This document shows, one piece after another, positions 1 through 64,000 of a DNA stretch of 64,000 nucleotides; the first letter of the stretch is position 1, and each line of letters starts with the position of its first letter. This DNA comes from Bacteroidales bacterium (GTDB taxonomy: Bacteria; Bacteroidota; Bacteroidia; Bacteroidales; UBA932), in NCBI GenBank assembly GCA_012510445.1, contig JAAZIA010000002.1, positions 1 through 64,000 of the forward strand, written 5' to 3'. The notes below the pieces were generated by a model. The model worked only from the letters and a program-made list of their open reading frames with translations. It searched no databases and was not told the origin of the DNA. The position numbers and the translations under genes are program-made.

Positions 1-80
1 GTGCTTACCTGGGCTTGAAGACTCACGGTAAACCCGGCAAACAGCAGACCAAAAATAAGTGTAAGAGTGAGCTTTTTCAT
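1..80 (-). CDS. N-terminus of a secreted protein, cut by window edge
   Basis: Only 26 codons are inside the window. They read as a Sec signal peptide: a positive start (MKK), a hydrophobic core rich in Leu, Phe and Gly, and a likely cleavage site at LQAQ, followed by VS. The gene lies downstream of the DUF4402 gene on the same strand, separated by a hairpin, so it may belong to the same locus. The mature protein is not visible, so its family cannot be named. A periplasmic chaperone or another DUF4402 protein would both fit the context, but this is a guess. Confidence 0.6.
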   Translation of the reverse strand, partial: MKKLTLTLIFGLLFAGFTVSLQAQVS

Positions 81-121
81 GATTGGATTGTTTATCGTTT
101 TAGTTCTTTTTTTTCTAAAAG

Positions 122-166
122 TTTCCCCGGAACGCTCCATTCATTAGAAAGGAGCGACCGGGGAAA
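122..166 (-). terminator. GC-rich hairpin between two minus-strand genes
   Basis: TTTCCCCGG (122-130) and CGCTCC (133-138) pair with GGAGCG (151-156) and CCGGGGAAA (158-166), giving about 15 base pairs around a 12-nt loop with a small internal bulge. No clean U tract follows on the minus strand (it reads acttttagaaaa). It could be a terminator or attenuator after the DUF4402 gene, or a 3'-end stabilising stem that limits read-through into the next secreted protein. Confidence 0.45.
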
Positions 167-180
167 TATGCTGTGTTGGA

Positions 181-717
181 TTATTCGTAAGTTACGGTTA
201 CGTCAAATGATCCGTGGTATACGCCTGCTTTTTGATTAGCATTTGCATTTAAAGTTGCTCCAACATAAAACTCATTGGCAGTTGCGGTACCTGATATAAC
301 GTTGTGCTCAGCAGTGTGGGTTGAGCTAAGAGCCCAAGCGTTTACCGTCATTGTTGCAGAATCGTCAGTTACGTGCTCTAGGTCTATACTTTCAGTTGGG
401 ATTGCGATAGAATACTTCCAACCCGTTTCTCCCGTTACAGTAAACTTAGCTGCTGTTGGAGTTCTGTCTGCGGTGCTGATAGCAATAAGTGCTTCCGTAC
501 CGGTTCTTGTTACTCCTGCCTCTGGTGCTATAACTACTGTGCCTGCCCCTGAGACGATGTTGCCAAATTCTAAGTCAACATTTTTAGTCAGTTTTATTAC
601 TTCGATAACTTTGGCACCGGCATTTGCTGAAGCTGTTGCTTCGTTTTGTGCGAAAGAAATGGTTGCGAATCCGAAGAGTGTTGCTGTGAGAGCGAAAATT
701 TTTAATGTTGTTTTCAT
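181..717 (-). CDS. DUF4402 family secreted protein (copy 1)
   Basis: A 178-residue exported protein. Residues 1-23 are a signal peptide ending at SFAQ. The rest matches the DUF4402 pattern: an early LEFGNI block followed by a Gly-Val-rich strand and a 'P-x-x-G-x-R' turn, and a C-terminal VGATL ... AGVYHGSFDVTVTY strand pair. The fold is probably an immunoglobulin-like beta sandwich, and the family has no assigned biochemical role. Two more copies lie in the window (933-1487 and 10725-11237). Its promoter shares an 11-bp upstream element with the third copy. A role as a surface or fibre subunit is inference from small size, export and beta-rich sequence. Confidence 0.85.
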   Translation of the reverse strand: MKTTLKIFALTATLFGFATISFAQNEATASANAGAKVIEVIKLTKNVDLEFGNIVSGAGTVVIAPEAGVTRTGTEALIAISTADRTPTAAKFTVTGETGWKYSIAIPTESIDLEHVTDDSATMTVNAWALSSTHTAEHNVISGTATANEFYVGATLNANANQKAGVYHGSFDVTVTYE

Positions 718-781
718 AATGAATGAGAGTATTTAAATGGTTTTTAACTAAAAAATAATTTCTGTTTTTTTGAACGCATGA

Positions 782-826
782 CAAAAGTATGTTGCCGGTG
801 CATGAAAAAAAATGTTTTCAACATAC
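782..826 (-). promoter_or_regulatory. Promoter of DUF4402 copy 1 with upstream 11-bp element
   Basis: On the minus strand a TACTTTTG box (782-789, consensus TAnnTTTG) lies about 65 bp from the start codon. No good -33 TTTG is seen. Further upstream, 26 bp beyond the box, is GTATGTTGAAA (816-826), found again 27 bp upstream of the -7 box of DUF4402 copy 3. GTATGTTG/CAACATAC also forms an 8-bp inverted repeat (787-794 with 819-826) overlapping the box. Confidence 0.5.
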
Positions 827-932
827 ACCTCATTTTTATCAACAAAACCCGTGTATTGTTCTATTACTATATTAGAAATAAGGAGAAGCCCGGATGGAAA
901 AATGAAAGAAAAAAGAAAATATTTGGCGGGGA

Positions 933-1487
933 TTAGTTATAATTGGCTGTTACGTTAAAAGTTCCTGTATAAGTTCCTCTGGGGTTGTTTGCAGAGTACG
1001 TTGCGGTGCCTCCAACGTAAAAATAGCTGATGCCATTACTATCAAGATTCAGGGTGATGTTTGATGTGCCGCCTGGTAAGGTGAGCGAAAGGGCTATAGA
1101 ATTCCCACCCTGCCGGGTCAGATTTATATTATTACTGCTTAAGGTTACCTGTACATTGTAGTTTGCTTGTCCTGCTACTTTGAACTTGGCAGCCCTCATG
1201 GCAGAGAGATCCAACAGAGCGGTACCGTACGTGGCACTAGGCTGAGGATTGGCAGAGGCTTGAATGGTTACCTTATTTTCGCCACTGGCAACCCTTAATA
1301 CATTGCCAAAAAAAAGGTTTTGCTCTTGTATCACTTCAATCTTGCCTGGTTGAACACCTCCCTCCATGTCGATATCAATTCTGACAGCTATGTTAAAGAG
1401 CTTTGTGAATGTTTGTGCATACACAGCACTTCCTCCCCACAGCAGTAGGGCTACAAAAACGAAAATTGTTAATACAGTGCCTCTCAT
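933..1487 (-). CDS. DUF4402 family secreted protein (copy 2)
   Basis: A 184-residue exported protein, starting at the ATG at 1487 because this places a clean signal peptide (MRGTVLTIF ... VYAQ) at the N-terminus and a -7 box just upstream. The mature part has the DUF4402 hallmarks NLFFGNV near the start and YFYVGGT ... PRGTYTGTFNVTANY at the end, but is clearly divergent from copies 1 and 3. It is transcribed divergently from the sigma54-type response regulator, with only 43 bp between start codons, so the two genes probably share control sequences. Longer in-frame upstream starts exist but would run through that promoter region. Confidence 0.82.
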   Translation of the reverse strand: MRGTVLTIFVFVALLLWGGSAVYAQTFTKLFNIAVRIDIDMEGGVQPGKIEVIQEQNLFFGNVLRVASGENKVTIQASANPQPSATYGTALLDLSAMRAAKFKVAGQANYNVQVTLSSNNINLTRQGGNSIALSLTLPGGTSNITLNLDSNGISYFYVGGTATYSANNPRGTYTGTFNVTANYN

Positions 1488-1494
1488 GATGCCG

Positions 1495-1502
1495 CAAAGA
1501 TA
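1495..1502 (-). promoter_or_regulatory. -7 box of DUF4402 copy 2
   Basis: TATCTTTG on the minus strand ends 7 nt before the ATG at 1487. With the usual distance from -7 box to transcription start in this phylum, the mRNA would have almost no leader. No clear -33 element is seen. Confidence 0.45.
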
Positions 1503-1517
1503 CATAAAAATATTTTT

Positions 1518-1525
1518 TACATTTG
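1518..1525 (+). promoter_or_regulatory. -7 box of response regulator gene
   Basis: TACATTTG ends 5 nt before the ATG at 1531, implying a leaderless or nearly leaderless transcript. It sits back to back with the minus-strand box at 1495-1502 in a 43-bp divergent promoter. Confidence 0.45.
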
Positions 1526-1530
1526 CATGT

Positions 1531-2850
1531 ATGGTTAAAATATTGATCATTGAAGATGACGCCGCTTTTAATTCTCTGTTAAGAACTTGGCTAACCAAGG
1601 CCGGGTACAGGGCGGAAAGTGTGCTCTCTGCAGGAGAAGCCATGAAGGCAGTACAGGCCGGGGTGTACGATATTATTCTTTCAGATTTGCGTCTTCCCGA
1701 CACAGAAGGACTCGCACTTTTACAATGGATACGTGAAACGTCGCCCGACAGTGCCGTATTTATAATGACAGGGTATGCAGATATCCATACGGCGGTACAG
1801 GCCATAAGGCTGGGGGCTGCCGATTATTTGGAAAAACCGGTGGATCCGGTGTTGCTGCGGGAGAAAATAGATGAAATCATTAAGAAGAAAGACCGACCAC
1901 ATGAACGTATACCTTTTATAAAAGGAGAGAGTGTAGCTTCTGAGAAGTTGTACGAACACATGATGTTGGTAGCACCTACTTTCTTATCGGTACTTATTTC
2001 CGGAGCCAGCGGCACAGGAAAAGAATACGTGGCCAACCACATTCATCAGAACAGCCTGCGACGCGAAGAACCCTTTGTGGCACTCGATTGCGGAGCCATT
2101 CCCAGGGACTTGGCAGGAAGTGAATTGTTTGGACATATAAAAGGGTCGTTTACCGGTGCCATAGGTGACAAAAAAGGAGCCTTTGAAATGGCAGACGGAG
2201 GAACGTTGTTTTTGGACGAGGTGGGAAACCTTTCTACCGATATCCAAATGCAGCTCTTACGTGCCTTACAGGAAGGGGTTATAAAACCGGTGGGCAGTTC
2301 TAAGTTTATAGAAGTAAATATCCGAATCATTACAGCTACTAATGTAGATTTGAAAGAGATGATAGAGCAGGGCAAGTTCCGGGAAGATCTGTATCACAGA
2401 ATCAATGAATTTCAGTTGAATATGCCGCTTTTGAAAGACCGCGGGCAAGACATCCTGTTGTTTGCCGGTCATTTTTTGGAGTATGCTAACCGACAAATGA
2501 ACAAGAAGATCAAAGGATTTGCCCCTGAAGCACAAGAACTTATGTTAGCATACGATTGGAGGGGGAACTTGCGCGAGTTGTTAAATGTGGTTAAGCGTAC
2601 GGTCTTGCTAAGCGAAGGGCCGCAAGTGTTGGCTACCGATTTACCCGAAGAAATTCACAACCTGTCTTTTAAAGAGGTAGTACCTCAGACTCCGGGACAA
2701 GATGCCCAGACCTTGAAAGAACAACACGAGCGCCAGATGATAACAGAAGCGCTTGCCCGTACACGAAACAACAAAACGAAGGCAGCTCGGTTGTTGGGCA
2801 TTGACCGTAAAACGCTATACAATAAAATGAAGCTCTATAATATGGAGTAA
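1531..2850 (+). CDS. Sigma54-dependent NtrC-family response regulator
   Basis: A 439-residue transcription activator with three parts. A receiver domain (about 1-118) has the acidic pair D9/D10 and phospho-acceptor D52 in SDLRLPD. A sigma54-interacting AAA+ domain (about 140-370) has Walker A GASGTGKE, the loop GSFTGA (a variant of GAFTGA) and Walker B TLFLDEVG. A C-terminal Fis-type helix-turn-helix ends in RLLGIDRKTLYNKMK. The ATG at 1531 is chosen because the receiver domain begins there; the longer frame upstream has no family match. Its 3' end overlaps the convergent hybrid kinase gene by 36 bp, and that kinase is the likely phosphodonor. Targets are unknown. Confidence 0.93.
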   Translation: MVKILIIEDDAAFNSLLRTWLTKAGYRAESVLSAGEAMKAVQAGVYDIILSDLRLPDTEGLALLQWIRETSPDSAVFIMTGYADIHTAVQAIRLGAADYLEKPVDPVLLREKIDEIIKKKDRPHERIPFIKGESVASEKLYEHMMLVAPTFLSVLISGASGTGKEYVANHIHQNSLRREEPFVALDCGAIPRDLAGSELFGHIKGSFTGAIGDKKGAFEMADGGTLFLDEVGNLSTDIQMQLLRALQEGVIKPVGSSKFIEVNIRIITATNVDLKEMIEQGKFREDLYHRINEFQLNMPLLKDRGQDILLFAGHFLEYANRQMNKKIKGFAPEAQELMLAYDWRGNLRELLNVVKRTVLLSEGPQVLATDLPEEIHNLSFKEVVPQTPGQDAQTLKEQHERQMITEALARTRNNKTKAARLLGIDRKTLYNKMKLYNME

Positions 2851-5361
2851 ATCGCGCGCTTGTTGTATCACTTTTTTTACTTTCTCGGGGGCTTTTCCAC
2901 CGGCACGCTCCAGCATAGCCAGGTCATTTGCCAAAGAGGCGTGCAATTGACGGAACATGGGGAGCATCTTATGGGCAAGAACGGCAATCTGCTCGTAATC
3001 TTTAGACTCCAGACTTTCTTCCATGGAAGTTAAAGCTTGCCGGGCTGTAGTGTAAAATACTTGTAAAACTTGTATTACGGCTTCTAAATCTGCATCCAGC
3101 ATACGTCCCATTTCAGACAAAGAAAATAGGTTGTGGGTATTCGGAGAAGGGATGCCTGTTAAAAGCTTTTCCAGTCGGTCTAAAGTAAACGGCTTTGGCA
3201 AATGTGCCGTAAATCCTTTGTTTGTATAATGGTAGGACGGATACATACCTTCTGCCGTTACGGCAATTACGGGAATGTCTTTTAAAGCCCGGACTGCTTC
3301 CAACAGACAAAAACCGTCTTCGTTAGGCATTTGAATGTCCGTTAGCACCACGTCTATAGGCAGGGTTTTTAGTAGTGCAATGGCCTGTTGTGTTCCTTGA
3401 GCGGTGGCGGCTAGGTGTCCTAACATGCGAAGCATTTCATGCAAAAGGGTGCGTTGTGACGGGTCGTCGTCAACTATCAGTACGCGCAACGGGCCGGAAG
3501 ACAATTTATCTGTAGCAGAAGCGGCCTCTGCCGTTAGGATATCTGAGGTTTCAGGCGGGTCTGCAAGTTCAGAAAGCGCGTCTGTAACCTGTACAGGTAT
3601 GGTTACGCTGAATGTGCTCCCCTTATCTTTGTTTTGGAAAATGGAAATGCTGCCTTTAAACAGGTCTACGGTGCGTTTAACAATGGATAGTCCCAGTCCC
3701 ATGCCTTCTTTTGCAATGTTGTTTGTGTGTTCCAGTTGCGTAAACTCTTCAAAAATAAGCTGTTTGGCTTTGGGGGAAATGCCAATTCCTGTATCGTAAA
3801 CAGAAAAGAACAACTCTTTCCCCTCTAAGAAAACGTATAAGCTTATTTGTCCTTTTTCTGTAAACTTGACGGCATTGGACAGCAGGTTCATCACTATCTG
3901 TCGTAGGCGCAGAGGGTCTGTTATAAGGTACGTATGGGCCGGGATATCTGTTTTCAAATGTAGGGCAATTCCCTTTTTTCCGGCAGCCGGGGCAAAAACA
4001 GCCAGTGCATCTTCAAAGAGCTGTCTGATGGGAGTGGGCGAAGGATTCAGTTCCACTTTTTGTGCTTCCAGACGGTAATATTCCAGCAGATTGGCCAGTA
4101 GTTCCATAACGTGCTCTGCAGAGTGTACCATGGGGATTAGGTATTCTTCTGTCTTGTTTGGAGAGTTTTTTCCGGACGGGTGGCGTAACAGATCCAAGTA
4201 TCCGACAATGGAACTTAAGGGGGCTTTTATATCGTGTGTGACGGTAAGAAGTAAATTTTCCCGGCTTTTCATAAGTTCTTCTGCCCGGGTACGGGCCGCT
4301 TCCAGATCTTTTCTGTACTTCCGGCTTTTGTTTACGTCCGTAAATATAAGCAGGGTAAATAAAAAGATGATAAACAAGGCAGTAGCTCCTAAAATAGAAA
4401 GTGAAGTGCCGGCTTGTTCTAAAGAGGCCCTGCGCGTTTCCAGAGCACTGGATGTAGAGTGAAACCATTCTTTGTTAAGCTCGTCCAACAGTTTGTTGAT
4501 CTCTAGGTTTAATGCCCTGTCTGTTGCTATAAGTTGTTCCAATCTGGCTCCAATGATTTTTAATTGGTCTTGACGCTCTGCCTCTACATCGTCTAAGACT
4601 TGCATAACGGCACGTACCACGGTATCGCGGCTGGTGGTAGTAGAAACAGCCGGAGCAGGGGTAGCTGGAACAACACGTACCAGCGAATCCGTTACGGTTC
4701 GCCGGATTTGCCTGAATTCCATAATGCTGTCTTGCATTTGAGAAGGAACAAAGGCATGGCTTAGGCGTTCAAAAAACGTTTGCTTAGGACGGTGTAAAGC
4801 GGTAACGATGGTATCGTAAATCACTTCTTCTCTTATGACAACAGGCTGCGTAGGCCGTGATGTGACTTCTGTGAGCATAGGTACTTGAGGCATGACCGGC
4901 AGCTGCGGCAAGGCCCTGTCCACCTTTTGAACTACCGTTTCTTGCTGGCTGCGCCGGCTTAACTCTTGCTGTTGACGTGCAATGTCCAGAATGTTTGTGT
5001 CTCTGCATAACAACAAGCTGTCAATTTCCTGTAAAATTTTCTTTTGGCGTTCTACCGGAGTGCTTCTGCTTAGGGAGTCCAACAAGGTATCAACTTTGTT
5101 AAGTGCACCACGGTACAAGTGATAGTTCTCTTCTTTCGGGTCCTGAATAAAACGGGTTCCCAGCCACTCGGCTTCATACAATAAAGAGATAGAGTTACTG
5201 ATGAGCAGGCTTCTCTCTAGGATTTCTTCCCTGCGGTCTTCGCTTTGAAAAAGAAAAGGGTATACGTGTTTATACACATACCATCCCGACCCCAAAGCCA
5301 ACGCTACCAAGAGCAGGTAACTAAAGATAATTTTAAGCTTAAAGCCGGCGTCTTGTTTCAT
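2815..5361 (-). CDS. Hybrid sensor histidine kinase with REC and Hpt domains
   Basis: An 848-residue inner-membrane sensor. One membrane segment lies at about 10-31, then a 300-residue extracytoplasmic sensor region of no family I recognise, rich in helices and with a Pro/Thr-rich stretch at 150-250. A second membrane segment is at about 331-351. It is followed by HisKA with H376 in VTHDIKAPL, HATPase with N-box and GLGLSI, a receiver domain with D675, and an Hpt domain with H797 in LAHKML. This gives a full His-Asp-His relay, with the receiver of the convergent NtrC-type regulator as the natural final acceptor. The 351-bp region in front holds three phased ATTCCCC repeats. Confidence 0.92.
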   Translation of the reverse strand: MKQDAGFKLKIIFSYLLLVALALGSGWYVYKHVYPFLFQSEDRREEILERSLLISNSISLLYEAEWLGTRFIQDPKEENYHLYRGALNKVDTLLDSLSRSTPVERQKKILQEIDSLLLCRDTNILDIARQQQELSRRSQQETVVQKVDRALPQLPVMPQVPMLTEVTSRPTQPVVIREEVIYDTIVTALHRPKQTFFERLSHAFVPSQMQDSIMEFRQIRRTVTDSLVRVVPATPAPAVSTTTSRDTVVRAVMQVLDDVEAERQDQLKIIGARLEQLIATDRALNLEINKLLDELNKEWFHSTSSALETRRASLEQAGTSLSILGATALFIIFLFTLLIFTDVNKSRKYRKDLEAARTRAEELMKSRENLLLTVTHDIKAPLSSIVGYLDLLRHPSGKNSPNKTEEYLIPMVHSAEHVMELLANLLEYYRLEAQKVELNPSPTPIRQLFEDALAVFAPAAGKKGIALHLKTDIPAHTYLITDPLRLRQIVMNLLSNAVKFTEKGQISLYVFLEGKELFFSVYDTGIGISPKAKQLIFEEFTQLEHTNNIAKEGMGLGLSIVKRTVDLFKGSISIFQNKDKGSTFSVTIPVQVTDALSELADPPETSDILTAEAASATDKLSSGPLRVLIVDDDPSQRTLLHEMLRMLGHLAATAQGTQQAIALLKTLPIDVVLTDIQMPNEDGFCLLEAVRALKDIPVIAVTAEGMYPSYHYTNKGFTAHLPKPFTLDRLEKLLTGIPSPNTHNLFSLSEMGRMLDADLEAVIQVLQVFYTTARQALTSMEESLESKDYEQIAVLAHKMLPMFRQLHASLANDLAMLERAGGKAPEKVKKVIQQARDLLHIIELHFIV

Positions 5362-5669
5362 AAGACGAAGTTAAAAAGAAATCCCGGCTGCACAAAAGCT
5401 AGAAAGTGGGGAAAAATTCCCCACTTTTCCCGTTGATTCCCCAGTTGTTGAAAGAAATTCCCCGGTTGTTTTTGCAAAAATGAAAATAAAAACGGTTTCT
5501 TTTATGCAGAATCACCTGGTTTTTGGGCGATTAGTAATAAAAATATTTTTTCTTCTGCTGTGTTGTGGAATTGTGGAACGCTATTTGGGTAATACTATAC
5601 GAAAGGTTGCAGTGAGCGCGCGAATTTTTCATGCAAACAAAAGTCGAAAGACGCGCTTCAAAATAAGAA
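5362..5669. other. Long intergenic region upstream of hybrid kinase
   Basis: No convincing gene lies between the kinase start and the cysS terminator. The region holds the ATTCCCC repeats and palindrome (5403-5470). The rest, 5471-5669, is A/T-rich with no recognisable element. I searched by eye for a sigma54 -24/-12 pair with GG and GC ten bases apart on both strands and did not find a good one, and I saw no clear TAnnTTTG box on the minus strand. Confidence 0.5.
5403..5470 (-). promoter_or_regulatory. Phased ATTCCCC repeats, candidate operator/enhancer
   Basis: ATTCCCC occurs at 5416, 5436 and 5457, with start-to-start spacing of 20 and 21 bp, about two turns of the helix. The last two copies extend to a 14-mer match with one difference (ATTCCCCAGTTGTT and ATTCCCCGGTTGTT). 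The first lies in a perfect inverted repeat with 11-bp arms (AAAGTGGGGAA 5403-5413, TTCCCCACTTT 5417-5427). Such phasing suggests binding of a protein on one face of DNA, 55-110 bp upstream of the kinase gene. The neighbouring NtrC-type regulator is the obvious candidate, by inference. Confidence 0.5.
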
Positions 5670-5700
5670 AGAGGATGACTAATACCATCCTCTTTTTTAT
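5670..5700 (-). terminator. Intrinsic terminator after cysS
   Basis: AGAGGATG (5670-5677) pairs with CATCCTCT (5686-5693) around an 8-nt loop. The minus strand continues with TTTCTTATTTT and the plus strand with TTTTTTATTTC, so it could stop transcription in both directions. It lies just beyond the cysS stop codon. Confidence 0.8.
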
Positions 5701-5712
5701 TTCTTTTTGGAG

Positions 5713-7185
5713 TTATTCTATATCCCACTCGGTTTTTTCTGCAGCATCCTTTATATGGATCCCCAAACCGGACAAGCTGTCACGAATTTTATCCGACGTA
5801 TCCCAATCTTTCCGGGAGCGTGCTTGTGTTCTGTATTCTAAAATCATTTCTACCAAGCCTTCAATCATAGGCATCCGATCTCGGTTCTGCTCTTCTTCCA
5901 AACCCAAAACACCTTGTACTACACGCCGGTACAGACCTATTGCCCGTTCTTTATCTTGTGGAGCCATGGGTTGGTTGCTTGCAGCAACCGTATGAATGAG
6001 GGTTACCATTTCAAAAAGAGCAGCTAAGGCAACAGGGGTATTTAGATCGTCACACAAAGCAGCATACGTTCTGGCTTCTATATCTTGCCATTCTTTAGAA
6101 ACGGTTGCCTTGGGGTCTGTGGTTATTTTATCCAGCTGCGTTTCTCCTCTAAGTAATCTTCTTAGGCCCGTTTGGGCGGCAACCAATGCCTGGTCGCTAA
6201 AATCAAGCGGTCCTCTGTAATGTGCCTGCAGAATAAAGAACCGTATGGTCATAGGAGAAAACGGTTGGGAAAGGAGCGGATGATTTCCGCTAAAAAGCTC
6301 TTCCAGGGTAATGAAATTCCCCAGAGATTTACCCATCTTTTGTCCGTTAATAGTAATCAGGTTGTTATGCATCCAATACCGAATGCTGTCTTTACCGCGT
6401 GTTACCGTATTTTGTGCCAGCTCACATTCGTGATGCGGAAATAACAAATCCATACCTCCTCCGTGGATGTCAAAGACCTGTCCCAGGTATTTGGAACTCA
6501 TAACGGAACATTCCAGATGCCATCCGGGGAACCCGTCGCTCCAGGGAGAGGGCCAGCGCATGATGTGTTCGGGAGCTGCTTTTTTCCAAAGAGCAAAATC
6601 GTAAGGTGATCGTTTGTCTTCACCCCCTTCCAAATCTCTTGTTTGTACTTGCAAATCTTCCAGAATACGGCCGGAAAGCACACCGTAGTTATGTTTTTTA
6701 CTGTAAGCTTCAATATCAAAATAGACAGAACCGTTGACTTCATACGCCATGCCTGCATCCAGAATTTGTTGTACCATGGCAATTTGTTCTGTAATATGTC
6801 CGGAAGCTCTGGGTTCAATGGAAGGAGGAAGGGTATTGAGTTGCTCCATGGCTTTATGGTACCGGATGGTATAGTGCTGCACAATTTCCATGGGCTCCAA
6901 TTCTTCCAGACGTGCTTTTTTGGCAATCTTATCTTCTCCGTCATCGGCATCGCTTTCCAGGTGTCCTACGTCTGTAATGTTACGTACGTAGCGCACTTTA
7001 TAGCCCAGGTCTTTCATAAGCCGTACAAACACATCGTAAACCACACCCGGGCGGGCGTGCCCCAAGTGTGGATCTCCGTACACCGTGGGCCCGCATACGT
7101 AAAGTCCTACGTGGCCCGGTACCAAAGGTTCAAATTTTTCTTTTTTTCTGGTAAGTGTATTATAAATAAACAATTCGTGCGGCAT
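5713..7185 (-). CDS. cysS: Cysteine--tRNA ligase
   Basis: Class I aminoacyl-tRNA synthetase of 490 residues that charges tRNA-Cys. The HIGH-type motif is HLGH at 40-43 in [11 protein letters not shown], and the second signature is KMGKS at 283-287, with Gly where many homologues have Ser. The zinc site is visible as C31, C226, H251 and E255. The C-terminal helical domain is complete, ending just before the terminator at 5670-5700. It follows ssb by 38 bp on the same strand, but a -7 box in that gap suggests its own promoter. Confidence 0.97.
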
Positions 7186-7206
7186 AATGTTTTGTTTTCA
7201 GGTCTG

Positions 7207-7214
7207 CAAATGTA
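7207..7214 (-). promoter_or_regulatory. -7 box of cysS
   Basis: TACATTTG on the minus strand lies in the ssb-cysS gap, 21 nt from the cysS ATG. No clear -33 TTTG is seen at the right distance. Confidence 0.4.
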
Positions 7215-7223
7215 ATCAAAATT

Positions 7224-7577
7224 TCAATCTGCTTCGGACACTTTTCCATCGGACGTTACTTCCCGGAGTTTCTGCGCCAGAATTTCCTGGAAGTACCGGG
7301 TTTGCCCTTCTTTTTCATAAGCACCCGTACGAATACGCCCCGTTACGTACAGGCGGCTTCCCTTTTTTACTTTAGCAAAAGAAGTGATTTCCTTTCCTTC
7401 CCAGGCTACAATTCTGTGCCAGGTAGTCTCTTCTTTTAAGGTTCCGTCCGGCATTCTGATGATTTCTCCTGTGGCCAGGCTCACATTCATCACCTTTCTT
7501 CCTTCTTCCGATTGTCCAATCCTGGGGTCTGCTCCTACGCGCCCCATAAGTTCCACTTTGTTAATAGATAATTCCAT
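7224..7577 (-). CDS. ssb: Single-stranded DNA-binding protein, short form
   Basis: A 117-residue OB-fold protein matching bacterial SSB: it begins INKVELMGRVGADPRI, continues with MNVSLATGE and TTWHRIVAWEGKE, and has the strand GSRLYVTGRIRTG. Compared with usual SSB of 150-180 residues it lacks the Gly/Pro linker and the acidic tail ending in DIPF that recruits partner proteins, although the last residues (DGKVSEAD) are mildly acidic. It may therefore be a second, specialised SSB rather than the main replicative one. The start codon lies inside one arm of a 10-bp inverted repeat. Confidence 0.9.
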   Translation of the reverse strand: MELSINKVELMGRVGADPRIGQSEEGRKVMNVSLATGEIIRMPDGTLKEETTWHRIVAWEGKEITSFAKVKKGSRLYVTGRIRTGAYEKEGQTRYFQEILAQKLREVTSDGKVSEAD

Positions 7578-7628
7578 ACATACAAGTATTTAAAGGTTAA
7601 TGGTTCAAACCTAAAAATCTTGTATGTA
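7577..7628 (-). promoter_or_regulatory. ssb promoter region with 10-bp inverted repeat
   Basis: TACATACAAG (7577-7586) and CTTGTATGTA (7619-7628) are perfect inverted arms 32 bp apart. The minus-strand -7 box TAGGTTTG (7606-7613) lies between them, and the first arm touches the ssb ATG. The arms could be an operator pair or, only if transcription starts upstream of the outer arm, a stem hiding the start codon. Confidence 0.45.
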
Positions 7629-7676
7629 AATAAAAGGACAAATTGTAAAAATGTACTACAATACGACAGTCACCAA

Positions 7677-9761
7677 TTACTTGAGGTATTTCTCCAGAAA
7701 ATCAAAGAAAACCCGGTTCCATAACATATTGTTCTGGGGCTTAAGGATCCAGTGATTTTCATCGGGAAACAACAGCATTTGAGCAGGAACCCCGTTCAAC
7801 CTTGCGGCATTGAACGCAGCCATGGCCTGGTCAACCGGTACACGGTAATCCAATTCTCCGTGAGTAATAAGGATGGGTCTGTCCCAATTTTGCACTTTTT
7901 TGTGCGGGGAGAGTGCGTAATGTCTTTTGGCCACCGGGTTGTTGTCCCAAGGAGCTCCTCCGTTGTCCCAGTGAGGGAAAAAGACTTCTTCCGTTGTCAT
8001 GTACATGTGTTCCTGGTTGAAAATACCGGCATGAGCAATAAAGGCAGCAAACCGTTCTTTGTGGTATCCGGCCAGTTGGAAAATGGAATAGCCTCCGTAA
8101 CTGGCACCTACGGCACCAATTCTGTTACCGTCTACAAAGGGTTCTTTTTTCATATGGTCTACGGCACTCAGGTAATCTTGCATGTTTTGTCCGGGATAGT
8201 CTCCGCTTATTTGTTCTGTCCATTCCTTGCCAAAAGCCGTAGTGCCTCTGCGGTTGGGCAGAAGAACAATGTAACCGTTGGCAGCAATCAATTGATGGCA
8301 CCAGCGGTACGACCAACTCTGGGAGAGGGTGCCTTGCGGCCCTCCTGTGCAGAATAAAACAACCGGATAAGTTTGCTCCGGATCAAAGTGGGGCGGATAT
8401 ACTACCCACATATGCATTTTCTTACGGTCGGTGGTGGTAACTCGGCGCTCTTCTACGCGTCCCATGGTCAAAACATCCAGCAGATGTTTGTTCTCATGGG
8501 AAAGTTGCGTGTACTCGCCCGACACTGGATCAATAGATACCAGCTCTGTAGGCATAGACAAAGAAACGTACGTACCTATGAGTTGTTCTCCTTCCGGTGA
8601 ACTTTCTATGACCTGTACAGGGCCACAATCGTACAGACCGTTGGTTACCTGACCAATGTTACCGGTAACCAGGTCCAGTACAAATACATGGGTTACACCT
8701 TCTGCACAGGAAGTGAAATACAACCCGTCGCTCTGGGGCATCCAAGTGGCTGCATTTACATTATATGGGAAATTGGCGGTCAGGTCTTTGATGGAACCGT
8801 CTTCAAAGGAGTATAGCATCAGTCGGTTTTTATCGGCCTCGTATCCGTCACGTTCCATACTGTTCCACACCATATATTGGCCACATGGTGAAAACAAGGG
8901 GGCTGTATCATAACCCATCATTCCTTCGCTCAGGTTTACTTCGTTGTTTGTTTCCAGATGGCGCAAATAGATATCGGTGTTGGTGGATACGGCGTAGGCT
9001 ACCCCTGTAAGTTTGCGGCAAGAATACGCAACGCTTTCTCCATCAGGACTCCAACTTAATTCTCCCATACCTCCAAAAGGAAGTGTTGGCAGTTCGTAGG
9101 GAAGTCCTTCCAACAGGTCTTTCTCATTGGAGAGGGTTGTTCCGTTGAAAGATGCAACAAAAGTATGAGGGATTTCTTCTACAAAGCTGTCCCAGTGCCG
9201 GTACATAAGGTCATCTATGATGCGTCCCGTAGCTTTATCTAATGACGGGTCCAGGTCTGTAGGTCTTGTGCCTGTGGGTACAAAGGACATAAACAACAGT
9301 TTGTCTTTTGTGGGAGACAGGCTGAATCCGGCTATGCGGCGCTCTGTTCCTTTAATATGCTTTTTCCCCGTTCCGTCTGCTTGCATAACCCATAGTTTGC
9401 CTCCACTTAAAAACAGTATACGGTTGTTGTCCAGCCAGCAAGCGTTGGATTCACTTTCCGGCGTATGCGTGATTTGGTGGTTATCACTACCGTCTGTATT
9501 CATAACAAAAAGCTCTCTGTTGCTTTTGTTTTGTTCCACAGAGTAGTAGCTGACGCCGTAAATTATTTTTTTTCCGTTGGGTGAGACTTGTGGGTCTGAA
9601 ACCCGACCCAATTGATTGAGTACAGAAGCATTCAGCAAGTCGCTGTCCGGGGTGGCTGTACTTTTTCCAATCAGGGGAGCTGCTTTTTGGGCGTTCCCGT
9701 TACATCCGGTCAGGGCAAAAGAGCCTGCAAATAACATAAGTATTATAATTATTCTATTCAT
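7677..9761 (-). CDS. S9 family serine peptidase lipoprotein (DPP5/acylaminoacyl-peptidase-like)
   Basis: A 694-residue prolyl-oligopeptidase-family enzyme that should release dipeptides or acylated residues from short peptides. A lipoprotein signal ends at LTGC (C20), so it is anchored to a membrane on the periplasmic or outer side. Residues 45-430 form a TolB/WD-like beta-propeller with repeated SPDG/SPTKD motifs. The alpha/beta-hydrolase domain has the triad S554 in GASYGG, D638 in GELDYRVP and H670 in DENHW. The layout matches the S9C group, including dipeptidyl peptidase 5 known from Porphyromonas. It is transcribed divergently from the 9833 gene. Confidence 0.92.
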   Translation of the reverse strand: MNRIIIILMLFAGSFALTGCNGNAQKAAPLIGKSTATPDSDLLNASVLNQLGRVSDPQVSPNGKKIIYGVSYYSVEQNKSNRELFVMNTDGSDNHQITHTPESESNACWLDNNRILFLSGGKLWVMQADGTGKKHIKGTERRIAGFSLSPTKDKLLFMSFVPTGTRPTDLDPSLDKATGRIIDDLMYRHWDSFVEEIPHTFVASFNGTTLSNEKDLLEGLPYELPTLPFGGMGELSWSPDGESVAYSCRKLTGVAYAVSTNTDIYLRHLETNNEVNLSEGMMGYDTAPLFSPCGQYMVWNSMERDGYEADKNRLMLYSFEDGSIKDLTANFPYNVNAATWMPQSDGLYFTSCAEGVTHVFVLDLVTGNIGQVTNGLYDCGPVQVIESSPEGEQLIGTYVSLSMPTELVSIDPVSGEYTQLSHENKHLLDVLTMGRVEERRVTTTDRKKMHMWVVYPPHFDPEQTYPVVLFCTGGPQGTLSQSWSYRWCHQLIAANGYIVLLPNRRGTTAFGKEWTEQISGDYPGQNMQDYLSAVDHMKKEPFVDGNRIGAVGASYGGYSIFQLAGYHKERFAAFIAHAGIFNQEHMYMTTEEVFFPHWDNGGAPWDNNPVAKRHYALSPHKKVQNWDRPILITHGELDYRVPVDQAMAAFNAARLNGVPAQMLLFPDENHWILKPQNNMLWNRVFFDFLEKYLK

Positions 9762-9781
9762 AACGTTGGTTTTTAGGTCTC

Positions 9782-9789
9782 CAAAATTA
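9782..9789 (-). promoter_or_regulatory. -7 box of S9 peptidase gene
   Basis: TAATTTTG on the minus strand, 20 nt before the ATG at 9761. It is 12 bp from the opposing plus-strand box at 9802-9809, forming a compact divergent promoter. Confidence 0.4.
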
Positions 9790-9801
9790 ACGAATTGTTT
9801 G

Positions 9802-9809
9802 TAAGTTTG
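9802..9809 (+). promoter_or_regulatory. -7 box of gene 9833-10744
   Basis: TAAGTTTG ends 23 nt before the ATG at 9833. No clear -33 TTTG at the normal distance. Confidence 0.4.
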
Positions 9810-9832
9810 GGAAATCTTTAAAGAAATATATT

Positions 9833-10744
9833 ATGAAACGTTTAGTAAGCGGGCTGTTTGTCTTAATAACCTTTACATTACAAGCTCAAAATATTAACCT
9901 GGAATTTAAACCGGTCAAAGGGGTGGAATACCCTATTTTTCTTGAAGTTAACCAGAGTACAACCCTTCGTGTTCCCATGATGGGAGATATGGTTACAGAA
10001 AGCGATCAGGTGCTGGAAGCCGTCATTACTTTGGAAGAAGAAACAGAGCAGGGGTATGTGATTGAGGCCTGCCTTACAAGGATTACTTTGCGAACCTCTG
10101 CACAGGGACAGACAAAGGTGTACGATTCTGAAGGGGAAGACGTGATGAGCCTGGCTATACGTTCTTTAATGGGTAAACCTTTTAGAATGGTTGTTTCTCC
10201 AAAAGGTTATGTTCTGGAACAACTGCCTGTGCCAGAAGGTATGTTTGATGCAGCAGACAGTACGCTTGCCACTCAATACGCACGCCGTCGCCGTGGAACG
10301 GCCATGGAAGAAATAAAGGCTATTTTTAGAGAGGCAACTATCAAAAGCGTTGTGGAATCCGGACTTACAAAATTTCCCGACAGAGCCTTGGGAGTTCCTT
10401 CTGTATGGACAGAAGAGGATGCCAGTGAAGAGTTGGGAGCTTTGGTGACCATGCAACAGCGGCTGACTGCGATAGAAGGAAACCATGCATTCTTAACGGC
10501 CAATATGGTAATCATGTCTGATCCCAATGCCAAAAAACAGGAGGGTCCGCAGCGGATAGAAAACATTTCCGGTAGCGGACAGGCTACGGCTACCATAGAT
10601 ACACATAGTGGATGGGTAGTAGAAAGTGAGGGAACTCAGAGCCTGAAAGGAGATTTTGTAATAGAGCAGGGCGGGATGGTTCAAGCCATAGATATGGTTA
10701 TGGAGGTAAAGACTAAAGTGAGTTCTACTGAAAGGAGACAGTAA
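9833..10744 (+). CDS. Exported protein, DUF6263-like
   Basis: A 303-residue protein with a signal peptide (MKRLVSGLFVLITFTLQAQ) and no further membrane segment. The rest is a predicted beta-rich domain with alternating hydrophobic strands, an Arg-rich turn (YARRRRG) near residue 150, and a C-terminal GSGQATATIDTHSGWV ... SLKGDF pattern resembling DUF6263 proteins of Bacteroidota. That family assignment is from memory and only moderately sure, and no enzymatic motif is visible. The last 20 bp overlap the convergent DUF4402 gene. Confidence 0.75.
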   Translation: MKRLVSGLFVLITFTLQAQNINLEFKPVKGVEYPIFLEVNQSTTLRVPMMGDMVTESDQVLEAVITLEEETEQGYVIEACLTRITLRTSAQGQTKVYDSEGEDVMSLAIRSLMGKPFRMVVSPKGYVLEQLPVPEGMFDAADSTLATQYARRRRGTAMEEIKAIFREATIKSVVESGLTKFPDRALGVPSVWTEEDASEELGALVTMQQRLTAIEGNHAFLTANMVIMSDPNAKKQEGPQRIENISGSGQATATIDTHSGWVVESEGTQSLKGDFVIEQGGMVQAIDMVMEVKTKVSSTERRQ

Positions 10745-11237
10745 TCTTTAAGTCTGTGTTATTGGAATAGATACCCGGCGGCTGGTTGGCACTAACTATC
10801 AAAGTGGCTCCTACCGCCACAGTGGTTTTTCCGTTGCTTCCCAATACTCCGCTGCTGGGAGAAATTACAAAAGCACCAACAGTCATAGTATTGTTTTGGG
10901 AGTCTTCAAGGGTAATTGTAGTTGGAAGGCTAGGAAAGGAAAAACTTTGACCGGCGCCTCCTTTCACTTCAAAACTGGCAACACTAAACGAGGTACCCAT
11001 CAAGCCCACACCCCCGGTAGCAGTACGGTTTCCATTGTCCGGGTTTATTATTACAGAGCCACCTCCATGAGGAATTATGTCCCCAAAAAGTAAATCGGTT
11101 ATTTTTGTTACTTCTGTAATTTCTATTAAAGTAATGGTTGCATCCCCTGCAGTACCACCGGAAGTTTGACCTTGCGCCAGAACAGAAGAAAGACCCGTCA
11201 GAAGGGCTGTTAGTAAAAATATTTTTAAGATCTTCAT
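10725..11237 (-). CDS. DUF4402 family secreted protein (copy 3)
   Basis: A 170-residue exported protein. The ATG at 11237 gives a clean signal peptide (MKILKIFLLTALLTGLSSVLAQ) and follows a canonical promoter; the longer frame starting at 11291 crosses that promoter. DUF4402 marks are DLLFGDI near residue 50, the GSVIINPDNGNR block, and a C-terminal VGATLIVSANQPPGIY with final beta strand. It is closer to copy 1 than to copy 2 by eye, even though it lies 10 kb away. Its 3' end overlaps the convergent gene by 20 bp. Confidence 0.84.
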   Translation of the reverse strand: MKILKIFLLTALLTGLSSVLAQGQTSGGTAGDATITLIEITEVTKITDLLFGDIIPHGGGSVIINPDNGNRTATGGVGLMGTSFSVASFEVKGGAGQSFSFPSLPTTITLEDSQNNTMTVGAFVISPSSGVLGSNGKTTVAVGATLIVSANQPPGIYSNNTDLKITVSFQ

Positions 11238-11261
11238 AGTGAATGGTTCCCCAAACTCCCA

Positions 11262-11307
11262 CAAAAGTAGGAATTTTGCTACAAAAAGCAAACAGCTTTC
11301 AACATAC
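11262..11307 (-). promoter_or_regulatory. Canonical promoter of DUF4402 copy 3 with upstream 11-bp element
   Basis: On the minus strand: TTTG at 11289-11292, 19 bp, then TACTTTTG at 11262-11269, giving a transcription start about 20 nt before the ATG. GTATGTTGAAA (11297-11307) lies immediately upstream of the -33 element, 27 bp from the -7 box, as at DUF4402 copy 1 (26 bp). Confidence 0.7.
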
Positions 11308-11408
11308 GGGGCAATTTGCTCATTAAAAGGTCATTATTCTTGAATCAATAATTTATAAAGCTACACGGAAAGAAGTGCCATTTCGTAATCTGGAATAATT
11401 TATTTTAC

Positions 11409-11438
11409 TTTGTCGGTTGCAAAGTTCGTGTAATTTTG
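11409..11438 (+). promoter_or_regulatory. Promoter of acpP-fabF-rnc
   Basis: TTTG (11409-11412), 18-bp spacer, TAATTTTG (11431-11438): an almost ideal Bacteroidota housekeeping promoter, 36 bp before the acpP ATG. Confidence 0.75.
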
Positions 11439-11474
11439 CTTTTAAAACTACATTTATTAACTAATCACTTAATT

Positions 11475-11720
11475 ATGGCAGTTAACATTGAAGAAAAAGT
11501 TAAGCAAATTATCGTGGATAAATTGGGTGCAGATGAGAATGAAGTTACCCCCACTGCTAACTTTACAAACGATTTAGGTGCGGATTCTTTGGATACCGTA
11601 GAATTGATTATGGAATTTGAAGAAGCTTTCGGCATCAACATCCCCGACGAGGCCGCTGAAAAAATCTCTACAGTAGGCGACGCCATCAAGTACATTGAAG
11701 ATAACGTTAAAGCCGAATAA
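11475..11720 (+). CDS. acpP: Acyl carrier protein
   Basis: An 81-residue acidic helical carrier for fatty-acid chains. Phosphopantetheine is expected on S38 in [11 protein letters not shown]. The ATG at 11475 is chosen because it begins the normal ACP helix ([13 protein letters not shown]) and leaves a 37-bp leader; the frame continues 13 codons upstream through the promoter. It is the first gene of the acpP-fabF-rnc unit, the standard order in this phylum, 21 bp before fabF. Confidence 0.97.
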
Positions 11721-11741
11721 TTAACCAACCAACCAACTAAC

Positions 11742-12995
11742 ATGCAGCTGAAACGGGTAGTCATTACCGGTATAGGTACTATCAACTCTTTGGGGCATAA
11801 CGTTCCTCAATATTTTGATAACCTTCTGGCCGGGAAATCGGGTGCCGGCTGGATTACCCGTTTTGATGCTGCAAAATTCAAAACTCGTTTTGCATGCGAG
11901 ATAAAAGACTATAGTCCGGAAAAATTTGGACTTGACAAAAAAGAAGCTCGCAGGAACGATCCTTTTACCCAGTATGCTTTTATAGCTACGGAAGAAGCAT
12001 TAAAAGACAGCGGTTTGGATCTGGAGGGTATAGACAAGGACCGGGTTGGAGTTATTGTGGGATCCGGAATAGGCGGTATAGAAACATTGCTGGAAGAGAT
12101 CCGGCAATTCTATGTCGGCGGCATGGAACCCAGATTCAGTCCTTTTTTAGTACCCATGATGATACCCGACATAGCCTCGGGGATGATTTCCATGAAATAC
12201 GGGCTTAGAGGGCCCAACTACGCTACCGTCTCTGCCTGTTCTACTTCTAATCACGCTATGAGTGATGCATTTACACTCATCCGGCTGGGAAAAGCCAACG
12301 TGATCATTACAGGCGGTTCCGAGGCTCCCATCAACGTGGCCAGTATAGGTGGATTTAACGCCGCCAGAGCCATTTCTACAAACAATGCAGAACACATGAC
12401 CGCCTCCAGACCTTTTGATAAAACGAGGGATGGGTTTGTCATGGGAGAAGGGGCCGGCATTCTGATATTTGAAGAATATGAGCATGCAAAACGGCGCGGT
12501 GCCAAAATATATGCCGAGGTAGGCGGATCGGGCATGACAGCCGATGCATACCACATTACGGCTCCGCATCCTGATGGAGAGGGCGCCCGCCGGGTTATGG
12601 AATTAGCCATAGAAGAAGCAGGGTTAAAACCCTCCGACGTGGATTATATTAACCTACACGGAACTTCTACCCCTTTGGGAGATATTGTAGAAGCAAAAGC
12701 CATAGGGGACCTTTTTGGTGATCATGCCTACAAGATGAATTTGAGTGCAACCAAGTCCATGGCAGGGCATGCCTTGGGTGCAACAGGTGCTATAGAAATT
12801 CTGGCTTGTATTTGCGCTATGGAGCGTGATATGGTGCCACCTACCATTAACTTTAAAGAAGAAGATCCTGCTGTTGATTACAAACTTAATTTTACCTTCA
12901 ACCAGGCTCAGGAAAGAAAAGTACGTGTTGCCATTTCCAATACGTTCGGTTTTGGAGGGCATAATTCCAGCCTGTTGATTAAAAAACCGGAATAA
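11742..12995 (+). CDS. fabF: 3-oxoacyl-ACP synthase II
   Basis: Condensing enzyme of fatty-acid elongation, 417 residues, full length. It adds two carbons from malonyl-ACP to a growing acyl-ACP. The catalytic triad is C166 in VSACSTSNHA, H306 in LHGTSTPLGD and H343 in SMAGHALGATG, and the C-terminal signature NTFGFGGHN is intact. It directly follows acpP, its substrate carrier, and is separated from rnc by 3 bp, so the three are surely cotranscribed. Confidence 0.98.
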   Translation: MQLKRVVITGIGTINSLGHNVPQYFDNLLAGKSGAGWITRFDAAKFKTRFACEIKDYSPEKFGLDKKEARRNDPFTQYAFIATEEALKDSGLDLEGIDKDRVGVIVGSGIGGIETLLEEIRQFYVGGMEPRFSPFLVPMMIPDIASGMISMKYGLRGPNYATVSACSTSNHAMSDAFTLIRLGKANVIITGGSEAPINVASIGGFNAARAISTNNAEHMTASRPFDKTRDGFVMGEGAGILIFEEYEHAKRRGAKIYAEVGGSGMTADAYHITAPHPDGEGARRVMELAIEEAGLKPSDVDYINLHGTSTPLGDIVEAKAIGDLFGDHAYKMNLSATKSMAGHALGATGAIEILACICAMERDMVPPTINFKEEDPAVDYKLNFTFNQAQERKVRVAISNTFGFGGHNSSLLIKKPE

Positions 12996-12998
12996 ATA

Positions 12999-13715
12999 AT
13001 GATCTTCCGCCCGGCGGATAAAGACCCAAAAGATAAAGAATTAAGAAGAGCGTTGTACGATTGTTTTGGCTTTTGGCCAAGAAATCTGAAATTGTATAAA
13101 AAAGCGCTTACCCACAGATCTGCTGTGACCCGGAATAAAGACTCTAACGAAAGATTGGAGTTTTTGGGAGATGCTGTGTTAGGGATAATTGTGGGAGAAG
13201 CCGTTTATAAAAAATATCCGTTCCAAGACGAAGGATACCTTACCCAAATGCGTTCCAAGCTGGTGAGCCGTGATTCTCTAAATAGAATTGCAGGAAACAA
13301 TGAAATGTACCAATGGCTGAATGTTAAGGGAAAAGACATCAATTCGCGCCACTTGGCAGGAAATGCGTTGGAAGCTTTGGCCGGCGCCATTTTTTTAGAC
13401 GTAGGTTTTAGAAGGTGTAAAAAAATACTGCTTAGGTATTTGCTCACCTATATAGATTGGCAGGAGCTGGAGTGTATAGAAACAGATTTCAAGTCGCGCA
13501 TGGTAGAACGGTATCAGAAAAAGGGCAAAACGTTAACATTTAAGGTAGAAATGCTACCTCAACAATCCGGTAAACCTTCCGAGTTTCTAGCCAAGGCCGT
13601 TACAGACGGTTGTGTTTTGGGAACAGGAAGCGGATTTTCAAAAAAAGATGCAGAACAAGAAGCTTCACGACAAGCCTGGATGAGCGAATTCAAGCGCATT
13701 GGATCAGGCGATTAA
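12999..13715 (+). CDS. rnc: Ribonuclease III
   Basis: A 238-residue endonuclease cutting double-stranded RNA during rRNA and mRNA processing. The nuclease signature ERLEFLGDAVLG is at 51-62, with a second acidic site in GNALEALAGAIFLD. A double-stranded RNA-binding domain fills about 165-236, ending SGFSKKDAEQEASRQAW. Last gene of the acpP unit. No intrinsic terminator follows; instead the opposing tRNA-Lys gene ends 9 bp away. Confidence 0.97.
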   Translation: MIFRPADKDPKDKELRRALYDCFGFWPRNLKLYKKALTHRSAVTRNKDSNERLEFLGDAVLGIIVGEAVYKKYPFQDEGYLTQMRSKLVSRDSLNRIAGNNEMYQWLNVKGKDINSRHLAGNALEALAGAIFLDVGFRRCKKILLRYLLTYIDWQELECIETDFKSRMVERYQKKGKTLTFKVEMLPQQSGKPSEFLAKAVTDGCVLGTGSGFSKKDAEQEASRQAWMSEFKRIGSGD

Positions 13716-13724
13716 CAACTGGTG

Positions 13725-13797
13725 TGACCTCGGAGGGAATCGAACCCTCGACCCAATGATTAAGAGTCATTTGCTCTACCAACTGAGCTACGAAGTC
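13725..13797 (-). tRNA. tRNA-Lys (anticodon CUU)
   Basis: A 73-nt cloverleaf read from the minus strand. The acceptor stem is GACTTCG/CGAGGTC with one G-U pair, the D arm is GCTCAGTTGGTAGAGC, the anticodon stem AATGA/TCATT has loop CTCTTAA giving anticodon CTT, and the T arm contains GGTTCGATTCC. Discriminator A at 13725. The 3' CCA is not encoded (CAC follows). Confidence 0.95.
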
Positions 13798-13808
13798 TTG
13801 ATGGGGAG

Positions 13809-13838
13809 CAAAGGTACTATTTTTTCTTATTGCTGCAA
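13809..13838 (-). promoter_or_regulatory. Promoter of tRNA-Lys
   Basis: On the minus strand: TTG (13836-13838), 19 bp, TACCTTTG (13809-13816), ending 11 bp before the mature tRNA. The upstream half lies inside the last codons of the DUF4270 gene. Confidence 0.65.
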
Positions 13839-15164
13839 TACTGCGTAAGTAATCCGTATGTAAGGAGGTCTGTTGGAAAGATTTCCGTTAAACACCGTAT
13901 TGCGGTAGGTGAAGTTATCTACCTGATAGATCTCTCCTTGGTTGGTGGTGAAAGAATAAGTGGGTAAGATCCACAGGTTGTCCCTTTCTGTGATCTCAGA
14001 TTTTTTGACAAGGTCTTGAACGTAAGAAGTAATTTCGTACGTATACTCCCAATGCGTCCGGTTCATGGTTCCGCCGTGATTTTCCTGATTGATTTCTTTA
14101 AGAGGGCGGTGAACCACAAGAGAGTCGTTGGGGGATAGCGTACAAGGGTACAATTGGCCGGGTGCGTTGTTTACTGCGCTGTAATCCCCGTCAACAGGAA
14201 TGGCTACCGGCATGACCAATTGTGCTCGTGAAATGAGCAAATGGCTTGTTTGGAGCGGTGGGGTCTGCTGAACAGCCCAAGTATAGATCTGTTCTGCAAG
14301 AGCAGCTGCGTTTAGGCATGGTTTTACGCCGGCCAGACCTTCGTAATACAGGTGGTGATCCGGTTCTTTGTTTATCAGGTGGGACGATTCGTGTGACGAA
14401 ACATTATAATAGGTGTTGTACGTATTGAAAAAATACGTGATCAGGCTATCTCCTTTACCCGATGTATACTCCAAATATAGGTACGATTCTTCAATATCCA
14501 GGTAATTGATTCTGCCCCCGGGCTCTGACTCGTTGTACTTTTCGGTTGTAAAATAAAGTCCCTTGAACTTTTTGGCAAAATCGTCCGGGTTGACCCTTTC
14601 TACCGAATCTGCTTGCAAGAGTTCATAAGCGAACGAATCTTGGAACTCAACGTAAAGAGTATCTCCACCCAGAAAAACGTGCCCTGGTTTGCTTACGGGA
14701 ATAGGGTCTATATATGCCTCTGAAAAAGAGTTGTGATACACATCCAGGTGATCCAGATCTTTTACCAGCTTGTATATGTACACATTTTGCGGTATGTACC
14801 TTTCTTTAGCATCAAATATGGTAAACCCGCTAATGGGAATGTGGGAGTACATACGTTTTACTACCGGGTCTTCTCCGTATTCTTTTTGATAAGAAAAAGG
14901 GGCCAGTTGAACCACCCCGGAAGTGGTTGTGTTTCCAAACATAGGAGTAGTGACAGATCCGAACTCCAAGTAAGTGGGTAAGGACATGTTTAGACTGTCT
15001 GCATTGGCAGTAAACATGGGAGCTTCAAAATCTGCGGTGTAAATACGAATAACCTGATTGGCAGGAACAAGGTCTGAACCCATTCGGTTGTCAACCGTTA
15101 TGCAGGATACAATGGGTAGAAATAGGAGTGCAGCTATAAAGAAGCTGACGGGCCTAGCTGTCAT
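13827..15164 (-). CDS. DUF4270 lipoprotein
   Basis: A 445-residue lipoprotein with a signal ending IVSC, so it is probably anchored in a membrane. Its sequence matches DUF4270: after the lipobox comes NRMGSDLVPANQVIRIYTADF, followed by long beta-rich stretches and a conserved C-terminal NTVFNGNLSNRPPYIRITYA. The function is not established. It starts inside the last codons of the glycogen-synthase-like gene (ATGA overlap, 15161-15164). This pairing is one I recall from other Bacteroidales, suggesting a functional link. Confidence 0.85.
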   Translation of the reverse strand: MTARPVSFFIAALLFLPIVSCITVDNRMGSDLVPANQVIRIYTADFEAPMFTANADSLNMSLPTYLEFGSVTTPMFGNTTTSGVVQLAPFSYQKEYGEDPVVKRMYSHIPISGFTIFDAKERYIPQNVYIYKLVKDLDHLDVYHNSFSEAYIDPIPVSKPGHVFLGGDTLYVEFQDSFAYELLQADSVERVNPDDFAKKFKGLYFTTEKYNESEPGGRINYLDIEESYLYLEYTSGKGDSLITYFFNTYNTYYNVSSHESSHLINKEPDHHLYYEGLAGVKPCLNAAALAEQIYTWAVQQTPPLQTSHLLISRAQLVMPVAIPVDGDYSAVNNAPGQLYPCTLSPNDSLVVHRPLKEINQENHGGTMNRTHWEYTYEITSYVQDLVKKSEITERDNLWILPTYSFTTNQGEIYQVDNFTYRNTVFNGNLSNRPPYIRITYAVLQQ

Positions 15165-15994
15165 TTTTTGATACCTAATATTTGATCGTAAAAGCTGTTG
15201 TAGTCAGAGAGGTATGTGCTTTCAGGTTCTTGTGGATCAACGTAAGGTAAGACAGGAACTTTTCTGGACTTGACATATTCTGCAATAGAGTTGTCCACCT
15301 GCGGATGGGCCATAACTATACCGTCTGCATATTGTATAGCAGTTTTGGCTAGGTTCAGGGCGGTGGGTTGTTCCAGGTATTCCATGTCTTTGTTTGTTAA
15401 GCCGGGTACCATGATCTTAGAGCGCATGCTCTCGTTAAAGGTTTCTGTGTTAGTGAGATCGTTATAAAGGGAAACAATCACACGTGTATGCGTAAAGAGC
15501 GGATCGTCGCGGTAGGCCTTCTTTAGGTACATGGGCAGCAGGTGACTTAACCACCCGTGACAATGTACTATGGTAGGCTTCCAGCGCAATTTCTTTACGG
15601 TTTCCAACACACCGCGAGCAAAAAATATGCCTCTTTCATCGTTGTCTTCAAAAAAGACGTCGTTTTCATCCCTATAGATGAGTTTTCTTTGGAAGTAATC
15701 TTCGTTGTCTATGAAATACACCTGCATGCGAGCCGCTGTAATAGAGGCTACCTTGATGATTAAAGGACGGTCTATTTCATTGATAATAAGATTCATTCCC
15801 GAAAGCCGGATCACTTCATGAAGTTGATTTCTGCGCTCATTAATACAACCGTATTTTGGCATGAATAATCGAATTTCTCCTCCCGATTCTTGGATTGCCT
15901 GTGGCAGATAACGTCCCAGATAAGACATATCTGTTTGTGGCAAAAATGGAAGAATTTCAGAACTTACATAAAGGATTTTTTTTGCTTTGGCCAT
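15161..15994 (-). CDS. Glycogen/starch-synthase N-terminal-domain protein
   Basis: A 277-residue protein matching only the N-terminal (GT5, ADP-glucose side) half of glycogen synthase: KKILYVSSEILPFLPQTDMSYLGRYLPQAI, then VIVHCHGW-like IVHCHGWLSHLLP and a C-terminal strand. The C-terminal glycosyltransferase half that carries the nucleotide-sugar-binding Glu motif is absent, and the KxGGL loop at the N-terminus is not seen. It is therefore unlikely to make glycogen by itself. It is translationally coupled to the DUF4270 lipoprotein gene. The real activity is unknown. Confidence 0.8.
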   Translation of the reverse strand: MAKAKKILYVSSEILPFLPQTDMSYLGRYLPQAIQESGGEIRLFMPKYGCINERRNQLHEVIRLSGMNLIINEIDRPLIIKVASITAARMQVYFIDNEDYFQRKLIYRDENDVFFEDNDERGIFFARGVLETVKKLRWKPTIVHCHGWLSHLLPMYLKKAYRDDPLFTHTRVIVSLYNDLTNTETFNESMRSKIMVPGLTNKDMEYLEQPTALNLAKTAIQYADGIVMAHPQVDNSIAEYVKSRKVPVLPYVDPQEPESTYLSDYNSFYDQILGIKK

Positions 15995-16019
15995 AATTTT
16001 GTTACCCAGATTAATTACA

Positions 16020-16027
16020 CAAAGATA
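16020..16027 (-). promoter_or_regulatory. -7 box of the 15994 gene
   Basis: TATCTTTG on the minus strand, 25 nt from the ATG at 15994; no clear -33. Confidence 0.4.
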
Positions 16028-16049
16028 ATAAAATTCTTAGACTTTTCGT

Positions 16050-16057
16050 TATCTTTG
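16050..16057 (+). promoter_or_regulatory. -7 box of ftsX operon
   Basis: TATCTTTG ends 12 nt before the ATG at 16070, predicting a very short leader; no clear -33. Confidence 0.45.
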
Positions 16058-16069
16058 AATCTTGTAACC

Positions 16070-16960
16070 ATGGCACAGCAAGATAAAAGTATTATCAATC
16101 AGCAACTTGTGCAGTCTTATCTGTCTTCTGTGATAAGTATATCGCTGGTGTTGCTTATGATTGGGGCTGCCTGTCTGTTGGCCATTAATGCACGTACCGT
16201 TTCTGATTATTTTAAAGAACACCTGGGGGTCACTGTCATTCTGGACAGCCAGACAAAAGATATCGATTCCACATTGCTTGTGAAACAACTTTTGGCGACA
16301 AAGTATGTAAAAGAGGCTGTGCGTGATGCTTATTTTGTTTCCAGAGAACAAGGCTCACGAGAGATGGAAGAGCTGCTTGGTGCAGATTTTATGGATGTGT
16401 TTGAATACAACCCCCTACCTGCTTCTGTGGAGCTGAAGCTGCGTGCCCCTTATGTACATATCGACAGCATTGCACGAATGGAGCAGGCAATGGCTCGCCT
16501 TCCTTTTGTTGAAGAAGTGATGTATCAGGCTCCGCTCGTTTCACTGATAAATAAAAACTTGAGAAATATGGGCGTGGTGCTGGGGGTCGTTATTTTGGCC
16601 TTGCTGATGGTGTCTTTTGCTTTGATTTATAATACGGTCAGGCTTTCTGTTTACGCCAGGCGTTTTACCATCTATACCATGAGGCTGGTAGGTGCTACTA
16701 AGCGTTTTATCAGAAGACCGTTTATGGGGCAGGCCTTTGTGCAAGGTTTTTTATCATCCCTTCTGGCTGTTTTGCTGCTTATGGGGGGGCTATATCTTTT
16801 GCAGCGTAAATTCGCAGGCATTCTAATGTTTGTCTCGCCCATGATGTTTTTGGCTGTTTTGGGGATTATGCTTATCACCGGTGTTTTGCTTTGTTTGGTA
16901 TCTGCTTTTTTTGTTGTTAACCGCATAGTGAGGCTGAAAGCTTCTGCTTTTTATTATTAA
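16070..16960 (+). CDS. ftsX: Cell division protein FtsX
   Basis: A 296-residue membrane protein of the FtsEX ABC-type complex, which controls peptidoglycan hydrolases at the division site. Membrane segments are at about 22-42, 165-190, 222-245 and 255-285, with the extracytoplasmic domain between the first two (includes SREQGSREMEELLG and the PASVELKLR strand). The ATG at 16070 is used because the upstream extension to 15890 is antisense to the previous gene and runs through the promoter. The ATPase partner ftsE is not in the window. It leads the ftsX-DUF3098-uppP-lpxH unit. Confidence 0.94.
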   Translation: MAQQDKSIINQQLVQSYLSSVISISLVLLMIGAACLLAINARTVSDYFKEHLGVTVILDSQTKDIDSTLLVKQLLATKYVKEAVRDAYFVSREQGSREMEELLGADFMDVFEYNPLPASVELKLRAPYVHIDSIARMEQAMARLPFVEEVMYQAPLVSLINKNLRNMGVVLGVVILALLMVSFALIYNTVRLSVYARRFTIYTMRLVGATKRFIRRPFMGQAFVQGFLSSLLAVLLLMGGLYLLQRKFAGILMFVSPMMFLAVLGIMLITGVLLCLVSAFFVVNRIVRLKASAFYY

Positions 16961-16965
16961 ATCTA

Positions 16966-17241
16966 ATGAAAAAACAAAACAAACATAAACAAGAAATAGA
17001 AGAGAAATTTGCCTTGCCACACAGGAACGTTGTGTTGTTGATGGCAACCGTACTAGTTATTGTCTTGGGATTTGCTCTTATGGCAGGGGGCGGCTCTAAG
17101 GACCCGGAGCTGTTTGCAGGTGAAACGCTTTTTAACTTTAGGAGAATGGTCTTAGCGCCTATTTTAGTTTGCGGAGGGTTTGTTTTTGCGATAGTGGCTA
17201 TTCTGCGTATAAAAAAACAAAAAGACAATGAGCGGACTTGA
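16966..17241 (+). CDS. DUF3098 small membrane protein
   Basis: A 91-residue protein with two hydrophobic segments (about 22-40 and 63-82) and charged ends. The middle GGGSKDPELF and the first segment LPHRNVVLLMATVLVIVLGFALM match DUF3098, a Bacteroidota family regularly placed between ftsX and uppP. Function unknown; the constant neighbourhood suggests a link to division or envelope precursor recycling. It overlaps uppP by 14 bp. Confidence 0.88.
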   Translation: MKKQNKHKQEIEEKFALPHRNVVLLMATVLVIVLGFALMAGGGSKDPELFAGETLFNFRRMVLAPILVCGGFVFAIVAILRIKKQKDNERT

Positions 17242-18028
17242 AGCGTTAGTGCTTGGATTGATTCAAGGATTGACTGAGTTTTTGCCGGTCAGCAGTAGCG
17301 GACACCTGGTTATAGTGAAATCTCTTTTTGGGATTGAATCTAAAGATGCTTCTTTCGAGATCATAGTTCATATTGCTACGGTGCTGAGTACTATAGTAGT
17401 TTTTAGGAAGCAAGTATGGGAAATGGTGGCAGATATCGTTCGCTTTCGCAAAACTCCGGCGACAGACCTCACCTTGCGTATTTTGTTTTCTGCTATACCG
17501 GTACTTATTGTAGGGTTGTTTTTTAAGGAACGTGTAGAAGCTCTTTTCACGGCAGGAACCGGTATTGTAGGGTGGATGCTTTTGCTTACGGCCGTGCTGC
17601 TGGGGTTGTCTCAGTGGCTTTCAGTACGCAGACAGAGAGCACAGTCCACCCATCCGGTTAGGTATAGCGATGCATTTATTATAGGAGTGGCGCAAGCTTG
17701 TGCAGTTATGCCCGGACTGTCTCGCTCGGGAGCGACCATTGCCACCGGACTTACGTTGGGTGTAGAGAAAAACAAAGTAGCACCGTTCTCTTTTTTGATG
17801 GTCTTGATCCCGGTGCTGGGAGAAGCTTTCCTAGAAATTCTGGCGGGTGGTTTTGCGCCGGCGGCAACGGGGCTTTCTTTTAGTGCTATGGTCATAGGTT
17901 TCGTTACGGCTTTTGTAACGGGTTTGCTGGCGTGTCGGTTGATGCTGGCTTTGGTACGCAAAATTAAGCTTACCTGGTTTGCCGTTTATTGCCTGTTGGC
18001 AGGGTTGGCCTGCCTGCTGTTTTTCTAA
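17228..18028 (+). CDS. uppP: Undecaprenyl-diphosphatase
   Basis: A 266-residue polytopic membrane enzyme of the BacA/UppP family. It removes a phosphate from undecaprenyl diphosphate so the lipid carrier can be reused for peptidoglycan and O-antigen synthesis. Both signature regions are present: LTEFLPVSSSGHL near residue 15 and MPGLSRSGATIATGL near 160. About seven or eight membrane helices are visible. Its start lies within the DUF3098 gene, and lpxH begins 2 bp after its stop. Confidence 0.97.
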   Translation: MSGLEALVLGLIQGLTEFLPVSSSGHLVIVKSLFGIESKDASFEIIVHIATVLSTIVVFRKQVWEMVADIVRFRKTPATDLTLRILFSAIPVLIVGLFFKERVEALFTAGTGIVGWMLLLTAVLLGLSQWLSVRRQRAQSTHPVRYSDAFIIGVAQACAVMPGLSRSGATIATGLTLGVEKNKVAPFSFLMVLIPVLGEAFLEILAGGFAPAATGLSFSAMVIGFVTAFVTGLLACRLMLALVRKIKLTWFAVYCLLAGLACLLFF

Positions 18029-18030
18029 CC

Positions 18031-18822
18031 ATGGAAGATTTAAAGAGTAAAGGTTATTATTTTGTAGCCGATGTTCATTTGGGCTTGAAAACCGGTAACC
18101 CGGTAGCGCGTGAAAGGCAATTTATTGCTTTCCTGGAAGGCCTGGATACACATACGGCAGGGCTGTTTTTACTGGGAGATATTTTTGATTTTTGGTTCGA
18201 GTATAAACACGTGATCCCAAGAGGGTACACACGAGTGTTGGGGGCGTTGGCCCATGTGGTTGACCGAGGCATTCCCGTTCATTTTTTTCCGGGGAACCAT
18301 GATCTGTGGACGTTTGGTTATTTAGAACAGGAATTAGGGATTCAGGTGCACAGGAATACACTGTATATACCGTTGGACGGGAAGTATTTTTTGTTGGGAC
18401 ACGGCCACAGAATGGGGCGTTATCCTTTTAAAAACAGGGTGTTACACAATATGTTCCACAGCCGCATACTGCAGAAGCTTTTCAGTTGGCTGCACCCGCG
18501 GTGGGCTTTTGCACTAGCCGGGAAATGGTCTGCTTTCAACCGCAATAAGGAATTTGCTACTTACCGTTTTAAAGGTGAAAAAGAGCCGGTTTACCAATAT
18601 GCGACCCATTATGGTAAACCGATAGATTATTGCATAGTGGGGCATTTGCATACCTCTGCACGGTGTTCACTACCGGGTGGCGGAGAATTGATTGTGTTGG
18701 AAGATTGGCTGTCAGTTGGCCATGGCACGGGTGCCGTACGGGGAGAGGTTGGGGTCTTTTGGGGGGCCAAAGAGGGAGAAGTACAAGTAATAAAAGCGGC
18801 CGTCATGGTACATCCGGACTAG
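18031..18822 (+). CDS. lpxH: UDP-2,3-diacylglucosamine diphosphatase family protein
   Basis: A 263-residue calcineurin-like metallophosphatase, probably LpxH, which makes lipid X in lipid A synthesis. Metal-binding motifs are in order: VADVHLG (D14, H16), LLGDIFDFWFEY (49-53), FPGNHDLW (88-90), GHGHRMG and GHLHT. The ATG at 18031 is chosen since the motif block begins 13 residues later. The C-terminal strand region is read through 111 bp that also encode the end of the convergent DUF4294 gene. YbbF-like phosphatases of unknown substrate are the alternative. Confidence 0.88.
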   Translation: MEDLKSKGYYFVADVHLGLKTGNPVARERQFIAFLEGLDTHTAGLFLLGDIFDFWFEYKHVIPRGYTRVLGALAHVVDRGIPVHFFPGNHDLWTFGYLEQELGIQVHRNTLYIPLDGKYFLLGHGHRMGRYPFKNRVLHNMFHSRILQKLFSWLHPRWAFALAGKWSAFNRNKEFATYRFKGEKEPVYQYATHYGKPIDYCIVGHLHTSARCSLPGGGELIVLEDWLSVGHGTGAVRGEVGVFWGAKEGEVQVIKAAVMVHPD

Positions 18823-19461
18823 TTCTTCCAGCTGCTTGTCTTGTCCGTACTTATCGTACGGTTTTTTCATGTCTGCCCCAAAAATGCGGGCTACTCCCTG
18901 CCAGAAGGAAGCCGTTAATCCGCCTCGGTAATTTTTAACAACAGCAAAGGAGGTCATGCCAATTTCACGATCGATGAGCCGGAGCAGAATGCGCCCTTGA
19001 GCAAAGGTGAGCTTTCGCAAAGGACCTTCAAACTCGGCAAAAAGCTCTCGTTCCGTCTTGGTCAAAAAACGCTCTCGTTCCCGCAAGCTGAAATTACTTG
19101 TTTCTAATATACTGTCTGCCCTGTCTAGCCGTTCTCTGGCCTGAAGGGCGTAAGGATAGGCACGGGCAAAATTGTGAACTACCCGATAAAATTCCCTCCA
19201 CTCTTTGTCTTTTTTCCTTTTATCTCTGGTATACACATGAAGAGGCGGGATGGATGAAACAAACAGCGTGTCGCCGTCTTCAATGACATAGCCCATTACG
19301 TAGCCCTGCATCTGTGCGGTTGTTACAGACTGCTTTTGCTTGGCCGTGACAGGCTGCACCTGCCTGGCTTGCGTTGCACGTGTCTGCTCTACCTGAGCAG
19401 ATAGCTCGGGGGTAATGAGCAGGCACAGGAAAAGTGCCGGGAATATCAGTTGTGTTCTCAT
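18712..19461 (-). CDS. DUF4294 exported protein
   Basis: A 249-residue protein with a signal peptide (MRTQLIFPALFLCLLITPELSAQ). The ATG at 19461 is used; a TTG at 19473 would add four residues but overlaps the promoter box. The DUF4294 core runs from GYVMGYVIEDGDTLFVSSIPP through the charged EWREFYRVVHNFARAYPYA to LRKLTFAQGRILLRLIDREIGMTSF and the Trp/Phe-rich WQGVARIFGADMKKPYD. Function unknown. The last 37 codons overlap lpxH on the other strand; as I remember the family, its conserved core ends near the start of that overlap. Confidence 0.85.
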   Translation of the reverse strand: MRTQLIFPALFLCLLITPELSAQVEQTRATQARQVQPVTAKQKQSVTTAQMQGYVMGYVIEDGDTLFVSSIPPLHVYTRDKRKKDKEWREFYRVVHNFARAYPYALQARERLDRADSILETSNFSLRERERFLTKTERELFAEFEGPLRKLTFAQGRILLRLIDREIGMTSFAVVKNYRGGLTASFWQGVARIFGADMKKPYDKYGQDKQLEELVRMYHDGRFYYLYFSLFGPPKDPNLSPYGTRAMAN

Positions 19462-19470
19462 TTTCTTTAA

Positions 19471-19478
19471 CAAAAGTA
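19471..19478 (-). promoter_or_regulatory. -7 box of DUF4294 gene
   Basis: TACTTTTG on the minus strand ends 9 nt before the ATG at 19461, predicting a leader of only a few nucleotides. Confidence 0.45.
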
Positions 19479-19510
19479 ATAAAATTGAGATTAAGTGGTA
19501 TGTTTACCAG

Positions 19511-20569
19511 ATGAAACTGTTACTCTTTATTTGTTTTCTGATGCCCTCCTTTATGCCCGACTCGTTGGATTTGAGGGTTGAACAACTTCACGATTCCATC
19601 CTATCTATAGATACACACAACGATTTTGCCATGATGTATGCTTTTCCCCGGATGGAATATAGTGTAACTAAAGGTCAGGTTTCTTTTGAGTTGATGAAAA
19701 AGGGACGGTTAGATGCTGCTTTTTTTGCTGCTTTTCAGGCACAGGGACCTTGTACAGAAGAAGGGCACGAACATGCCAAGTTTCTTTCAGACAGTATGTT
19801 GTTGTCTTTGCACCGTTATGCAGCAGAGCATAAACACCTGGGAGGTATAGCTTACTCGGCACAGGAGGTAAGAGACCTAAAGGCACAAGGTAAGGTGGCC
19901 ATGCTTCTTTCTATAGAAAACGCCTATTGTCTGGGAGAGGACATTTCTTTGGTGGATCATTATTATGACTTGGGTGTGAGGATGATAGGACTTACTCATA
20001 ACGGTGACAACTGTGTGGCAGATGCAGGCACAGATTCTACACAGACACATGGAGGTTTGTCTGCGTTTGGCTACGAAGTCATTCGCCGGATGAACCGTTT
20101 AGGTATAATAGTAGACGTATCGCATGCCTCTAGACAAGCATGTCTACAAGCGGTGGAAGCCAGCCAAACACCTATTATGGCCAGTCATTCCGGGGTGTAT
20201 GCTTTAAAGCCCATCCCCAGAAACCTGACAGACAAAGAAATCATAGCCATAGCAAAAAAAGGCGGCGTGATCCAGATTTCCATTGGACGGTATTTCTTGT
20301 CCACTTTGCCAAAGGCTCAGGTAGGCTTGCCGCATTTGGTAGAGCATATCAACTACGTAGTGGAACTTGTGGGTATTGATCATGTAGGTATAGGGAGTGA
20401 TTTTGATGGCGGAGGAGGGATTGTTGGGGTAGAAGATATGGGGAAGATGAAAGCGATTACCCGAGCATTACTGGAAGAAGGATATTCAGAGAGTGAAATC
20501 AGGAAATTATGGGGTGACAATGTTTTGCGCGTAATGGAAGCTGCAGAGACATACGCCAAGAGTTTCTAA
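19511..20569 (+). CDS. Membrane dipeptidase (peptidase family M19)
   Basis: A 352-residue metallopeptidase of the renal-dipeptidase family that cleaves dipeptides. Metal-ligand motifs are visible: SIDTHNDF near the N-terminus, the bridging Glu in LLSIENAY, VDVSHAS and IMASHSGVYAL for the two His, and IGSDFDGGGG for the late Asp. A short signal peptide (MKLLLFICFLMPSFM) suggests export. The ATG at 19511 is chosen; a weak -7 box TATGTTTA (19499-19506) ends 4 nt before it. It lies directly upstream of the ribosomal operon. Confidence 0.92.
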   Translation: MKLLLFICFLMPSFMPDSLDLRVEQLHDSILSIDTHNDFAMMYAFPRMEYSVTKGQVSFELMKKGRLDAAFFAAFQAQGPCTEEGHEHAKFLSDSMLLSLHRYAAEHKHLGGIAYSAQEVRDLKAQGKVAMLLSIENAYCLGEDISLVDHYYDLGVRMIGLTHNGDNCVADAGTDSTQTHGGLSAFGYEVIRRMNRLGIIVDVSHASRQACLQAVEASQTPIMASHSGVYALKPIPRNLTDKEIIAIAKKGGVIQISIGRYFLSTLPKAQVGLPHLVEHINYVVELVGIDHVGIGSDFDGGGGIVGVEDMGKMKAITRALLEEGYSESEIRKLWGDNVLRVMEAAETYAKSF

Positions 20570-20598
20570 CATTATTCGCCCGTTTTTGTTCATAAATT

Positions 20599-20629
20599 TT
20601 TGTAAATCAGAAATTAAGTTCTATCTTTG
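20599..20629 (+). promoter_or_regulatory. Canonical promoter of the rplP-rplQ ribosomal operon
   Basis: TTTG (20599-20602), 19-bp spacer, TATCTTTG (20622-20629): an ideal Bacteroidota promoter. The transcript would carry a leader of about 120 nt before rplP. Confidence 0.8.
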
Positions 20630-20635
20630 CAACCC

Positions 20636-20756
20636 GCAATTTTAGGGTAAGCCCACTCTAACAACCTGCGAATCAAGGGATTGTGTTTGCAGTCCCCCTA
20701 CACATGCACCGAAGCAATAATACATATTTACGTTACGTTAAACGTTAGGAAAAACA
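20636..20756 (+). promoter_or_regulatory. Long leader of ribosomal operon, possible autoregulatory RNA
   Basis: About 120 nt from the predicted transcription start to the rplP ATG, much longer than other leaders in the window. It contains short pairable pieces (for example GGGA ... TCCC near 20675-20700) and the repeat ACGTTA near 20730-20750, but I cannot derive a convincing fold by hand. An r-protein binding site is possible by analogy with other r-protein operons. Confidence 0.3.
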
Positions 20757-21176
20757 ATGTTACAACCTAAAAAAACAAAGTTCAGAAGGCAACAAAAAGG
20801 CCGCATGAAAGGTATGGCTCAGCGAGGCAATCAGCTTGCCTTTGGGTCATTCGGAATCAAGGCTACGGAGTCCTGCTGGTTGACCGGCCGTCAGATAGAG
20901 GCCGCACGTCAGGCTGTCACACGTTATATGAAACGTGAAGGACAGCTTTGGATTCGCGTATTCCCGGACAAGCCTTATACCAGAAAACCTGCTGAAGTTC
21001 GTATGGGTAAAGGGAAAGGCTCTCCGGAAGGATTTGTCTGTCCCGTAACGCCCGGACGGCTTTTGCTGGAGGTAGAAGGTGTGCCCTACGAGGTAGCAAA
21101 GGAAGCCCTAAGGTTGGGTGCCCAAAAGCTGCCTATAGTTACCAAATTTGTGGTACGCAGAGATTATGTAGAATGA
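20757..21176 (+). CDS. rplP: Ribosomal protein L16
   Basis: A 139-residue 50S protein near the peptidyl-transferase centre and A-site. The sequence is standard: [19 protein letters not shown], then [33 protein letters not shown] and the [11 protein letters not shown] loop. It is the first gene of this operon. In related genomes rpsC and the S10-group genes normally precede it; here a dipeptidase gene and a fresh promoter take their place. Confidence 0.98.
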
Positions 21177-21192
21177 AATTAGTTTAACAACA

Positions 21193-21393
21193 ATGAAAGC
21201 ACCTGAAATACGCGAGTTATCTGTGAAAGATTTAAGCGATCGTATTGAGGCGGAAAAAGTAAATTTGCTTCGTCTTAAAATGAATCACGCCATCTCTCCT
21301 TTAGATGATTTATCACAAATAAAAAAAGCACGTCGCACCATTGCACGCATGCTTACGATTTTGAGTGAAGCTCAGGCCAAAGAGGATCTTTAA
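21193..21393 (+). CDS. rpmC: Ribosomal protein L29
   Basis: A 66-residue two-helix 50S protein at the exit of the polypeptide tunnel. It has the usual IRELSVKDLSDRIEAEKVNLLRLKMNHAISPLDDLSQIKKARRTIARMLT layout, slightly diverged where many homologues have Q-L-x-N. It sits 16 bp after rplP and 11 bp before rpsQ, in the normal order. Confidence 0.96.
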   Translation: MKAPEIRELSVKDLSDRIEAEKVNLLRLKMNHAISPLDDLSQIKKARRTIARMLTILSEAQAKEDL

Positions 21394-21404
21394 TGTATTG
21401 ATTC

Positions 21405-21659
21405 ATGGAAAGAAATCTAAGAAAAGAAAGAACAGGATTGGTGGTCAGCAATAAAATGGATAAATCCATAGTAGTTGCTGTAAAAAGGAAAGTAAAGCAC
21501 CCCATATACGGTAAGTATGTTAATAAAACCACCAGATTTGTTGCACACGATCAAAACAACGAATGCAACGAGGGTGATACGGTACGCATAATGGAAACCC
21601 GGCCTTTGAGTAAAACCAAATGCTGGCGTTTAGTTGAAATTCTTGAAAAAGCCAAATAG
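21405..21659 (+). CDS. rpsQ: Ribosomal protein S17
   Basis: An 84-residue OB-fold 30S protein that binds 16S rRNA early in assembly. Signature features are [34 protein letters not shown], the H-x-x-x-N-x-C-x-x-G-D-x-V segment, and the final [16 protein letters not shown]. Only 2 bp separate it from rplN. Confidence 0.98.
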
Positions 21660-21661
21660 CC

Positions 21662-22030
21662 ATGATACAGCAAGAATCACGTTTATTAGTGGCTGACAAC
21701 AGCGGAGCAAAGGAGGTTCTTTGCATTCGTGTTCTGGGCGGTACAAGACGCCGCTACGCCCGTATTGGAGATACCATAATAGTTACGGTAAAGAGCGCTG
21801 TTCCCGGTGGAGGAGATGCCAAAAAAGGCACTCTCTCTAAAGCCGTGGTGGTAAGAACAAAGAAAGAAATCCGTCGTCCGGACGGATCGTATATACGCTT
21901 TGATGACAATGCCTGTGTTTTGTTGAGCAATACCGGTGAGTTGCGTGGAACACGTATCTTTGGACCGGTTGCCCGTGAACTCAGGAATCGTTATATGAAA
22001 ATTGTATCACTTGCCCCGGAGGTATTATAA
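21662..22030 (+). CDS. rplN: Ribosomal protein L14
   Basis: A 122-residue 50S protein at the subunit interface, contacting 16S rRNA. It matches along its full length, from [33 protein letters not shown] to [24 protein letters not shown]. Standard spc-operon position between rpsQ and rplX. Confidence 0.98.
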
Positions 22031-22040
22031 GAGGTGAACC

Positions 22041-22364
22041 ATGAGCAAAAAACTGCACATAAAAAAAGGAGACACGGTATTTGTTAATACCGGAGAAGAT
22101 AAAGGGAAAACGGGGAGGGTGCTGGAGGTAAGACCTGCAGAACAGAGAGCTATTGTAGAGGGTGTAAATTTGATAAGCAAACATACCAAACCTTCTGCAA
22201 GGCATCCCCAGGGTGGCATCATAAAACAAGAAGCCCCCGTTCATATTTCCAACTTGCAGGTAGTAGACCCTGCTAAAGGAGGTCCTACACGTATAGGGCG
22301 TCGTCTGAATGAAAAAGGCAAGCGGGTTCGTTATGCAAAAAAATCTGGAGAGGAGATTAAATAA
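22041..22364 (+). CDS. rplX: Ribosomal protein L24
   Basis: A 107-residue 50S assembly-initiator protein with the KOW motif near the N-terminus ([23 protein letters not shown]) and [33 protein letters not shown]. An AGAGGTGA stretch 5 bp before the ATG could act as a weak ribosome-binding site. Its last base is the first base of rplE. Confidence 0.97.
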
Positions 22365-22969
22365 TGGCAAAAGCAGTTAAAAAAGAACAAGCAACATCCC
22401 CGGTACCGAAAGGTTACGTGCCGGCACTGCAGAAAAAATACAGAGAAACCATTGTTCCCAAATTGATGAAAGAATTTGGTTACAAATCTATAATGCAGGT
22501 TCCCCGGTTAGACAAGATTGTTTTGAATGAAGGGGTGGGAGCTGCAGTAGCAGATAGAAAACTGATAGAAACAGCTCAACAAGAACTTACGCTTATTGCA
22601 GGGCAAAAAGCCGTTCAAACTGTTTCTACTAAAGACGTGTCTAACTTTAAGCTTCGTAAAGGTATGCCTATTGGAGTAAAAGTTACGTTACGTGGTGCCA
22701 AAATGTACGAGTTTCTGGATCGTCTTATTTCCATTGCCTTGCCCCGAATAAGGGACTTTAAAGGAATTGCGGAAAAATTTGACGGAAGAGGCAATTACAC
22801 ATTAGGCATTAAAGAGCAAATTATTTTTCCGGAGATTGATATTGATAAGATTTCCAAAATTATGGGCGTAGAAGTTACTTTTGTCACGAATACTAACAAA
22901 GACAAAGAAGCTTATGCCTTGTTAAAGGAATTTGGATTACCGTTTAAGAACATAAAAAAAACACAATAA
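22364..22969 (+). CDS. rplE: Ribosomal protein L5
   Basis: A 201-residue 50S protein of the central protuberance that contacts 5S rRNA and P-site tRNA. It is about 15-20 residues longer than the usual L5 because of an N-terminal extension ([16 protein letters not shown]) before the conserved [19 protein letters not shown]. The core has [13 protein letters not shown] and [17 protein letters not shown]. Start and stop codons abut rplX and rpsN. Confidence 0.97.
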
Positions 22970-23239
22970 ATGGCAAAAGAATCAATGAAAGCGCGCGAGG
23001 TTAAGCGGGCCCGTTTGGTAGCCAAATATGCAGAGAAAAGGAAGGCTCTGAAAGAGGCCGGAGATTGGGAAGGTTTGGCAAAACTACCCAGGAACTCAAG
23101 TCCTGTACGACTGCATAACCGCTGTTCCATTACGGGCAGACCCAAAGGGTACATGCGAAAGTTTGGTATTTCCCGGATACAGTTCAGGGAAATGGCAAGC
23201 AACGGCTTGATCCCGGGCGTGCGTAAAGCAAGCTGGTAG
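22970..23239 (+). CDS. rpsN: Ribosomal protein S14, zinc-free type
   Basis: An 89-residue 30S protein of the long C-minus type: it lacks the CxxC...CxxC zinc ribbon, and its only Cys is in [13 protein letters not shown]. The C-terminal [24 protein letters not shown] is intact. It begins at the base following the rplE stop. An 89-bp gap follows before rpsH, the largest inside this half of the operon. Confidence 0.97.
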
Positions 23240-23328
23240 TACACGACCGGTCCTACAAACCGGCCATACATATTATTTTATTGGATATCGGGCAATTTAT
23301 TGTCGAAAACAAATTTAAAACTTTTATT

Positions 23329-23724
23329 ATGACTGATCCAATAGCAGATTATCTGACAAGGATTCGTAATGCGGTACAAGCAAGACACAAGGTCGTTGAA
23401 ATTCCCGCATCTAGGGTAAAAGCGGAACTCACCCGTGTTTTACATGAAAAAGGGTACATCCTAAGCTATAAGATTGAAGAAGGAAAACCCTCAAACATCA
23501 TTAAGATTGCTCTCAAATACCATCCCGAGACAAAACAATCGGCCATCAAAAAAATGATCCGTGTTTCCCGTCCCGGTTTGCGCTATTATACAAAGGTGGA
23601 GAAAATGCCCCGTGTTTTGAACGGACTGGGTATAGCTATTATTTCTACCTCTAAAGGCATCATCACCGACAAAGAGGCCAAAACGCTCAACGTAGGAGGT
23701 GAAGTTATGTGTTACGTATATTAA
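23329..23724 (+). CDS. rpsH: Ribosomal protein S8
   Basis: A 131-residue 30S protein binding helix 21 of 16S rRNA. The ATG at 23329 starts the conserved MTDPIADYLTRIRNAVQARHKVVEIPAS; an upstream in-frame ATG at 23281 would add 16 residues with no family match. The C-terminus LNGLGIAIISTSKGIITDKEAKTLNVGGEVMCYVY is typical. In E. coli S8 represses this operon; no equivalent site is evident here. Confidence 0.97.
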   Translation: MTDPIADYLTRIRNAVQARHKVVEIPASRVKAELTRVLHEKGYILSYKIEEGKPSNIIKIALKYHPETKQSAIKKMIRVSRPGLRYYTKVEKMPRVLNGLGIAIISTSKGIITDKEAKTLNVGGEVMCYVY

Positions 23725-23737
23725 TTAACTGAACAAT

Positions 23738-24295
23738 ATGTCACGAATAGGAAAACTCCCTGTAAACCTGCCAGAAGGTGTGAGTGTAGACATAGACCCA
23801 CACAATTTGGTTACGGTGAAAGGCCCTCTGGGAACGCTTGAACAAAAAGTGGATCCGGATATTAAAATAAAGATAGAGGGAACCGAGCTTACGTTAGAAC
23901 GCCCTACCGACCAGCCCAGACACAGATCTTTACACGGCTTGTACCGGGCATTGATCCATAATATGGTGGTTGGTGTTTCTGAAGGATATACCATCAAACA
24001 AGAATTGGTGGGTGTAGGATACCGAGTAGAGGCCAAAGGGCAACTTTTGGAATTTAGTCTGGGGTATTCTCATGACATTCACTTTATGCTACCCGACGAG
24101 GTAAAAGCTTCTGTTGAAGTAGCACGCAGAGGGGCCAATCCCATCTTGACGCTAACGAGCTATGACAAACAACTGTTAGGAACAGTAGCTGCTAAAATTC
24201 GCTCGTTGCGTAAACCTGAACCGTACAAGGGTAAAGGTATTAAGTTTGTAGGTGAACAAATTCGCCGGAAAGCCGGAAAATCGGCAGGGGTTTAA
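23738..24295 (+). CDS. rplF: Ribosomal protein L6
   Basis: A 185-residue 50S protein near the factor-binding site, built from two repeated domains. It begins [17 protein letters not shown] and ends with the typical [28 protein letters not shown]. It follows rpsH by 13 bp with no recognisable Shine-Dalgarno. Confidence 0.98.
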
Positions 24296-24312
24296 TAGTA
24301 GGAGGTAAAATT

Positions 24313-24675
24313 ATGGCGTTAACAAAACGAGCAAGAAGACAACGGATCAGATACCGTATTCGTAAGCGGATATCGGGAACTCCTGAACGCCCCAGAATGG
24401 CTGTTTACAGGAGTAATAAACAAATATACGTGCAATTGATAGACGATACTAACGGAGTTACGCTTGCGCAAGCTTCTTCCAGAGATGCTTCTTTGGCAGA
24501 AGAGAAAAATGGGAAAACTCCCGTGCAAACAGCAGCTCTAGTAGGTAAATTGATCGCAGAACGGGCATTGGAAAAAGGGATTTCCACCGTTTCTTTTGAC
24601 CGCGGAGGTTATCTCTTTCACGGAAGGGTTAAAAGTTTAGCAGATGCTGCCAGAGAAGGCGGTCTTAAATTCTAA
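24313..24675 (+). CDS. rplR: Ribosomal protein L18
   Basis: A 120-residue 50S protein that binds 5S rRNA with L5. Typical features are [41 protein letters not shown] and the final [26 protein letters not shown]. Unusual for this phylum, a perfect AGGAGG (24300-24305) lies 7 bp before the ATG. Confidence 0.98.
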
Positions 24676-24681
24676 AAGGAT

Positions 24682-25200
24682 ATGGGTAACATAAAAGCAA
24701 AAAAAGTTAAAGCTGCAGACCTTGAGTTGAAAGATCGTCTGGTAGCCATTAAGCGAGTCACCAAAGTAACTAAAGGAGGCCGTAATTTTAGCTTTACCGC
24801 TGTTGTGGTGGTAGGGAATGAAAAAGGCGTTGTGGGTTACGGATTAGGAAAAGCCGGAGAGGTTACCTCGGCCATAGCTAAGGGAATTGAAGAAGCAAAG
24901 AAGAATTTGTATCGCATTTCCTTGATTGGAGAGACCATACCTCACGAGATAAAAGGTAAATTTGGCGGTGCACGTGTATTTATGAAACCGGCAGCTCCCG
25001 GAACAGGAGTGATTGCAGGAGGAGCCATGCGGGCTGTGTTTGAGTCTGTAGGTATAAACGACGTGCTTGCCAAATCTCAAGGTTCGTCCAATCCTCATAA
25101 CTTGGTAAAAGCAACAGTCCACGCGTTGCTGGAAATGCGTGATGCATATCAGATAGCAGGACTTCGCGGTATAACAATGGATAAAGTTTTTAACGGATAG
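24682..25200 (+). CDS. rpsE: Ribosomal protein S5
   Basis: A 172-residue 30S protein important for decoding accuracy. The S5 RNA-binding fold is present ([46 protein letters not shown]), followed by the C-terminal domain ending [13 protein letters not shown]. It starts 6 bp after rplR with AAGGAT just upstream. Confidence 0.98.
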
Positions 25201-25211
25201 GAGGTACGAGT

Positions 25212-25394
25212 ATGGAAGTATGGAGAATAAAACAAGTAAGGAGTAGTAATTCAGCTACCAAGCGCCAGATAGCTACGCTGGAAGCTTTAGGTCTTCGCAG
25301 AATAAACCATTTTGTAGAGAAAGAAGCTACTCCTGTTATAAAAGGTATGGTAGAAAAAGTACGCCACCTGGTATCTGTTGAAGAAGTAAAGTAA
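25212..25394 (+). CDS. rpmD: Ribosomal protein L30
   Basis: A 60-residue 50S protein with the ferredoxin-like L30 fold: [30 protein letters not shown] then [15 protein letters not shown]. The ATG at 25212 follows a perfect AGGAGG (25199-25204). Correct position between rpsE and rplO. Confidence 0.97.
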
Positions 25395-25407
25395 AGGAGG
25401 AAACAAT

Positions 25408-25857
25408 ATGAATTTATCAAATTTAAAACCTGCAAAAGGATCTGTTTCTAAGAGAAAACGTATTGGCAGAGGAGAAGGGTCCGGAAGAGGAGGTACTTCT
25501 ACTCGCGGGCACAAAGGCGCTCAGTCACGTTCCGGTTACTCTCTAAGATCCGGGTTTGAAGGAGGGCAAATGCCTTTGCAACGCCGTGTTCCCAAGTTTG
25601 GGTTTAAAAACAGAAATCGGGTTGAATACAAAGCCGTTAATCTTTCTACTTTACAGGCTCTTTATGAAAAAACAGGGATTACTGATATTGACTTAAATGT
25701 CTTATACAGCGAAGGTATTGTGTCTAAAAAAGATTTGGTTAAAGTTTTGGGGAAAGGTGAACTTCAAGTAAAACTGAATGTTACTGCTCATGGTTTTTCC
25801 CAGAAAGCCAAAGAAGCTATAGAGGCAAAAGAAGGGAAGGCTCAAATTATAGAATAA
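25408..25857 (+). CDS. rplO: Ribosomal protein L15
   Basis: A 149-residue 50S protein. The Gly/Arg-rich N-terminal extension (RIGRGEGSGRGGTSTRGHKGAQSRSGY) and QMPLQRRVPKFGF are characteristic. A perfect AGGAGG (25395-25400) precedes the ATG, the third consecutive good ribosome-binding site apart from rpsE. It is followed by secY after 19 bp. Confidence 0.98.
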   Translation: MNLSNLKPAKGSVSKRKRIGRGEGSGRGGTSTRGHKGAQSRSGYSLRSGFEGGQMPLQRRVPKFGFKNRNRVEYKAVNLSTLQALYEKTGITDIDLNVLYSEGIVSKKDLVKVLGKGELQVKLNVTAHGFSQKAKEAIEAKEGKAQIIE

Positions 25858-25876
25858 CCCAGAACAAGCCTGAATA

Positions 25877-27196
25877 ATGAAGAAACTGATAGAAACCATA
25901 AAGAACATTTTTAAGATTGAAGAACTACGTAAACGGATTGTTTATACAGTGTTACTTCTTTTGATCTACAGATTGGGCAGTTTTGTGGTATTGCCCGGCA
26001 TTGACCCCATGCAGCTGGCCAATCTAAAAGCACAGACTGCCGGAGGGCTGATAGGGTTATTGAATATGTTTTCCGGAGGAGCTTTTGGAAACGCCTCTAT
26101 ATTTGCTCTGGGAGTGATGCCTTACATTTCTGCCTCTATTGTTATTCAGCTTCTGGGGATTATGATTCCTTACTTTCAGAGGATGCAACGTGAAGGAGAA
26201 AGCGGGCAGAGGAAAATAAACCAATGGACCAGGTATTTGACCATTATCATTCTGGCCTTACAGGGGCCTGCTTACCTTACCAACCTGCACGCCCAGCTTC
26301 CCGAGACAGCCTTCCTGCTAAGCGGATTTTCATTCAACCTGTTTGCCACCATTGTACTTATTGGAGGTACTATGTTTATCATGTGGCTGGGAGAAAGAAT
26401 CACCGATCGCGGACTTGGTAACGGGATTTCCTTAATCATTATGGTGGGGATTGTAGCTCGTCTGCCTTTTGCTTTTACGGCAGAGGTAGGGGATAGGCTT
26501 TCACAGTCTTCCGGTGGGCTGCTGATGCTGGTTGTTGAATTGATCGTTTTATTTTTTATATTTACGGCTTCCATTGCTCTGGTTCAAGGGGTCCGCAAAG
26601 TTCCGGTGCAATATGCAAAACGTATAGTAGGTAACAAACAATACGGAGGAGTAAGGCAGTATATCCCGTTAAAAATCAATGCTGCAGGGGTTATGCCTAT
26701 TATTTTTGCACAAGCCCTTATGCTCTTTCCCATGATTTTCGCCAGCTTTGATGCCACACGTGGTTTTGCTGCGGTCATGAGCAATATGCAGGGCTTTTGG
26801 TACAATTTTGTGTTCTTCATAATGGTGGTTGCTTTTACGTATTTTTATACAGCTGTAACAGTGAATCCTACCAATATGGCGGACGACATGAAAAAGAACG
26901 GTGGTTTTATTCCGGGCGTAAAACCGGGTAAAAAAACGGCCGAATATTTAGATACTGTAATGTCGCGCATTACGCTCCCCGGATCTATATTTTTAGGTCT
27001 GGTAGCCATTATGCCGGTATTTGCACGGATGTTGGGAGTGAATATGCAATTTGCACAGTTTTACGGAGGTACCTCGCTATTGATTTTAGTGGGGGTGATC
27101 CTGGATACGCTGCAGCAAATAGAGAGTCACCTTCTCATGCGTCATTACGACGGACTTATGAAAACAGGAAGGCTAAAAGGCCGTTCCAACAGGTAG
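25877..27196 (+). CDS. secY: Protein translocase subunit SecY
   Basis: The 439-residue central channel protein of the Sec translocon with ten membrane helices. Recognisable segments include RIVYTVLLLLIYRLGSFVVLPGI, the plug-proximal GGAFGNASIFALGVMPYISASIVIQLL, the cytosolic loop around VPVQYAKR, and the RQYIPLKINAAGVMPIIFAQ region. It lies in its standard place at the end of the spc group, 18 bp before map. Confidence 0.98.
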   Translation: MKKLIETIKNIFKIEELRKRIVYTVLLLLIYRLGSFVVLPGIDPMQLANLKAQTAGGLIGLLNMFSGGAFGNASIFALGVMPYISASIVIQLLGIMIPYFQRMQREGESGQRKINQWTRYLTIIILALQGPAYLTNLHAQLPETAFLLSGFSFNLFATIVLIGGTMFIMWLGERITDRGLGNGISLIIMVGIVARLPFAFTAEVGDRLSQSSGGLLMLVVELIVLFFIFTASIALVQGVRKVPVQYAKRIVGNKQYGGVRQYIPLKINAAGVMPIIFAQALMLFPMIFASFDATRGFAAVMSNMQGFWYNFVFFIMVVAFTYFYTAVTVNPTNMADDMKKNGGFIPGVKPGKKTAEYLDTVMSRITLPGSIFLGLVAIMPVFARMLGVNMQFAQFYGGTSLLILVGVILDTLQQIESHLLMRHYDGLMKTGRLKGRSNR

Positions 27197-27214
27197 AAAA
27201 TAGTTCATTGCTTA

Positions 27215-28042
27215 ATGAGTTTATATAAAACCGAAGAAGAGATAGCGCTTATGCGCCAAAATGGGGTTCTGGTTTCCAAGACCCTGGCTGAGGTTGGCAG
27301 GCATATTGCTCCCGGTGTTACAACAAAGGAGCTTGATGCTATAGCTGAAATCTTCATCCGGGATCACGGTGCAGTCCCTGCTTTTCTTGGTTATAACGGT
27401 TTTCCTTACACCCTTTGTATCTCTGTGAATTCAGTGGTAGTTCATGGGTTTCCCGGCAACTACAGGTTGAAAGAAGGAGATATAGTGTCCATTGACTGCG
27501 GAACAAAGTATAAGGGGTATTTTGGAGACTCGGCCTACACGTTTGCGGTAGGAGAAGTTTCCAAAGCGGCTGAACATCTTATGCAAACCACCAAAGAGTC
27601 GCTTTACGAGGGAATAGGAAAAGCCATAGCCGGTAATCGCGTAGGCGATATTGGCGCTGCTGTTCAGACTTACGTTGAGAAACGCGGCTTTTCAGTGGTA
27701 AGAGAAATGGTTGGCCATGGCATTGGTACCAGGCTTCATGAAAAGCCCGACGTTCCAAATTATGGCAGGCCCGGCCAGGGGAAAAACTTGGTAGAGGGGA
27801 TGGTATTGTGTATTGAACCTATGATCAATGAGGGAGGTAGAGGAGTATACCTGGAAAGGGACGGATGGACCTTAAGAACAGCAGATCACAGAAATTCTGC
27901 ACATTATGAATTGACGGTAGTCGTTCGTAAAGAAAAAGCAGAACTTCTGTCCACGTTTGCCTTTATAGAAAGGCCTGATGATATAAATGTGAAACAATAT
28001 GAAAACAAAAGATTGACAACATGCCCAAACAACCTGCCATAG
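27215..28042 (+). CDS. map: Methionine aminopeptidase type I
   Basis: A 275-residue dinuclear metalloprotease that removes N-terminal Met from new proteins. The active-site residues are visible: H77 in VVHGFPG, D94 in [15 protein letters not shown]105, the His in [11 protein letters not shown], and Glu in CIEPMINEG. About 15-20 extra C-terminal residues overlap infA by 22 bp, so translation of infA is probably coupled. Confidence 0.97.
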
Positions 28043-28239
28043 AAAAAGAAGGTGTTATTATTGAAGCACTGTCCAATGCCATGTTCCGTGTGGAACTTGA
28101 CAACGGTCATGTGATTATTGCACACATTTCGGGGAAAATGAGGATGCACTACATTCGCATATTGCCCGGTGACAGGGTACGGGTAGAGATGTCTCCCTAT
28201 GATCTTACCAAAGGTCGCATTACCTTTAGGTACAAGTAG
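28021..28239 (+). CDS. infA: Translation initiation factor IF-1
   Basis: A 72-residue S1/OB-fold factor that binds the ribosomal A site during initiation. It reads [64 protein letters not shown], complete and standard. The start lies within the last codons of map. Confidence 0.98.
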
Positions 28240-28260
28240 GATTATTTAAAGAGTATACCA

Positions 28261-28377
28261 ATGAAAGTTAAAGCATCCGTTAAAAAGCGCAGCGAAGACT
28301 GTAAGATCGTAAGACGTAAGGGGCGTCTGTATGTTATATGCAAGAAAAACCCCAAGTTTAAAATGCGCCAAGGATAA
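28261..28377 (+). CDS. rpmJ: Ribosomal protein L36
   Basis: A 38-residue 50S protein, too short for common ORF cut-offs: [21 protein letters not shown] then [16 protein letters not shown]. Of the four zinc ligands of typical L36 (Cys11, Cys14, Cys27, His33), positions 11 and 33 are Ser and Phe here while C14 and C27 remain. The zinc ribbon is therefore incomplete, as I recall for other Bacteroidota. Normal position between infA and rpsM. Confidence 0.95.
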
Positions 28378-28408
28378 AAACAAGTAAAATCAAAAAGGAA
28401 TATAAATT

Positions 28409-28786
28409 ATGGCACGAATAGCCGGAGTTGACTTACCAAACAACAAGCGCGGAGAAATAGGACTAACCTATATCTACGGAATAGGTCGCAGTTCTGCCCG
28501 TACCATCCTTGACAAAGCCGGGGTTAACCTGGACATTAAGGTGAAGGATTGGAATGACGACCAGATTGCGGCCATCCGATCGCTCATAGCAGAGGAATAC
28601 AAAATTGAAGGTGAACTTCGTTCATCTGTACAAATGAACATCAAAAGATTGATGGACATTGGTTGCTACAGAGGCATACGCCACCGTATTGGATTACCTG
28701 TACGCGGACAAACAACAAAGAACAATGCCCGTACGCGTAAAGGACGTAAGAAAACGGTAGCTAACAAGAAAAAAGCAACCAAATAA
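28409..28786 (+). CDS. rpsM: Ribosomal protein S13
   Basis: A 125-residue 30S head protein contacting the P-site tRNA and L5. It starts [34 protein letters not shown], and its basic C-terminal tail ([27 protein letters not shown]) is the tRNA-contacting extension. First gene of the alpha group. Confidence 0.98.
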
Positions 28787-28797
28787 CGTTTAAGATT

Positions 28798-29190
28798 ATG
28801 GCAAAAAAAACAAGCACTTCCAATAAGAAAAAAGTTGTCAAAGTAGATACCCACGGACAAGCTCATATTTCTTCTACATTTAACAACGTGATTGTTACCT
28901 TGACCAATAGCGAGGGACAAGTTATAAGTTGGTCGTCTGCCGGAAAAATGGGTTTCCGCGGATCTAAAAAGAATACGCCTTATGCAGCTCAGACAGCAGC
29001 TGCCGACTGTGCTAAAGTGGCCTATGATATGGGGTTGCGTAAAGTCAAAGCATATGTTAAAGGGCCGGGTTCCGGACGTGAATCTGCCATTCGGACCATT
29101 CACGGAGCAGGGATTGAAGTGACAGAGATCATTGATGTTACTCCCTTGCCTCACAACGGTTGTCGTCCCAAAGGACGCCGCAGGGTATAA
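28798..29190 (+). CDS. rpsK: Ribosomal protein S11
   Basis: A 130-residue 30S platform protein. It contains [48 protein letters not shown] and ends with the invariant [16 protein letters not shown]. It lies 11 bp after rpsM and 26 bp before rpsD. Confidence 0.98.
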
Positions 29191-29216
29191 TTGATGACTT
29201 ATTAAAATTTAAAACG

Positions 29217-29822
29217 ATGGCAAGATATATAGGCCCTAAGACTAAGATTGCACGTAAATTTGGAGAACCCATTTACGGACCCGATAAATATTTTGAAAGA
29301 AAAAACCACCCTCCCGGTCAGCACGGGATGATTAAAAGAAGGAGAAAAACTTCTGAGTACGGTATTCAGCTTAAGGAGAAACAAAAAGTCAAATATACGT
29401 ATGGACTTTTGGAGCGTCAGTTCCATAACTTGTTCAAGAAAGCATCTTCCATGAAAGGGCGTACCGGTGAGAACCTGTTGCTTTTACTGGAAAGTCGTTT
29501 GGACAATGTGGTTTTTAGAATGGGTATTGCTCCTTCCAGGCAGGCAGCACGCCAACTGGTTACGCACCGTCATATTATGGTAGACGGAAAAATCTGCAAC
29601 ATTCCCTCGGCCCTGGTCCGCCCGGGAACTTTAGTAGCAGTAAGGGAGCGTTCCAAAAACCTTGAGGTCATTCAAGAAAACATTTCGCGCACCGTTAGTA
29701 AATATCCTTGGATAGAGTGGGATGCAGCTTCTGTTTCCGGTAAATTTCTTAGTTATCCGGACAGGACAGAAATACCTGAACCCATAAATGAGCAATTAAT
29801 TGTGGAGTTGTACTCCAAGTAA
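29217..29822 (+). CDS. rpsD: Ribosomal protein S4
   Basis: A 201-residue 30S assembly-initiating protein with an S4 RNA-binding domain ([32 protein letters not shown]). The ATG at 29217 is chosen because [21 protein letters not shown] is the family start; a 19-residue upstream extension overlaps rpsK. The N-terminal zinc-type Cys motif of some S4 proteins is absent. Confidence 0.98.
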
Positions 29823-29838
29823 ATTTTAAATTTTTACA

Positions 29839-30861
29839 ATGGCCATTTTAGCATTTCAAAAACCCGATAAAGTAATTATGTTGGAAGCTACCGATACGTT
29901 CGGTCGTTTTGAGTTCCGCCCGTTGGAGCCCGGATACGCCACAACAATCGGTAATGCCCTCCGCAGAATATTATTATCCTCACTGGAAGGATATGCTCTG
30001 ACGTACATCAGAATTGACGGTGTAGAACACGAATTTGCGACCATCCCCGGAGTCATAGAAAATGTGGTAGATATTGTTCTTAACCTTAAGCAAGTCAGAT
30101 TTAAGAGAATGATAGAAGAGATAGAAGAAGAGACGGTTACTGTTACCATTAAAGACAAGGAAGTCTTTACTGCAGCAGACATCTCTGAGCAGCTATCTTC
30201 TTTTAAGGTACTTAATACAGACCTTGTTATATGCCACATGGAACCTTCTGTTACCTTAACCATAGAACTTCATGTTGGGAAAGGACGCGGTTACGTACCT
30301 GCAGAAGAAAACAGGATTGAAAATGCACCTTTCGGGTTAATTGCAATGGACGCCATTTATACCCCCATAAAGAACGTAAATTACCTGATGGAGTATTGGC
30401 GTGTAGAACAAAAGACTGACTATGAAAAGTTGATTCTGGAGGTAACTACAGACGGATCCATTCATCCAAAAGATGCCTTAAAAGAAGCAGCCAAAATCCT
30501 GATTCATCACTTCATGCTTTTCTCTGACGAGCGTATTAGTCTGGAGCTTCCGGAAGAAGAAAAAGGAACGGAACTGGATGAGGAATCTATGCGCATGCGC
30601 CAGCTTTTGTTAACAAAACTTTCAGAAGTAGAGATTTCCGTAAGAGCTCTCAACTGCCTGAAAGCTGCAGAGATAGAAACATTTGCAGACTTGGTTTCTG
30701 TGCCCAGGCACGAGCTGATGAAATTCCGCAACTTTGGAAAAAAGTCACTGGCAGAAGTGGATTTGCTCTTGGAAAGTATGAACCTTTCTTTTGGGATTGA
30801 CGTAACCAAATATAATATTGAAAAGAAAGTAAAGAAATATGAGACACAGAAAGAAAGTTAA
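29839..30861 (+). CDS. rpoA: RNA polymerase alpha subunit
   Basis: A 340-residue alpha subunit. The N-terminal domain (about 1-235) holds the dimer and assembly region, including [12 protein letters not shown]. The C-terminal domain (about 265-325) binds upstream DNA and activators ([44 protein letters not shown]). The gene overlaps rplQ by 23 bp. Confidence 0.98.
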
Positions 30862-31702
30862 GTCATTGGGGAGAAAAGCCGGACACCGTAAGGCTATGAT
30901 GGCTAATATGGCGTCGTCCCTTATCATGCATAAACGCATTGAAACTACCGTACCTAAAGCCAAAGCCCTACGTGTATATATAGAGCCTCTGATTACGAAG
31001 TCAAAATCAGATACTACCCATTCACGCCGTACGGTATTTGCTTATTTGAAAAATAAAGAAGCAGTTAGCGAACTCTTTCGTGTGGTAGCTCCCAAAATAG
31101 CCGACCGTCCGGGTGGCTATACACGCATCTTAAAAACAGGATTCCGTGAAGGCGACGGTGCAGATATGGCACTGATTGAATTAGTAGATTTCAACGAACT
31201 GGCGCTTGTCGGTACCACCAAAAAAGAAGAAAAGAAAACAACGCGCCGCAGCCGTTCCCGCAGATCAAAAGCTCCTACCGCTCCCGCCGCTGATGCTGCT
31301 GCTGCTCCCGCCGCTGATGCTGCTGCTGCTCCCGCCGCTGATGCTACTCCCGCCGCTGATGCTACTCCCGCCGCTGATGCTACTCCCGCCGCTGATGCTA
31401 CTCCCGCCGCTGATGCTACTCCCGCCGCTGATGCTACTCCCGCTGCTGATGCTACTCCCGCTGCTGATGCTACTCCTGCTGCTGATGCTACTCCTGCCGC
31501 TGATGCTGCTCCTGCCGCTGACGCTGCTCCCGCTGCTGACGCCGCTCCCGCTGCTGCCAAAGCCAAGGACTCGGCAAAAAAAGCCCCCAAGGCTAAAGCC
31601 AAGCCGGCCAAAAAAGAACCCGTAGAGGAAGCTGCTGAGAAGAAAGAAGCTCCTGAGAAGAAAAAAGCTGCTGCAAAAAAGGAAGCTCCTACCGCAGAAT
31701 AA
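30839..31702 (+). CDS. rplQ: Ribosomal protein L17 with long repeat tail
   Basis: A 287-residue protein. Residues 1-125 are ordinary L17 ([29 protein letters not shown] and later [33 protein letters not shown]). The rest is a low-complexity tail: a basic linker, about fourteen PAAD units (mostly PAADAT, six residues), then a Lys/Ala-rich end with Glu. Usual L17 in the phylum is roughly 150-200 residues. The tail should be disordered and project from the tunnel-exit area. It starts within the last codons of rpoA and ends the operon. Confidence 0.95.
31283..31558 (+). repeat. 18-bp tandem repeat within rplQ
   Basis: Two 24-bp PAADAAAA units, nine 18-bp units encoding PAADAT, three PAADAA units and a terminal PAAA. 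The first PAADAT units are identical at DNA level (GCTACTCCCGCCGCTGAT). Later units drift by third-position changes, which indicates recent expansion at the upstream side. Confidence 0.9.
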
Positions 31703-31745
31703 TTTTGTAAATTTCGGGAATAGATCCGGTAGCATAAACAATAAT

Positions 31746-31785
31746 AAAGAGACTAACCAATATAATTTGGTTAGTCTCTTTTTAG
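31746..31785 (+). terminator. Intrinsic terminator after rplQ
   Basis: AAAGAGACTAACCAA (31746-31760) pairs with TTGGTTAGTCTCTTT (31767-31781) around a 6-nt loop, followed by further T. A strong terminator ending the ribosomal operon. Confidence 0.93.
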
Positions 31786-31796
31786 TTCCAAATAAT

Positions 31797-31918
31797 AGTG
31801 CGTCGCACTAAGCACTCAATTTTCTGTACTACAGTCACTTATCGAAAACGTGCCCCTGGGGCACGTTTTTAGCAACTTGCAAGTAATCAGCTAATTAACC
31901 CCCGAGTGCGACGCACTC
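31797..31918. repeat. Palindrome-rich element, REP/MITE-like
   Basis: Four perfect palindromes lie in 122 bp. AGTGCGTCGCACT (31797-31809) and its reverse complement AGTGCGACGCACT (31905-31917) bound the element as inverted repeats. AAAACGTGCCCC and GGGGCACGTTTT (31845-31869) flank a central T. ACTTGCAAGT is at 31875-31884. No open reading frame is evident. It could be a non-autonomous mobile element of the REP type, a structured RNA, or a second terminator (the central arm ends in T5). Confidence 0.5.
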
Positions 31919-31970
31919 AAGTATAGAGCACGGGAAGCGACCAGTAGGTAGGAAGAAAAATTAAAAGGTT

Positions 31971-31978
31971 TATATTTG
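31971..31978 (+). promoter_or_regulatory. -7 box of tgt
   Basis: TATATTTG ends only 4 nt before the ATG at 31983, predicting a leaderless tgt mRNA. No clear -33 element. Confidence 0.5.
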
Positions 31979-31982
31979 TGGG

Positions 31983-33113
31983 ATGAATTTTACGGTAGTG
32001 CATAAGGATGGGGGGAGTAGTGCCCGTACAGGGCAGCTGGTCACAGACCACGGCAAAATAGACACTCCTGTTTTTATGCCGGTAGGTACTCTGGCTACGG
32101 TACGTGGTGTATTTCATAGAGATTTGGTGGAGGATGTAAAGGCACAGATTATACTGGGCAATACGTATCATTTGTATTTACGGCCGGGAGTCAAGGTTAT
32201 TGAGCAGGCGGGAGGATTTCATAAGTTTTGCAGTTGGGACAGACCGGTGTTGACCGATAGCGGAGGGTATCAAGTGTTTTCGTTGGCTTCTAAAAGAAAA
32301 CTTACCGAGGAAGGGTATTTTTTTCAATCGCATATTGATGGTTCTCGGCATTTCTTTTCGCCTGAGAAAACAGTAGATATCCAAAGGGCTATAGGCGCAG
32401 ATATTATAATGGCTCTTGATGAATGTACTCCGGGGGATGCCTTGTACGAATATGCGGAACAATCCCTGTCCATGACACAGTTGTGGCTGGAGAGAGGGCT
32501 TAAGCGCTTTAGGAGTACAGACGGGATGTATGGATACAGCCAGGCGTTTTTTCCCATTGTGCAGGGATGTGTGTATCCGGAGCTAAGACGCCGGGCTTCA
32601 GAACATGCGGCTGGATTGGATGCACAGGGTTATGCTATTGGGGGGCTTTCTGTGGGAGAGCCTAAGGAAGTTATGTACCAAATGATTGAGGAAGTGCAGC
32701 CTTTTTTGCCGGAAGACAGACCCAGGTACTTGATGGGAGTGGGAACGCCGGCCAATATACTGGAGGGCATTGCCAGAGGGGTTGATATGTTTGATTGTGT
32801 TATGCCTACCAGAAACGGTCGTAATGGAATGCTTTTTACCAGAGAGGGCATACTGAACATCAAAAATAAAAAATGGGAAAACGACTATAGCTCAATTGAC
32901 CCTTCCGGGACTTCCTTTGTTGATAGAACGTACTCCAAAGCTTATTTACGTCATCTGTTTGCGGCAGGAGAGATGTTGGGACCGCAAATTGCCAGTTTGC
33001 ATAATCTGGCGTTTTATTTGCAGTTGGTTACAGAAGCCGCAGAGCATATTAAACAGCAAGATTTTACTCCCTGGAAAAATAAAATGGTGAAGCAGCTGGA
33101 GCAAAGAATATGA
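31983..33113 (+). CDS. tgt: Queuine tRNA-ribosyltransferase
   Basis: A 376-residue tRNA-guanine transglycosylase that swaps G34 for preQ1 in tRNAs reading NAU/NAC codons. D92 (LTDSGGYQVFS) and nucleophile D271 (DMFDCVMPTRNGRNG) are in place, as is GGLSVGEPKEVM. The zinc site is altered: the usual CxCxxC is replaced by G309, S311 and D314 (SGTSFVDRTYSKAYL), though the following His (H340 in SLHN) remains. I recall similar sequences in other Bacteroidota. The leader is probably absent, and a 13-bp tandem repeat follows the stop. Confidence 0.96.
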   Translation: MNFTVVHKDGGSSARTGQLVTDHGKIDTPVFMPVGTLATVRGVFHRDLVEDVKAQIILGNTYHLYLRPGVKVIEQAGGFHKFCSWDRPVLTDSGGYQVFSLASKRKLTEEGYFFQSHIDGSRHFFSPEKTVDIQRAIGADIIMALDECTPGDALYEYAEQSLSMTQLWLERGLKRFRSTDGMYGYSQAFFPIVQGCVYPELRRRASEHAAGLDAQGYAIGGLSVGEPKEVMYQMIEEVQPFLPEDRPRYLMGVGTPANILEGIARGVDMFDCVMPTRNGRNGMLFTREGILNIKNKKWENDYSSIDPSGTSFVDRTYSKAYLRHLFAAGEMLGPQIASLHNLAFYLQLVTEAAEHIKQQDFTPWKNKMVKQLEQRI

Positions 33114-33140
33114 ACGAAAGCAAAAAACAAGAGCTGAAAT

Positions 33141-33257
33141 AAAGCACAAGGATAAAGCACAAGGATAAAGCACAAGAACAAAGCACAAGAACGAAGCACA
33201 AGAACAAAGCACAAGAACAAAACACAAGAACAAAACACAAAACTGAAGCAAAGTACA
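33141..33257 (+). repeat. 13-bp tandem repeat between tgt and permease gene
   Basis: Nine contiguous 13-bp units. Two read AAAGCACAAGGAT, then six close to AAAGCACAAGAAC (units 33167-33244) and a degenerate last one. The array runs to 4 bp before the permease ATG. There are no spacers, so it is a minisatellite, not a CRISPR. Confidence 0.92.
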
Positions 33258-33261
33258 AAAA

Positions 33262-34365
33262 ATGGCAAAGAGAAAACCATATAACTGGCGCATTACTACG
33301 CTAGACAAGTATATTGTCCGGAAGTTTATGGGAACGTATTTTTTTGCCATTCTTATCATCATTGGTATTGTTATCATTTTTGATATCAGCGAAAAAATAG
33401 ATGACTTTGTAGATAAAGAAGCTCCGCTACGTGCTATAGTGGTGAACTATTATATGAATTTCATTCCGTATTTCATGAATATGTTCTCGCCTTTGTTTGT
33501 TTTTATTTCTGTTATTTTTTTTACTTCCAAATTGGCCAGTCATAGCGAGATCATTGCTATGCTAAGCGGGGGAATCAGTTTTAACAGAATCATGTATCCG
33601 TATATTTTGTCAGCTTTGTTTATTGCTCTTTTGTCTTTGGGGTTGAACTGGTTTGTGATACCACCGGCCAACAAAGTGCGTTTACAGTTTGAAGAGCAAT
33701 ACTTAAAAAAACGAACGGAATACAACCGAAACATCCATTATCAGGTAGAGCCCGATACGTATGTATATATGGAATCTTACAATTCATGGAACAGTACAGC
33801 CATACGATTTACTTTAGAATCTTTTAAGGGAAACCAACTTGTGTCTAAGCTTTCTGCCGAGACAGCCCGCTGGGACTCTACTTTGGGAAGGTGGAGGTTG
33901 AATGAATACCATTTGCGGGAGTTTTCAGATACGGCTCATACAGTTACGTGGGGGAAACAGTTAGATACCCTTATTGATCTTACGGGAGCAGACCTGATAA
34001 GAAGGAAAGAGTCTGTGGAACAGTTCAATTTAAGACAGCTAAACCAATTTATTGATACGTTGCGTATGCGGGGTGATGCTAACATCAAATTTGCGTTAAT
34101 ACAGAAAAACTCGCGTCTGGCCATTCCTTTTTCTTCTTTTATTCTTACGATTATGGGAGTAGCCTTATCTTCCAGAAAACGAAGGGGAGGTATTGGATTA
34201 AATATTGGAATTGGTATTGCACTCAGCTTTTCATATATATTGTTTTTAAGGTTTTCAGAGATGTTTGTGCATGCAGATGTCATGTCGCCGGGTATTGCCC
34301 TTTGGATTCCCAACATTTTGTATGCCGTTATTGCTTTTGTACTGTACAGACTGGCTCCTAAATAA
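33262..34365 (+). CDS. LptF/LptG family permease (YjgP/YjgQ type)
   Basis: A 367-residue membrane protein with the family layout: helices at about 20-40, 62-85 and 98-120, a beta-jellyroll domain of about 150 residues outside the membrane, and three C-terminal helices (290-365). LptF and LptG form the channel part of the transporter that moves lipopolysaccharide to the outer membrane. Start KRKPYNWRITTLDKYIVRKFMGTYFFAIL is typical for the Bacteroidota copy next to tgt. A second, longer family member lies at 43098-44546. Confidence 0.92.
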   Translation: MAKRKPYNWRITTLDKYIVRKFMGTYFFAILIIIGIVIIFDISEKIDDFVDKEAPLRAIVVNYYMNFIPYFMNMFSPLFVFISVIFFTSKLASHSEIIAMLSGGISFNRIMYPYILSALFIALLSLGLNWFVIPPANKVRLQFEEQYLKKRTEYNRNIHYQVEPDTYVYMESYNSWNSTAIRFTLESFKGNQLVSKLSAETARWDSTLGRWRLNEYHLREFSDTAHTVTWGKQLDTLIDLTGADLIRRKESVEQFNLRQLNQFIDTLRMRGDANIKFALIQKNSRLAIPFSSFILTIMGVALSSRKRRGGIGLNIGIGIALSFSYILFLRFSEMFVHADVMSPGIALWIPNILYAVIAFVLYRLAPK

Positions 34366-34374
34366 AAGAACCTC

Positions 34375-35325
34375 ATGATACATTTTCTACTGATTGTTGT
34401 TGGATTTGTCTTCTTAACCGGTGGGGCTAACTTACTGGTAAACGGCGCGTCGGGTATGGCCGCCAAAATGAAAATACCTCCTCTTGTTGTAGGGTTGACC
34501 GTGGTGGCTTTTGGTACCTCGGCTCCGGAATTATTGGTTAACGTAGTGGCAGCCATTAAAGGCAGCAGTCAAATTGCCATTACAAACGTATTGGGTAGCA
34601 ATTCTATCAATACATTTGTGATTTTAGGTGTGTCTGCTTTGTTTTATCCGCTGGTAGCACAAAAGTCAACCGTGCGTGCTGAAATTCCTTTAAGTCTTTT
34701 TGCAGCTTTGTCTGTATTGGTTTTGGGTACGGTAAAATTTGTAGGAAAAGCCAATGAACTATCGCTCCTTGACGGTGTGTTTTTACTCGTTTGTTTTGCA
34801 GGATTTATTGGATATACCGTAGGGCTTGCCGGTAAAGGAGAATTGCCTGTTCCGGAAGAAACCAAACCCACAACTATAGGGAAAGCTGTTTTTTTAGTCG
34901 TTGGAGGACTCGTAGCCCTGGGGCTGGGGGCAGAGGTGGTTGTGCGCTCAGCCGTACGTATGGCCGCTCAGTGGGGCGTAAGCGAATCAGTCATAGGCGT
35001 AACGATTGTTGCCTTAGGAACGTCGCTGCCGGAATTGGCAACCTCTGTTGTAGCTGCCATAAAAAAGGAAGCAGATATTGCTGTAGGCAACATCATAGGA
35101 TCTAATATTTTTAATGTCTTTTTTGTGCTGGGCCTGAGTGCCGTCATAAGGCCACTACCAGCCTATCCTAACCTTATTGCGGATGCTTCTGTAGCTGCGT
35201 TAGGTAGCTTGATGGTATTGCTTTTTGTAGGATTAGGCAAAAAACGAACACTTAATCGCCGGCACGGGATCGTTTTGCTTTTAATCTATGCCGTGTATTT
35301 GGCATGGATTATTTACACGTTGTAA
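34375..35325 (+). CDS. Sodium/calcium antiporter, CaCA family
   Basis: A 316-residue inner-membrane exchanger with about ten helices in two inverted halves. The two alpha-repeats that bind the ions are clear: GTSAPELLVNVVAAI ... VLGSNSINTF near residue 45 and GTSLPELATSVVAAI ... IIGSNIFNVF near 220. It resembles YrbG of E. coli. It starts 9 bp after the permease and probably shares its transcript. The convergent nucleoside transporter ends 11 bp away, with no terminator between. Confidence 0.94.
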   Translation: MIHFLLIVVGFVFLTGGANLLVNGASGMAAKMKIPPLVVGLTVVAFGTSAPELLVNVVAAIKGSSQIAITNVLGSNSINTFVILGVSALFYPLVAQKSTVRAEIPLSLFAALSVLVLGTVKFVGKANELSLLDGVFLLVCFAGFIGYTVGLAGKGELPVPEETKPTTIGKAVFLVVGGLVALGLGAEVVVRSAVRMAAQWGVSESVIGVTIVALGTSLPELATSVVAAIKKEADIAVGNIIGSNIFNVFFVLGLSAVIRPLPAYPNLIADASVAALGSLMVLLFVGLGKKRTLNRRHGIVLLLIYAVYLAWIIYTL

Positions 35326-35336
35326 GCACAGAGGCA

Positions 35337-36836
35337 TTATAGGAACATACCTATCATAGAGGCAGAGAGCAAACCGGCCAAGGTGGCTCCCAGAAGGGCT
35401 CTAAATCCAAACTTAGCCAGCAAGTGCCTCTGGTTGGGAGCAATTCCGCCAATGCCTCCTATTTGGATCCCTACCGAGGCAAAATTGGCAAACCCGCAGA
35501 GAACATAAGTAGCTATGATTAAAGATTTGGTGCTGGTAAAGGCACCTGCTTGAATCATTTGTGCCAGACTGCTGTACCCAACGAACTCTGTCATAATCAA
35601 TTTTTCACCCAAAAGGCGCCCTACCAGGGCCAAGTCTTGTCCTGTAACACCGGTAAGCCAGATGACCGGAGCAAATAAATAGGATAAAATGCATTCCAGA
35701 GAAAGGCTGGTGTACATGCCATTTGTCCAGTTAGTAATAAGCGTGTTCAGGTGTGTCCATTGTCCTATCTTTCCAAAGATGTAATTGGCTCCTGCAATAA
35801 GGGCATAAAAGACAAGAAGCATAGCGGCTACATTGGCTGCTAGCTTTAATCCGTCAATAGCACCGTTGGCAATGGAATCCAGGGTGCTTCTGCCCATTTT
35901 TTCTTTAGTTACTTCTACGGTGTTGTCAATCTCTTCTGTTTGGGGAACCATGATTTTTGCCATGGCAATGGCTCCGGGAGCTGCCATTACAGAAGCAGAG
36001 AGCAGGTGTTTTGCAAAGGCAACACTCAGTTGAAGATCACCTCCACCCAGCATGCCAATGTAGGCAGCCAGTACGCCTCCGGCCATAGTACTCATTCCGG
36101 CCGTCATGACAAGCATGATCTCTGACTTTGTCATGGAAGGAACGTAGGCTTTAACTAAAAGCGGAGCTTCTGTTTGTCCCAGAAAGATATTACCGGCCGT
36201 TGAAAGGCTTTCAGCACCGGAAAGGTTCATGAGCTTGGTGAAAACCCATGCCATGGCCCAAACCACTTTCTGGATGATCCCCCAGTAAAAAAGTAAGGAA
36301 GTAAGGGCAGAAAAGAATATGATGGTGGGCAATATCTGAAAAGCAAAGATGTACCCGAATTTATCCATATCCATGAGCGACCCGAACAGAAATTCGGAAC
36401 CGGCTTTTGTCCAGTCCAACACTTTTACAAAAGCCTTTCCAAACACTTCAAATACCGTTTGTACTGCGGGAACTGACAAAATCCCTATGGCTATGAGCAG
36501 TTGCAGGGCCAAGGCAATACCTACTGTTTTCCAATTGATTTTCTTTCTGTTTGTGCTGAACAAAAAAGCTATGAGCAAGATGGATATCAATCCTAAAAGT
36601 CCGCGCAGAATGGAACGGATGTTAAATACAAACTGACGGTCTTGCAAAATGCTTTTGTAGGGATGTTCTGCTGCAGAGACTTGGTGAGGAGAAGCAGCAG
36701 GCAAGGTGTCGCCGTCAACAGGTAGAACGTTAGAGGTAGCGGACAGCGTGTCTGCCCATGTACAGGTTGGTTCTGTAGCAGAAAGCTGACCGGGTAGCCA
36801 TGCTGCAACCAGAAGCAAGAGGAGTATTTTTTTCAC
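35337..36836 (-). CDS. Concentrative nucleoside transporter (NupC/CNT family)
   Basis: A 499-residue inner-membrane symporter for nucleosides driven by Na+ or H+. After a signal-like N-terminus and an extracytoplasmic stretch (to about 70) come the CNT helices. Signatures are GQTEAPLLVKAYV near 215, MTAGMSTMAGGVLAAYIGMLGG near 245, and the substrate-binding EFVGYSSLA near 430 with FANFASVGIQIGGIG near 460. The extra N-terminal segment is common in the phylum. Promoter box at 36863-36870. Confidence 0.94.
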   Translation of the reverse strand: MKKILLLLLVAAWLPGQLSATEPTCTWADTLSATSNVLPVDGDTLPAASPHQVSAAEHPYKSILQDRQFVFNIRSILRGLLGLISILLIAFLFSTNRKKINWKTVGIALALQLLIAIGILSVPAVQTVFEVFGKAFVKVLDWTKAGSEFLFGSLMDMDKFGYIFAFQILPTIIFFSALTSLLFYWGIIQKVVWAMAWVFTKLMNLSGAESLSTAGNIFLGQTEAPLLVKAYVPSMTKSEIMLVMTAGMSTMAGGVLAAYIGMLGGGDLQLSVAFAKHLLSASVMAAPGAIAMAKIMVPQTEEIDNTVEVTKEKMGRSTLDSIANGAIDGLKLAANVAAMLLVFYALIAGANYIFGKIGQWTHLNTLITNWTNGMYTSLSLECILSYLFAPVIWLTGVTGQDLALVGRLLGEKLIMTEFVGYSSLAQMIQAGAFTSTKSLIIATYVLCGFANFASVGIQIGGIGGIAPNQRHLLAKFGFRALLGATLAGLLSASMIGMFL

Positions 36837-36862
36837 AAAGGCTTGTTTTTAAGTTGTCTGGA

Positions 36863-36870
36863 CAAAGATA
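36863..36870 (-). promoter_or_regulatory. -7 box of nucleoside transporter gene
   Basis: TATCTTTG on the minus strand, 26 nt before the ATG at 36836; divergent from the box at 36881-36888. Confidence 0.4.
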
Positions 36871-36880
36871 AACAAAATGC

Positions 36881-36888
36881 TAACTTTG
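36881..36888 (+). promoter_or_regulatory. -7 box of GSCFA gene
   Basis: TAACTTTG ends 5 nt before the ATG at 36894, predicting a leaderless mRNA. No -33 element at the normal distance. Confidence 0.45.
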
Positions 36889-36893
36889 TGTCT

Positions 36894-37829
36894 ATGGAAT
36901 GGCAAACTAAAGTGGCAGTAGAGCCATTGAAAAACCGTTTTTCTTACGCATCACGTTTTCTGTTTACGGGCTCTTGTTTTGCACAAGAACTGGCAGAAAA
37001 AATGCAGGATTTACATTTTCAAGTAGCACCGGATGCCTTTGGAGCTTTGTTTAACCCGGCATCTATAGTGTCTGCATTGGAACGGCTGGAAGGGGCTGTG
37101 CCTTTTAACGCTTCTGAGGTTAGAAAATTTCCTTACGGAGCATACGGGTCTTTTAGTCACCATACGTTGTTTTCTAAGAAGAACGCCGCTGCTTTTCTAG
37201 AACATGCCAATGCTCGGTTGCAAGAAACTGCTGTTTTTTTCGAAAAGACAAATACGGTAATTCTTACGTTAGGAACTGCCTGGGTCTATTTGTATGAAGG
37301 AAAAGCCGTAGCCAATTGTCATAAATTGCCGGGGCATTATTTTGAGCGAGTTTTTTTGGAGCCGGAGCAAATAGTTGATTTAATGACACCTGTACTGCAA
37401 AGAAACCTAGACAAATTGTGGGTTTTGACCGTGAGCCCTGTTCGTCACTTGGGAGAGGGGGCGCATGGGAACCAACTGAGTAAAGCTTCGCTGCTTCTAG
37501 CTACTGAATATTTGCAGAAATTATTTGACAATATATACTATTTCCCTTCTTATGAGATAGTTATGGACCAATTGAGGGACTACAGGTTTTATGGACCGGA
37601 CCGTTGTCACCTAACTCAAGAGGCCACAAATTACATTTTAAAAACATTTATAAAAGTGGCACTAGATGAAAATACAATCCAACTGTCAGAAAAAGTAGAG
37701 AAACTAAACAAATCACTCTTACACAAACCGTTTCTTTCTTTTACAGAAGAGCATGCTTTATTTGTGAAAAAACTTGATAAACAAAGGGATAAATTGTTGA
37801 AAACTATTGCAAATAAAAGAAATTTATAA
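36894..37829 (+). CDS. GSCFA domain protein
   Basis: A 311-residue cytoplasmic protein of the GSCFA family, named for the motif seen here at 26-30 in FTGSCFAQEL. The family is related to SGNH/GDSL hydrolases: the Ser of GSC, the VSPVRH block and the late D-x-x-H (GPDRCHLT) could form an active site, but no substrate is known. The ATG at 36894 is used because the motif spacing fits and a -7 box lies just upstream; the frame runs 17 codons further upstream through the promoter. Confidence 0.9.
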   Translation: MEWQTKVAVEPLKNRFSYASRFLFTGSCFAQELAEKMQDLHFQVAPDAFGALFNPASIVSALERLEGAVPFNASEVRKFPYGAYGSFSHHTLFSKKNAAAFLEHANARLQETAVFFEKTNTVILTLGTAWVYLYEGKAVANCHKLPGHYFERVFLEPEQIVDLMTPVLQRNLDKLWVLTVSPVRHLGEGAHGNQLSKASLLLATEYLQKLFDNIYYFPSYEIVMDQLRDYRFYGPDRCHLTQEATNYILKTFIKVALDENTIQLSEKVEKLNKSLLHKPFLSFTEEHALFVKKLDKQRDKLLKTIANKRNL

Positions 37830-37837
37830 TAGATTTG
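37807..37837 (+). promoter_or_regulatory. Promoter of HU gene
   Basis: TTG (37807-37809), 20-bp spacer, TAGATTTG (37830-37837), about 47 bp before the HU ATG. The -33 part overlaps the end of the GSCFA gene. Confidence 0.6.
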
Positions 37838-37884
37838 TGGCAATTGACCTATGAAATTCAATAATTAACCTAATTATTACTATT

Positions 37885-38142
37885 ATGAACAAAGCAGATC
37901 TTATTGCCGCTATGGCTGCTGAATCCGGACTATCTAAAGTAGACTCAAAAAAAGCATTAGACGCATTTCTGGCTGCGACCACAAAAGCACTAAAAAATGG
38001 CGAGAGAGTTACACTGGTAGGGTTTGGCTCATTTGTTGTAGCAGAGAGGGGAGAAAGAATGGGTAGAAACCCCCGCACCGGTGCCGCAATTAAAATTGAG
38101 GCAAAAAAAGTTGTAAAATTCAGACCCAGTATTGAATTATAA
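37885..38142 (+). CDS. hup: HU-type DNA-binding protein
   Basis: An 85-residue histone-like protein that bends and compacts DNA. The dimer helices (MNKADLIAAMAAESGLSKVDSKKALDAFLAATTKALKNGERVTL) are followed by the signature GFGSFVVAERGERMGRNPRTGAAIKIEAKKVVKFRPS, containing the DNA-binding arm. Slightly shorter than the usual 90 residues. It has its own promoter and terminator, so it is a single-gene unit. Confidence 0.97.
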   Translation: MNKADLIAAMAAESGLSKVDSKKALDAFLAATTKALKNGERVTLVGFGSFVVAERGERMGRNPRTGAAIKIEAKKVVKFRPSIEL

Positions 38143-38182
38143 CAACGCCACTGTATTGGCCTGAAATAAATCAGAAGTAAAC

Positions 38183-38209
38183 AAGGAGGACGGGGACGTT
38201 CTCCTTTTT
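38183..38209 (+). terminator. Intrinsic terminator after HU gene
   Basis: AAGGAGGACG pairs with CGTTCTCCTT (38183-38206, one G-T pair) around a GGGA loop, followed by a T run to 38209. Confidence 0.88.
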
Positions 38210-38226
38210 ATGTATGTAATAGGTAA

Positions 38227-40587
38227 ATGAAGCGGTTTTCCCTTGTTATAATCAGTGTTGTCCTGTTTTTGGGACAGATGGTAATGACAGCCAGTCCTAT
38301 ATATGCTCAAGAGTATTTTACATGCTCCGGTAAGGTATTGGATGCAGTTAATGGAGAAACGCTTCAGGGAGCTGTGGTAAAGGTGTCTGACGGAACAGGA
38401 TCCTGGACCTTAACTGATGTAAGAGGACAATTTTCTCTCAGATTGCCAAAGGGCGAAATTGTGCTTGAGGTTACATATATTGGCTACAAACCTAAACAAT
38501 CCCGGTTGTATCTGGATGCGAACAAAGACCTGCTTTATTTCTTGACTCCTTTCTCTTACTACCTCCATGGAATTACCGTTTTTGCAGAAAGTCCGGCCCA
38601 TCGGCTTAGAAAGGCCGAGATGAGCATTGAGCGCGTAGATGCTCAGGTAGTCCGGCGTGTTCCTACGTTGTTTGGCGAGACAGACTTGCTGAAAGTAGTA
38701 CAGATGCTCCCCGGCGTACAATCTGCTTCTGAAGGAAGCAGTGGATTTATTGTACGCGGAGGCAGTCCGGATCAAAACTTAATTCTATTTGATAACGCAA
38801 CACTGTATAATGTATCGCATATGCTGGGGTTTTTTTCTGTTTTCAATACAGATGCTGTAAGAACCATGACTTTATACAAAGGCGATATACCGGCACGGTA
38901 CGGAGGCAGACTCTCGTCTTTGTTAGATGTAATACCGGCAGACGGAACAAGTCGCTTTTCTTTGGACGGAGGCATTGGGCTTATTTCAAGCAGGCTTTCT
39001 GCGAGCGGGAGACTGGGCGGAGATAACCTGACCTACCTGGTAGCGGGACGTAGAACGTATGCAGATCTGTTTCTTCCGCTAGCTAAAAACGAACTAATTC
39101 GCAATACGGTATTACATTTTTATGATCTCAACGGACGTTTGCGCTGGAGAGTCAACGACAAGAACTTTTTGCATCTGACTTTATACCATGGAAAAGACAG
39201 GTTTAAGATGTCAGATATGGGACTGCATTTTGGGAATTCGGCGGCTACTCTTCATTGGAATCATTTCTTTTCAGATTCTTTCTTTTTAAAGGTGTACACT
39301 ACTTATACAAACTACAATTACGATTTCTACGGCAAAACGACTGAAATGTCTATGGACTGGATTTCTCGTGTGCAAGACGCCGGGTTACGAGTAGATTTTT
39401 CTTACCAACTGACAACTGATCACTTGTTTGAATTTGGATATACGTCAAATTTTCAATGGTTTCAACCGGGTCAGGTAATTGGGAAAAGCGATATGAATTC
39501 GGGGCCGCAAATAGAGCAGGACATAACCATGTCGCGGAGACAGGGCTTTGTGAACGTGCTTTACTTTTCCAACGAACATAAATTTCCCGACCAACGGCTG
39601 GAGGTACGTTATGGATTAAGATTCACAAGGTTTGATAACGTGGGTCCCACAACGCTTTACAAAGTTGACTCTGCTTATAATTTATTAGAAGACGAAGGGG
39701 AAGTTATACCTTCCGGTCGGTTTTTTCACAACAGGCATGGCTGGGAACCCAGGGTGGGAATCTCTTTTTTAGCTACGCCTAATATTTCCATAAAAGCCTC
39801 TTATTCAAGGACAAGTCAATACGTACACTTGCTCTCTTTCTCCTCTGCAGGGTCTCCTTTAGAAATTTGGATTCCCTCGGGCCCTTCTATTGCCCCGCAG
39901 ACTTCACATCAAGTGTCGGCCGGTGTATTTGCCACCCTTTTTGGCAAGAATTACGAAGCCTCGGCAGAAGTGTTTTATAGAAACCTGGATAACGTACTTG
40001 ATTTTAAAGAGCATCCTAACTTGTTGCTTTACGATAAGATAGAAACAGAGCTTAGGTATGGGAAGGGGAAAGGCTACGGATTAGAGTTTCTGATTAAAAG
40101 AAATAACCAAGATTTGAGTGGTTGGATAAGTTATACCTGGTCAAGGGCTTTCAGAACCATACCGGAAGTAAACGAAGGAAAGCCTTATAGGGCTCCTTCA
40201 GACAGACCACACAACGTGAATGTAGTGTTGTTTTATGATATTACCAGACGATTGCAAGTTTCTGTTAATTGGATATATGCTACGGGACAGCCCATTACTT
40301 TGCCGGAAGGGCGCTATTGGTTCTTTAACGAACTGGTACCTGTATATACAGAAAGAAACTCCTACCGTATGCCCGATTACCATAGAATGGATGCTTCCCT
40401 TAATATCCGTCTGGAAAAACCGGGCAAGCGCTGGAAACATGCCATCAATGTATCTGTTTATAACTTGTATGGAAGGAAAAATCCATGGGCTGTCAATTAC
40501 CGTATGCGGCCCACGGGAGAACAATACCTGGAAATGACGTATCTTTTTAGTGTAGTTCCTTCCATTACCTGGAATTTTAGTTTTTGA
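38227..40587 (+). CDS. TonB-dependent outer-membrane receptor
   Basis: A 786-residue outer-membrane protein. Signal peptide 1-28 ends IYAQ, then a carboxypeptidase-regulatory-like beta domain (about 30-115), a plug domain (about 120-230, VQMLPGVQSASEGSSGFIVRGGSPDQNLILFDNATLYN) and a beta-barrel ending in aromatic SITWNFSF. It is shorter than SusC proteins and is paired with a DUF4249 lipoprotein rather than SusD, a common arrangement in the phylum. The ligand is unknown. No promoter box was found; it starts 18 bp after the HU terminator. Confidence 0.93.
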   Translation: MKRFSLVIISVVLFLGQMVMTASPIYAQEYFTCSGKVLDAVNGETLQGAVVKVSDGTGSWTLTDVRGQFSLRLPKGEIVLEVTYIGYKPKQSRLYLDANKDLLYFLTPFSYYLHGITVFAESPAHRLRKAEMSIERVDAQVVRRVPTLFGETDLLKVVQMLPGVQSASEGSSGFIVRGGSPDQNLILFDNATLYNVSHMLGFFSVFNTDAVRTMTLYKGDIPARYGGRLSSLLDVIPADGTSRFSLDGGIGLISSRLSASGRLGGDNLTYLVAGRRTYADLFLPLAKNELIRNTVLHFYDLNGRLRWRVNDKNFLHLTLYHGKDRFKMSDMGLHFGNSAATLHWNHFFSDSFFLKVYTTYTNYNYDFYGKTTEMSMDWISRVQDAGLRVDFSYQLTTDHLFEFGYTSNFQWFQPGQVIGKSDMNSGPQIEQDITMSRRQGFVNVLYFSNEHKFPDQRLEVRYGLRFTRFDNVGPTTLYKVDSAYNLLEDEGEVIPSGRFFHNRHGWEPRVGISFLATPNISIKASYSRTSQYVHLLSFSSAGSPLEIWIPSGPSIAPQTSHQVSAGVFATLFGKNYEASAEVFYRNLDNVLDFKEHPNLLLYDKIETELRYGKGKGYGLEFLIKRNNQDLSGWISYTWSRAFRTIPEVNEGKPYRAPSDRPHNVNVVLFYDITRRLQVSVNWIYATGQPITLPEGRYWFFNELVPVYTERNSYRMPDYHRMDASLNIRLEKPGKRWKHAINVSVYNLYGRKNPWAVNYRMRPTGEQYLEMTYLFSVVPSITWNFSF

Positions 40588-40595
40588 AGACGAAA

Positions 40596-41477
40596 ATGAG
40601 ATTTATAGAAAAAATAGCATCGGTATTGTTTCTTCTTTTTATCCTCTTGGGAGGCTGTACTTCTCTTTTGGATCTAAAAAGTGAAGGCATGGAGCCGCGT
40701 TTGGTAATTACGGGGGTCCTTTCTACAGAGCCGCAGACGCATGTAATAGAAATCTCTGCTACAGTACCTTATTTTGGAATGGATTTACCAGTAAACATTC
40801 AGGCAGAAGAAGTACGAATTAACGGCGAGCCTCTGGTATGGGATGGTTCGATGTATCTAACCGAGAGTACATTTGCAGCCAAAGAAGGAGAAACGTATTT
40901 GCTGGAGGTGTGGATAGATTTTGACGGGGATGGAGAAACGGAGTATTATTGGGCTACTACTACTGTGCCTTACACTCATCCCTTAGAATCACTCAGCCTA
41001 AGGTCACTTATGCCTTCCGGCAACGACACACCTTTTCTGCTGATGGCAGGATTCCATGATACTCCGGGAGAAGATTATTACGGAGCAGCACTCTGGATCA
41101 ATAATGTGTTGTATAGCAACAGGATTTTACGCTATTACATTCACAGCCTGAATGAGTACACTCAAGACGGAGAATACTTACGTTATCCCATTCCGGAATG
41201 GATCATAACCAGTTCTTTGATCTGGGATAATCAGCAAACGTTTGATTTGTATGCCGGGGACGTACTTACCGTTGATCTTCAGACCTTAAGTAAAGAATAC
41301 TACCTGTATTTGCAGCAGGCAAAAATTGAAAAGAACCAACATTTCCCCTTGTTTTCGGGTCCCAGAGGTAACGTAGTCGGAAATATCGAAGGAGGAGCTT
41401 TAGGTATTTTTGGTTCTTATGCCGGCAGTCGAAAATCAGTAACTCTGCCTGAGTGCCCAGGTCTGCCATCCAGATAA
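40596..41477 (+). CDS. DUF4249 lipoprotein
   Basis: A 293-residue lipoprotein (lipobox LLGGC, C21) of the DUF4249 family, which typically follows a TonB receptor and is thought to be its surface partner. Family marks are RLVITGVLSTEPQTHVIEISATVPY near the N-terminus and QTLSKEYYLYLQQ near the end. The ATG at 40596 is preferred to a TTG at 40584 that overlaps the receptor stop. Its last 42 bp overlap the convergent thiamine pyrophosphokinase gene. Confidence 0.87.
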   Translation: MRFIEKIASVLFLLFILLGGCTSLLDLKSEGMEPRLVITGVLSTEPQTHVIEISATVPYFGMDLPVNIQAEEVRINGEPLVWDGSMYLTESTFAAKEGETYLLEVWIDFDGDGETEYYWATTTVPYTHPLESLSLRSLMPSGNDTPFLLMAGFHDTPGEDYYGAALWINNVLYSNRILRYYIHSLNEYTQDGEYLRYPIPEWIITSSLIWDNQQTFDLYAGDVLTVDLQTLSKEYYLYLQQAKIEKNQHFPLFSGPRGNVVGNIEGGALGIFGSYAGSRKSVTLPECPGLPSR

Positions 41478-42122
41478 GAGTGGTAGAAACACGAGCAGCG
41501 GACCGTGTGCAAATTCCAATTGAAGCAGGTCTTCTGTACATTCGTTTAGCGTAGCTTTCCACAAGGCATCAAAAATGACATTTTCTACCGGATACATCAC
41601 GCCTTTTGCTCGTAATTTCATGGCCGGGTTCAGGGCAAAGAAAGATACAGGTAATCCCGGAATACACGGAACAGAGACAGCCGTAAAAAGACCCGTGGAC
41701 CCGGAAGATTCTTTAGAGGCAACAAATGTATAGAAAATTCCATGGTCTGTGACCATACGAACGCTGTCCATCAGGCAGGCATATGTACCCAGAAGCGAAA
41801 TGTTACCCAAGGTATGGTCTTCCCTTAGCCCGGTAGCTCCCAAAATAGTGATGTTGCGTATGCCTTGTTTGTGACAATAGAGTACGGCTTTTGTCAAATC
41901 GTTGTTTTCTTGGTTGAGGTCTCTGATAAGACGAGATTTGTATTTGACTTGCAGGTTTTTGGACAAAGAGTCAATATCGCCTACTATTTTGTAGGGGATC
42001 TTTCCCTGTAATTGGTTTACTGCACCGTCTGTACAAATGAGTATTTTGGCCGTTTGCAGTAATTGCAGCGGGTAGGGATGGGTTGGGTAGGTTCCTTGTG
42101 CCAGTATGACGGCTTCTTTCAT
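41436..42122 (-). CDS. Thiamine diphosphokinase
   Basis: A 228-residue enzyme transferring pyrophosphate from ATP to thiamine to make the cofactor TPP. Motifs are CTDGA (30-34), the metal-binding VGDIDSL (47-53), ENNDLTKAV and ILGATGLREDHTLGN. The C-terminal beta domain is complete (GVMYPVENV). Its ATG overlaps the fmt stop by 4 bp, placing it last in the alaS-lptF/G-fmt operon. No TPP riboswitch was seen upstream of the operon. Confidence 0.92.
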   Translation of the reverse strand: MKEAVILAQGTYPTHPYPLQLLQTAKILICTDGAVNQLQGKIPYKIVGDIDSLSKNLQVKYKSRLIRDLNQENNDLTKAVLYCHKQGIRNITILGATGLREDHTLGNISLLGTYACLMDSVRMVTDHGIFYTFVASKESSGSTGLFTAVSVPCIPGLPVSFFALNPAMKLRAKGVMYPVENVIFDALWKATLNECTEDLLQLEFAHGPLLVFLPLLSGWQTWALRQSY

Positions 42123-43114
42123 AACGAACTTTGAAATGATAACGGCCCTTTTTCTCTATATCCGGCCAGGAAGGCTTCTGACGATATACGTCTCTTCCCG
42201 GGTACCTGCAATTCCAGAAGGTGAACGTATCCCTGCCGACAGGCTACCTTAAGGACTTTCTTTCTGTCTGTAACAACGGTTCCGGGGGGCGCGTTACAAA
42301 CAGTGTGTTCTGCCCGGGCATGGCAAATTTTGATATCGGGTCCTTCTCCATTTTTGCCGAGGGTAGAAAAAGCACAGGGAATGGGGCTAAGTCCGCGGAT
42401 TAAATTCACAATGCGTTCAGGATTGTGGTTCCAATTAATCCTGCATGTTTCTCTTGTAATTTTAGGAGCCGGCTTTAGTTGTTCTACAGGAACAGACGAT
42501 TGAGGTATGGGGTTAAGACTCCCGTCCCAAAGCCCGTCAATGGTTTTTGCAACCAAAGGACCTCCGGCTTCCATCAGCTTGTTGTGGAGTGTGCCTGCAT
42601 TGTCTGTGTTTTCTACAGAGAGGATTTCCTGCAGTAACAAATCCCCGGTATCTATCTGCCGGTCAATTAAGAATGTGCTTAATCCCGTTTCTTGTTCTCC
42701 ATTAATAAGTACGTGGTTTATGGGAGCAGCTCCCCTGTATTGCGGAAGCAGCGAAGCGTGCAGGTTAAAGCAACCTAATGCGGGCATTTGCCAAACCTGG
42801 TACGGAAGCATACGAAAAGCAACCACAACAAACAAAGGGGCTTGCCATTGGGAAAGGGATTCCAGGAACAGAGGATCAGTTAATGATTCCGGTTGCAGTA
42901 TAGGAAGCCCGTGCTCTATGGCCAGTTTTTTAACGGCAGAGGTCCGTAACGTGAGCCCTCTTCCGGCCGGCCTGTCGGGTGCCGTAACTACTCCCTTAAC
43001 GAGGTACCCTTTGCCGATTAGGAACGACAAAACTCCGGCTGCAAAGTGGGGAGTTCCCATAAAAACAAGGGAGGGTTGTGAAGTGGTTAGGGCTTTATTA
43101 CTCTTTGATTTCAT
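42119..43114 (-). CDS. fmt: Methionyl-tRNA formyltransferase
   Basis: A 331-residue enzyme that formylates initiator Met-tRNA. It begins with the typical SLVFMGTPHFAAGVLSFLI and contains NLHASLLPQYRGAAPINHVLINGEQETGLSTFLIDRQIDTGDLL with catalytic Asn/His/Asp. The C-terminal tRNA-binding domain spans about 215-315. It overlaps the upstream permease gene by 17 bp and the kinase gene by 4 bp. The usual partner def is not in the window. Confidence 0.96.
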   Translation of the reverse strand: MKSKSNKALTTSQPSLVFMGTPHFAAGVLSFLIGKGYLVKGVVTAPDRPAGRGLTLRTSAVKKLAIEHGLPILQPESLTDPLFLESLSQWQAPLFVVVAFRMLPYQVWQMPALGCFNLHASLLPQYRGAAPINHVLINGEQETGLSTFLIDRQIDTGDLLLQEILSVENTDNAGTLHNKLMEAGGPLVAKTIDGLWDGSLNPIPQSSVPVEQLKPAPKITRETCRINWNHNPERIVNLIRGLSPIPCAFSTLGKNGEGPDIKICHARAEHTVCNAPPGTVVTDRKKVLKVACRQGYVHLLELQVPGKRRISSEAFLAGYREKGPLSFQSSL

Positions 43115-44546
43115 GGCGTTGTGGAAGGATTCTTTTACACTTTTTTAACAAAGCAAGATACGCATCTTTGTTGAACAAGTCAGAATCTGTTGTGGCTTTG
43201 TACGTTAAAAAGACCCCCATAGGGAGCAGAATCATGGCAGACACAAAAGTTCCTATAAAGGCAGAGACAGAACCGTCAGTAGCCAACTTTTTCCCCGATA
43301 TATCTATCACATAGTATACTACAAAGAAAAGCATAGATACAATCACAGGAGTTCCCAGACCGCCTTTACGTATAATGGCACCCAAGGGAGCCCCAATGAA
43401 AAAGAAAATAAAACAGGCAAATGCCACTGTAAATTTTCTGTACCATTCTACACGTGTTCTTCGTAAGGGTAGGTGAATCTGAATTTCTTCTATCATGTGA
43501 TTTTCTACTTGATTAGCCAGCTGGTCTGCTTTTCCAATGGCTCGGTTGATTAAGTCGGGATACTGGGTACTTTCTTGAGGTATGGGCAATAAATCTTGTG
43601 GAAAATATCCCGTATATTCTTGCTTATTTTCCGTATCCAGTTGACGGGCATACATAAGTCCGCCGGTAGCGAGAATACGTCTTTGGAACTGTTGCAGCGA
43701 GATGGTATATAAGGAATCCAAAGAGTCGCGCCTGTATCCCAGATTGCTTAGATTTTGTGCCATCACATCGCTTTCAAAACGATCTCCGTCACGCCTTTGA
43801 AATGCGTAATTGGTCAGTTCTATAACTATGTCTTGTTTGTCAAACGTAACATGCTGTATTGGGAACGAAGTGTCTGCAATAGACTTTCTTTCTCCTTCTT
43901 CATAGCTTTCTCCGTTATAGAGGGTGAAAATGATGTTTTGTTTGTCTTCTGTAAGTCTTATGGTTCCCGAATCTGCAAGGGTTACGCTGTTGTTGCCTCT
44001 TCTGGAACTGTGGTTGTAGACCATAACGTCGTACAAAATGTCTGTTGCGTTATCACGGCTGTCTATGCGAAGGCTGTAATTGTCTATACCGTTATAGAAT
44101 ATTCCTGTAGGAATACGGATTTCTTCTTTTGTACGAGAAATATCATCCCTCAAAGCAAAAATATTCTTGTATGCCAGGGGCATGAGGTCATTGGCAGAGA
44201 AAAAACCGGCTATAGAAATGAAGAAAGACAATATAATAAGCGGGCGCATAATGCGTAGCAACGGGATGCCTGCCGCTTTCATAGCCAGCAGTTCATTAAA
44301 TTCCCCCATATTGCCCATGGTCATGATAGAAGCCAAAAGGGTAGCCAGAGGGAGTGCCATGGGAATTACGGTACAGGTGCCCCAAAAAAGAAATTCCAGG
44401 ATTACTTTCAGACCCAAGCCTTTTCCCACAAGTTCGTCTATATAGACCCACAGAAACTGCAATATCAGTACAAAAAGTACTATGAAAATTGTCAGAAACA
44501 ATGGGCCCAGAAACGAGCGGATCAGGAAACGGTCAAATATCTTCAC
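43098..44546 (-). CDS. LptF/LptG family permease (longer copy)
   Basis: A 482-residue membrane protein of the YjgP/YjgQ family. Three N-terminal helices (about 12-38, 50-75, 100-122) contain KIFDRFLIRSFLGPLFLTIFIVL and the family loop MGEFNELLAMKAAGIPLLRIM, followed by a jellyroll domain of about 240 residues and three C-terminal helices (380-450). With the copy at 33262 it probably forms the LptFG pair of the LPS exporter. It lies between alaS (11 bp away) and fmt (overlap). Confidence 0.92.
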   Translation of the reverse strand: MKIFDRFLIRSFLGPLFLTIFIVLFVLILQFLWVYIDELVGKGLGLKVILEFLFWGTCTVIPMALPLATLLASIMTMGNMGEFNELLAMKAAGIPLLRIMRPLIILSFFISIAGFFSANDLMPLAYKNIFALRDDISRTKEEIRIPTGIFYNGIDNYSLRIDSRDNATDILYDVMVYNHSSRRGNNSVTLADSGTIRLTEDKQNIIFTLYNGESYEEGERKSIADTSFPIQHVTFDKQDIVIELTNYAFQRRDGDRFESDVMAQNLSNLGYRRDSLDSLYTISLQQFQRRILATGGLMYARQLDTENKQEYTGYFPQDLLPIPQESTQYPDLINRAIGKADQLANQVENHMIEEIQIHLPLRRTRVEWYRKFTVAFACFIFFFIGAPLGAIIRKGGLGTPVIVSMLFFVVYYVIDISGKKLATDGSVSAFIGTFVSAMILLPMGVFLTYKATTDSDLFNKDAYLALLKKCKRILPQRHEIKE

Positions 44547-44557
44547 CGGCTATAACG

Positions 44558-47173
44558 TTAAGGGTTTTTTAATGCATGGGCTATGGCATCCAGGGCGGCT
44601 TTCAAGCCTTTTGTGTCTTTACCTCCGGCAGAGGCATAAAAGTTTTGACCTCCTCCTCGGCCTTCTATGTGGTGCGAAACGCTACGGATAATAGTCCCTG
44701 CGTTGAACCCTTCCTCTACGAGGTCTTGTGAAAGAGACAAGGTAAGCCCGGCTTTACCGTTGTGTTCATAAGCAGCAGCAAAGGCTGTTTTGCCGGAATT
44801 ACCTTGACGGAAAGAGAAGGCTAGGTCTTTTATTATTTCCGGAAGGTATGTACCTTGTAAACGTACAAATTGGATGCCGTTAATATCTTCTCGCTGTTCC
44901 CATAGGGTTTTACGAAGGGTTTCTACTTGTGCGCGTCTGTTTTGCTCCACCGTTTTTCGCAATTGCTCATTTTCTCTGATTGTCTTTTCAAGTGCAGAAA
45001 GTACGTCTTGACTATCTCCTAATAGAAGGCTGATCCGGTCAAGCGTATCTTCCATCTTTTCTACCTTTTGTTCTGCGTTTGTTCCCGTAATGGCTTCTAT
45101 CCTGCGTACGCCTGCAGCAATGGCTCCTTCGCTTACAATTTTGAAAAAACCAATGTCCCCGGAGGCCTCTACATGCGTCCCTCCGCACAGTTCCTTAGAG
45201 TCTCCAAAGGTGACAACTCGTACTTTCTCTCCGTATTTTTCTCCAAACAGAGCAATAGCTCCCATATCTTTTGCCTGGTCGGGTGTGAGGTTATCTAGAG
45301 TGTGAGCAGAAATGTTGGTCCGGATCATTTCATTAACCAAACGTTCAGTGGCTGTGATTTCTTCCCGGGTAAGGCGTCCAAAGTGAGAAAAATCAAAACG
45401 AAGGGATTGAGGAGCCACATGAGAGCCTTTCTGTTCAATATGTGAACCCAGTATTTGCCGTAAAGCATAATGAAGCAGATGCGTGGCTGTATGATTACGT
45501 GCTACTTGTTTACGTCTGTCTTCGTCAACAACGGCGTGAAATACGGCATGAGGGTTTTCGGGGATGGTTGCAGAAATGTGTAAGATCAGGTTGTTTTCTT
45601 TAAGAGTGTCTGTAATGCGTATCCTTTCTCCCTGTGGGTTTTCTAAATACCCGGAATCACCAATTTGTCCGCCGCTTTCGGCATAAAATGGCGTACGGTC
45701 CAGCACCAATTGCCAAAAAAACTTGTTTTTGGCCTGTACTTTACGGTATCTTAAAATACGGACATCTGCCCGCGTAGTTTCGTAACCCAGAAAAACAGGC
45801 TGTACAAAAGGGTGAATTTCTATCCAATCGTCCTCTTTAGTAAGAGTTGCTTTACGTGCCCTTTCTTTCTGCTTTTGTAACGCCTTGTCAAAAATCTGTG
45901 TGTTTACCGTTAACCCTTTTTCTTTGGCCATCAGGATGGTCAAGTCTAACGGAAATCCGTACGTGTCGTATAACAGAAAGGCATCTTCTCCACTAAATTC
46001 GTGGTTGTCTTTTCTTTGAGCAAATTGTTCAAACAGGTGGATTCCTTTTTCCAAAGTACGCAAAAAGGCTTCTTCTTCTAGGTGAATGATGTTGTATATG
46101 AGTTTTTGCTCACGGACCAGTTCCGGGAAGGCTTCTCCCATTTCTTTAACTAAGGTTGGGACCAGATGGCACAGAAAAGGTTGTCGGAACTCAAGAAACG
46201 TGTATCCGTACCTGACGGCACGGCGTAAAATGCGTCTGATAACATACCCCGCCCTTACGTTGGAAGGCAGTTGTCCGTCTGCAATGGAAAAGCAAATGGC
46301 CCTTACATGATCAGCCACTACGCGCAATGCAATGTCTGTATGGGTGTCTTTGCCGTATTCTTTATCACAGAGTTGGCCGGTGGCTTCTATAAGGTTATGA
46401 AACAAGTCTGTATCGTAGGTACTTTGTTTTCCCTGAATAGCCATGCAAAGTCGTTCCAGCCCCATTCCCGTATCTACATGACGTTGTGGGAGAGGTTCCA
46501 AAGAGCCGTCTGCTTTCCTGTTGTACTGAATAAATACCAGGTTCCACAATTCAACTACTAAAGGGTGATCCTTGTTTACCAGAGAAGCTCCGGGAATTTT
46601 GCTGCGTTCTTCCTCCGGTCGCAAGTCTATGTGAATTTCACTGCAAGGACCGCAAGGACCTGTTTCTCCCATTTCCCAAAAGTTGTCTTTTTTGTTTCCA
46701 AACAAAATACGGTCTTCCGGTAAAAAAGACTTCCAGAAATGGAGTGCTTCCTTGTCGGGGTCCAGTCCTTCTTCTTTTGCCCCTTCAAAAACAGTAGCGT
46801 ACATCCGGTTTGGTTCCAGCCGGAAATCTTCCGAAAGCAGTTCCCAGGCCCAGGCAATGGCTTCTTTTTTAAAATAATCTCCAAAGCTCCAGTTCCCCAG
46901 CATTTCAAACATAGTATGGTGGTACGTATCGTGTCCTACTTCTTCCAGATCATTGTGTTTGCCACTTACGCGTAAACATTTTTGTGAATTGGCTACTCTT
47001 TGGTAAGCAGCCGGTTCATTTCCCAAAAACCAGTCTTTGAATTGATTCATACCTGCGTTGGTAAACATCAGTGTTGGATCGTTCTTAACGACCATAGGAG
47101 CTGAAGGAACTAAGGTATGTCCTTTTTTCTCAAAGAAGTCTAGGAATTTTTTTCTTATATTGGCGAAGGTCAT
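44558..47173 (-). CDS. alaS: Alanine--tRNA ligase
   Basis: An 871-residue class II synthetase, full length. The catalytic domain begins FANIRKKFLDFFEKKGHTLVPSAPMVVKNDPTLMFTNAGMNQFKDWFLG. The editing domain has HTATHLLHYALRQ and CGGTHVEASGDIGFFKI, which clear mischarged Ser and Gly. The C-terminal oligomerisation domain ends with the Gly-rich GRGGGQNFYASAGG. First gene of the minus-strand operon alaS-permease-fmt-thiamine kinase, with its promoter at 47193-47200. Confidence 0.98.
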   Translation of the reverse strand: MTFANIRKKFLDFFEKKGHTLVPSAPMVVKNDPTLMFTNAGMNQFKDWFLGNEPAAYQRVANSQKCLRVSGKHNDLEEVGHDTYHHTMFEMLGNWSFGDYFKKEAIAWAWELLSEDFRLEPNRMYATVFEGAKEEGLDPDKEALHFWKSFLPEDRILFGNKKDNFWEMGETGPCGPCSEIHIDLRPEEERSKIPGASLVNKDHPLVVELWNLVFIQYNRKADGSLEPLPQRHVDTGMGLERLCMAIQGKQSTYDTDLFHNLIEATGQLCDKEYGKDTHTDIALRVVADHVRAICFSIADGQLPSNVRAGYVIRRILRRAVRYGYTFLEFRQPFLCHLVPTLVKEMGEAFPELVREQKLIYNIIHLEEEAFLRTLEKGIHLFEQFAQRKDNHEFSGEDAFLLYDTYGFPLDLTILMAKEKGLTVNTQIFDKALQKQKERARKATLTKEDDWIEIHPFVQPVFLGYETTRADVRILRYRKVQAKNKFFWQLVLDRTPFYAESGGQIGDSGYLENPQGERIRITDTLKENNLILHISATIPENPHAVFHAVVDEDRRKQVARNHTATHLLHYALRQILGSHIEQKGSHVAPQSLRFDFSHFGRLTREEITATERLVNEMIRTNISAHTLDNLTPDQAKDMGAIALFGEKYGEKVRVVTFGDSKELCGGTHVEASGDIGFFKIVSEGAIAAGVRRIEAITGTNAEQKVEKMEDTLDRISLLLGDSQDVLSALEKTIRENEQLRKTVEQNRRAQVETLRKTLWEQREDINGIQFVRLQGTYLPEIIKDLAFSFRQGNSGKTAFAAAYEHNGKAGLTLSLSQDLVEEGFNAGTIIRSVSHHIEGRGGGQNFYASAGGKDTKGLKAALDAIAHALKNP

Positions 47174-47192
47174 TTTACTACTATTTAACGGG

Positions 47193-47200
47193 CAAATATA
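47193..47200 (-). promoter_or_regulatory. -7 box of alaS operon
   Basis: TATATTTG on the minus strand, 19 nt before the ATG at 47173. Confidence 0.45.
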
Positions 47201-47221
47201 CCGTTTTTTACCAAAATTATT

Positions 47222-47229
47222 TATCTTTG
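47222..47229 (+). promoter_or_regulatory. -7 box of M23 peptidase operon
   Basis: TATCTTTG ends 27 nt before the ATG at 47257; divergent from alaS. Confidence 0.45.
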
Positions 47230-47256
47230 TTCGTTAATAACATGTTAATAAACTGA

Positions 47257-48222
47257 ATGGCAGAAAAAAAAAGATACAGGTACAACCCCAAAACGTTGTC
47301 TTATGAGCTTCAAAAGCCCGGCATGCGTTTGTCTTTTTTACGTGTGCTGTTTATTCTGCCGGTAAGTATTTTTCTGGCTTTAGGATATTATTTGTTTTAT
47401 ACAGAAGCGTTACAATTAAAAACACCCAGAACCATTCGTTTGGAGCGTGAGTACAAAGAAGCTAAATCTAACCTGGAACTGTTAGGTAAACAGTTAGAGC
47501 AATCGGAAAAAAAACTGGAGCATTTGCAAATCAGGGACAACAACATTTATAGGAACATGTTTGGTATGGAGCAAATTCCACCGGAAATCAGAGATGCCGG
47601 TTTTGGAGGCTCTAATCGTTATCCGCACATGGAGTATTCAGAAAATGCTGACTTGCTCATGTCCACTGCGTTCAGGTTTGATAAAATTATGAAAAAAGCG
47701 TTCATTCAGTCAAAATCATTTGACGATGTGGAGCGTGTAGCAGGGCAGGCAGGAGAAGTAGCTAAATGCATTCCGTCTATATTGCCTATTCCGGAAGACA
47801 CAAAAAATTTCAGATGGTCCGGAGCTTTTGGTTACAGAATCGACCCCATTTATGGCGGGATACGTATGCACGAAGGAATTGACCTTACCGGTGCGCTTAA
47901 CTCCCCGGTATATGCAACAGGAAACGGAAAGGTAGAAGCCATACGGTACGAATACAACGGGTATGGGCGCTATATTCTGATAGACCATGGGTTTGGGTAT
48001 AAAACGCGTTATGCCCACCTGAACAAAGCCCAGGTATACGAAGGGCAGCTTGTAAAACGTGGTGAATGTATTGGTTTATTGGGCTCTACCGGCAAATCTA
48101 CAGGTCCCCACGTACATTATGAAGTCATTTACATGGGTCGTCCCGTCAATCCTTATAACTATTTCAACAACAACATAGCAACGGACGATTACCATGCGGT
48201 GATCTTGGGTGGACGCCAATAA
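47257..48222 (+). CDS. M23 family metallopeptidase (membrane-anchored, copy 1)
   Basis: A 321-residue LytM-type protein, probably a periplasmic peptidoglycan endopeptidase. One N-terminal membrane anchor (about 26-48) is followed by a coiled coil (about 60-95) and a C-terminal M23 domain. The zinc and catalytic residues are present: H205 and D209 in MHEGIDL, H285 and H287 in STGPHVHYEV. It is followed 9 bp later by a paralogue with the same layout, so the two may act as a pair, possibly one regulating the other. Confidence 0.93.
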   Translation: MAEKKRYRYNPKTLSYELQKPGMRLSFLRVLFILPVSIFLALGYYLFYTEALQLKTPRTIRLEREYKEAKSNLELLGKQLEQSEKKLEHLQIRDNNIYRNMFGMEQIPPEIRDAGFGGSNRYPHMEYSENADLLMSTAFRFDKIMKKAFIQSKSFDDVERVAGQAGEVAKCIPSILPIPEDTKNFRWSGAFGYRIDPIYGGIRMHEGIDLTGALNSPVYATGNGKVEAIRYEYNGYGRYILIDHGFGYKTRYAHLNKAQVYEGQLVKRGECIGLLGSTGKSTGPHVHYEVIYMGRPVNPYNYFNNNIATDDYHAVILGGRQ

Positions 48223-48231
48223 TTTCTGAAA

Positions 48232-49188
48232 ATGAACCATTATCAGTTCAATAAGGAAAAGTTGGAATTCATAAAGGTGCGTCCGGGTTTCAAAACCGTT
48301 TTAAAACGCATTTTATGGGTTTTTTTGGGCAGTATAGGTCTTGCCGTAGTGTACTATTTAATTTTTGGGTTGTTTATTCTTTCCCCGGCAGAAAGAAACT
48401 TGCAGCGTGAAGCACAGCTCATGCAAAACGAATACGAAAGATTAAGCCGGGAAATGAAAAACTTAAATGCCGTTATTGAAGAACTGGAAACACGAGACAG
48501 AGGCATTTACGGAGCAGTGCTTCATTCCAAACCGTTAGATATAACGGAAGATGCAGATATTACCCATTACCGTCGCCTTATGGAAAATCAATCTTTTGTT
48601 CTGGCTTACCACGCAGATTCCGTGATAAGCAATCTGGAACAACGTATGGCCCTGGTAACAAGGTTGCTATACAATTCTGCCAATCGGGTATATGAAAATT
48701 TAGACAGTATCAAATACATGCCCGCCGCTTTTCCTTTACGTAATCCACCTATGGAGGCCATGGGAGCTACGGTTGGAAGGCGAATTCATCCTTTCTATAA
48801 AATACCTATGGAACATACAGGGATGGATTTTTTAGCAGGACACGGCACCGATGTACTGGCCACAGCTGATGGACAGGTAATACATGTGTCCCGTTCTGCC
48901 CGAGGAAGAGGAAATGTGATAGAGATAAAGCATCCCTACAGAGGATACGTCACGGTGTATGCTCATTTAAGCGATATTTTTGTAAGAAAAGGGCAATATG
49001 TAACAAGAGGGATGGCTATAGCACGTATAGGATCAACCGGGATGTCCTTTATGCCTCATCTTCATTACGAGGTAAGGCAGGGAGACCGGGTAAGGGATCC
49101 GGTGCATTATTTTTTTATGGACGTTCTGCCGTACGACTACCATCAAATTATGTTGACGGCAAACAATACAGGGCAATCTTTAGATTAA
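48232..49188 (+). CDS. M23 family metallopeptidase (membrane-anchored, copy 2)
   Basis: A 318-residue paralogue of the preceding protein: membrane anchor at about 27-50, coiled coil to about 90, and an M23 domain with H195 and D199 in HTGMDF and H276/H278 in MPHLHYE. All zinc ligands are kept, so it should be active. It is less similar to copy 1 in the middle region, suggesting different partners or targets. It is followed 4 bp later by the MerR gene. Confidence 0.93.
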   Translation: MNHYQFNKEKLEFIKVRPGFKTVLKRILWVFLGSIGLAVVYYLIFGLFILSPAERNLQREAQLMQNEYERLSREMKNLNAVIEELETRDRGIYGAVLHSKPLDITEDADITHYRRLMENQSFVLAYHADSVISNLEQRMALVTRLLYNSANRVYENLDSIKYMPAAFPLRNPPMEAMGATVGRRIHPFYKIPMEHTGMDFLAGHGTDVLATADGQVIHVSRSARGRGNVIEIKHPYRGYVTVYAHLSDIFVRKGQYVTRGMAIARIGSTGMSFMPHLHYEVRQGDRVRDPVHYFFMDVLPYDYHQIMLTANNTGQSLD

Positions 49189-49192
49189 GCGT

Positions 49193-49513
49193 ATGGAAAA
49201 AATGTATTACAGCATTGGTGAGGTAGCTGAAATTTTGGGAGAAAACACGTCTTTGGTGCGATTTTGGTCCGGAAAATTCAGTCAATTCATTAAACCCGTT
49301 AGAAATAAAAAGGGGAATCGTCTTTTTACTGCAGAAGATGTAGCCAACTACAAAATTATTCATCACCTTGTTAAAGAGAGAGGAATGACGTTGGAAGGTG
49401 CCAGAAAACGCATGCAGGACAATAAGGAAGGAGAAGACAGAACGGTAGATATCATGGCTTCTTTGAACAGGATCAAAGCACAGTTGTTAGAAATCAAAGA
49501 CATGATAGAATGA
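49193..49513 (+). CDS. MerR family transcriptional regulator
   Basis: A 106-residue protein with a MerR-type winged helix: MYYSIGEVAEILGENTSLVRFWSGKFSQFIKPVRNKKGNRLFTAEDVANYKIIHHLVKERGMTLEGARKRM, followed by a short C-terminal helix for dimerisation. No effector domain or metal-binding Cys is present, so the signal is not predictable. It overlaps the Nif3-like gene by 4 bp and is embedded in a cell-wall/replication operon. Confidence 0.92.
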   Translation: MEKMYYSIGEVAEILGENTSLVRFWSGKFSQFIKPVRNKKGNRLFTAEDVANYKIIHHLVKERGMTLEGARKRMQDNKEGEDRTVDIMASLNRIKAQLLEIKDMIE

Positions 49514-50319
49514 AGCGTACTGCAGCCGATATTATAAAAATACTGGAACAATGGGCACCTGTTAAGCTCCAAGAACAATGGGATAATTCCGGATTGTGTA
49601 TTGGGAATCCGCAAACAGCTGTTACCGGTGCTATGGTTTGTCTTGACTGTACAGAAGAAGTGATTGAAGAGGCCGTTGAGGAAGGGATTAATATGGTGAT
49701 TTCACACCATCCTTTAATTTTTAAAGGTTTAAAGCATTTGAAAGAGGCAACGCCTGTGGAACGCACCGTGGCTTTGGCCATACGTAATCGTATGGTTGTT
49801 TACTGTATGCATACGAATGTAGACAAGGTAATGGATGGTGTAAGCGGAGCCATGGCACAAGCATTGGGTCTGGAAAATATAGATATCCTGGCACCGGAAC
49901 CATGCCCTATGCCGGATACTCCGCAGACAGTAGCCTGTGGGTTAGGTATTGTGGGAGACCTTCCCAAGAAAATGAGTACCCCGTCTTTTTTTAACCACTT
50001 AAAAAAAGTGTTTCATCTAAAGCATTTTAAAGCGTCTGAAGTATTTATCCCTGAAGTTTCCAGGGTAGCTCTTTGCGGAGGAAGCGGCACATCCCTTATT
50101 CCATTTGCTTTGGAATCGGGGGCACAGGTTTTTGTGAGTGCAGATTTTAGTTATCATACGTATTTTGAGACCATTCCACGGTTAATGTTGGTAGATATCG
50201 GGCATTATGAATCGGAGGCAGGAATACAAGAGGTAATCTGCAATGAGCTTAAGAAAAAAATCCCTACCTTTGACGTCCGCAAAACACGTATCTGTACAAA
50301 CCCCATTCAAATATATTAA
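49510..50319 (+). CDS. Nif3-like dinuclear metal centre hexameric protein
   Basis: A 269-residue protein of the NIF3/YbgI family. Metal-binding residues are visible in VISHHPLIFKGLKH, the CMHTNVD block, and the late SADFSYHTYFE and VDIGHYESE. Many homologues in the phylum are about 360 residues because of an inserted PII-like domain; this one is the short form without it. The biochemical role of the family is unresolved. It lies between the MerR gene (overlap) and the zinc-ribbon gene. Confidence 0.92.
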   Translation: MKRTAADIIKILEQWAPVKLQEQWDNSGLCIGNPQTAVTGAMVCLDCTEEVIEEAVEEGINMVISHHPLIFKGLKHLKEATPVERTVALAIRNRMVVYCMHTNVDKVMDGVSGAMAQALGLENIDILAPEPCPMPDTPQTVACGLGIVGDLPKKMSTPSFFNHLKKVFHLKHFKASEVFIPEVSRVALCGGSGTSLIPFALESGAQVFVSADFSYHTYFETIPRLMLVDIGHYESEAGIQEVICNELKKKIPTFDVRKTRICTNPIQIY

Positions 50320-50334
50320 GCTAGCAATACAATT

Positions 50335-51138
50335 ATGACAAAGAAAACGACAAAAGTTGCCGGAGCCAATGCAGGATCATTCACAGACTTGCAGAAAGCA
50401 GAACAGGAAGGAGCGCTGACAATGGAGGAAAAATTGCGTCTTCTTTATCAACTTCAGACAACCGATTCACAAATTGATAAAATACTCTTGCTCCGTGGCG
50501 AATTGCCTTTAGAAGTAGAAGATCTGGAAGATGATATTAAAGGATTGGCTACCCGGGTAGAAAATTTGCAGAAAGAAATTAGGGGCATTGAAAAGGACAT
50601 TGCATCTCGTAGGATAGATGCAGACAATGCACGCGTTATGGCTGCCAAGTACGAAGCACAGCAGGGCAACGTTAAAAACAGCCGTGAGTTTGATTCCTTA
50701 TCTAAAGAGATAGAAAACCAAAACTTAGATGTAGAATTAGCAGAAAAATACATCCGCGAATTTTCTATTTTATTGAAAGATAGAAGAGAAAAACTGGAAG
50801 AGGCAAAAACAGCTCACACAGAAAGGAATAAAGATCTGGAAGTGAAAAACAAAGAGCTGGACGTTATTGTTAAGGAGACATCTAAAGAAGAAGATGCGTT
50901 GCGTAAAAAAGCAGATCAGATAGCAGGCCGAATAGATAACCGTGTGTTGTCTGCGTATAAAAAGGTAAGAAACAATGCACGTAACGGATTGGCTGTAGTG
51001 ACTATAAAGCGAGGTGCTTGTGGAGGTTGCTTCAATAAGATTCCGCCCCAGCGTCAACTGGATATTAAGATGAGTAAGAAAATCATTGTATGTGAATACT
51101 GCGGACGAATATTGGTAGATCCTACTTTTGAAGAATAA
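50335..51138 (+). CDS. Coiled-coil protein with C4-type zinc ribbon
   Basis: A 267-residue protein: a long helical hairpin coiled coil (about 60-215) and a C-terminal zinc ribbon with CGGC (GACGGCFNKIPP) and CEYC (VCEYCGRILVDP). This is the CT398-like family seen next to nif3-like genes in many bacteria. The molecular role is unclear; association with the flagellar or secretion ATPase has been proposed for CT398 itself, but no such genes are near. Its last 11 bp overlap the aminotransferase start. Confidence 0.9.
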   Translation: MTKKTTKVAGANAGSFTDLQKAEQEGALTMEEKLRLLYQLQTTDSQIDKILLLRGELPLEVEDLEDDIKGLATRVENLQKEIRGIEKDIASRRIDADNARVMAAKYEAQQGNVKNSREFDSLSKEIENQNLDVELAEKYIREFSILLKDRREKLEEAKTAHTERNKDLEVKNKELDVIVKETSKEEDALRKKADQIAGRIDNRVLSAYKKVRNNARNGLAVVTIKRGACGGCFNKIPPQRQLDIKMSKKIIVCEYCGRILVDPTFEE

Positions 51139-52327
51139 ACAGACCATACGCGAACAATTTTTTTCTCTGTTGGGACAAACCTCCCCCTCTCCCTTAGGTA
51201 TTGAGATACAAAAAGCAGAGGGGGTGTTTCTTCTGTCTTCTACAGGAAAACGGTACCTTGACCTTATTTCCGGAGTATCTGTAAGCCATGTGGGACATGC
51301 ACGGCCCGAGGTAATTAAAGCCATTGAAGATCAGGCTCGCAACCATCTGCATTTAATGGTTTACGGAGAGCTTATACAACAGCCGCAGGTGCATTTGGCT
51401 TCTTTGCTCACAGAGCACTTACCGGCTTCTTTAAACTCAATTTATTTTGTGAATTCAGGATCCGAGGCCAACGAAGCTGCCCTAAAACTGGCTAAGCGAG
51501 TTACAGGTCGCCATAAGGTGGTTTGTTTTCAAGACGCTTACCACGGAAGTACGCACGGCGCTCTGAGCGTTATGGGAAATGAAACGTTTAGAAGTGCATT
51601 CCGCCCTTTGCTTCCCGGAGTGACGGCTTTGCATTTTAACCATACAAAAGACCTGAACCTAATTGATAGGCATACAGCTTGTGTTATAGTAGAGCCCATA
51701 CAGGCCGAAGCCGGCGTTCGTTTGCCGGAGTCCGGGTTTTTAGAGGCCCTAAGAGAGCGTTGTGACCGTACGGGAACTTTGCTTATATTTGATGAAATTC
51801 AGACAGGATTTGGAAGAACAGGGCGGCTTTTTGCCATGCAAAAATATGGAGTGATACCGGATATGGTAACTCTGGCTAAAGCCTTGGGAGGAGGGATGCC
51901 CCTGGGAGCCCTTGCCTGCAACAAGCAGCTGATGGATGCCTGGAAATCTGCCCCCGTGTTGGGACACATAACTACTTTTGGCGGACATCCGGTAAGTTGC
52001 GCTGCAGGAGCTGCTGCTTTTCGCGTATTACTCAAAGAAGGGTGGACAGAGGAAGTATCGGATAAGGCAAACTTTCTAAAAGAAGCTTTGATACCTCATC
52101 CTGCTGTCAAAGAGGTTAGGGGAGAGGGGCTGTTGCTGGCCGTGGAACTTGGGGATGCAAAAAAAGTACAGGCCATCATACACCTGCTCCTGGAAGAAGG
52201 AGCTATGGCCGATTGGTTTTTATATTGCGACACCGCATTTCGCATAGCACCGCCCTTATGCATAAGCAAGGAAGAACTGGCTTTGACCGTAAAAATAGTC
52301 CTTGCCGCTTTGGATAAATTGAAATAG
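51128..52327 (+). CDS. Class III PLP-dependent aminotransferase
   Basis: A 399-residue enzyme related to acetylornithine/ornithine aminotransferases. PLP-site features are NSGSEANEAALKLAK, QDAYHGSTHGALS, FDEIQTGFGRTG and the Schiff-base Lys in TLAKALGGGMPLGA. The start codon appears to be TTG at 51128: the frame has a stop just upstream, no ATG before residue 50 of the family alignment, and the resulting N-terminus (KNKQTIREQFFSLLGQTSPSPLGIEI) fits relatives in length. It overlaps the previous gene by 11 bp. Substrate unknown. Confidence 0.9.
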   Translation: MKNKQTIREQFFSLLGQTSPSPLGIEIQKAEGVFLLSSTGKRYLDLISGVSVSHVGHARPEVIKAIEDQARNHLHLMVYGELIQQPQVHLASLLTEHLPASLNSIYFVNSGSEANEAALKLAKRVTGRHKVVCFQDAYHGSTHGALSVMGNETFRSAFRPLLPGVTALHFNHTKDLNLIDRHTACVIVEPIQAEAGVRLPESGFLEALRERCDRTGTLLIFDEIQTGFGRTGRLFAMQKYGVIPDMVTLAKALGGGMPLGALACNKQLMDAWKSAPVLGHITTFGGHPVSCAAGAAAFRVLLKEGWTEEVSDKANFLKEALIPHPAVKEVRGEGLLLAVELGDAKKVQAIIHLLLEEGAMADWFLYCDTAFRIAPPLCISKEELALTVKIVLAALDKLK

Positions 52328-52340
52328 AAGGAGAACTATT

Positions 52341-53846
52341 ATGGCAAAACAATCACCTGTAACCGGAACCAGAAAAGGGAAGGAACAGGCTCAGGTAGAA
52401 ATGGTAGGGTTGGACATAGGGAAAGTGCCGCCACAGGCCATTGATATAGAAGAAGCTGTTTTGGGGGCTTTGCTCCTGGAACCCACAGCTTCGCTAGATA
52501 TTGTGGGTACTGTTAAGCCGGAATACTTTTATAAAGACAGTCATAAAAAAATTTTTTCAGCCATTATGACGCTTGTTTCTGCTCACCATCCGGTAGATAT
52601 ATATACGGTGGCAGAAGAATTAAAAAAACACGACTTACTGGATCAGGTAGGAGGTCCTTATTACTTAAGCCAGCTGACCATGCGTGTGGCAGCTGCATCG
52701 CATTTGGAATACCATACAAAAGTATTGACGCAGAAATTCATTCAGCGGGAGCTTATAGGTACTTCATACACTATCTTGCGGGAAGCCTTTGACGATACCA
52801 TACCGGCCGATGAGTTGTTGGACGCTTCTCAGCAACGTCTTTTTGACTTAGGAGATATGAATCTGCGCAGAGATACCCGGCCTGTACGTTCTGTGTTAGG
52901 CGAGGTACTGGACGAATTATCAGACGTGCAAACACGAGACGATGGACTGAGTGGTCTTCCTTCGGGCTTTACTTCCTTGGACAGGATGACCCTAGGATGG
53001 CAAAAGGCTGATTTGGTGGTAATTGCTGCCAGACCTTCTATGGGGAAAACGGCCTTTGTGCTTACCATGGCCAGAAACATGGCTGTAAACCACAACATTC
53101 CCGTAGCTTTTTTCTCGCTTGAAATGCCGGACGCACAGTTGGTAAAGCGTTTGTTGGTAAGTGAGACTGGCTTGTCTTCGGAAAAAATCAGAGGAGGAAA
53201 AAAACTGAAAGGTTTTGAGTGGGAACAGCTCAACCAACGTATTGTGAATTTAACGAAAGCTCCCTTGTATATAGACGATACACCGGCCCTTTCTATTTTT
53301 GAATTTAGGGCCAAAGCCAGAAGGCTTGTTGCCGGGATGGGGGTTAAACTTATAGTGATTGACTATATGCAACTGATGTCGGGGCCGCCGGAACTACGCG
53401 GTATGCGTGAGCAGGAAGTAGCTGCTATTTCGCGATCACTAAAAGCCATTGCTAAAGAACTGAACATTCCCATTATTGCACTATCGCAGATGAACCGAGC
53501 ATCAGAAACGAGAGGGGGAAACCGTAGACCTCAGTTGAGCGACTTACGTGAGTCGGGGGCTATTGAACAAGACGCAGACATAGTAGTATTTTTATACCGT
53601 CCCGAGTATTATGGAATCAAAGACTGCCCCGACACCGGGCGATCCCTGGAAGGGGTTGCAGAAGTAATTGTTGCCAAACACCGTAATGGAGCCGTTGGAG
53701 AATTTCCAATGCGTTTCCGAAGCTCAGAAATTCGTTTTATGGATATCGACGAAGGTGGTCCGGATTTTGCAACGGATGAAAGCATGACATACGCCTCGCG
53801 GATGAACCAAATGCATGACTTGAATGACAACCTTGGCGTGTTATAG
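52341..53846 (+). CDS. dnaB: Replicative DNA helicase DnaB
   Basis: A 501-residue hexameric helicase that unwinds DNA at the replication fork. The N-terminal domain (about 30-135, PQAIDIEEAVLGALLLEPTA) is followed by a RecA-like ATPase domain with Walker A ARPSMGKT (230-237), Walker B KLIVIDYMQLM and the ALSQMNR-SE-R block. No intein is inserted. AAGGAGA lies 6 bp before the ATG. It overlaps the DUF3108 gene by 23 bp. Confidence 0.98.
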   Translation: MAKQSPVTGTRKGKEQAQVEMVGLDIGKVPPQAIDIEEAVLGALLLEPTASLDIVGTVKPEYFYKDSHKKIFSAIMTLVSAHHPVDIYTVAEELKKHDLLDQVGGPYYLSQLTMRVAAASHLEYHTKVLTQKFIQRELIGTSYTILREAFDDTIPADELLDASQQRLFDLGDMNLRRDTRPVRSVLGEVLDELSDVQTRDDGLSGLPSGFTSLDRMTLGWQKADLVVIAARPSMGKTAFVLTMARNMAVNHNIPVAFFSLEMPDAQLVKRLLVSETGLSSEKIRGGKKLKGFEWEQLNQRIVNLTKAPLYIDDTPALSIFEFRAKARRLVAGMGVKLIVIDYMQLMSGPPELRGMREQEVAAISRSLKAIAKELNIPIIALSQMNRASETRGGNRRPQLSDLRESGAIEQDADIVVFLYRPEYYGIKDCPDTGRSLEGVAEVIVAKHRNGAVGEFPMRFRSSEIRFMDIDEGGPDFATDESMTYASRMNQMHDLNDNLGVL

Positions 53847-54684
53847 AAACACCTTCCTATTATTGATTTTGTTATCAGTAGCTTGTTTGCTAAGGGCTCA
53901 AGATACAGAAACAGAAAAACCTTGCCTGCCTGTAAACGAAGTTCCGGCTGCTCGGCTTGCCTTTGCTGCGGGAGAGAAAATAACCATGATGGCCAGCTAT
54001 ACCTGGGGTGTTGTTAATACAGATGTGGGAACGGTATCGCTACACGTCACAGAGAAATCCCTTGGCGGAGAACCGGGATTTAAAGCCAAAGGCCGTTTAC
54101 AAACCTCTAAATTTTTCAGTGCTTTTTTTAAAGTGGACGATTATTACGAAAGCCATTTTAAAAAGTCCAACCTCCGTCCCGTATATTTTATGCGCGACAT
54201 TAACGAGGGTAAATATACCATACAAAATTATTACCACTACAACCCCGATCATTCCATTAATGCTCGGATTATTCGCAAAGATGGTTCTATACAGGACACT
54301 CTGTTGCCGGGCAGGATCTGTACGTTTGACCTGATTACGGTATTTTATTTTTTACGTAATCTGGATTTTGAAAACATGACACCGGGAGAAGTGTCTCCTA
54401 TATCTTTTGCTATTGACGAGGAAGTTTTTGAACTGTACCTGCGGTTTGACGGGTATGAAGAAGTTAAGGTGTTGGGGATGGGGATTTTCCGTGCTTTAAA
54501 GTTTTCTGCACAAACAGTAGCCGGTGTAGTATTTGATGGTAAGGAAGATATGCGTTTTTGGATAAGTGACGATAAGAATAGGATTCCCCTGTTTTTAGAA
54601 TCGCCGGTTATTGTAGGAAGTGTCACAGCCCGGCTGTGCCATTATGAAAACTTGCGGTTTCCGCTCACCAGCAAGATAAAGTGA
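53824..54684 (+). CDS. DUF3108 exported protein
   Basis: A 286-residue protein with a signal-like N-terminus (YRNTFLLLILLSVACLLRAQ) and a beta-rich mature part matching DUF3108: AGEKITMMASYTWGVVNTDVGTVSLHVTEK, then YFMRDINEGKYTIQNYYHYN and FWISDDKNRIPLFLESPVIVGSV. The fold resembles outer-membrane lipid-carrier-like barrels, but the function is unknown. It begins inside dnaB, so the true start could also be slightly downstream. Confidence 0.87.
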   Translation: MTTLACYRNTFLLLILLSVACLLRAQDTETEKPCLPVNEVPAARLAFAAGEKITMMASYTWGVVNTDVGTVSLHVTEKSLGGEPGFKAKGRLQTSKFFSAFFKVDDYYESHFKKSNLRPVYFMRDINEGKYTIQNYYHYNPDHSINARIIRKDGSIQDTLLPGRICTFDLITVFYFLRNLDFENMTPGEVSPISFAIDEEVFELYLRFDGYEEVKVLGMGIFRALKFSAQTVAGVVFDGKEDMRFWISDDKNRIPLFLESPVIVGSVTARLCHYENLRFPLTSKIK

Positions 54685-54713
54685 AATGCCTGTAAGAATC
54701 TATTATTTTATTC

Positions 54714-54721
54714 TATATTTG
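54714..54721 (+). promoter_or_regulatory. -7 box of rnf operon
   Basis: TATATTTG ends 19 nt before the rnfB ATG at 54741; no clear -33. Confidence 0.5.
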
Positions 54722-54740
54722 CTCAAATATCGTATCCAAA

Positions 54741-55586
54741 ATGACTTCTACTTTACTGTATACCGTGCTGATTCTTAGCCTATTGGGCGGAGTTCTAGCT
54801 GTGGTGTTATACTTTATTGCACAAAATTTCAAAGTACAGGAAGATCCTCGTATAGATCAAGTACTGGAAGTATTGCCGGGGGCCAACTGCGGTGGTTGTG
54901 GCTTTGCCGGATGCAGAGTCTTTGTAGAGACTTTTATAAACAATCCGAACCGTACAGATTTATTCTGCCCGGTAGGAGGAAATCAGGCCATGCAACTGGC
55001 AGCAAAGGTATTGGGCAGAGAAGCTCGCGAACAAGTTCCTAAAGTAGCCGTGGTACGGTGTAACGGCTCATGTGAGGTCAGACCAAAGATAAACGAATAC
55101 GACGGCTCTCCTTCTTGTGCTGTTGTAGCAGATCTTTACGCAGGAGAAAGAGCTTGCAGTTACGGTTGTCTGGGATTGGGAGATTGTGTGCAAGCCTGTA
55201 TGTTTGATGCACTGGTTATTGATCCGGTAACTTGCCTGCCCGTTGTAGATGAAGAAAAATGTACTTCGTGTGGAGCTTGTGTTACCGCATGTCCTAAAAA
55301 CTTAATGGAATTAAGACCCAAAGGGCCTAAAAACAGAAGGATATATGTAGCATGTTCCAATAAAGATAGGGGGGCTCTTGCGCGTAAGGCTTGCCCGGTA
55401 GGATGTATAGGATGCGGATTGTGTGTAAAGGCTTGTCCTTTCGATGCCATTACCCTTACAGACAACCTGGCTTATATAGACCCCGACAAGTGTCGCCTAT
55501 GTAGAAAGTGTGTTGCAGTGTGTCCAACCCAATGCATTTTAGAAATCAATTTTCCGCCAAAAAAACAAGATACAGCTCATGAGTAA
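54741..55586 (+). CDS. rnfB: Rnf complex subunit B
   Basis: A 281-residue iron-sulfur subunit that accepts electrons from reduced ferredoxin. N-terminal membrane helix 7-27; a 4Fe-4S domain with C50, C53, C58 and C76 (GANCGGCGFAGC ... FCP); then ferredoxin-like clusters (CLGLGDCVQACMFDA, CTSCGACVTACP, CIGCGLCVKACP, CRLCRKCVAVCP). First gene of rnfBCDGEA, with its own -7 box; it overlaps rnfC by 8 bp. Confidence 0.97.
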   Translation: MTSTLLYTVLILSLLGGVLAVVLYFIAQNFKVQEDPRIDQVLEVLPGANCGGCGFAGCRVFVETFINNPNRTDLFCPVGGNQAMQLAAKVLGREAREQVPKVAVVRCNGSCEVRPKINEYDGSPSCAVVADLYAGERACSYGCLGLGDCVQACMFDALVIDPVTCLPVVDEEKCTSCGACVTACPKNLMELRPKGPKNRRIYVACSNKDRGALARKACPVGCIGCGLCVKACPFDAITLTDNLAYIDPDKCRLCRKCVAVCPTQCILEINFPPKKQDTAHE

Positions 55587-56925
55587 AACGTTTTCTATTG
55601 GAGGGATTCATCCAAACGACAGTAAATTTTCTAAAGACCAAGCCATTGAAGACCTTCCTATACCCAAACGGGTATTCCTTCCCATGAATCAGCACCTGGG
55701 GATGCCCTCTGTGCCGGTGGTCAAAAAAGGAGATCGTGTAAAGGTAGGGCAGAAGGTGGCAGACCCGGCAGGTTTTGTTTCTGCACCCGTTCATGCCTCG
55801 GTAAGCGGAACGGTAACCGAGGTAGCTCTTTACCCGGATTTTCAGGGTAAAAGGGTAACAACCATTGTCATAGAGACAGAAGGAGATGAATGGCTGGAAA
55901 GCATAGACAGAACGCAACAGGTAAAACAGGAAATTACGATTGTACCGGAAGAAACGTTCCGGAAAATTACAGAAATGGGTATAGTAGGGCTGGGAGGGGC
56001 TGCTTTTCCCACGCACGTAAAACTGACTCCCATTGAAGGCATGGCACCGGAATATTTGATCTTGAACGGATCTGAATGTGAGCCTTTTTTGACATCTGAT
56101 TACCGCCTTATGATAGAACACGGGCAAGAGATATTGATTGGAGCAGAACTTATGAGGCGAGTATTGGGAACGAATGTGAACGGTATTATTGGTATTGAGG
56201 AAAATAAGCCTCTGGCCATCCAGGCTATGAAAAAGATTACTGCTAACTACTTGCAGTGGAAAGTAGTACCTTTAAAGAAAAGGTATCCGCAAGGAGGAGA
56301 AAAACAATTGATAGATGCTTTGTTACAAAGAAAAGTAGCCTCTTTTGCGCTTCCCATCTCTACGGGAGCCATTGTGCAAAATGTGGGAACGGCTTTTGCC
56401 GTTTACGAAGCTGTTCAGAAGGGGAAGCCTTTGATTTCAAATGTATTGACAGTAACCGGTTCTGACCTGTCTGTTCAGGAAAATTACAGGTTCCGTGTGG
56501 GCACTCCCATTCAGGATATTCTTGAAGCAGCAGGAGCTTTGGATAAAGACGGAAAACTTTTGTCCCACTTTGTTAAAGTAGTAAACGGAGGACCCATGAT
56601 GGGCAAAGCAGTAGTTAACTTACAAGCACCTGTTGTTAAAAGCAGTTCAGGACTTTTGCTGTTGACAGAAAAAGAAACAAAACGCCGGGAACCCGGAGAA
56701 TGTATTCGCTGTGCAAAATGCTTCCAAGCCTGTCCTATGCGTTTGCAACCATACTTGCTATACCAGCTGGCCCTGGCCGGGCGTACAGAAGAGCTGGATG
56801 AGCACCGAGTGTTTGATTGTATTGAGTGCGGTTGTTGCCTGTATACGTGCCCGGCACGTATACCTCTGCTTGATCAGATACGCTTGGCTAAAAACGCATT
56901 ATTGAAGAATAAACGTAAGAAATGA
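55579..56925 (+). CDS. rnfC: Rnf complex subunit C
   Basis: A 448-residue peripheral subunit that reduces NAD+. It has the NADH/FMN-binding fold (IVGLGGAAFPTHVKL, LILNGSECEPFLTSDYRLM), an SLBB domain (about 330), and two 4Fe-4S motifs (CIRCAKCFQACP and CIECGCCLYTCP) near the C-terminus. It lacks the long Ala/Lys-rich C-terminal repeats of enterobacterial RnfC. One base separates it from rnfD. Confidence 0.97.
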   Translation: MSKTFSIGGIHPNDSKFSKDQAIEDLPIPKRVFLPMNQHLGMPSVPVVKKGDRVKVGQKVADPAGFVSAPVHASVSGTVTEVALYPDFQGKRVTTIVIETEGDEWLESIDRTQQVKQEITIVPEETFRKITEMGIVGLGGAAFPTHVKLTPIEGMAPEYLILNGSECEPFLTSDYRLMIEHGQEILIGAELMRRVLGTNVNGIIGIEENKPLAIQAMKKITANYLQWKVVPLKKRYPQGGEKQLIDALLQRKVASFALPISTGAIVQNVGTAFAVYEAVQKGKPLISNVLTVTGSDLSVQENYRFRVGTPIQDILEAAGALDKDGKLLSHFVKVVNGGPMMGKAVVNLQAPVVKSSSGLLLLTEKETKRREPGECIRCAKCFQACPMRLQPYLLYQLALAGRTEELDEHRVFDCIECGCCLYTCPARIPLLDQIRLAKNALLKNKRKK

Positions 56926-56926
56926 T

Positions 56927-57970
56927 ATGAATAAACTGCTTGTTTCACCGGCTCCGCATTGGTACGGCAAAGAAACCACACAGGGGATCATGCGTGATGT
57001 AATCATTGCCTTGGTGCCTGCTGTATTGGTGAGTCTATACTTAGCAGGAGTAAGTGCTTTGTTGGTACTTATGGTATCCGTAGCCGGTTGTGTTTTAGTG
57101 GAACACCTGATTGTCAGGTATATGATGAAAAAGAAAACCACCGTACACGATTTGTCTGCCGTAGTAACGGGTTTGATTCTGGCTTTGAATTTGCCCGTCT
57201 CTTCTCCTTGGTGGATGGTTTTGATAGGCTGTGTGGTTGCTATAGGAGTGGCAAAAATGACGTTCGGAGGATTGGGGCATAACCTGTTTAATCCTGCCTT
57301 GGTAGCCCGTGTCTTTTTATTGATTTCTTTTCCTGTTCAAATGACCAATTGGGCTGTTGCAAACGGTATTTTTACTCCGGAGAATCCTTTAATACCCGGT
57401 TTTTTGCTGGGACTTCAGGGACAACTTCCCGATGCGTTGACCGGAGCCACTCCTTTGGGAATAGTTAAAGAAGGTTTGGCAAACGGAGTGAGCATAAAAG
57501 CTTTAGCTGCTCAACATAATTTTTCTTACTCGGGAATGTTTTTTGGACATATGAGCGGTTCTCTGGGAGAAGCTTCTGCGTTGGCCCTTCTTTTAGGTTT
57601 TATCTATTTGCTGGTACGCAAAGTTATTAGGCCCATCGTTCCGCTTTCCATAGTAATTACCGTTGCCTTATTTTCCGGACTTTTACACTTGGCAGATCCG
57701 ATACAATATGCAGATCCGCTCTTTCATCTGCTTTCCGGAGGACTATTGCTGGGAGCCATATTCATGGCAACGGATTATGTGACTTCTCCCATGTCTCCTT
57801 TGGGTATGATTATTTTTGGGGTGGGAATAGGCATCATTACTATGCTTATAAGGGTATGGGGTGCTTACCCCGAGGGCGTTTCTTTTGCCATCCTGTTTAT
57901 GAATGCTCTGGTTCCTCTCATCAACAAAATAAAACCGTTCCCTTATCAAAAGGAGGTGAAACGTGGCTAG
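56927..57970 (+). CDS. rnfD: Rnf complex subunit D
   Basis: A 347-residue membrane subunit with about ten helices, homologous to NqrB. The covalent-flavin motif is LTGATPLG (172-178), so FMN should be bound through T175. GGLGHNLFNPALVARVFLLISFP is a further signature. It overlaps rnfG by 8 bp. Confidence 0.97.
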   Translation: MNKLLVSPAPHWYGKETTQGIMRDVIIALVPAVLVSLYLAGVSALLVLMVSVAGCVLVEHLIVRYMMKKKTTVHDLSAVVTGLILALNLPVSSPWWMVLIGCVVAIGVAKMTFGGLGHNLFNPALVARVFLLISFPVQMTNWAVANGIFTPENPLIPGFLLGLQGQLPDALTGATPLGIVKEGLANGVSIKALAAQHNFSYSGMFFGHMSGSLGEASALALLLGFIYLLVRKVIRPIVPLSIVITVALFSGLLHLADPIQYADPLFHLLSGGLLLGAIFMATDYVTSPMSPLGMIIFGVGIGIITMLIRVWGAYPEGVSFAILFMNALVPLINKIKPFPYQKEVKRG

Positions 57971-58553
57971 AGAATCTAATTTTAAAAACATGGTTTTGAC
58001 CCTGTTGATCATTTGTTTTGCAGGATCAGCCATTCTGGGTGGCGTTTATTTGATAACGTCTGCCCCCATAACAGCTGCGCAGTTAGCTAAAGTAAACACG
58101 GCTTTATCCGGTGTTTTGCCTGCTTTTGACAATGAGCCGTTTGAAGAGGCTTATGATTTGGAAGTAGACGGACAAACAGTAAAAATGTATCCGGCAACTT
58201 TAGACGGGACTCCGGTAGGCATAGCCGTTGAAGTTATTACAGCAAAAGGATTTGGAGGTCCCATTCAGGTTATGGTTGGTTTTCTCCCGGAAGGTACCAT
58301 CTACAATACAGCACTTGTTCTTCATTCAGAAACACCGGGATTGGGAGACAAGTTGGATCCTGTGAAAAGTGACTTTAGTTTGCAGTTCAAAGGCAAAAAA
58401 CCGGGGAATTTTAAGTTGGCAGTAAAACAAGACGGAGGTTCTGTAGATGCCATTACTGCCGCTACCATAAGTTCTAGAGCCTTTTGCGATGCCGTGGACT
58501 TGGCGTATAAGGCTTTTAAAAAAATACGTTTTGAAGAAGGAGGTCAATCATGA
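57963..58553 (+). CDS. rnfG: Rnf complex subunit G
   Basis: A 196-residue periplasmic flavoprotein subunit, anchored by one helix (about 10-32). The start is GTG at 57963 behind a perfect AGGAGG (57951-57956). The flavinylation site reads DAITAATIS (162-170), with Ala where the usual (S/T)GAT motif has Gly; T168 would carry FMN. ETPGLGDKL is conserved. ApbE, which attaches the flavin, is not in the window. Confidence 0.95.
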   Translation: MARESNFKNMVLTLLIICFAGSAILGGVYLITSAPITAAQLAKVNTALSGVLPAFDNEPFEEAYDLEVDGQTVKMYPATLDGTPVGIAVEVITAKGFGGPIQVMVGFLPEGTIYNTALVLHSETPGLGDKLDPVKSDFSLQFKGKKPGNFKLAVKQDGGSVDAITAATISSRAFCDAVDLAYKAFKKIRFEEGGQS

Positions 58554-59131
58554 GCAAATGGAAAATCATAACAAAAGGTATTATTAAAGAGAATCCAACC
58601 TTTGTACTGGTTTTGGGAATGTGCCCTACACTGGGAACCACTACTTCTGCCATCAACGGTATGGGGATGGGGTTGGCCACTACTTTTGTGCTCATGTTGT
58701 CCAATTACGTTATATCGCTTATAGCGGGCCTGATTCCTTCCAAAGTACGGATTCCTGCCTTTGTAGTAGTGATCGCTATATTTGTTACGGTAGTGCAACT
58801 GGTTATGCAAGCTTATGTTCCATCTTTGTACGAAACCTTGGGATTGTTTATTCCGCTGATTGTGGTAAACTGTATTGTCTTAGGGAGAGCCGAGGCATTT
58901 GCCAGCAAAAACAAACCGGTAGATTCTTTCCTTGACGGTTTGGGGTCGGGGTTGGGATTTACTTTAGCTCTTACGGTATTGGGTATGGTACGCGAACTGC
59001 TGGGAGCAGGATCGTTTTTTGGCTGGAAAATTATCCCCGGAGATGCCATCCTTATCTTTATTTTGGCTCCGGGAGCTTTTTTGGCACTAGGGTATCTGAT
59101 GGTTTTGTTCAATAGAATTAAAAAGGCTTAA
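58550..59131 (+). CDS. rnfE: Rnf complex subunit E
   Basis: A 193-residue membrane subunit with six helices, one half of the RnfA/RnfE pseudo-symmetric pair that forms part of the ion path and carries a shared iron-sulfur centre (LGMCPTLG and VNCIVLGRAEAFASK, with one Cys in each). Family start ENPTFVLVLGMCPTLGTT is intact. AGGAGG (58538-58543) precedes the ATG, which overlaps rnfG. Confidence 0.97.
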   Translation: MSKWKIITKGIIKENPTFVLVLGMCPTLGTTTSAINGMGMGLATTFVLMLSNYVISLIAGLIPSKVRIPAFVVVIAIFVTVVQLVMQAYVPSLYETLGLFIPLIVVNCIVLGRAEAFASKNKPVDSFLDGLGSGLGFTLALTVLGMVRELLGAGSFFGWKIIPGDAILIFILAPGAFLALGYLMVLFNRIKKA

Positions 59132-59135
59132 TACT

Positions 59136-59735
59136 ATGGAATATATACTTATTATCATATCTGCAGTCTTTGTCAACAACATTGTACTCAATCAATTTTT
59201 AGGAGTATGCCCGTTTTTGGGGGTATCCAATAAAATTTCTACTGCAGTAGGCATGAGTGCAGCTGTTGTGTTTGTCATGACCTTGTCTACCCTTATCACT
59301 TATCCTATTCAGATGTACGTTCTGGAACCGCTGCAAATTGGTTTTATGCAAACGGTAACCTTTATTTTGGTTATTGCCGCATTGGTTCAAACGGTAGAGA
59401 TTATACTCAAAAAGATTTCTCCGGCCTTATACCGGGCATTAGGGATTTTCCTGCCCCTGATCACCACCAACTGTGCTGTACTCGGCGTTTCTATACTGGT
59501 AGTTACTAAGGAGTTTTCATTTGGTGGCACACCGGCTCTTCTTACCCTGCCACAGGCATTGGTATACACTGCCGCTATGGCTGCAGGATTTGGGCTGGCC
59601 CTTATTATTTTTTCAGGGATGCGCGAACAAATGGAACTTGTGGGCGTTCCCAAACCGTTTCAAGGCGTTCCTATAGCATTGATTACTGCCGGAATTTTAG
59701 CCATGGCCTTTATGGGTTTTTCCGGAATCGTGTAA
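59136..59735 (+). CDS. rnfA: Rnf complex subunit A
   Basis: A 199-residue membrane subunit with six helices, partner of RnfE. FVNNIVLNQFLGVCPFLGVSNK and TTNCAVLGVSIL carry the two Cys expected at the shared iron-sulfur centre. Last Rnf gene. The complex pumps Na+ or H+ while moving electrons between ferredoxin and NAD, as expected in an anaerobe. It is followed 10 bp later by a small TPR-like gene that may share the transcript. Confidence 0.97.
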   Translation: MEYILIIISAVFVNNIVLNQFLGVCPFLGVSNKISTAVGMSAAVVFVMTLSTLITYPIQMYVLEPLQIGFMQTVTFILVIAALVQTVEIILKKISPALYRALGIFLPLITTNCAVLGVSILVVTKEFSFGGTPALLTLPQALVYTAAMAAGFGLALIIFSGMREQMELVGVPKPFQGVPIALITAGILAMAFMGFSGIV

Positions 59736-59745
59736 AATACAGAGT

Positions 59746-59973
59746 ATGAAAACAAAAGAAGAGTTGAAACGATACGTTACAACGGAACAAGGGGCAAAAG
59801 ATCAAAATGCCTGGTACAAGCTGGGCAGTTTGTACAGGAAAGACGAAGAATGGGGCAAAGCCTTGAACGCCTATGCCCGTTGTATGGAACTGGGAGCTTC
59901 CAATGCTGCACAAGAAGCTACAGAAGCCATCAAGCGCATTTTAGATTATAAAAACACCAACTGGATGCCTTAA
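59746..59973 (+). CDS. Small TPR-like protein
   Basis: A 75-residue protein containing one clear tetratricopeptide-like helix pair: QNAWYKLGSLYRKDEEWGKALNAYARCMELGASNAAQEA. It has no signal peptide. It starts 10 bp after rnfA and ends 5 bp before the convergent cyclophilin gene. Function unknown; the position suggests a scaffold or accessory role, but an unrelated passenger gene is as likely. Confidence 0.75.
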   Translation: MKTKEELKRYVTTEQGAKDQNAWYKLGSLYRKDEEWGKALNAYARCMELGASNAAQEATEAIKRILDYKNTNWMP

Positions 59974-59978
59974 ACGGG

Positions 59979-60653
59979 CTATTCCAGAATGGGTAAAACA
60001 CTCAGGATTTTCACGTCTTCAACAGGTCTGTCTGCCGATCCTGTTTCTACAGACGCTATGGTGTCTATCACCTCGAGTCCTTCCAATACTTCTCCAAATA
60101 CCGTATAGTTTCCGTCCAGTTGGCGGCAAGCAGCTTCGTTATGCACTATATAAAATTGAGAGCCTGAAGAAGCTTTTTCCGGGTTGACTGCATCTCCTGT
60201 CCGGGCAGAGGCAATGGCTCCTTTTTTGTGGTATAGTTCCGGTACAAACTCTGCCGGTACGGTATAACCGGGACCTCCGGAACCCAATCTTTGCCCCGGA
60301 GTTGCCGTACGCGAGTCTGGGTCGCCGCATTGGATCATAAAACCGTGTATTACACGATGGAATAAAATCCCGTCATAAAATCTTTCAGACGCCAGCTTAA
60401 CAAAATTATCCCTGTGCAGAGGTGTTTCACTGTACAGGCGGATGATCATGTTGCCTTTGGTTGTCTTAAGTTCAAAAACAGGGTCTTCAGGTAACGTTTC
60501 CGGGTCAAAAGCACGCTCTTGTGCATCAGAAGCTTCTGTTGTTTCTTCACTTACAACGGCTTTGGCTTTTTTTGCATTTTGGCTACAATTACTGCAAGAA
60601 CCCATTAAAAAAGTACCCATAGCTAAAAGAATAATTAATGTTGTTTTTTTCAT
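59979..60653 (-). CDS. Cyclophilin-type peptidyl-prolyl isomerase lipoprotein
   Basis: A 224-residue lipoprotein (lipobox MGSC) carrying a single cyclophilin domain that speeds Pro isomerisation during folding of exported proteins. Signatures are [28 protein letters not shown] and [10 protein letters not shown], with [18 protein letters not shown]. Catalytic Arg is in FHRV. The ATG at 60653 is used; a TTG at 60665 would add four residues before the signal. It is divergent from dut. Confidence 0.94.
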
Positions 60654-60698
60654 ACGTTTGAACAAAATGATTTCCGGTGAAGGTAGTGTTTTTTTGTC

Positions 60699-60706
60699 TA
60701 TTTTTG
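60699..60706 (+). promoter_or_regulatory. -7 box of dut
   Basis: TATTTTTG ends 5 nt before the ATG at 60712, predicting a leaderless mRNA. Confidence 0.45.
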
Positions 60707-60711
60707 TAATT

Positions 60712-61143
60712 ATGAAAGTCAGGATTATTAATCGCTCTCCTTATACCATGCCTGAATATGCCACCATCCTTTCTGCAGGAATGGATCTAAAGGCTCATCT
60801 TTCTGAACCTCTTACCCTGCAACCACTGGAAAGGGTTTTGGTACCTACCGGACTTTATATGGAGCTTCCACCGGGTTACGAGGCGCAGATAAGGCCACGC
60901 AGCGGGTTGGCATCCCGTAAAGGAATTACCGTACTTAACAGTCCGGGAACTGTAGATGCGGATTATCGTGGCGAGGTTTGTGTTTTACTGATCAACTTAT
61001 CTTCCGCTCCGGCAGAGATTACACCCGGCGAACGCGTGGCTCAAATGGTAGTGGCACAACACAGTAGAGTAGTATGGGAACCGGCCGATAAGTTGAGCCA
61101 AACGGAACGTGGGACGGGAGGATTTGGATCTACGGGGCCATAG
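60712..61143 (+). CDS. dut: Deoxyuridine 5'-triphosphate nucleotidohydrolase
   Basis: A 143-residue trimeric dUTPase that hydrolyses dUTP to dUMP and keeps uracil out of DNA. All five motifs are present: [32 protein letters not shown] (catalytic Asp), GERVAQMV and [10 protein letters not shown] at the C-terminus. The long frame upstream from 60442 lies antisense to the cyclophilin gene and is rejected as N-terminus. It is followed 25 bp later by murF. Confidence 0.97.
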
Positions 61144-61168
61144 TAATAACCGTCTTGTAAATAAATAA

Positions 61169-62524
61169 ATGATGGATCACTTACAGGCATTATTCATAGA
61201 TCATCCACACATTTGTACAGATACCAGGCAGATGTGTTCCGGTTGTCTTTTTTTTGCATTGCAAGGAGAACATTTTGACGGCAATCTGTTTGCCCGGGAA
61301 GCCCTGGAAAAAGGAGCTGTTTGTGCTGTGGTGGACAACCCGGAAGTGGTTCCGCTAAAGAACGAGGTTGCTGATTCCCGCTACTTGCTGGTTCCGGATG
61401 TGTTGCAGACTTTGCAGGAGTTGGCTGCCTGGCACCGCCGTCGATACAACATTCCTGTTTTTGCCCTCACCGGCTCCAATGGAAAAACGACTACTAAAGA
61501 ATTGATACAGGCTGTACTTTCTGAACGTTATCGGGTAACAGCTACAGAAGGCAATCTGAACAACCACATTGGAGTTCCTTTAAGTATTTTGAAAATGGAC
61601 AGCCATACAGAAATACTCATTCTAGAGATGGGGACGAGCCATGCAGGTGAAATAGGCTTATTAACAACCTTAAGCCATCCAACTGCCGGATTAATCACCA
61701 ATGTGGGCGGGGCCCATTTGGAAGGATTTGGAACGCCGGAAGGTATTAAACAGGAAAAAGGAACTTTATATGATTACCTGAAAACACGTAACGGAACGTT
61801 GTTTTGCCATGCAAACGATCAGGCGCTCCTATCTATGCTGGAGGAAAGACACGTAGAAAAAAATGTAATCTATTACGGCAGTCAATTACAGAATGATGGA
61901 ACAGCCTTGTCACCAGATGACGGTTTGGTACTGCCGCAGGTCAGTTCAGAACTGCAGGACGGGTTGTTGGTAGTTCACGTTGAGGGTTATCCGAAAATAA
62001 AAACTCATTTGACCGGTCTGTACAATACTCCCAATATCTTGGCTGCACTGGCCGTTGCAGAACACTATGGAGTGGAAAGGGAACAGGCTGTGGCAGCCGT
62101 TGCCGGCTACGTTCCTTCCAATCATCGTTCCCAATGGATACGTACTTCTAAAAATGTACTCATTGCAGACGCTTACAACGCCAATCCCGTAAGTATGAAA
62201 TTGGCTTTGGAAAACTTGGTTTCTATTCCCGGTACAAATAAATGTGCTGTTTTGGGAGACATGCTTGAGCTGGGAACGTACACGGAACAGGCACATGCAG
62301 AAATGGTACAAATGGTAGAAACTCTGGCACTGGAATGTGTTTTTTGGGTGGGACCGTATTTTGCCAGGGCTGTTGAGAATGAAAAAGCCAAAGGCTTGTG
62401 CTTTTCAAAGACAGAAGAGCTGATTGAGTACCTTAAAGGCCATCCGCCGGCAGGTAAGATAATTCTGGTTAAAGGATCTAACGGAATAGGCTTGTCCCGC
62501 CTTATTGCATCCGAAGTTTGCTGA
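61169..62524 (+). CDS. murF: UDP-N-acetylmuramoyl-tripeptide--D-alanyl-D-alanine ligase
   Basis: A 451-residue Mur ligase that adds D-Ala-D-Ala to the peptidoglycan precursor in the cytoplasm. The ATP loop is TGSNGKTTTK (101-110). The central domain has ATEGNLNNHIGVPLSIL and EMGTSHAGEIGLL, and the C-terminal domain has DAYNANPVSM. Two adjacent ATGs exist (61169 and 61172). The last 23 bp overlap the convergent glycosyltransferase gene. It is not in a mur/fts cluster here, which is usual for murF in this phylum. Confidence 0.97.
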   Translation: MMDHLQALFIDHPHICTDTRQMCSGCLFFALQGEHFDGNLFAREALEKGAVCAVVDNPEVVPLKNEVADSRYLLVPDVLQTLQELAAWHRRRYNIPVFALTGSNGKTTTKELIQAVLSERYRVTATEGNLNNHIGVPLSILKMDSHTEILILEMGTSHAGEIGLLTTLSHPTAGLITNVGGAHLEGFGTPEGIKQEKGTLYDYLKTRNGTLFCHANDQALLSMLEERHVEKNVIYYGSQLQNDGTALSPDDGLVLPQVSSELQDGLLVVHVEGYPKIKTHLTGLYNTPNILAALAVAEHYGVEREQAVAAVAGYVPSNHRSQWIRTSKNVLIADAYNANPVSMKLALENLVSIPGTNKCAVLGDMLELGTYTEQAHAEMVQMVETLALECVFWVGPYFARAVENEKAKGLCFSKTEELIEYLKGHPPAGKIILVKGSNGIGLSRLIASEVC

Positions 62525-63521
62525 AGGTTATTTTTTTGAACGACAAGAAAAAGCGCAGGATAATACTGCCGCGGTACATAACATGCGACAGATCCGGCTT
62601 AGGGAATCCTTTGTTTCTTTTCATAAAACCAAGAAGCTTCCAGAAATTGAAATGGGCCTTATAGACGGCTCCGGCAAAATCCCATTTGCCTTGGAATAAA
62701 TAGGCTACGGCAGACAGGTGGTCCAACAGAATCCGGAAAGCCATTACAGGAAAAAGCGCTGTGGAACTCAAGTTTTTATAAAGCATGAGCAGGTTGTTTC
62801 TATAGTTCAGGTACAGTTTGTGGGGAGAGTCATTGGGAAGTGTGCCGCCTCCCACATGAAGGATTTCTGAATGGGGAACAACGGCCGCTTGGTAACCGGC
62901 CCACCGGGCACGCCAGCAAAAATCAATTTCTTCCATATGGGCAAAAAAATGATTGTCAAGACCCTGTAGCTTGTGAAACAACTCTGAGCGCACAACCATG
63001 CATGTCCCGCTAGCCCAGAATACAGGGGCAGGTTGGTTGTATTGCCCTTTGTCTTCCTCTATATGTGTGAGAATCCGACCTCGGCAAAAAGGGAAACCAA
63101 GCCGATCAATGTAACCGCCACAGGCCCCGGCGTATTCAAATCGGTGGGGGTCTGACCAGGACAAGACTTTGGGCATGCAAATACCGCATTTGCGGTTCTC
63201 TTCCATATGTTCAATAAGAGGAGATAGCCAGCCGGGTGTTACTTCTACATCTGAATTAAGGAGGACGTAATAAGTAGCTTTTATTTGCTCCAGAGCTTTG
63301 TTGTATCCGCCCGTATAGCCATAGTTTTTATCAAATACAATCAGGGGCAGTTCCGGGTACGTTCCCTTGAGCCAAGAAACGGAGCCATCTGTGGAACCGT
63401 TGTCTGCAATGAAAACTTGGGCCCAGGGTTGCGGCGTACGTTCCAGTAGTAAATGTAGAAAACGCTCTAAAAAATGTTTCCCGTTCCAGTTAAGTATGAC
63501 AACAGCGGTTTTCAGTTCCAT
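62502..63521 (-). CDS. Family 2 glycosyltransferase
   Basis: A 339-residue GT2 enzyme, probably making a cell-surface polysaccharide linkage. The GT-A fold has TAVVILNWNGKHFLERFL, the ADNGSTDGS loop, NYGYTGGYNKAL, metal-binding LLNSDVEV, then HMEEIDFCWRARWAGY typical of rhamnosyltransferase-like proteins. A C-terminal amphipathic or membrane-associated stretch (about 240-310) follows. Sugar donor and acceptor are unknown. Its ATG overlaps the stop codon of the upstream transporter (TAATG), so the two are coupled. Confidence 0.93.
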   Translation of the reverse strand: MELKTAVVILNWNGKHFLERFLHLLLERTPQPWAQVFIADNGSTDGSVSWLKGTYPELPLIVFDKNYGYTGGYNKALEQIKATYYVLLNSDVEVTPGWLSPLIEHMEENRKCGICMPKVLSWSDPHRFEYAGACGGYIDRLGFPFCRGRILTHIEEDKGQYNQPAPVFWASGTCMVVRSELFHKLQGLDNHFFAHMEEIDFCWRARWAGYQAAVVPHSEILHVGGGTLPNDSPHKLYLNYRNNLLMLYKNLSSTALFPVMAFRILLDHLSAVAYLFQGKWDFAGAVYKAHFNFWKLLGFMKRNKGFPKPDLSHVMYRGSIILRFFLSFKKITFSKLRMQ

Positions 63522-64000
63522 TACACAAATGTACGGGATTTTCCGGAGTTGGAAAATCGGGATAACAAGACACCGGAAATGATGAGTACAAGACCTATAA
63601 TGGTAGATGAGAAAATAGGTTCTCCCAGTACGTAGTGAATGAGTACGAGGGAAAGGAAGGGGAAAATGTAAATGAGGGAACTAACGGCGGCCGTGTTTTT
63701 TGCCAAAGTAAGGGCCTTGAGCCAGATAACAAATGGAACGGCCATTTCAAACATGCCAATGTAAATAGCAGAAAGTACACTGCGCAGGGAGTAATTCCCT
63801 ACATAGCTTGTTGTGGTTGCCAACAGAAAGCGGATAAGCAAAAATAAAGCAATATAAATCCAGGCAAAAAGGAAGTTCATAAGCAATCCTCGAGCACCAG
63901 ACACTTTACTTTTCATGTTGAGTAAAAAATAGAAGGCCCACAGAAAAGCACTTCCCAGAGCCAAAACTACACCCCACGGGTTTTGGATTTGCAGTCTCCC
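63521..64000 (-). CDS. EamA/DMT family transporter, C-terminal part
   Basis: The last 159 residues of a ten-helix drug/metabolite transporter; the rest lies beyond the right edge. The visible half is one EamA domain with about five helices: NPWGVVLALGSAFLWAFYFLLN, then FLFAWIYIALFLLI, LSAIYIGMFEMAVPFVIWLKAL, and AVSSLIYIFPFLSLVLIHYVLGEPI followed by IIGLVLIISGVLLSRF. The frame is open to base 64000. The substrate is not predictable. Confidence 0.9.
   Translation of the reverse strand, partial: GRLQIQNPWGVVLALGSAFLWAFYFLLNMKSKVSGARGLLMNFLFAWIYIALFLLIRFLLATTTSYVGNYSLRSVLSAIYIGMFEMAVPFVIWLKALTLAKNTAAVSSLIYIFPFLSLVLIHYVLGEPIFSSTIIGLVLIISGVLLSRFSNSGKSRTFV

Follow-up and report, generated by a model that had tools for sequence, protein, structure and literature searches.

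The window (the whole 64,000-nucleotide stretch of DNA that was analysed) comes from a Bacteroidales draft genome of 1.71 Mb that is 86.7% complete. The region of interest is bounded by cysS, whose stop is near 5713, and by a gene for a hybrid histidine kinase on the minus strand (5361-2815), which is convergent with a gene for an NtrC-type response regulator. The features of the locus, with the basis of each assignment, are:

1531-2850, plus strand: NtrC-type response regulator with a receiver, an AAA+ domain with GSFTGA and a Fis-type HTH; proposed binder of the sites
2815-5361, minus strand: hybrid histidine kinase with HisKA, HATPase, receiver and a weak C-terminal HPt (Pfam)
5366-5396, minus strand: candidate housekeeping promoter of the kinase, nearly leaderless, composed of TTTG (5396-5393) and TAACTTCG (5373-5366) (by eye)
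5403-5427, no strand assigned: candidate core enhancer palindrome, AAAGTGGGGAA-AAA-TTCCCCACTTT, with the conserved core GKGGAA-N3-TTCCMC (congener comparison)
5436-5449, plus strand: second half-site, ATTCCCCAGTTGTT (half-site spacing in congeners)
5457-5470, plus strand: third half-site, ATTCCCCGGTTGTT (sequence comparison)
5565-5570, plus strand: GTGGAA half-site close upstream of the -24 element, at -66 from the loop ATG
5574-5589, plus strand: sigma54-like -24/-12 element, TGGAACG-CTAT-TTGGG (TGGAAY-N5-TTG in 12 congener loci)
5600-5702, plus strand: predicted small RNA of ~100 nt, its 5' end placed from the -24/-12 element (covariance model, pair counts)
5612-5659, plus strand: stem-loop 1, with the loop CATGCAAAC at 5630-5638, invariant in nine aligned sequences
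5661-5702, plus strand: terminator hairpin common to the RNA and to cysS on the minus strand (terminator scan)

The regulator matches Pfam Response_reg, Sigma54_activat and HTH_8, all above cut-off, and carries the GAFTGA loop as the one-residue variant GSFTGA. The HPt match of the kinase is weak (E 0.0034, 18.0 bits, under the cut-off of 24.6). The genome also encodes rpoN (above cut-off, 180 bits), with the RpoN box ARRTVAKYREQL. An orthologue of the regulator adjoins the kinase in 8/8 close loci at 76-93% identity, the match in L008 covering 215 residues only, and the recognition-helix string IDRKTLYNK or VDRKTLYNK is kept in all nine regulator orthologues compared. Among the best 45 matches, orthologues at distant loci, including those of Aquimarina, Salinimicrobium and Odoribacter, show near 50% identity; the convergent kinase-regulator pair is evidently old. 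Elsewhere in the window, at 181-717, 933-1805 and 10725-11291 (minus strand), are three similar-looking proteins, made up of repeated short frames of surface type with VIKLTK/VEVT..GDI motifs.

As the preliminary description had reported, ATTCCCC begins at 5416, 5436 and 5457 on the plus strand (spacing 20 and 21 bp), the last two 14-mers are identical at 13/14 positions (93%), and the first site lies in an inverted repeat (5403-5413 and 5417-5427) with 11-bp arms that are 100% complementary and separated by 3 nt. Taken singly, ATTCCCC is no more frequent in the window than expected (9 copies vs 10.3), but none of 300 dinucleotide shuffles of the window produced three copies on one strand within 48 bp; the clustering of ATTCCCC is the unusual part, and not chance. 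A genome-wide search for ATTCCCC-N12-15-ATTCCCC gave two matches, both at this locus (reversed control: one). In the same genome the exact palindrome, GGGGAANNNTTCCCC, is unique to this locus, its four one-mismatch copies (L086-L089) all lie inside long reading frames, and allowing up to two mismatches yields 68 matches vs 56 for the reversed control, a slight enrichment at most. A genome-wide regulon defined by the palindrome was thus rejected for this genome, where the exact copy at this locus stands alone. The promoter-like pattern TGGAAC-N5-TTG-NN-T occurs at eight places including this one; the other seven have no half-site array upstream, and three of them have lone TTCCMC or GKGGAA words.

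The locus is present in 12 of the 13 congener genomes. From the kinase ATG to the RNA core, the 12 regions hold 46 GKGGAA/TTCCMC half-sites, a count that takes in words overlapping the -24 element, vs a mean of 5.7 and a maximum of 14 in 500 shuffled sets. The palindrome GKGGAA-N3-TTCCMC is present in 9/12 regions and in none of the 500 sets, so the motif is conserved upstream of the orthologous kinases, where the preliminary description had proposed to look for it. Two of the three remaining congeners have near-matches ending ACCCC, and in the third (G011; L008 and L127) eleven Ns stand roughly where the palindrome is expected. The regulator gene of this last genome is matched in two pieces. 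Exact copies of GGGGAANNNTTCCCC occur at nine places in the 13 congener genomes, seven of them at this region (reversed control: 0), and the two extra places (L173, L180) are both inside long reading frames.

In nine of the 12 congeners, nine intervals between successive TTCCMC sites measure 20-23 bp and two measure 42-43 bp, close to two or four helical turns; one 108-bp interval was set aside, and the remaining three genomes have fewer than two such sites. The earlier view of three equal direct sites did not survive this comparison, since the form that is conserved is an inverted-repeat core with extra half-sites, and direct repeats were for that reason rejected as the main form. A further half-site (5565-5570) has a counterpart, GGGGAA, at the matching place in seven congeners (-70 or -71 from the loop ATG). 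This half-site precedes the -24 element by 8-12 bp and could be either a part of the promoter or a repressing site.

On the strand opposite the kinase, the pattern TGGAAY-N5-TTG occurs once per locus in 12/12 congeners (12 matches in 35,807 bases), 57-63 bp before the invariant RNA loop (59 bp in 8/12). The pattern was derived from nine of the 12 sequences, so its recurrence is partly by construction; its uniqueness per locus and its fixed place are not. GG at -24 is found in the context expected for sigma54, TGG(C/A)A, as TGGAA in 12/12, and GC at -12, ten bases after GG, is absent in 12/12 (TTG is followed by A or G), for which reason we term the element sigma54-like only.

Enhancers of bEBPs are inverted repeats, often more than one, that lie roughly 80-200 bp upstream of the -24/-12 element. 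The palindrome described here lies 116-161 bp from the -24 T in all 11 congeners measured: 156-161 bp in eight, two of which rest on a degenerate palindrome, and 116, 117 and 126 bp in the other three. These shorter distances differ from 156-161 bp by about four, four and three helical turns, respectively, and differences of roughly whole turns would fit a requirement that looping of the DNA bring the sites round to face the promoter. Across 78 kinase loci (L015 and L044 were omitted, as the kinase starts at another position in these loci), a sigma54-like site was found near the kinase start in ten, namely the eight close loci, L079 (at -240) and L080 (at -662).

The predicted RNA consists of stem-loop 1, a short linker and the terminator hairpin. 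Its covariance model found a single copy in 12/13 congeners and none in 135 other genomes under strict filters; the 13th congener (79% complete) also lacks the kinase and the regulator. Thirteen distant kinase loci gave no credible match to the RNA, the one match being at chance level (E 1.1). In nine sequences 96.9% of cells pair, vs 42-62% when the pairing is slid, and in the 11 distinct of 12 sequences 97.6%, vs 41-62%; five pairs are changed on both sides, a value reached by 1/500 shuffles. Both the 97.6% and the five pairs are biased towards the model, the alignment having been fitted to that structure. Folding stability is a less informative sign: the whole plus strand is stabler than its shuffles (z -5.18; minus strand z -2.91), and a first consensus fold, from rows that were partly cut, was weak (-3.78 kcal/mol). 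The locus thus has the conserved structure, compensatory changes and terminator looked for in a small-RNA gene, while stem-loop 1 alone is not stabler than shuffles (z 0.34). A search with 4227 Rfam families over 5200-5900 gave no match at gathering score; GlmY/GlmZ and Qrr are not among the ten weak matches.

Translation starts of the type CAUGAAAAA are possible pairing partners for the U-rich stem and loop of the RNA (UUUUUCAUGCAAAC). In our genome TTTGCATGAAAAA with one mismatch has 17 places, and controls were similar (7 and 10 vs 8 and 7). The only suggestive translation start, judged by eye, is TTTTTCATGAAAAAA at the start of a long frame (L117/L118), and we claim no target of the RNA.

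Outside the genus, the palindrome is found upstream of the kinase in only 2/80 loci scanned (the scan covering L012-L083 and L149-L156). Among the genomes common to the regulator and palindrome surveys, the exact palindrome occurs in 2/11 with the regulator (one of them on another contig) vs 1/32 without; this second comparison is thin, and both counts weigh against the generality of the site. In other Bacteroidales the motif takes a GTGGAA/TTCCAC form beside orthologues of the regulator or the kinase. A blind scan of 295 Bacteroidales genomes with TGTGGAANNNTTCCACA gave matches in 16 (reversed control: 5). Of these 16 places, L157-L159 adjoin a gene for an orthologous regulator, while L160, L165 and L172 (the last being L150 again) are beside a kinase homologue; TTTGGCAC lies within 250 bp of 6/16, vs 1/57 control stretches, so that nine places have a partner gene or TTTGGCAC and seven, which look coding or cannot be assigned, have neither. 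In L150 and L153, TTCCAC/GTGGAA arrays stand between the kinase and a sigma54 site of the TGGCAC type, beyond which a small, apparently secreted protein is encoded, and L079 has TTTCCACA sites, a TGGAAC-type TTTGGAACAAGTATTGG and a small protein; the signal peptides of these small proteins were judged by eye. The outgroup loci L153 and L157 have canonical TGGCAC-N5-TTGC at the place corresponding to the sigma54-like element.

Two further arrangements were seen in other Bacteroidales. In another genus, beside a gcvP-like gene, L166 (1501-1800) and L182 (genomes G193 and G384) have a TGGCAC-type site and, after it, conserved non-coding sequence whose ends, ACCCAGAGT and ACTCTGGGT, pair; 2/8 congeners match, the palindrome is altered in L182, and the sequence may encode a second sigma54-driven RNA. 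L167 and L168, from two genomes of a single family, have the palindrome and TTTTGGCAC upstream of a gene for a predicted lipoprotein that by eye has a PfpI/DJ-1 look.

We consider it reasonably probable that the sites are an enhancer for the NtrC-type regulator and serve to activate the divergent sigma54-type promoter of the small RNA. The hybrid kinase would phosphorylate the regulator (1531-2850), which in phosphorylated form would bind, as a multimer, to the palindrome and the in-phase half-sites; the bound regulator would then act on the divergent promoter (5574-5589), with both its sigma54 dependence and the direction of control, activation, being presumptive. The predicted transcript would be a structured RNA of ~100 nt ending at the hairpin that it has in common with cysS. 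The preliminary description had proposed an NtrC-type enhancer, and the sequence comparisons, which show conservation of the motif, its spacing, the -24 element, the RNA structure and the linkage, support this; binding by the regulator is a prediction.

That description had also placed the sites before the kinase, and the motif is indeed conserved upstream of it; the likeliest promoter served is, however, the divergent sigma54-like one and not (only) that of the kinase. We take TTTG at 5396-5393 to be the -33 element of the kinase promoter, and the palindrome ends ~7 bp upstream of it, so autoregulation of the kinase through the same sites is possible. This promoter was judged by eye against the Bacteroidetes -7 box TAnnTTTG (PMC9723704).

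The proximity of the array to this candidate -33 element, and the fact that it stays near the kinase start in congeners, would also suit an arrangement in which the sites act solely as operators of the kinase promoter, for this or another regulator, with the neighbouring conserved element being independent. We regard this as unlikely, since TGGAAY-N5-TTG keeps a phased distance in 11/11 congeners measured, and in L150, L153, L079 and L157-L159 divergent genes have sigma54-like promoters close to the sites, which in L157-L159 adjoin the regulator gene and not a kinase start. Slightly less likely again is that 5574-5589 is a housekeeping or ECF-type promoter, which would take the RNA out of the control of the NtrC-type regulator: the lack of GC at -12 in all 12 sites and the presence in each of TTTG, common to the Bacteroidetes -7 box, speak for it, whereas none of the 12 sites has the TA of TAnnTTTG, TGGAA at -24 is kept in every one, and the canonical sites of L153 and L157 occupy the corresponding place.

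The remaining alternatives concern the nature of the hairpins, and we give both little credence. A terminator scan flags 5427-5403 on the minus strand (11 pairs, tail CTAGCTTTTG), as it would if the main role of the inverted repeat were that of an intrinsic terminator, or of an RNA hairpin, upstream of the kinase; congeners keep only the GGGGAA/TTCCCC core, without conservation of the outer arms or a T tail, half-sites recur separately 20-23 bp apart, and cysS is already served by the common hairpin at 5661-5702, all of which makes such a role very improbable. It is just as hard to sustain that 5600-5702 is a short protein gene (start ATGCAAACA) and the sigma54 target again a peptide. Small proteins do occupy this place in relatives outside the genus, and a 16-codon frame starting MQTE is common to 6/12 congeners, but frame lengths from that ATG across the 12 are 11, 16 (six times), 29, 32, 100, 144 and 165 codons, the long frames by inspection run antisense into cysS, base pairing governs the substitutions, and the loop is invariant at every codon position.

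Returning to the enhancer and its divergent RNA, we tentatively suggest, at slightly less than even confidence, that this genus swapped the small secreted protein that is normally the product of a divergent sigma54 promoter next to such a hybrid kinase and NtrC-type regulator for a small regulatory RNA. The outcome would be a self-contained kinase-regulator-RNA circuit whose decoded enhancer consists of GKGGAA-N3-TTCCMC and half-sites spaced at multiples of ~21 bp. The lineage of L166 and L182 may have made an independent switch from protein to RNA. The product of one regulatory slot seems to vary by family, being RNA in this genus and protein in some others. The sites used by NtrC-type regulators, and the targets of sigma54, are little known in Bacteroidota, for which this locus offers a specific candidate site for one widespread convergent kinase-regulator pair, together with a candidate RNA family. 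In the accessible portions of the literature we found no description of this RNA, this site or their link to the kinase-regulator pair, and all three appear to be new.

Parts of this arrangement have parallels in characterized systems. In the LuxO-Qrr system of Vibrio, a hybrid-kinase phosphorelay acts through the NtrC-type regulator LuxO on sigma54-driven small RNAs; our locus shares with it a hybrid kinase, an NtrC-type regulator and a proposed sigma54-driven small RNA. Unlike Qrr, the RNA described here is present in one copy per genome, is encoded beside the kinase and is unrelated to Qrr by the Rfam search. In ZraSR-ZraP, a sigma54-driven small exported protein is divergent from a kinase/NtrC-type pair, a type that L150, L153 and L079 resemble; in this genus, by contrast, the kinase is hybrid and the product made next to it appears to be RNA. 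Within Bacteroidota, Rfp36 of Flavobacterium psychrophilum is listed as a putative regulatory RNA under a sigma54-type (SM4) promoter (PMC9723704, Table 2), so a sigma54-driven RNA is, on that entry, not new to the phylum; the likeness is by description only, and the main text of that source names Rfp36 once. The nearest known design is QseEF (GlrKR)-GlmY of enterobacteria, in which a histidine kinase and an NtrC-type regulator stand beside a small-RNA gene, as predicted here, and regulator sites lie upstream of the sigma54 promoter of the small RNA (PMC8745638, PMC6075780). Our locus differs from QseEF-GlmY in its site, GKGGAA-N3-TTCCMC, in an RNA that has no Rfam match at gathering level, and in its kinase. 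The kinase is hybrid, with a receiver and a weak HPt, and its gene converges on that of the regulator and diverges from that of the RNA.
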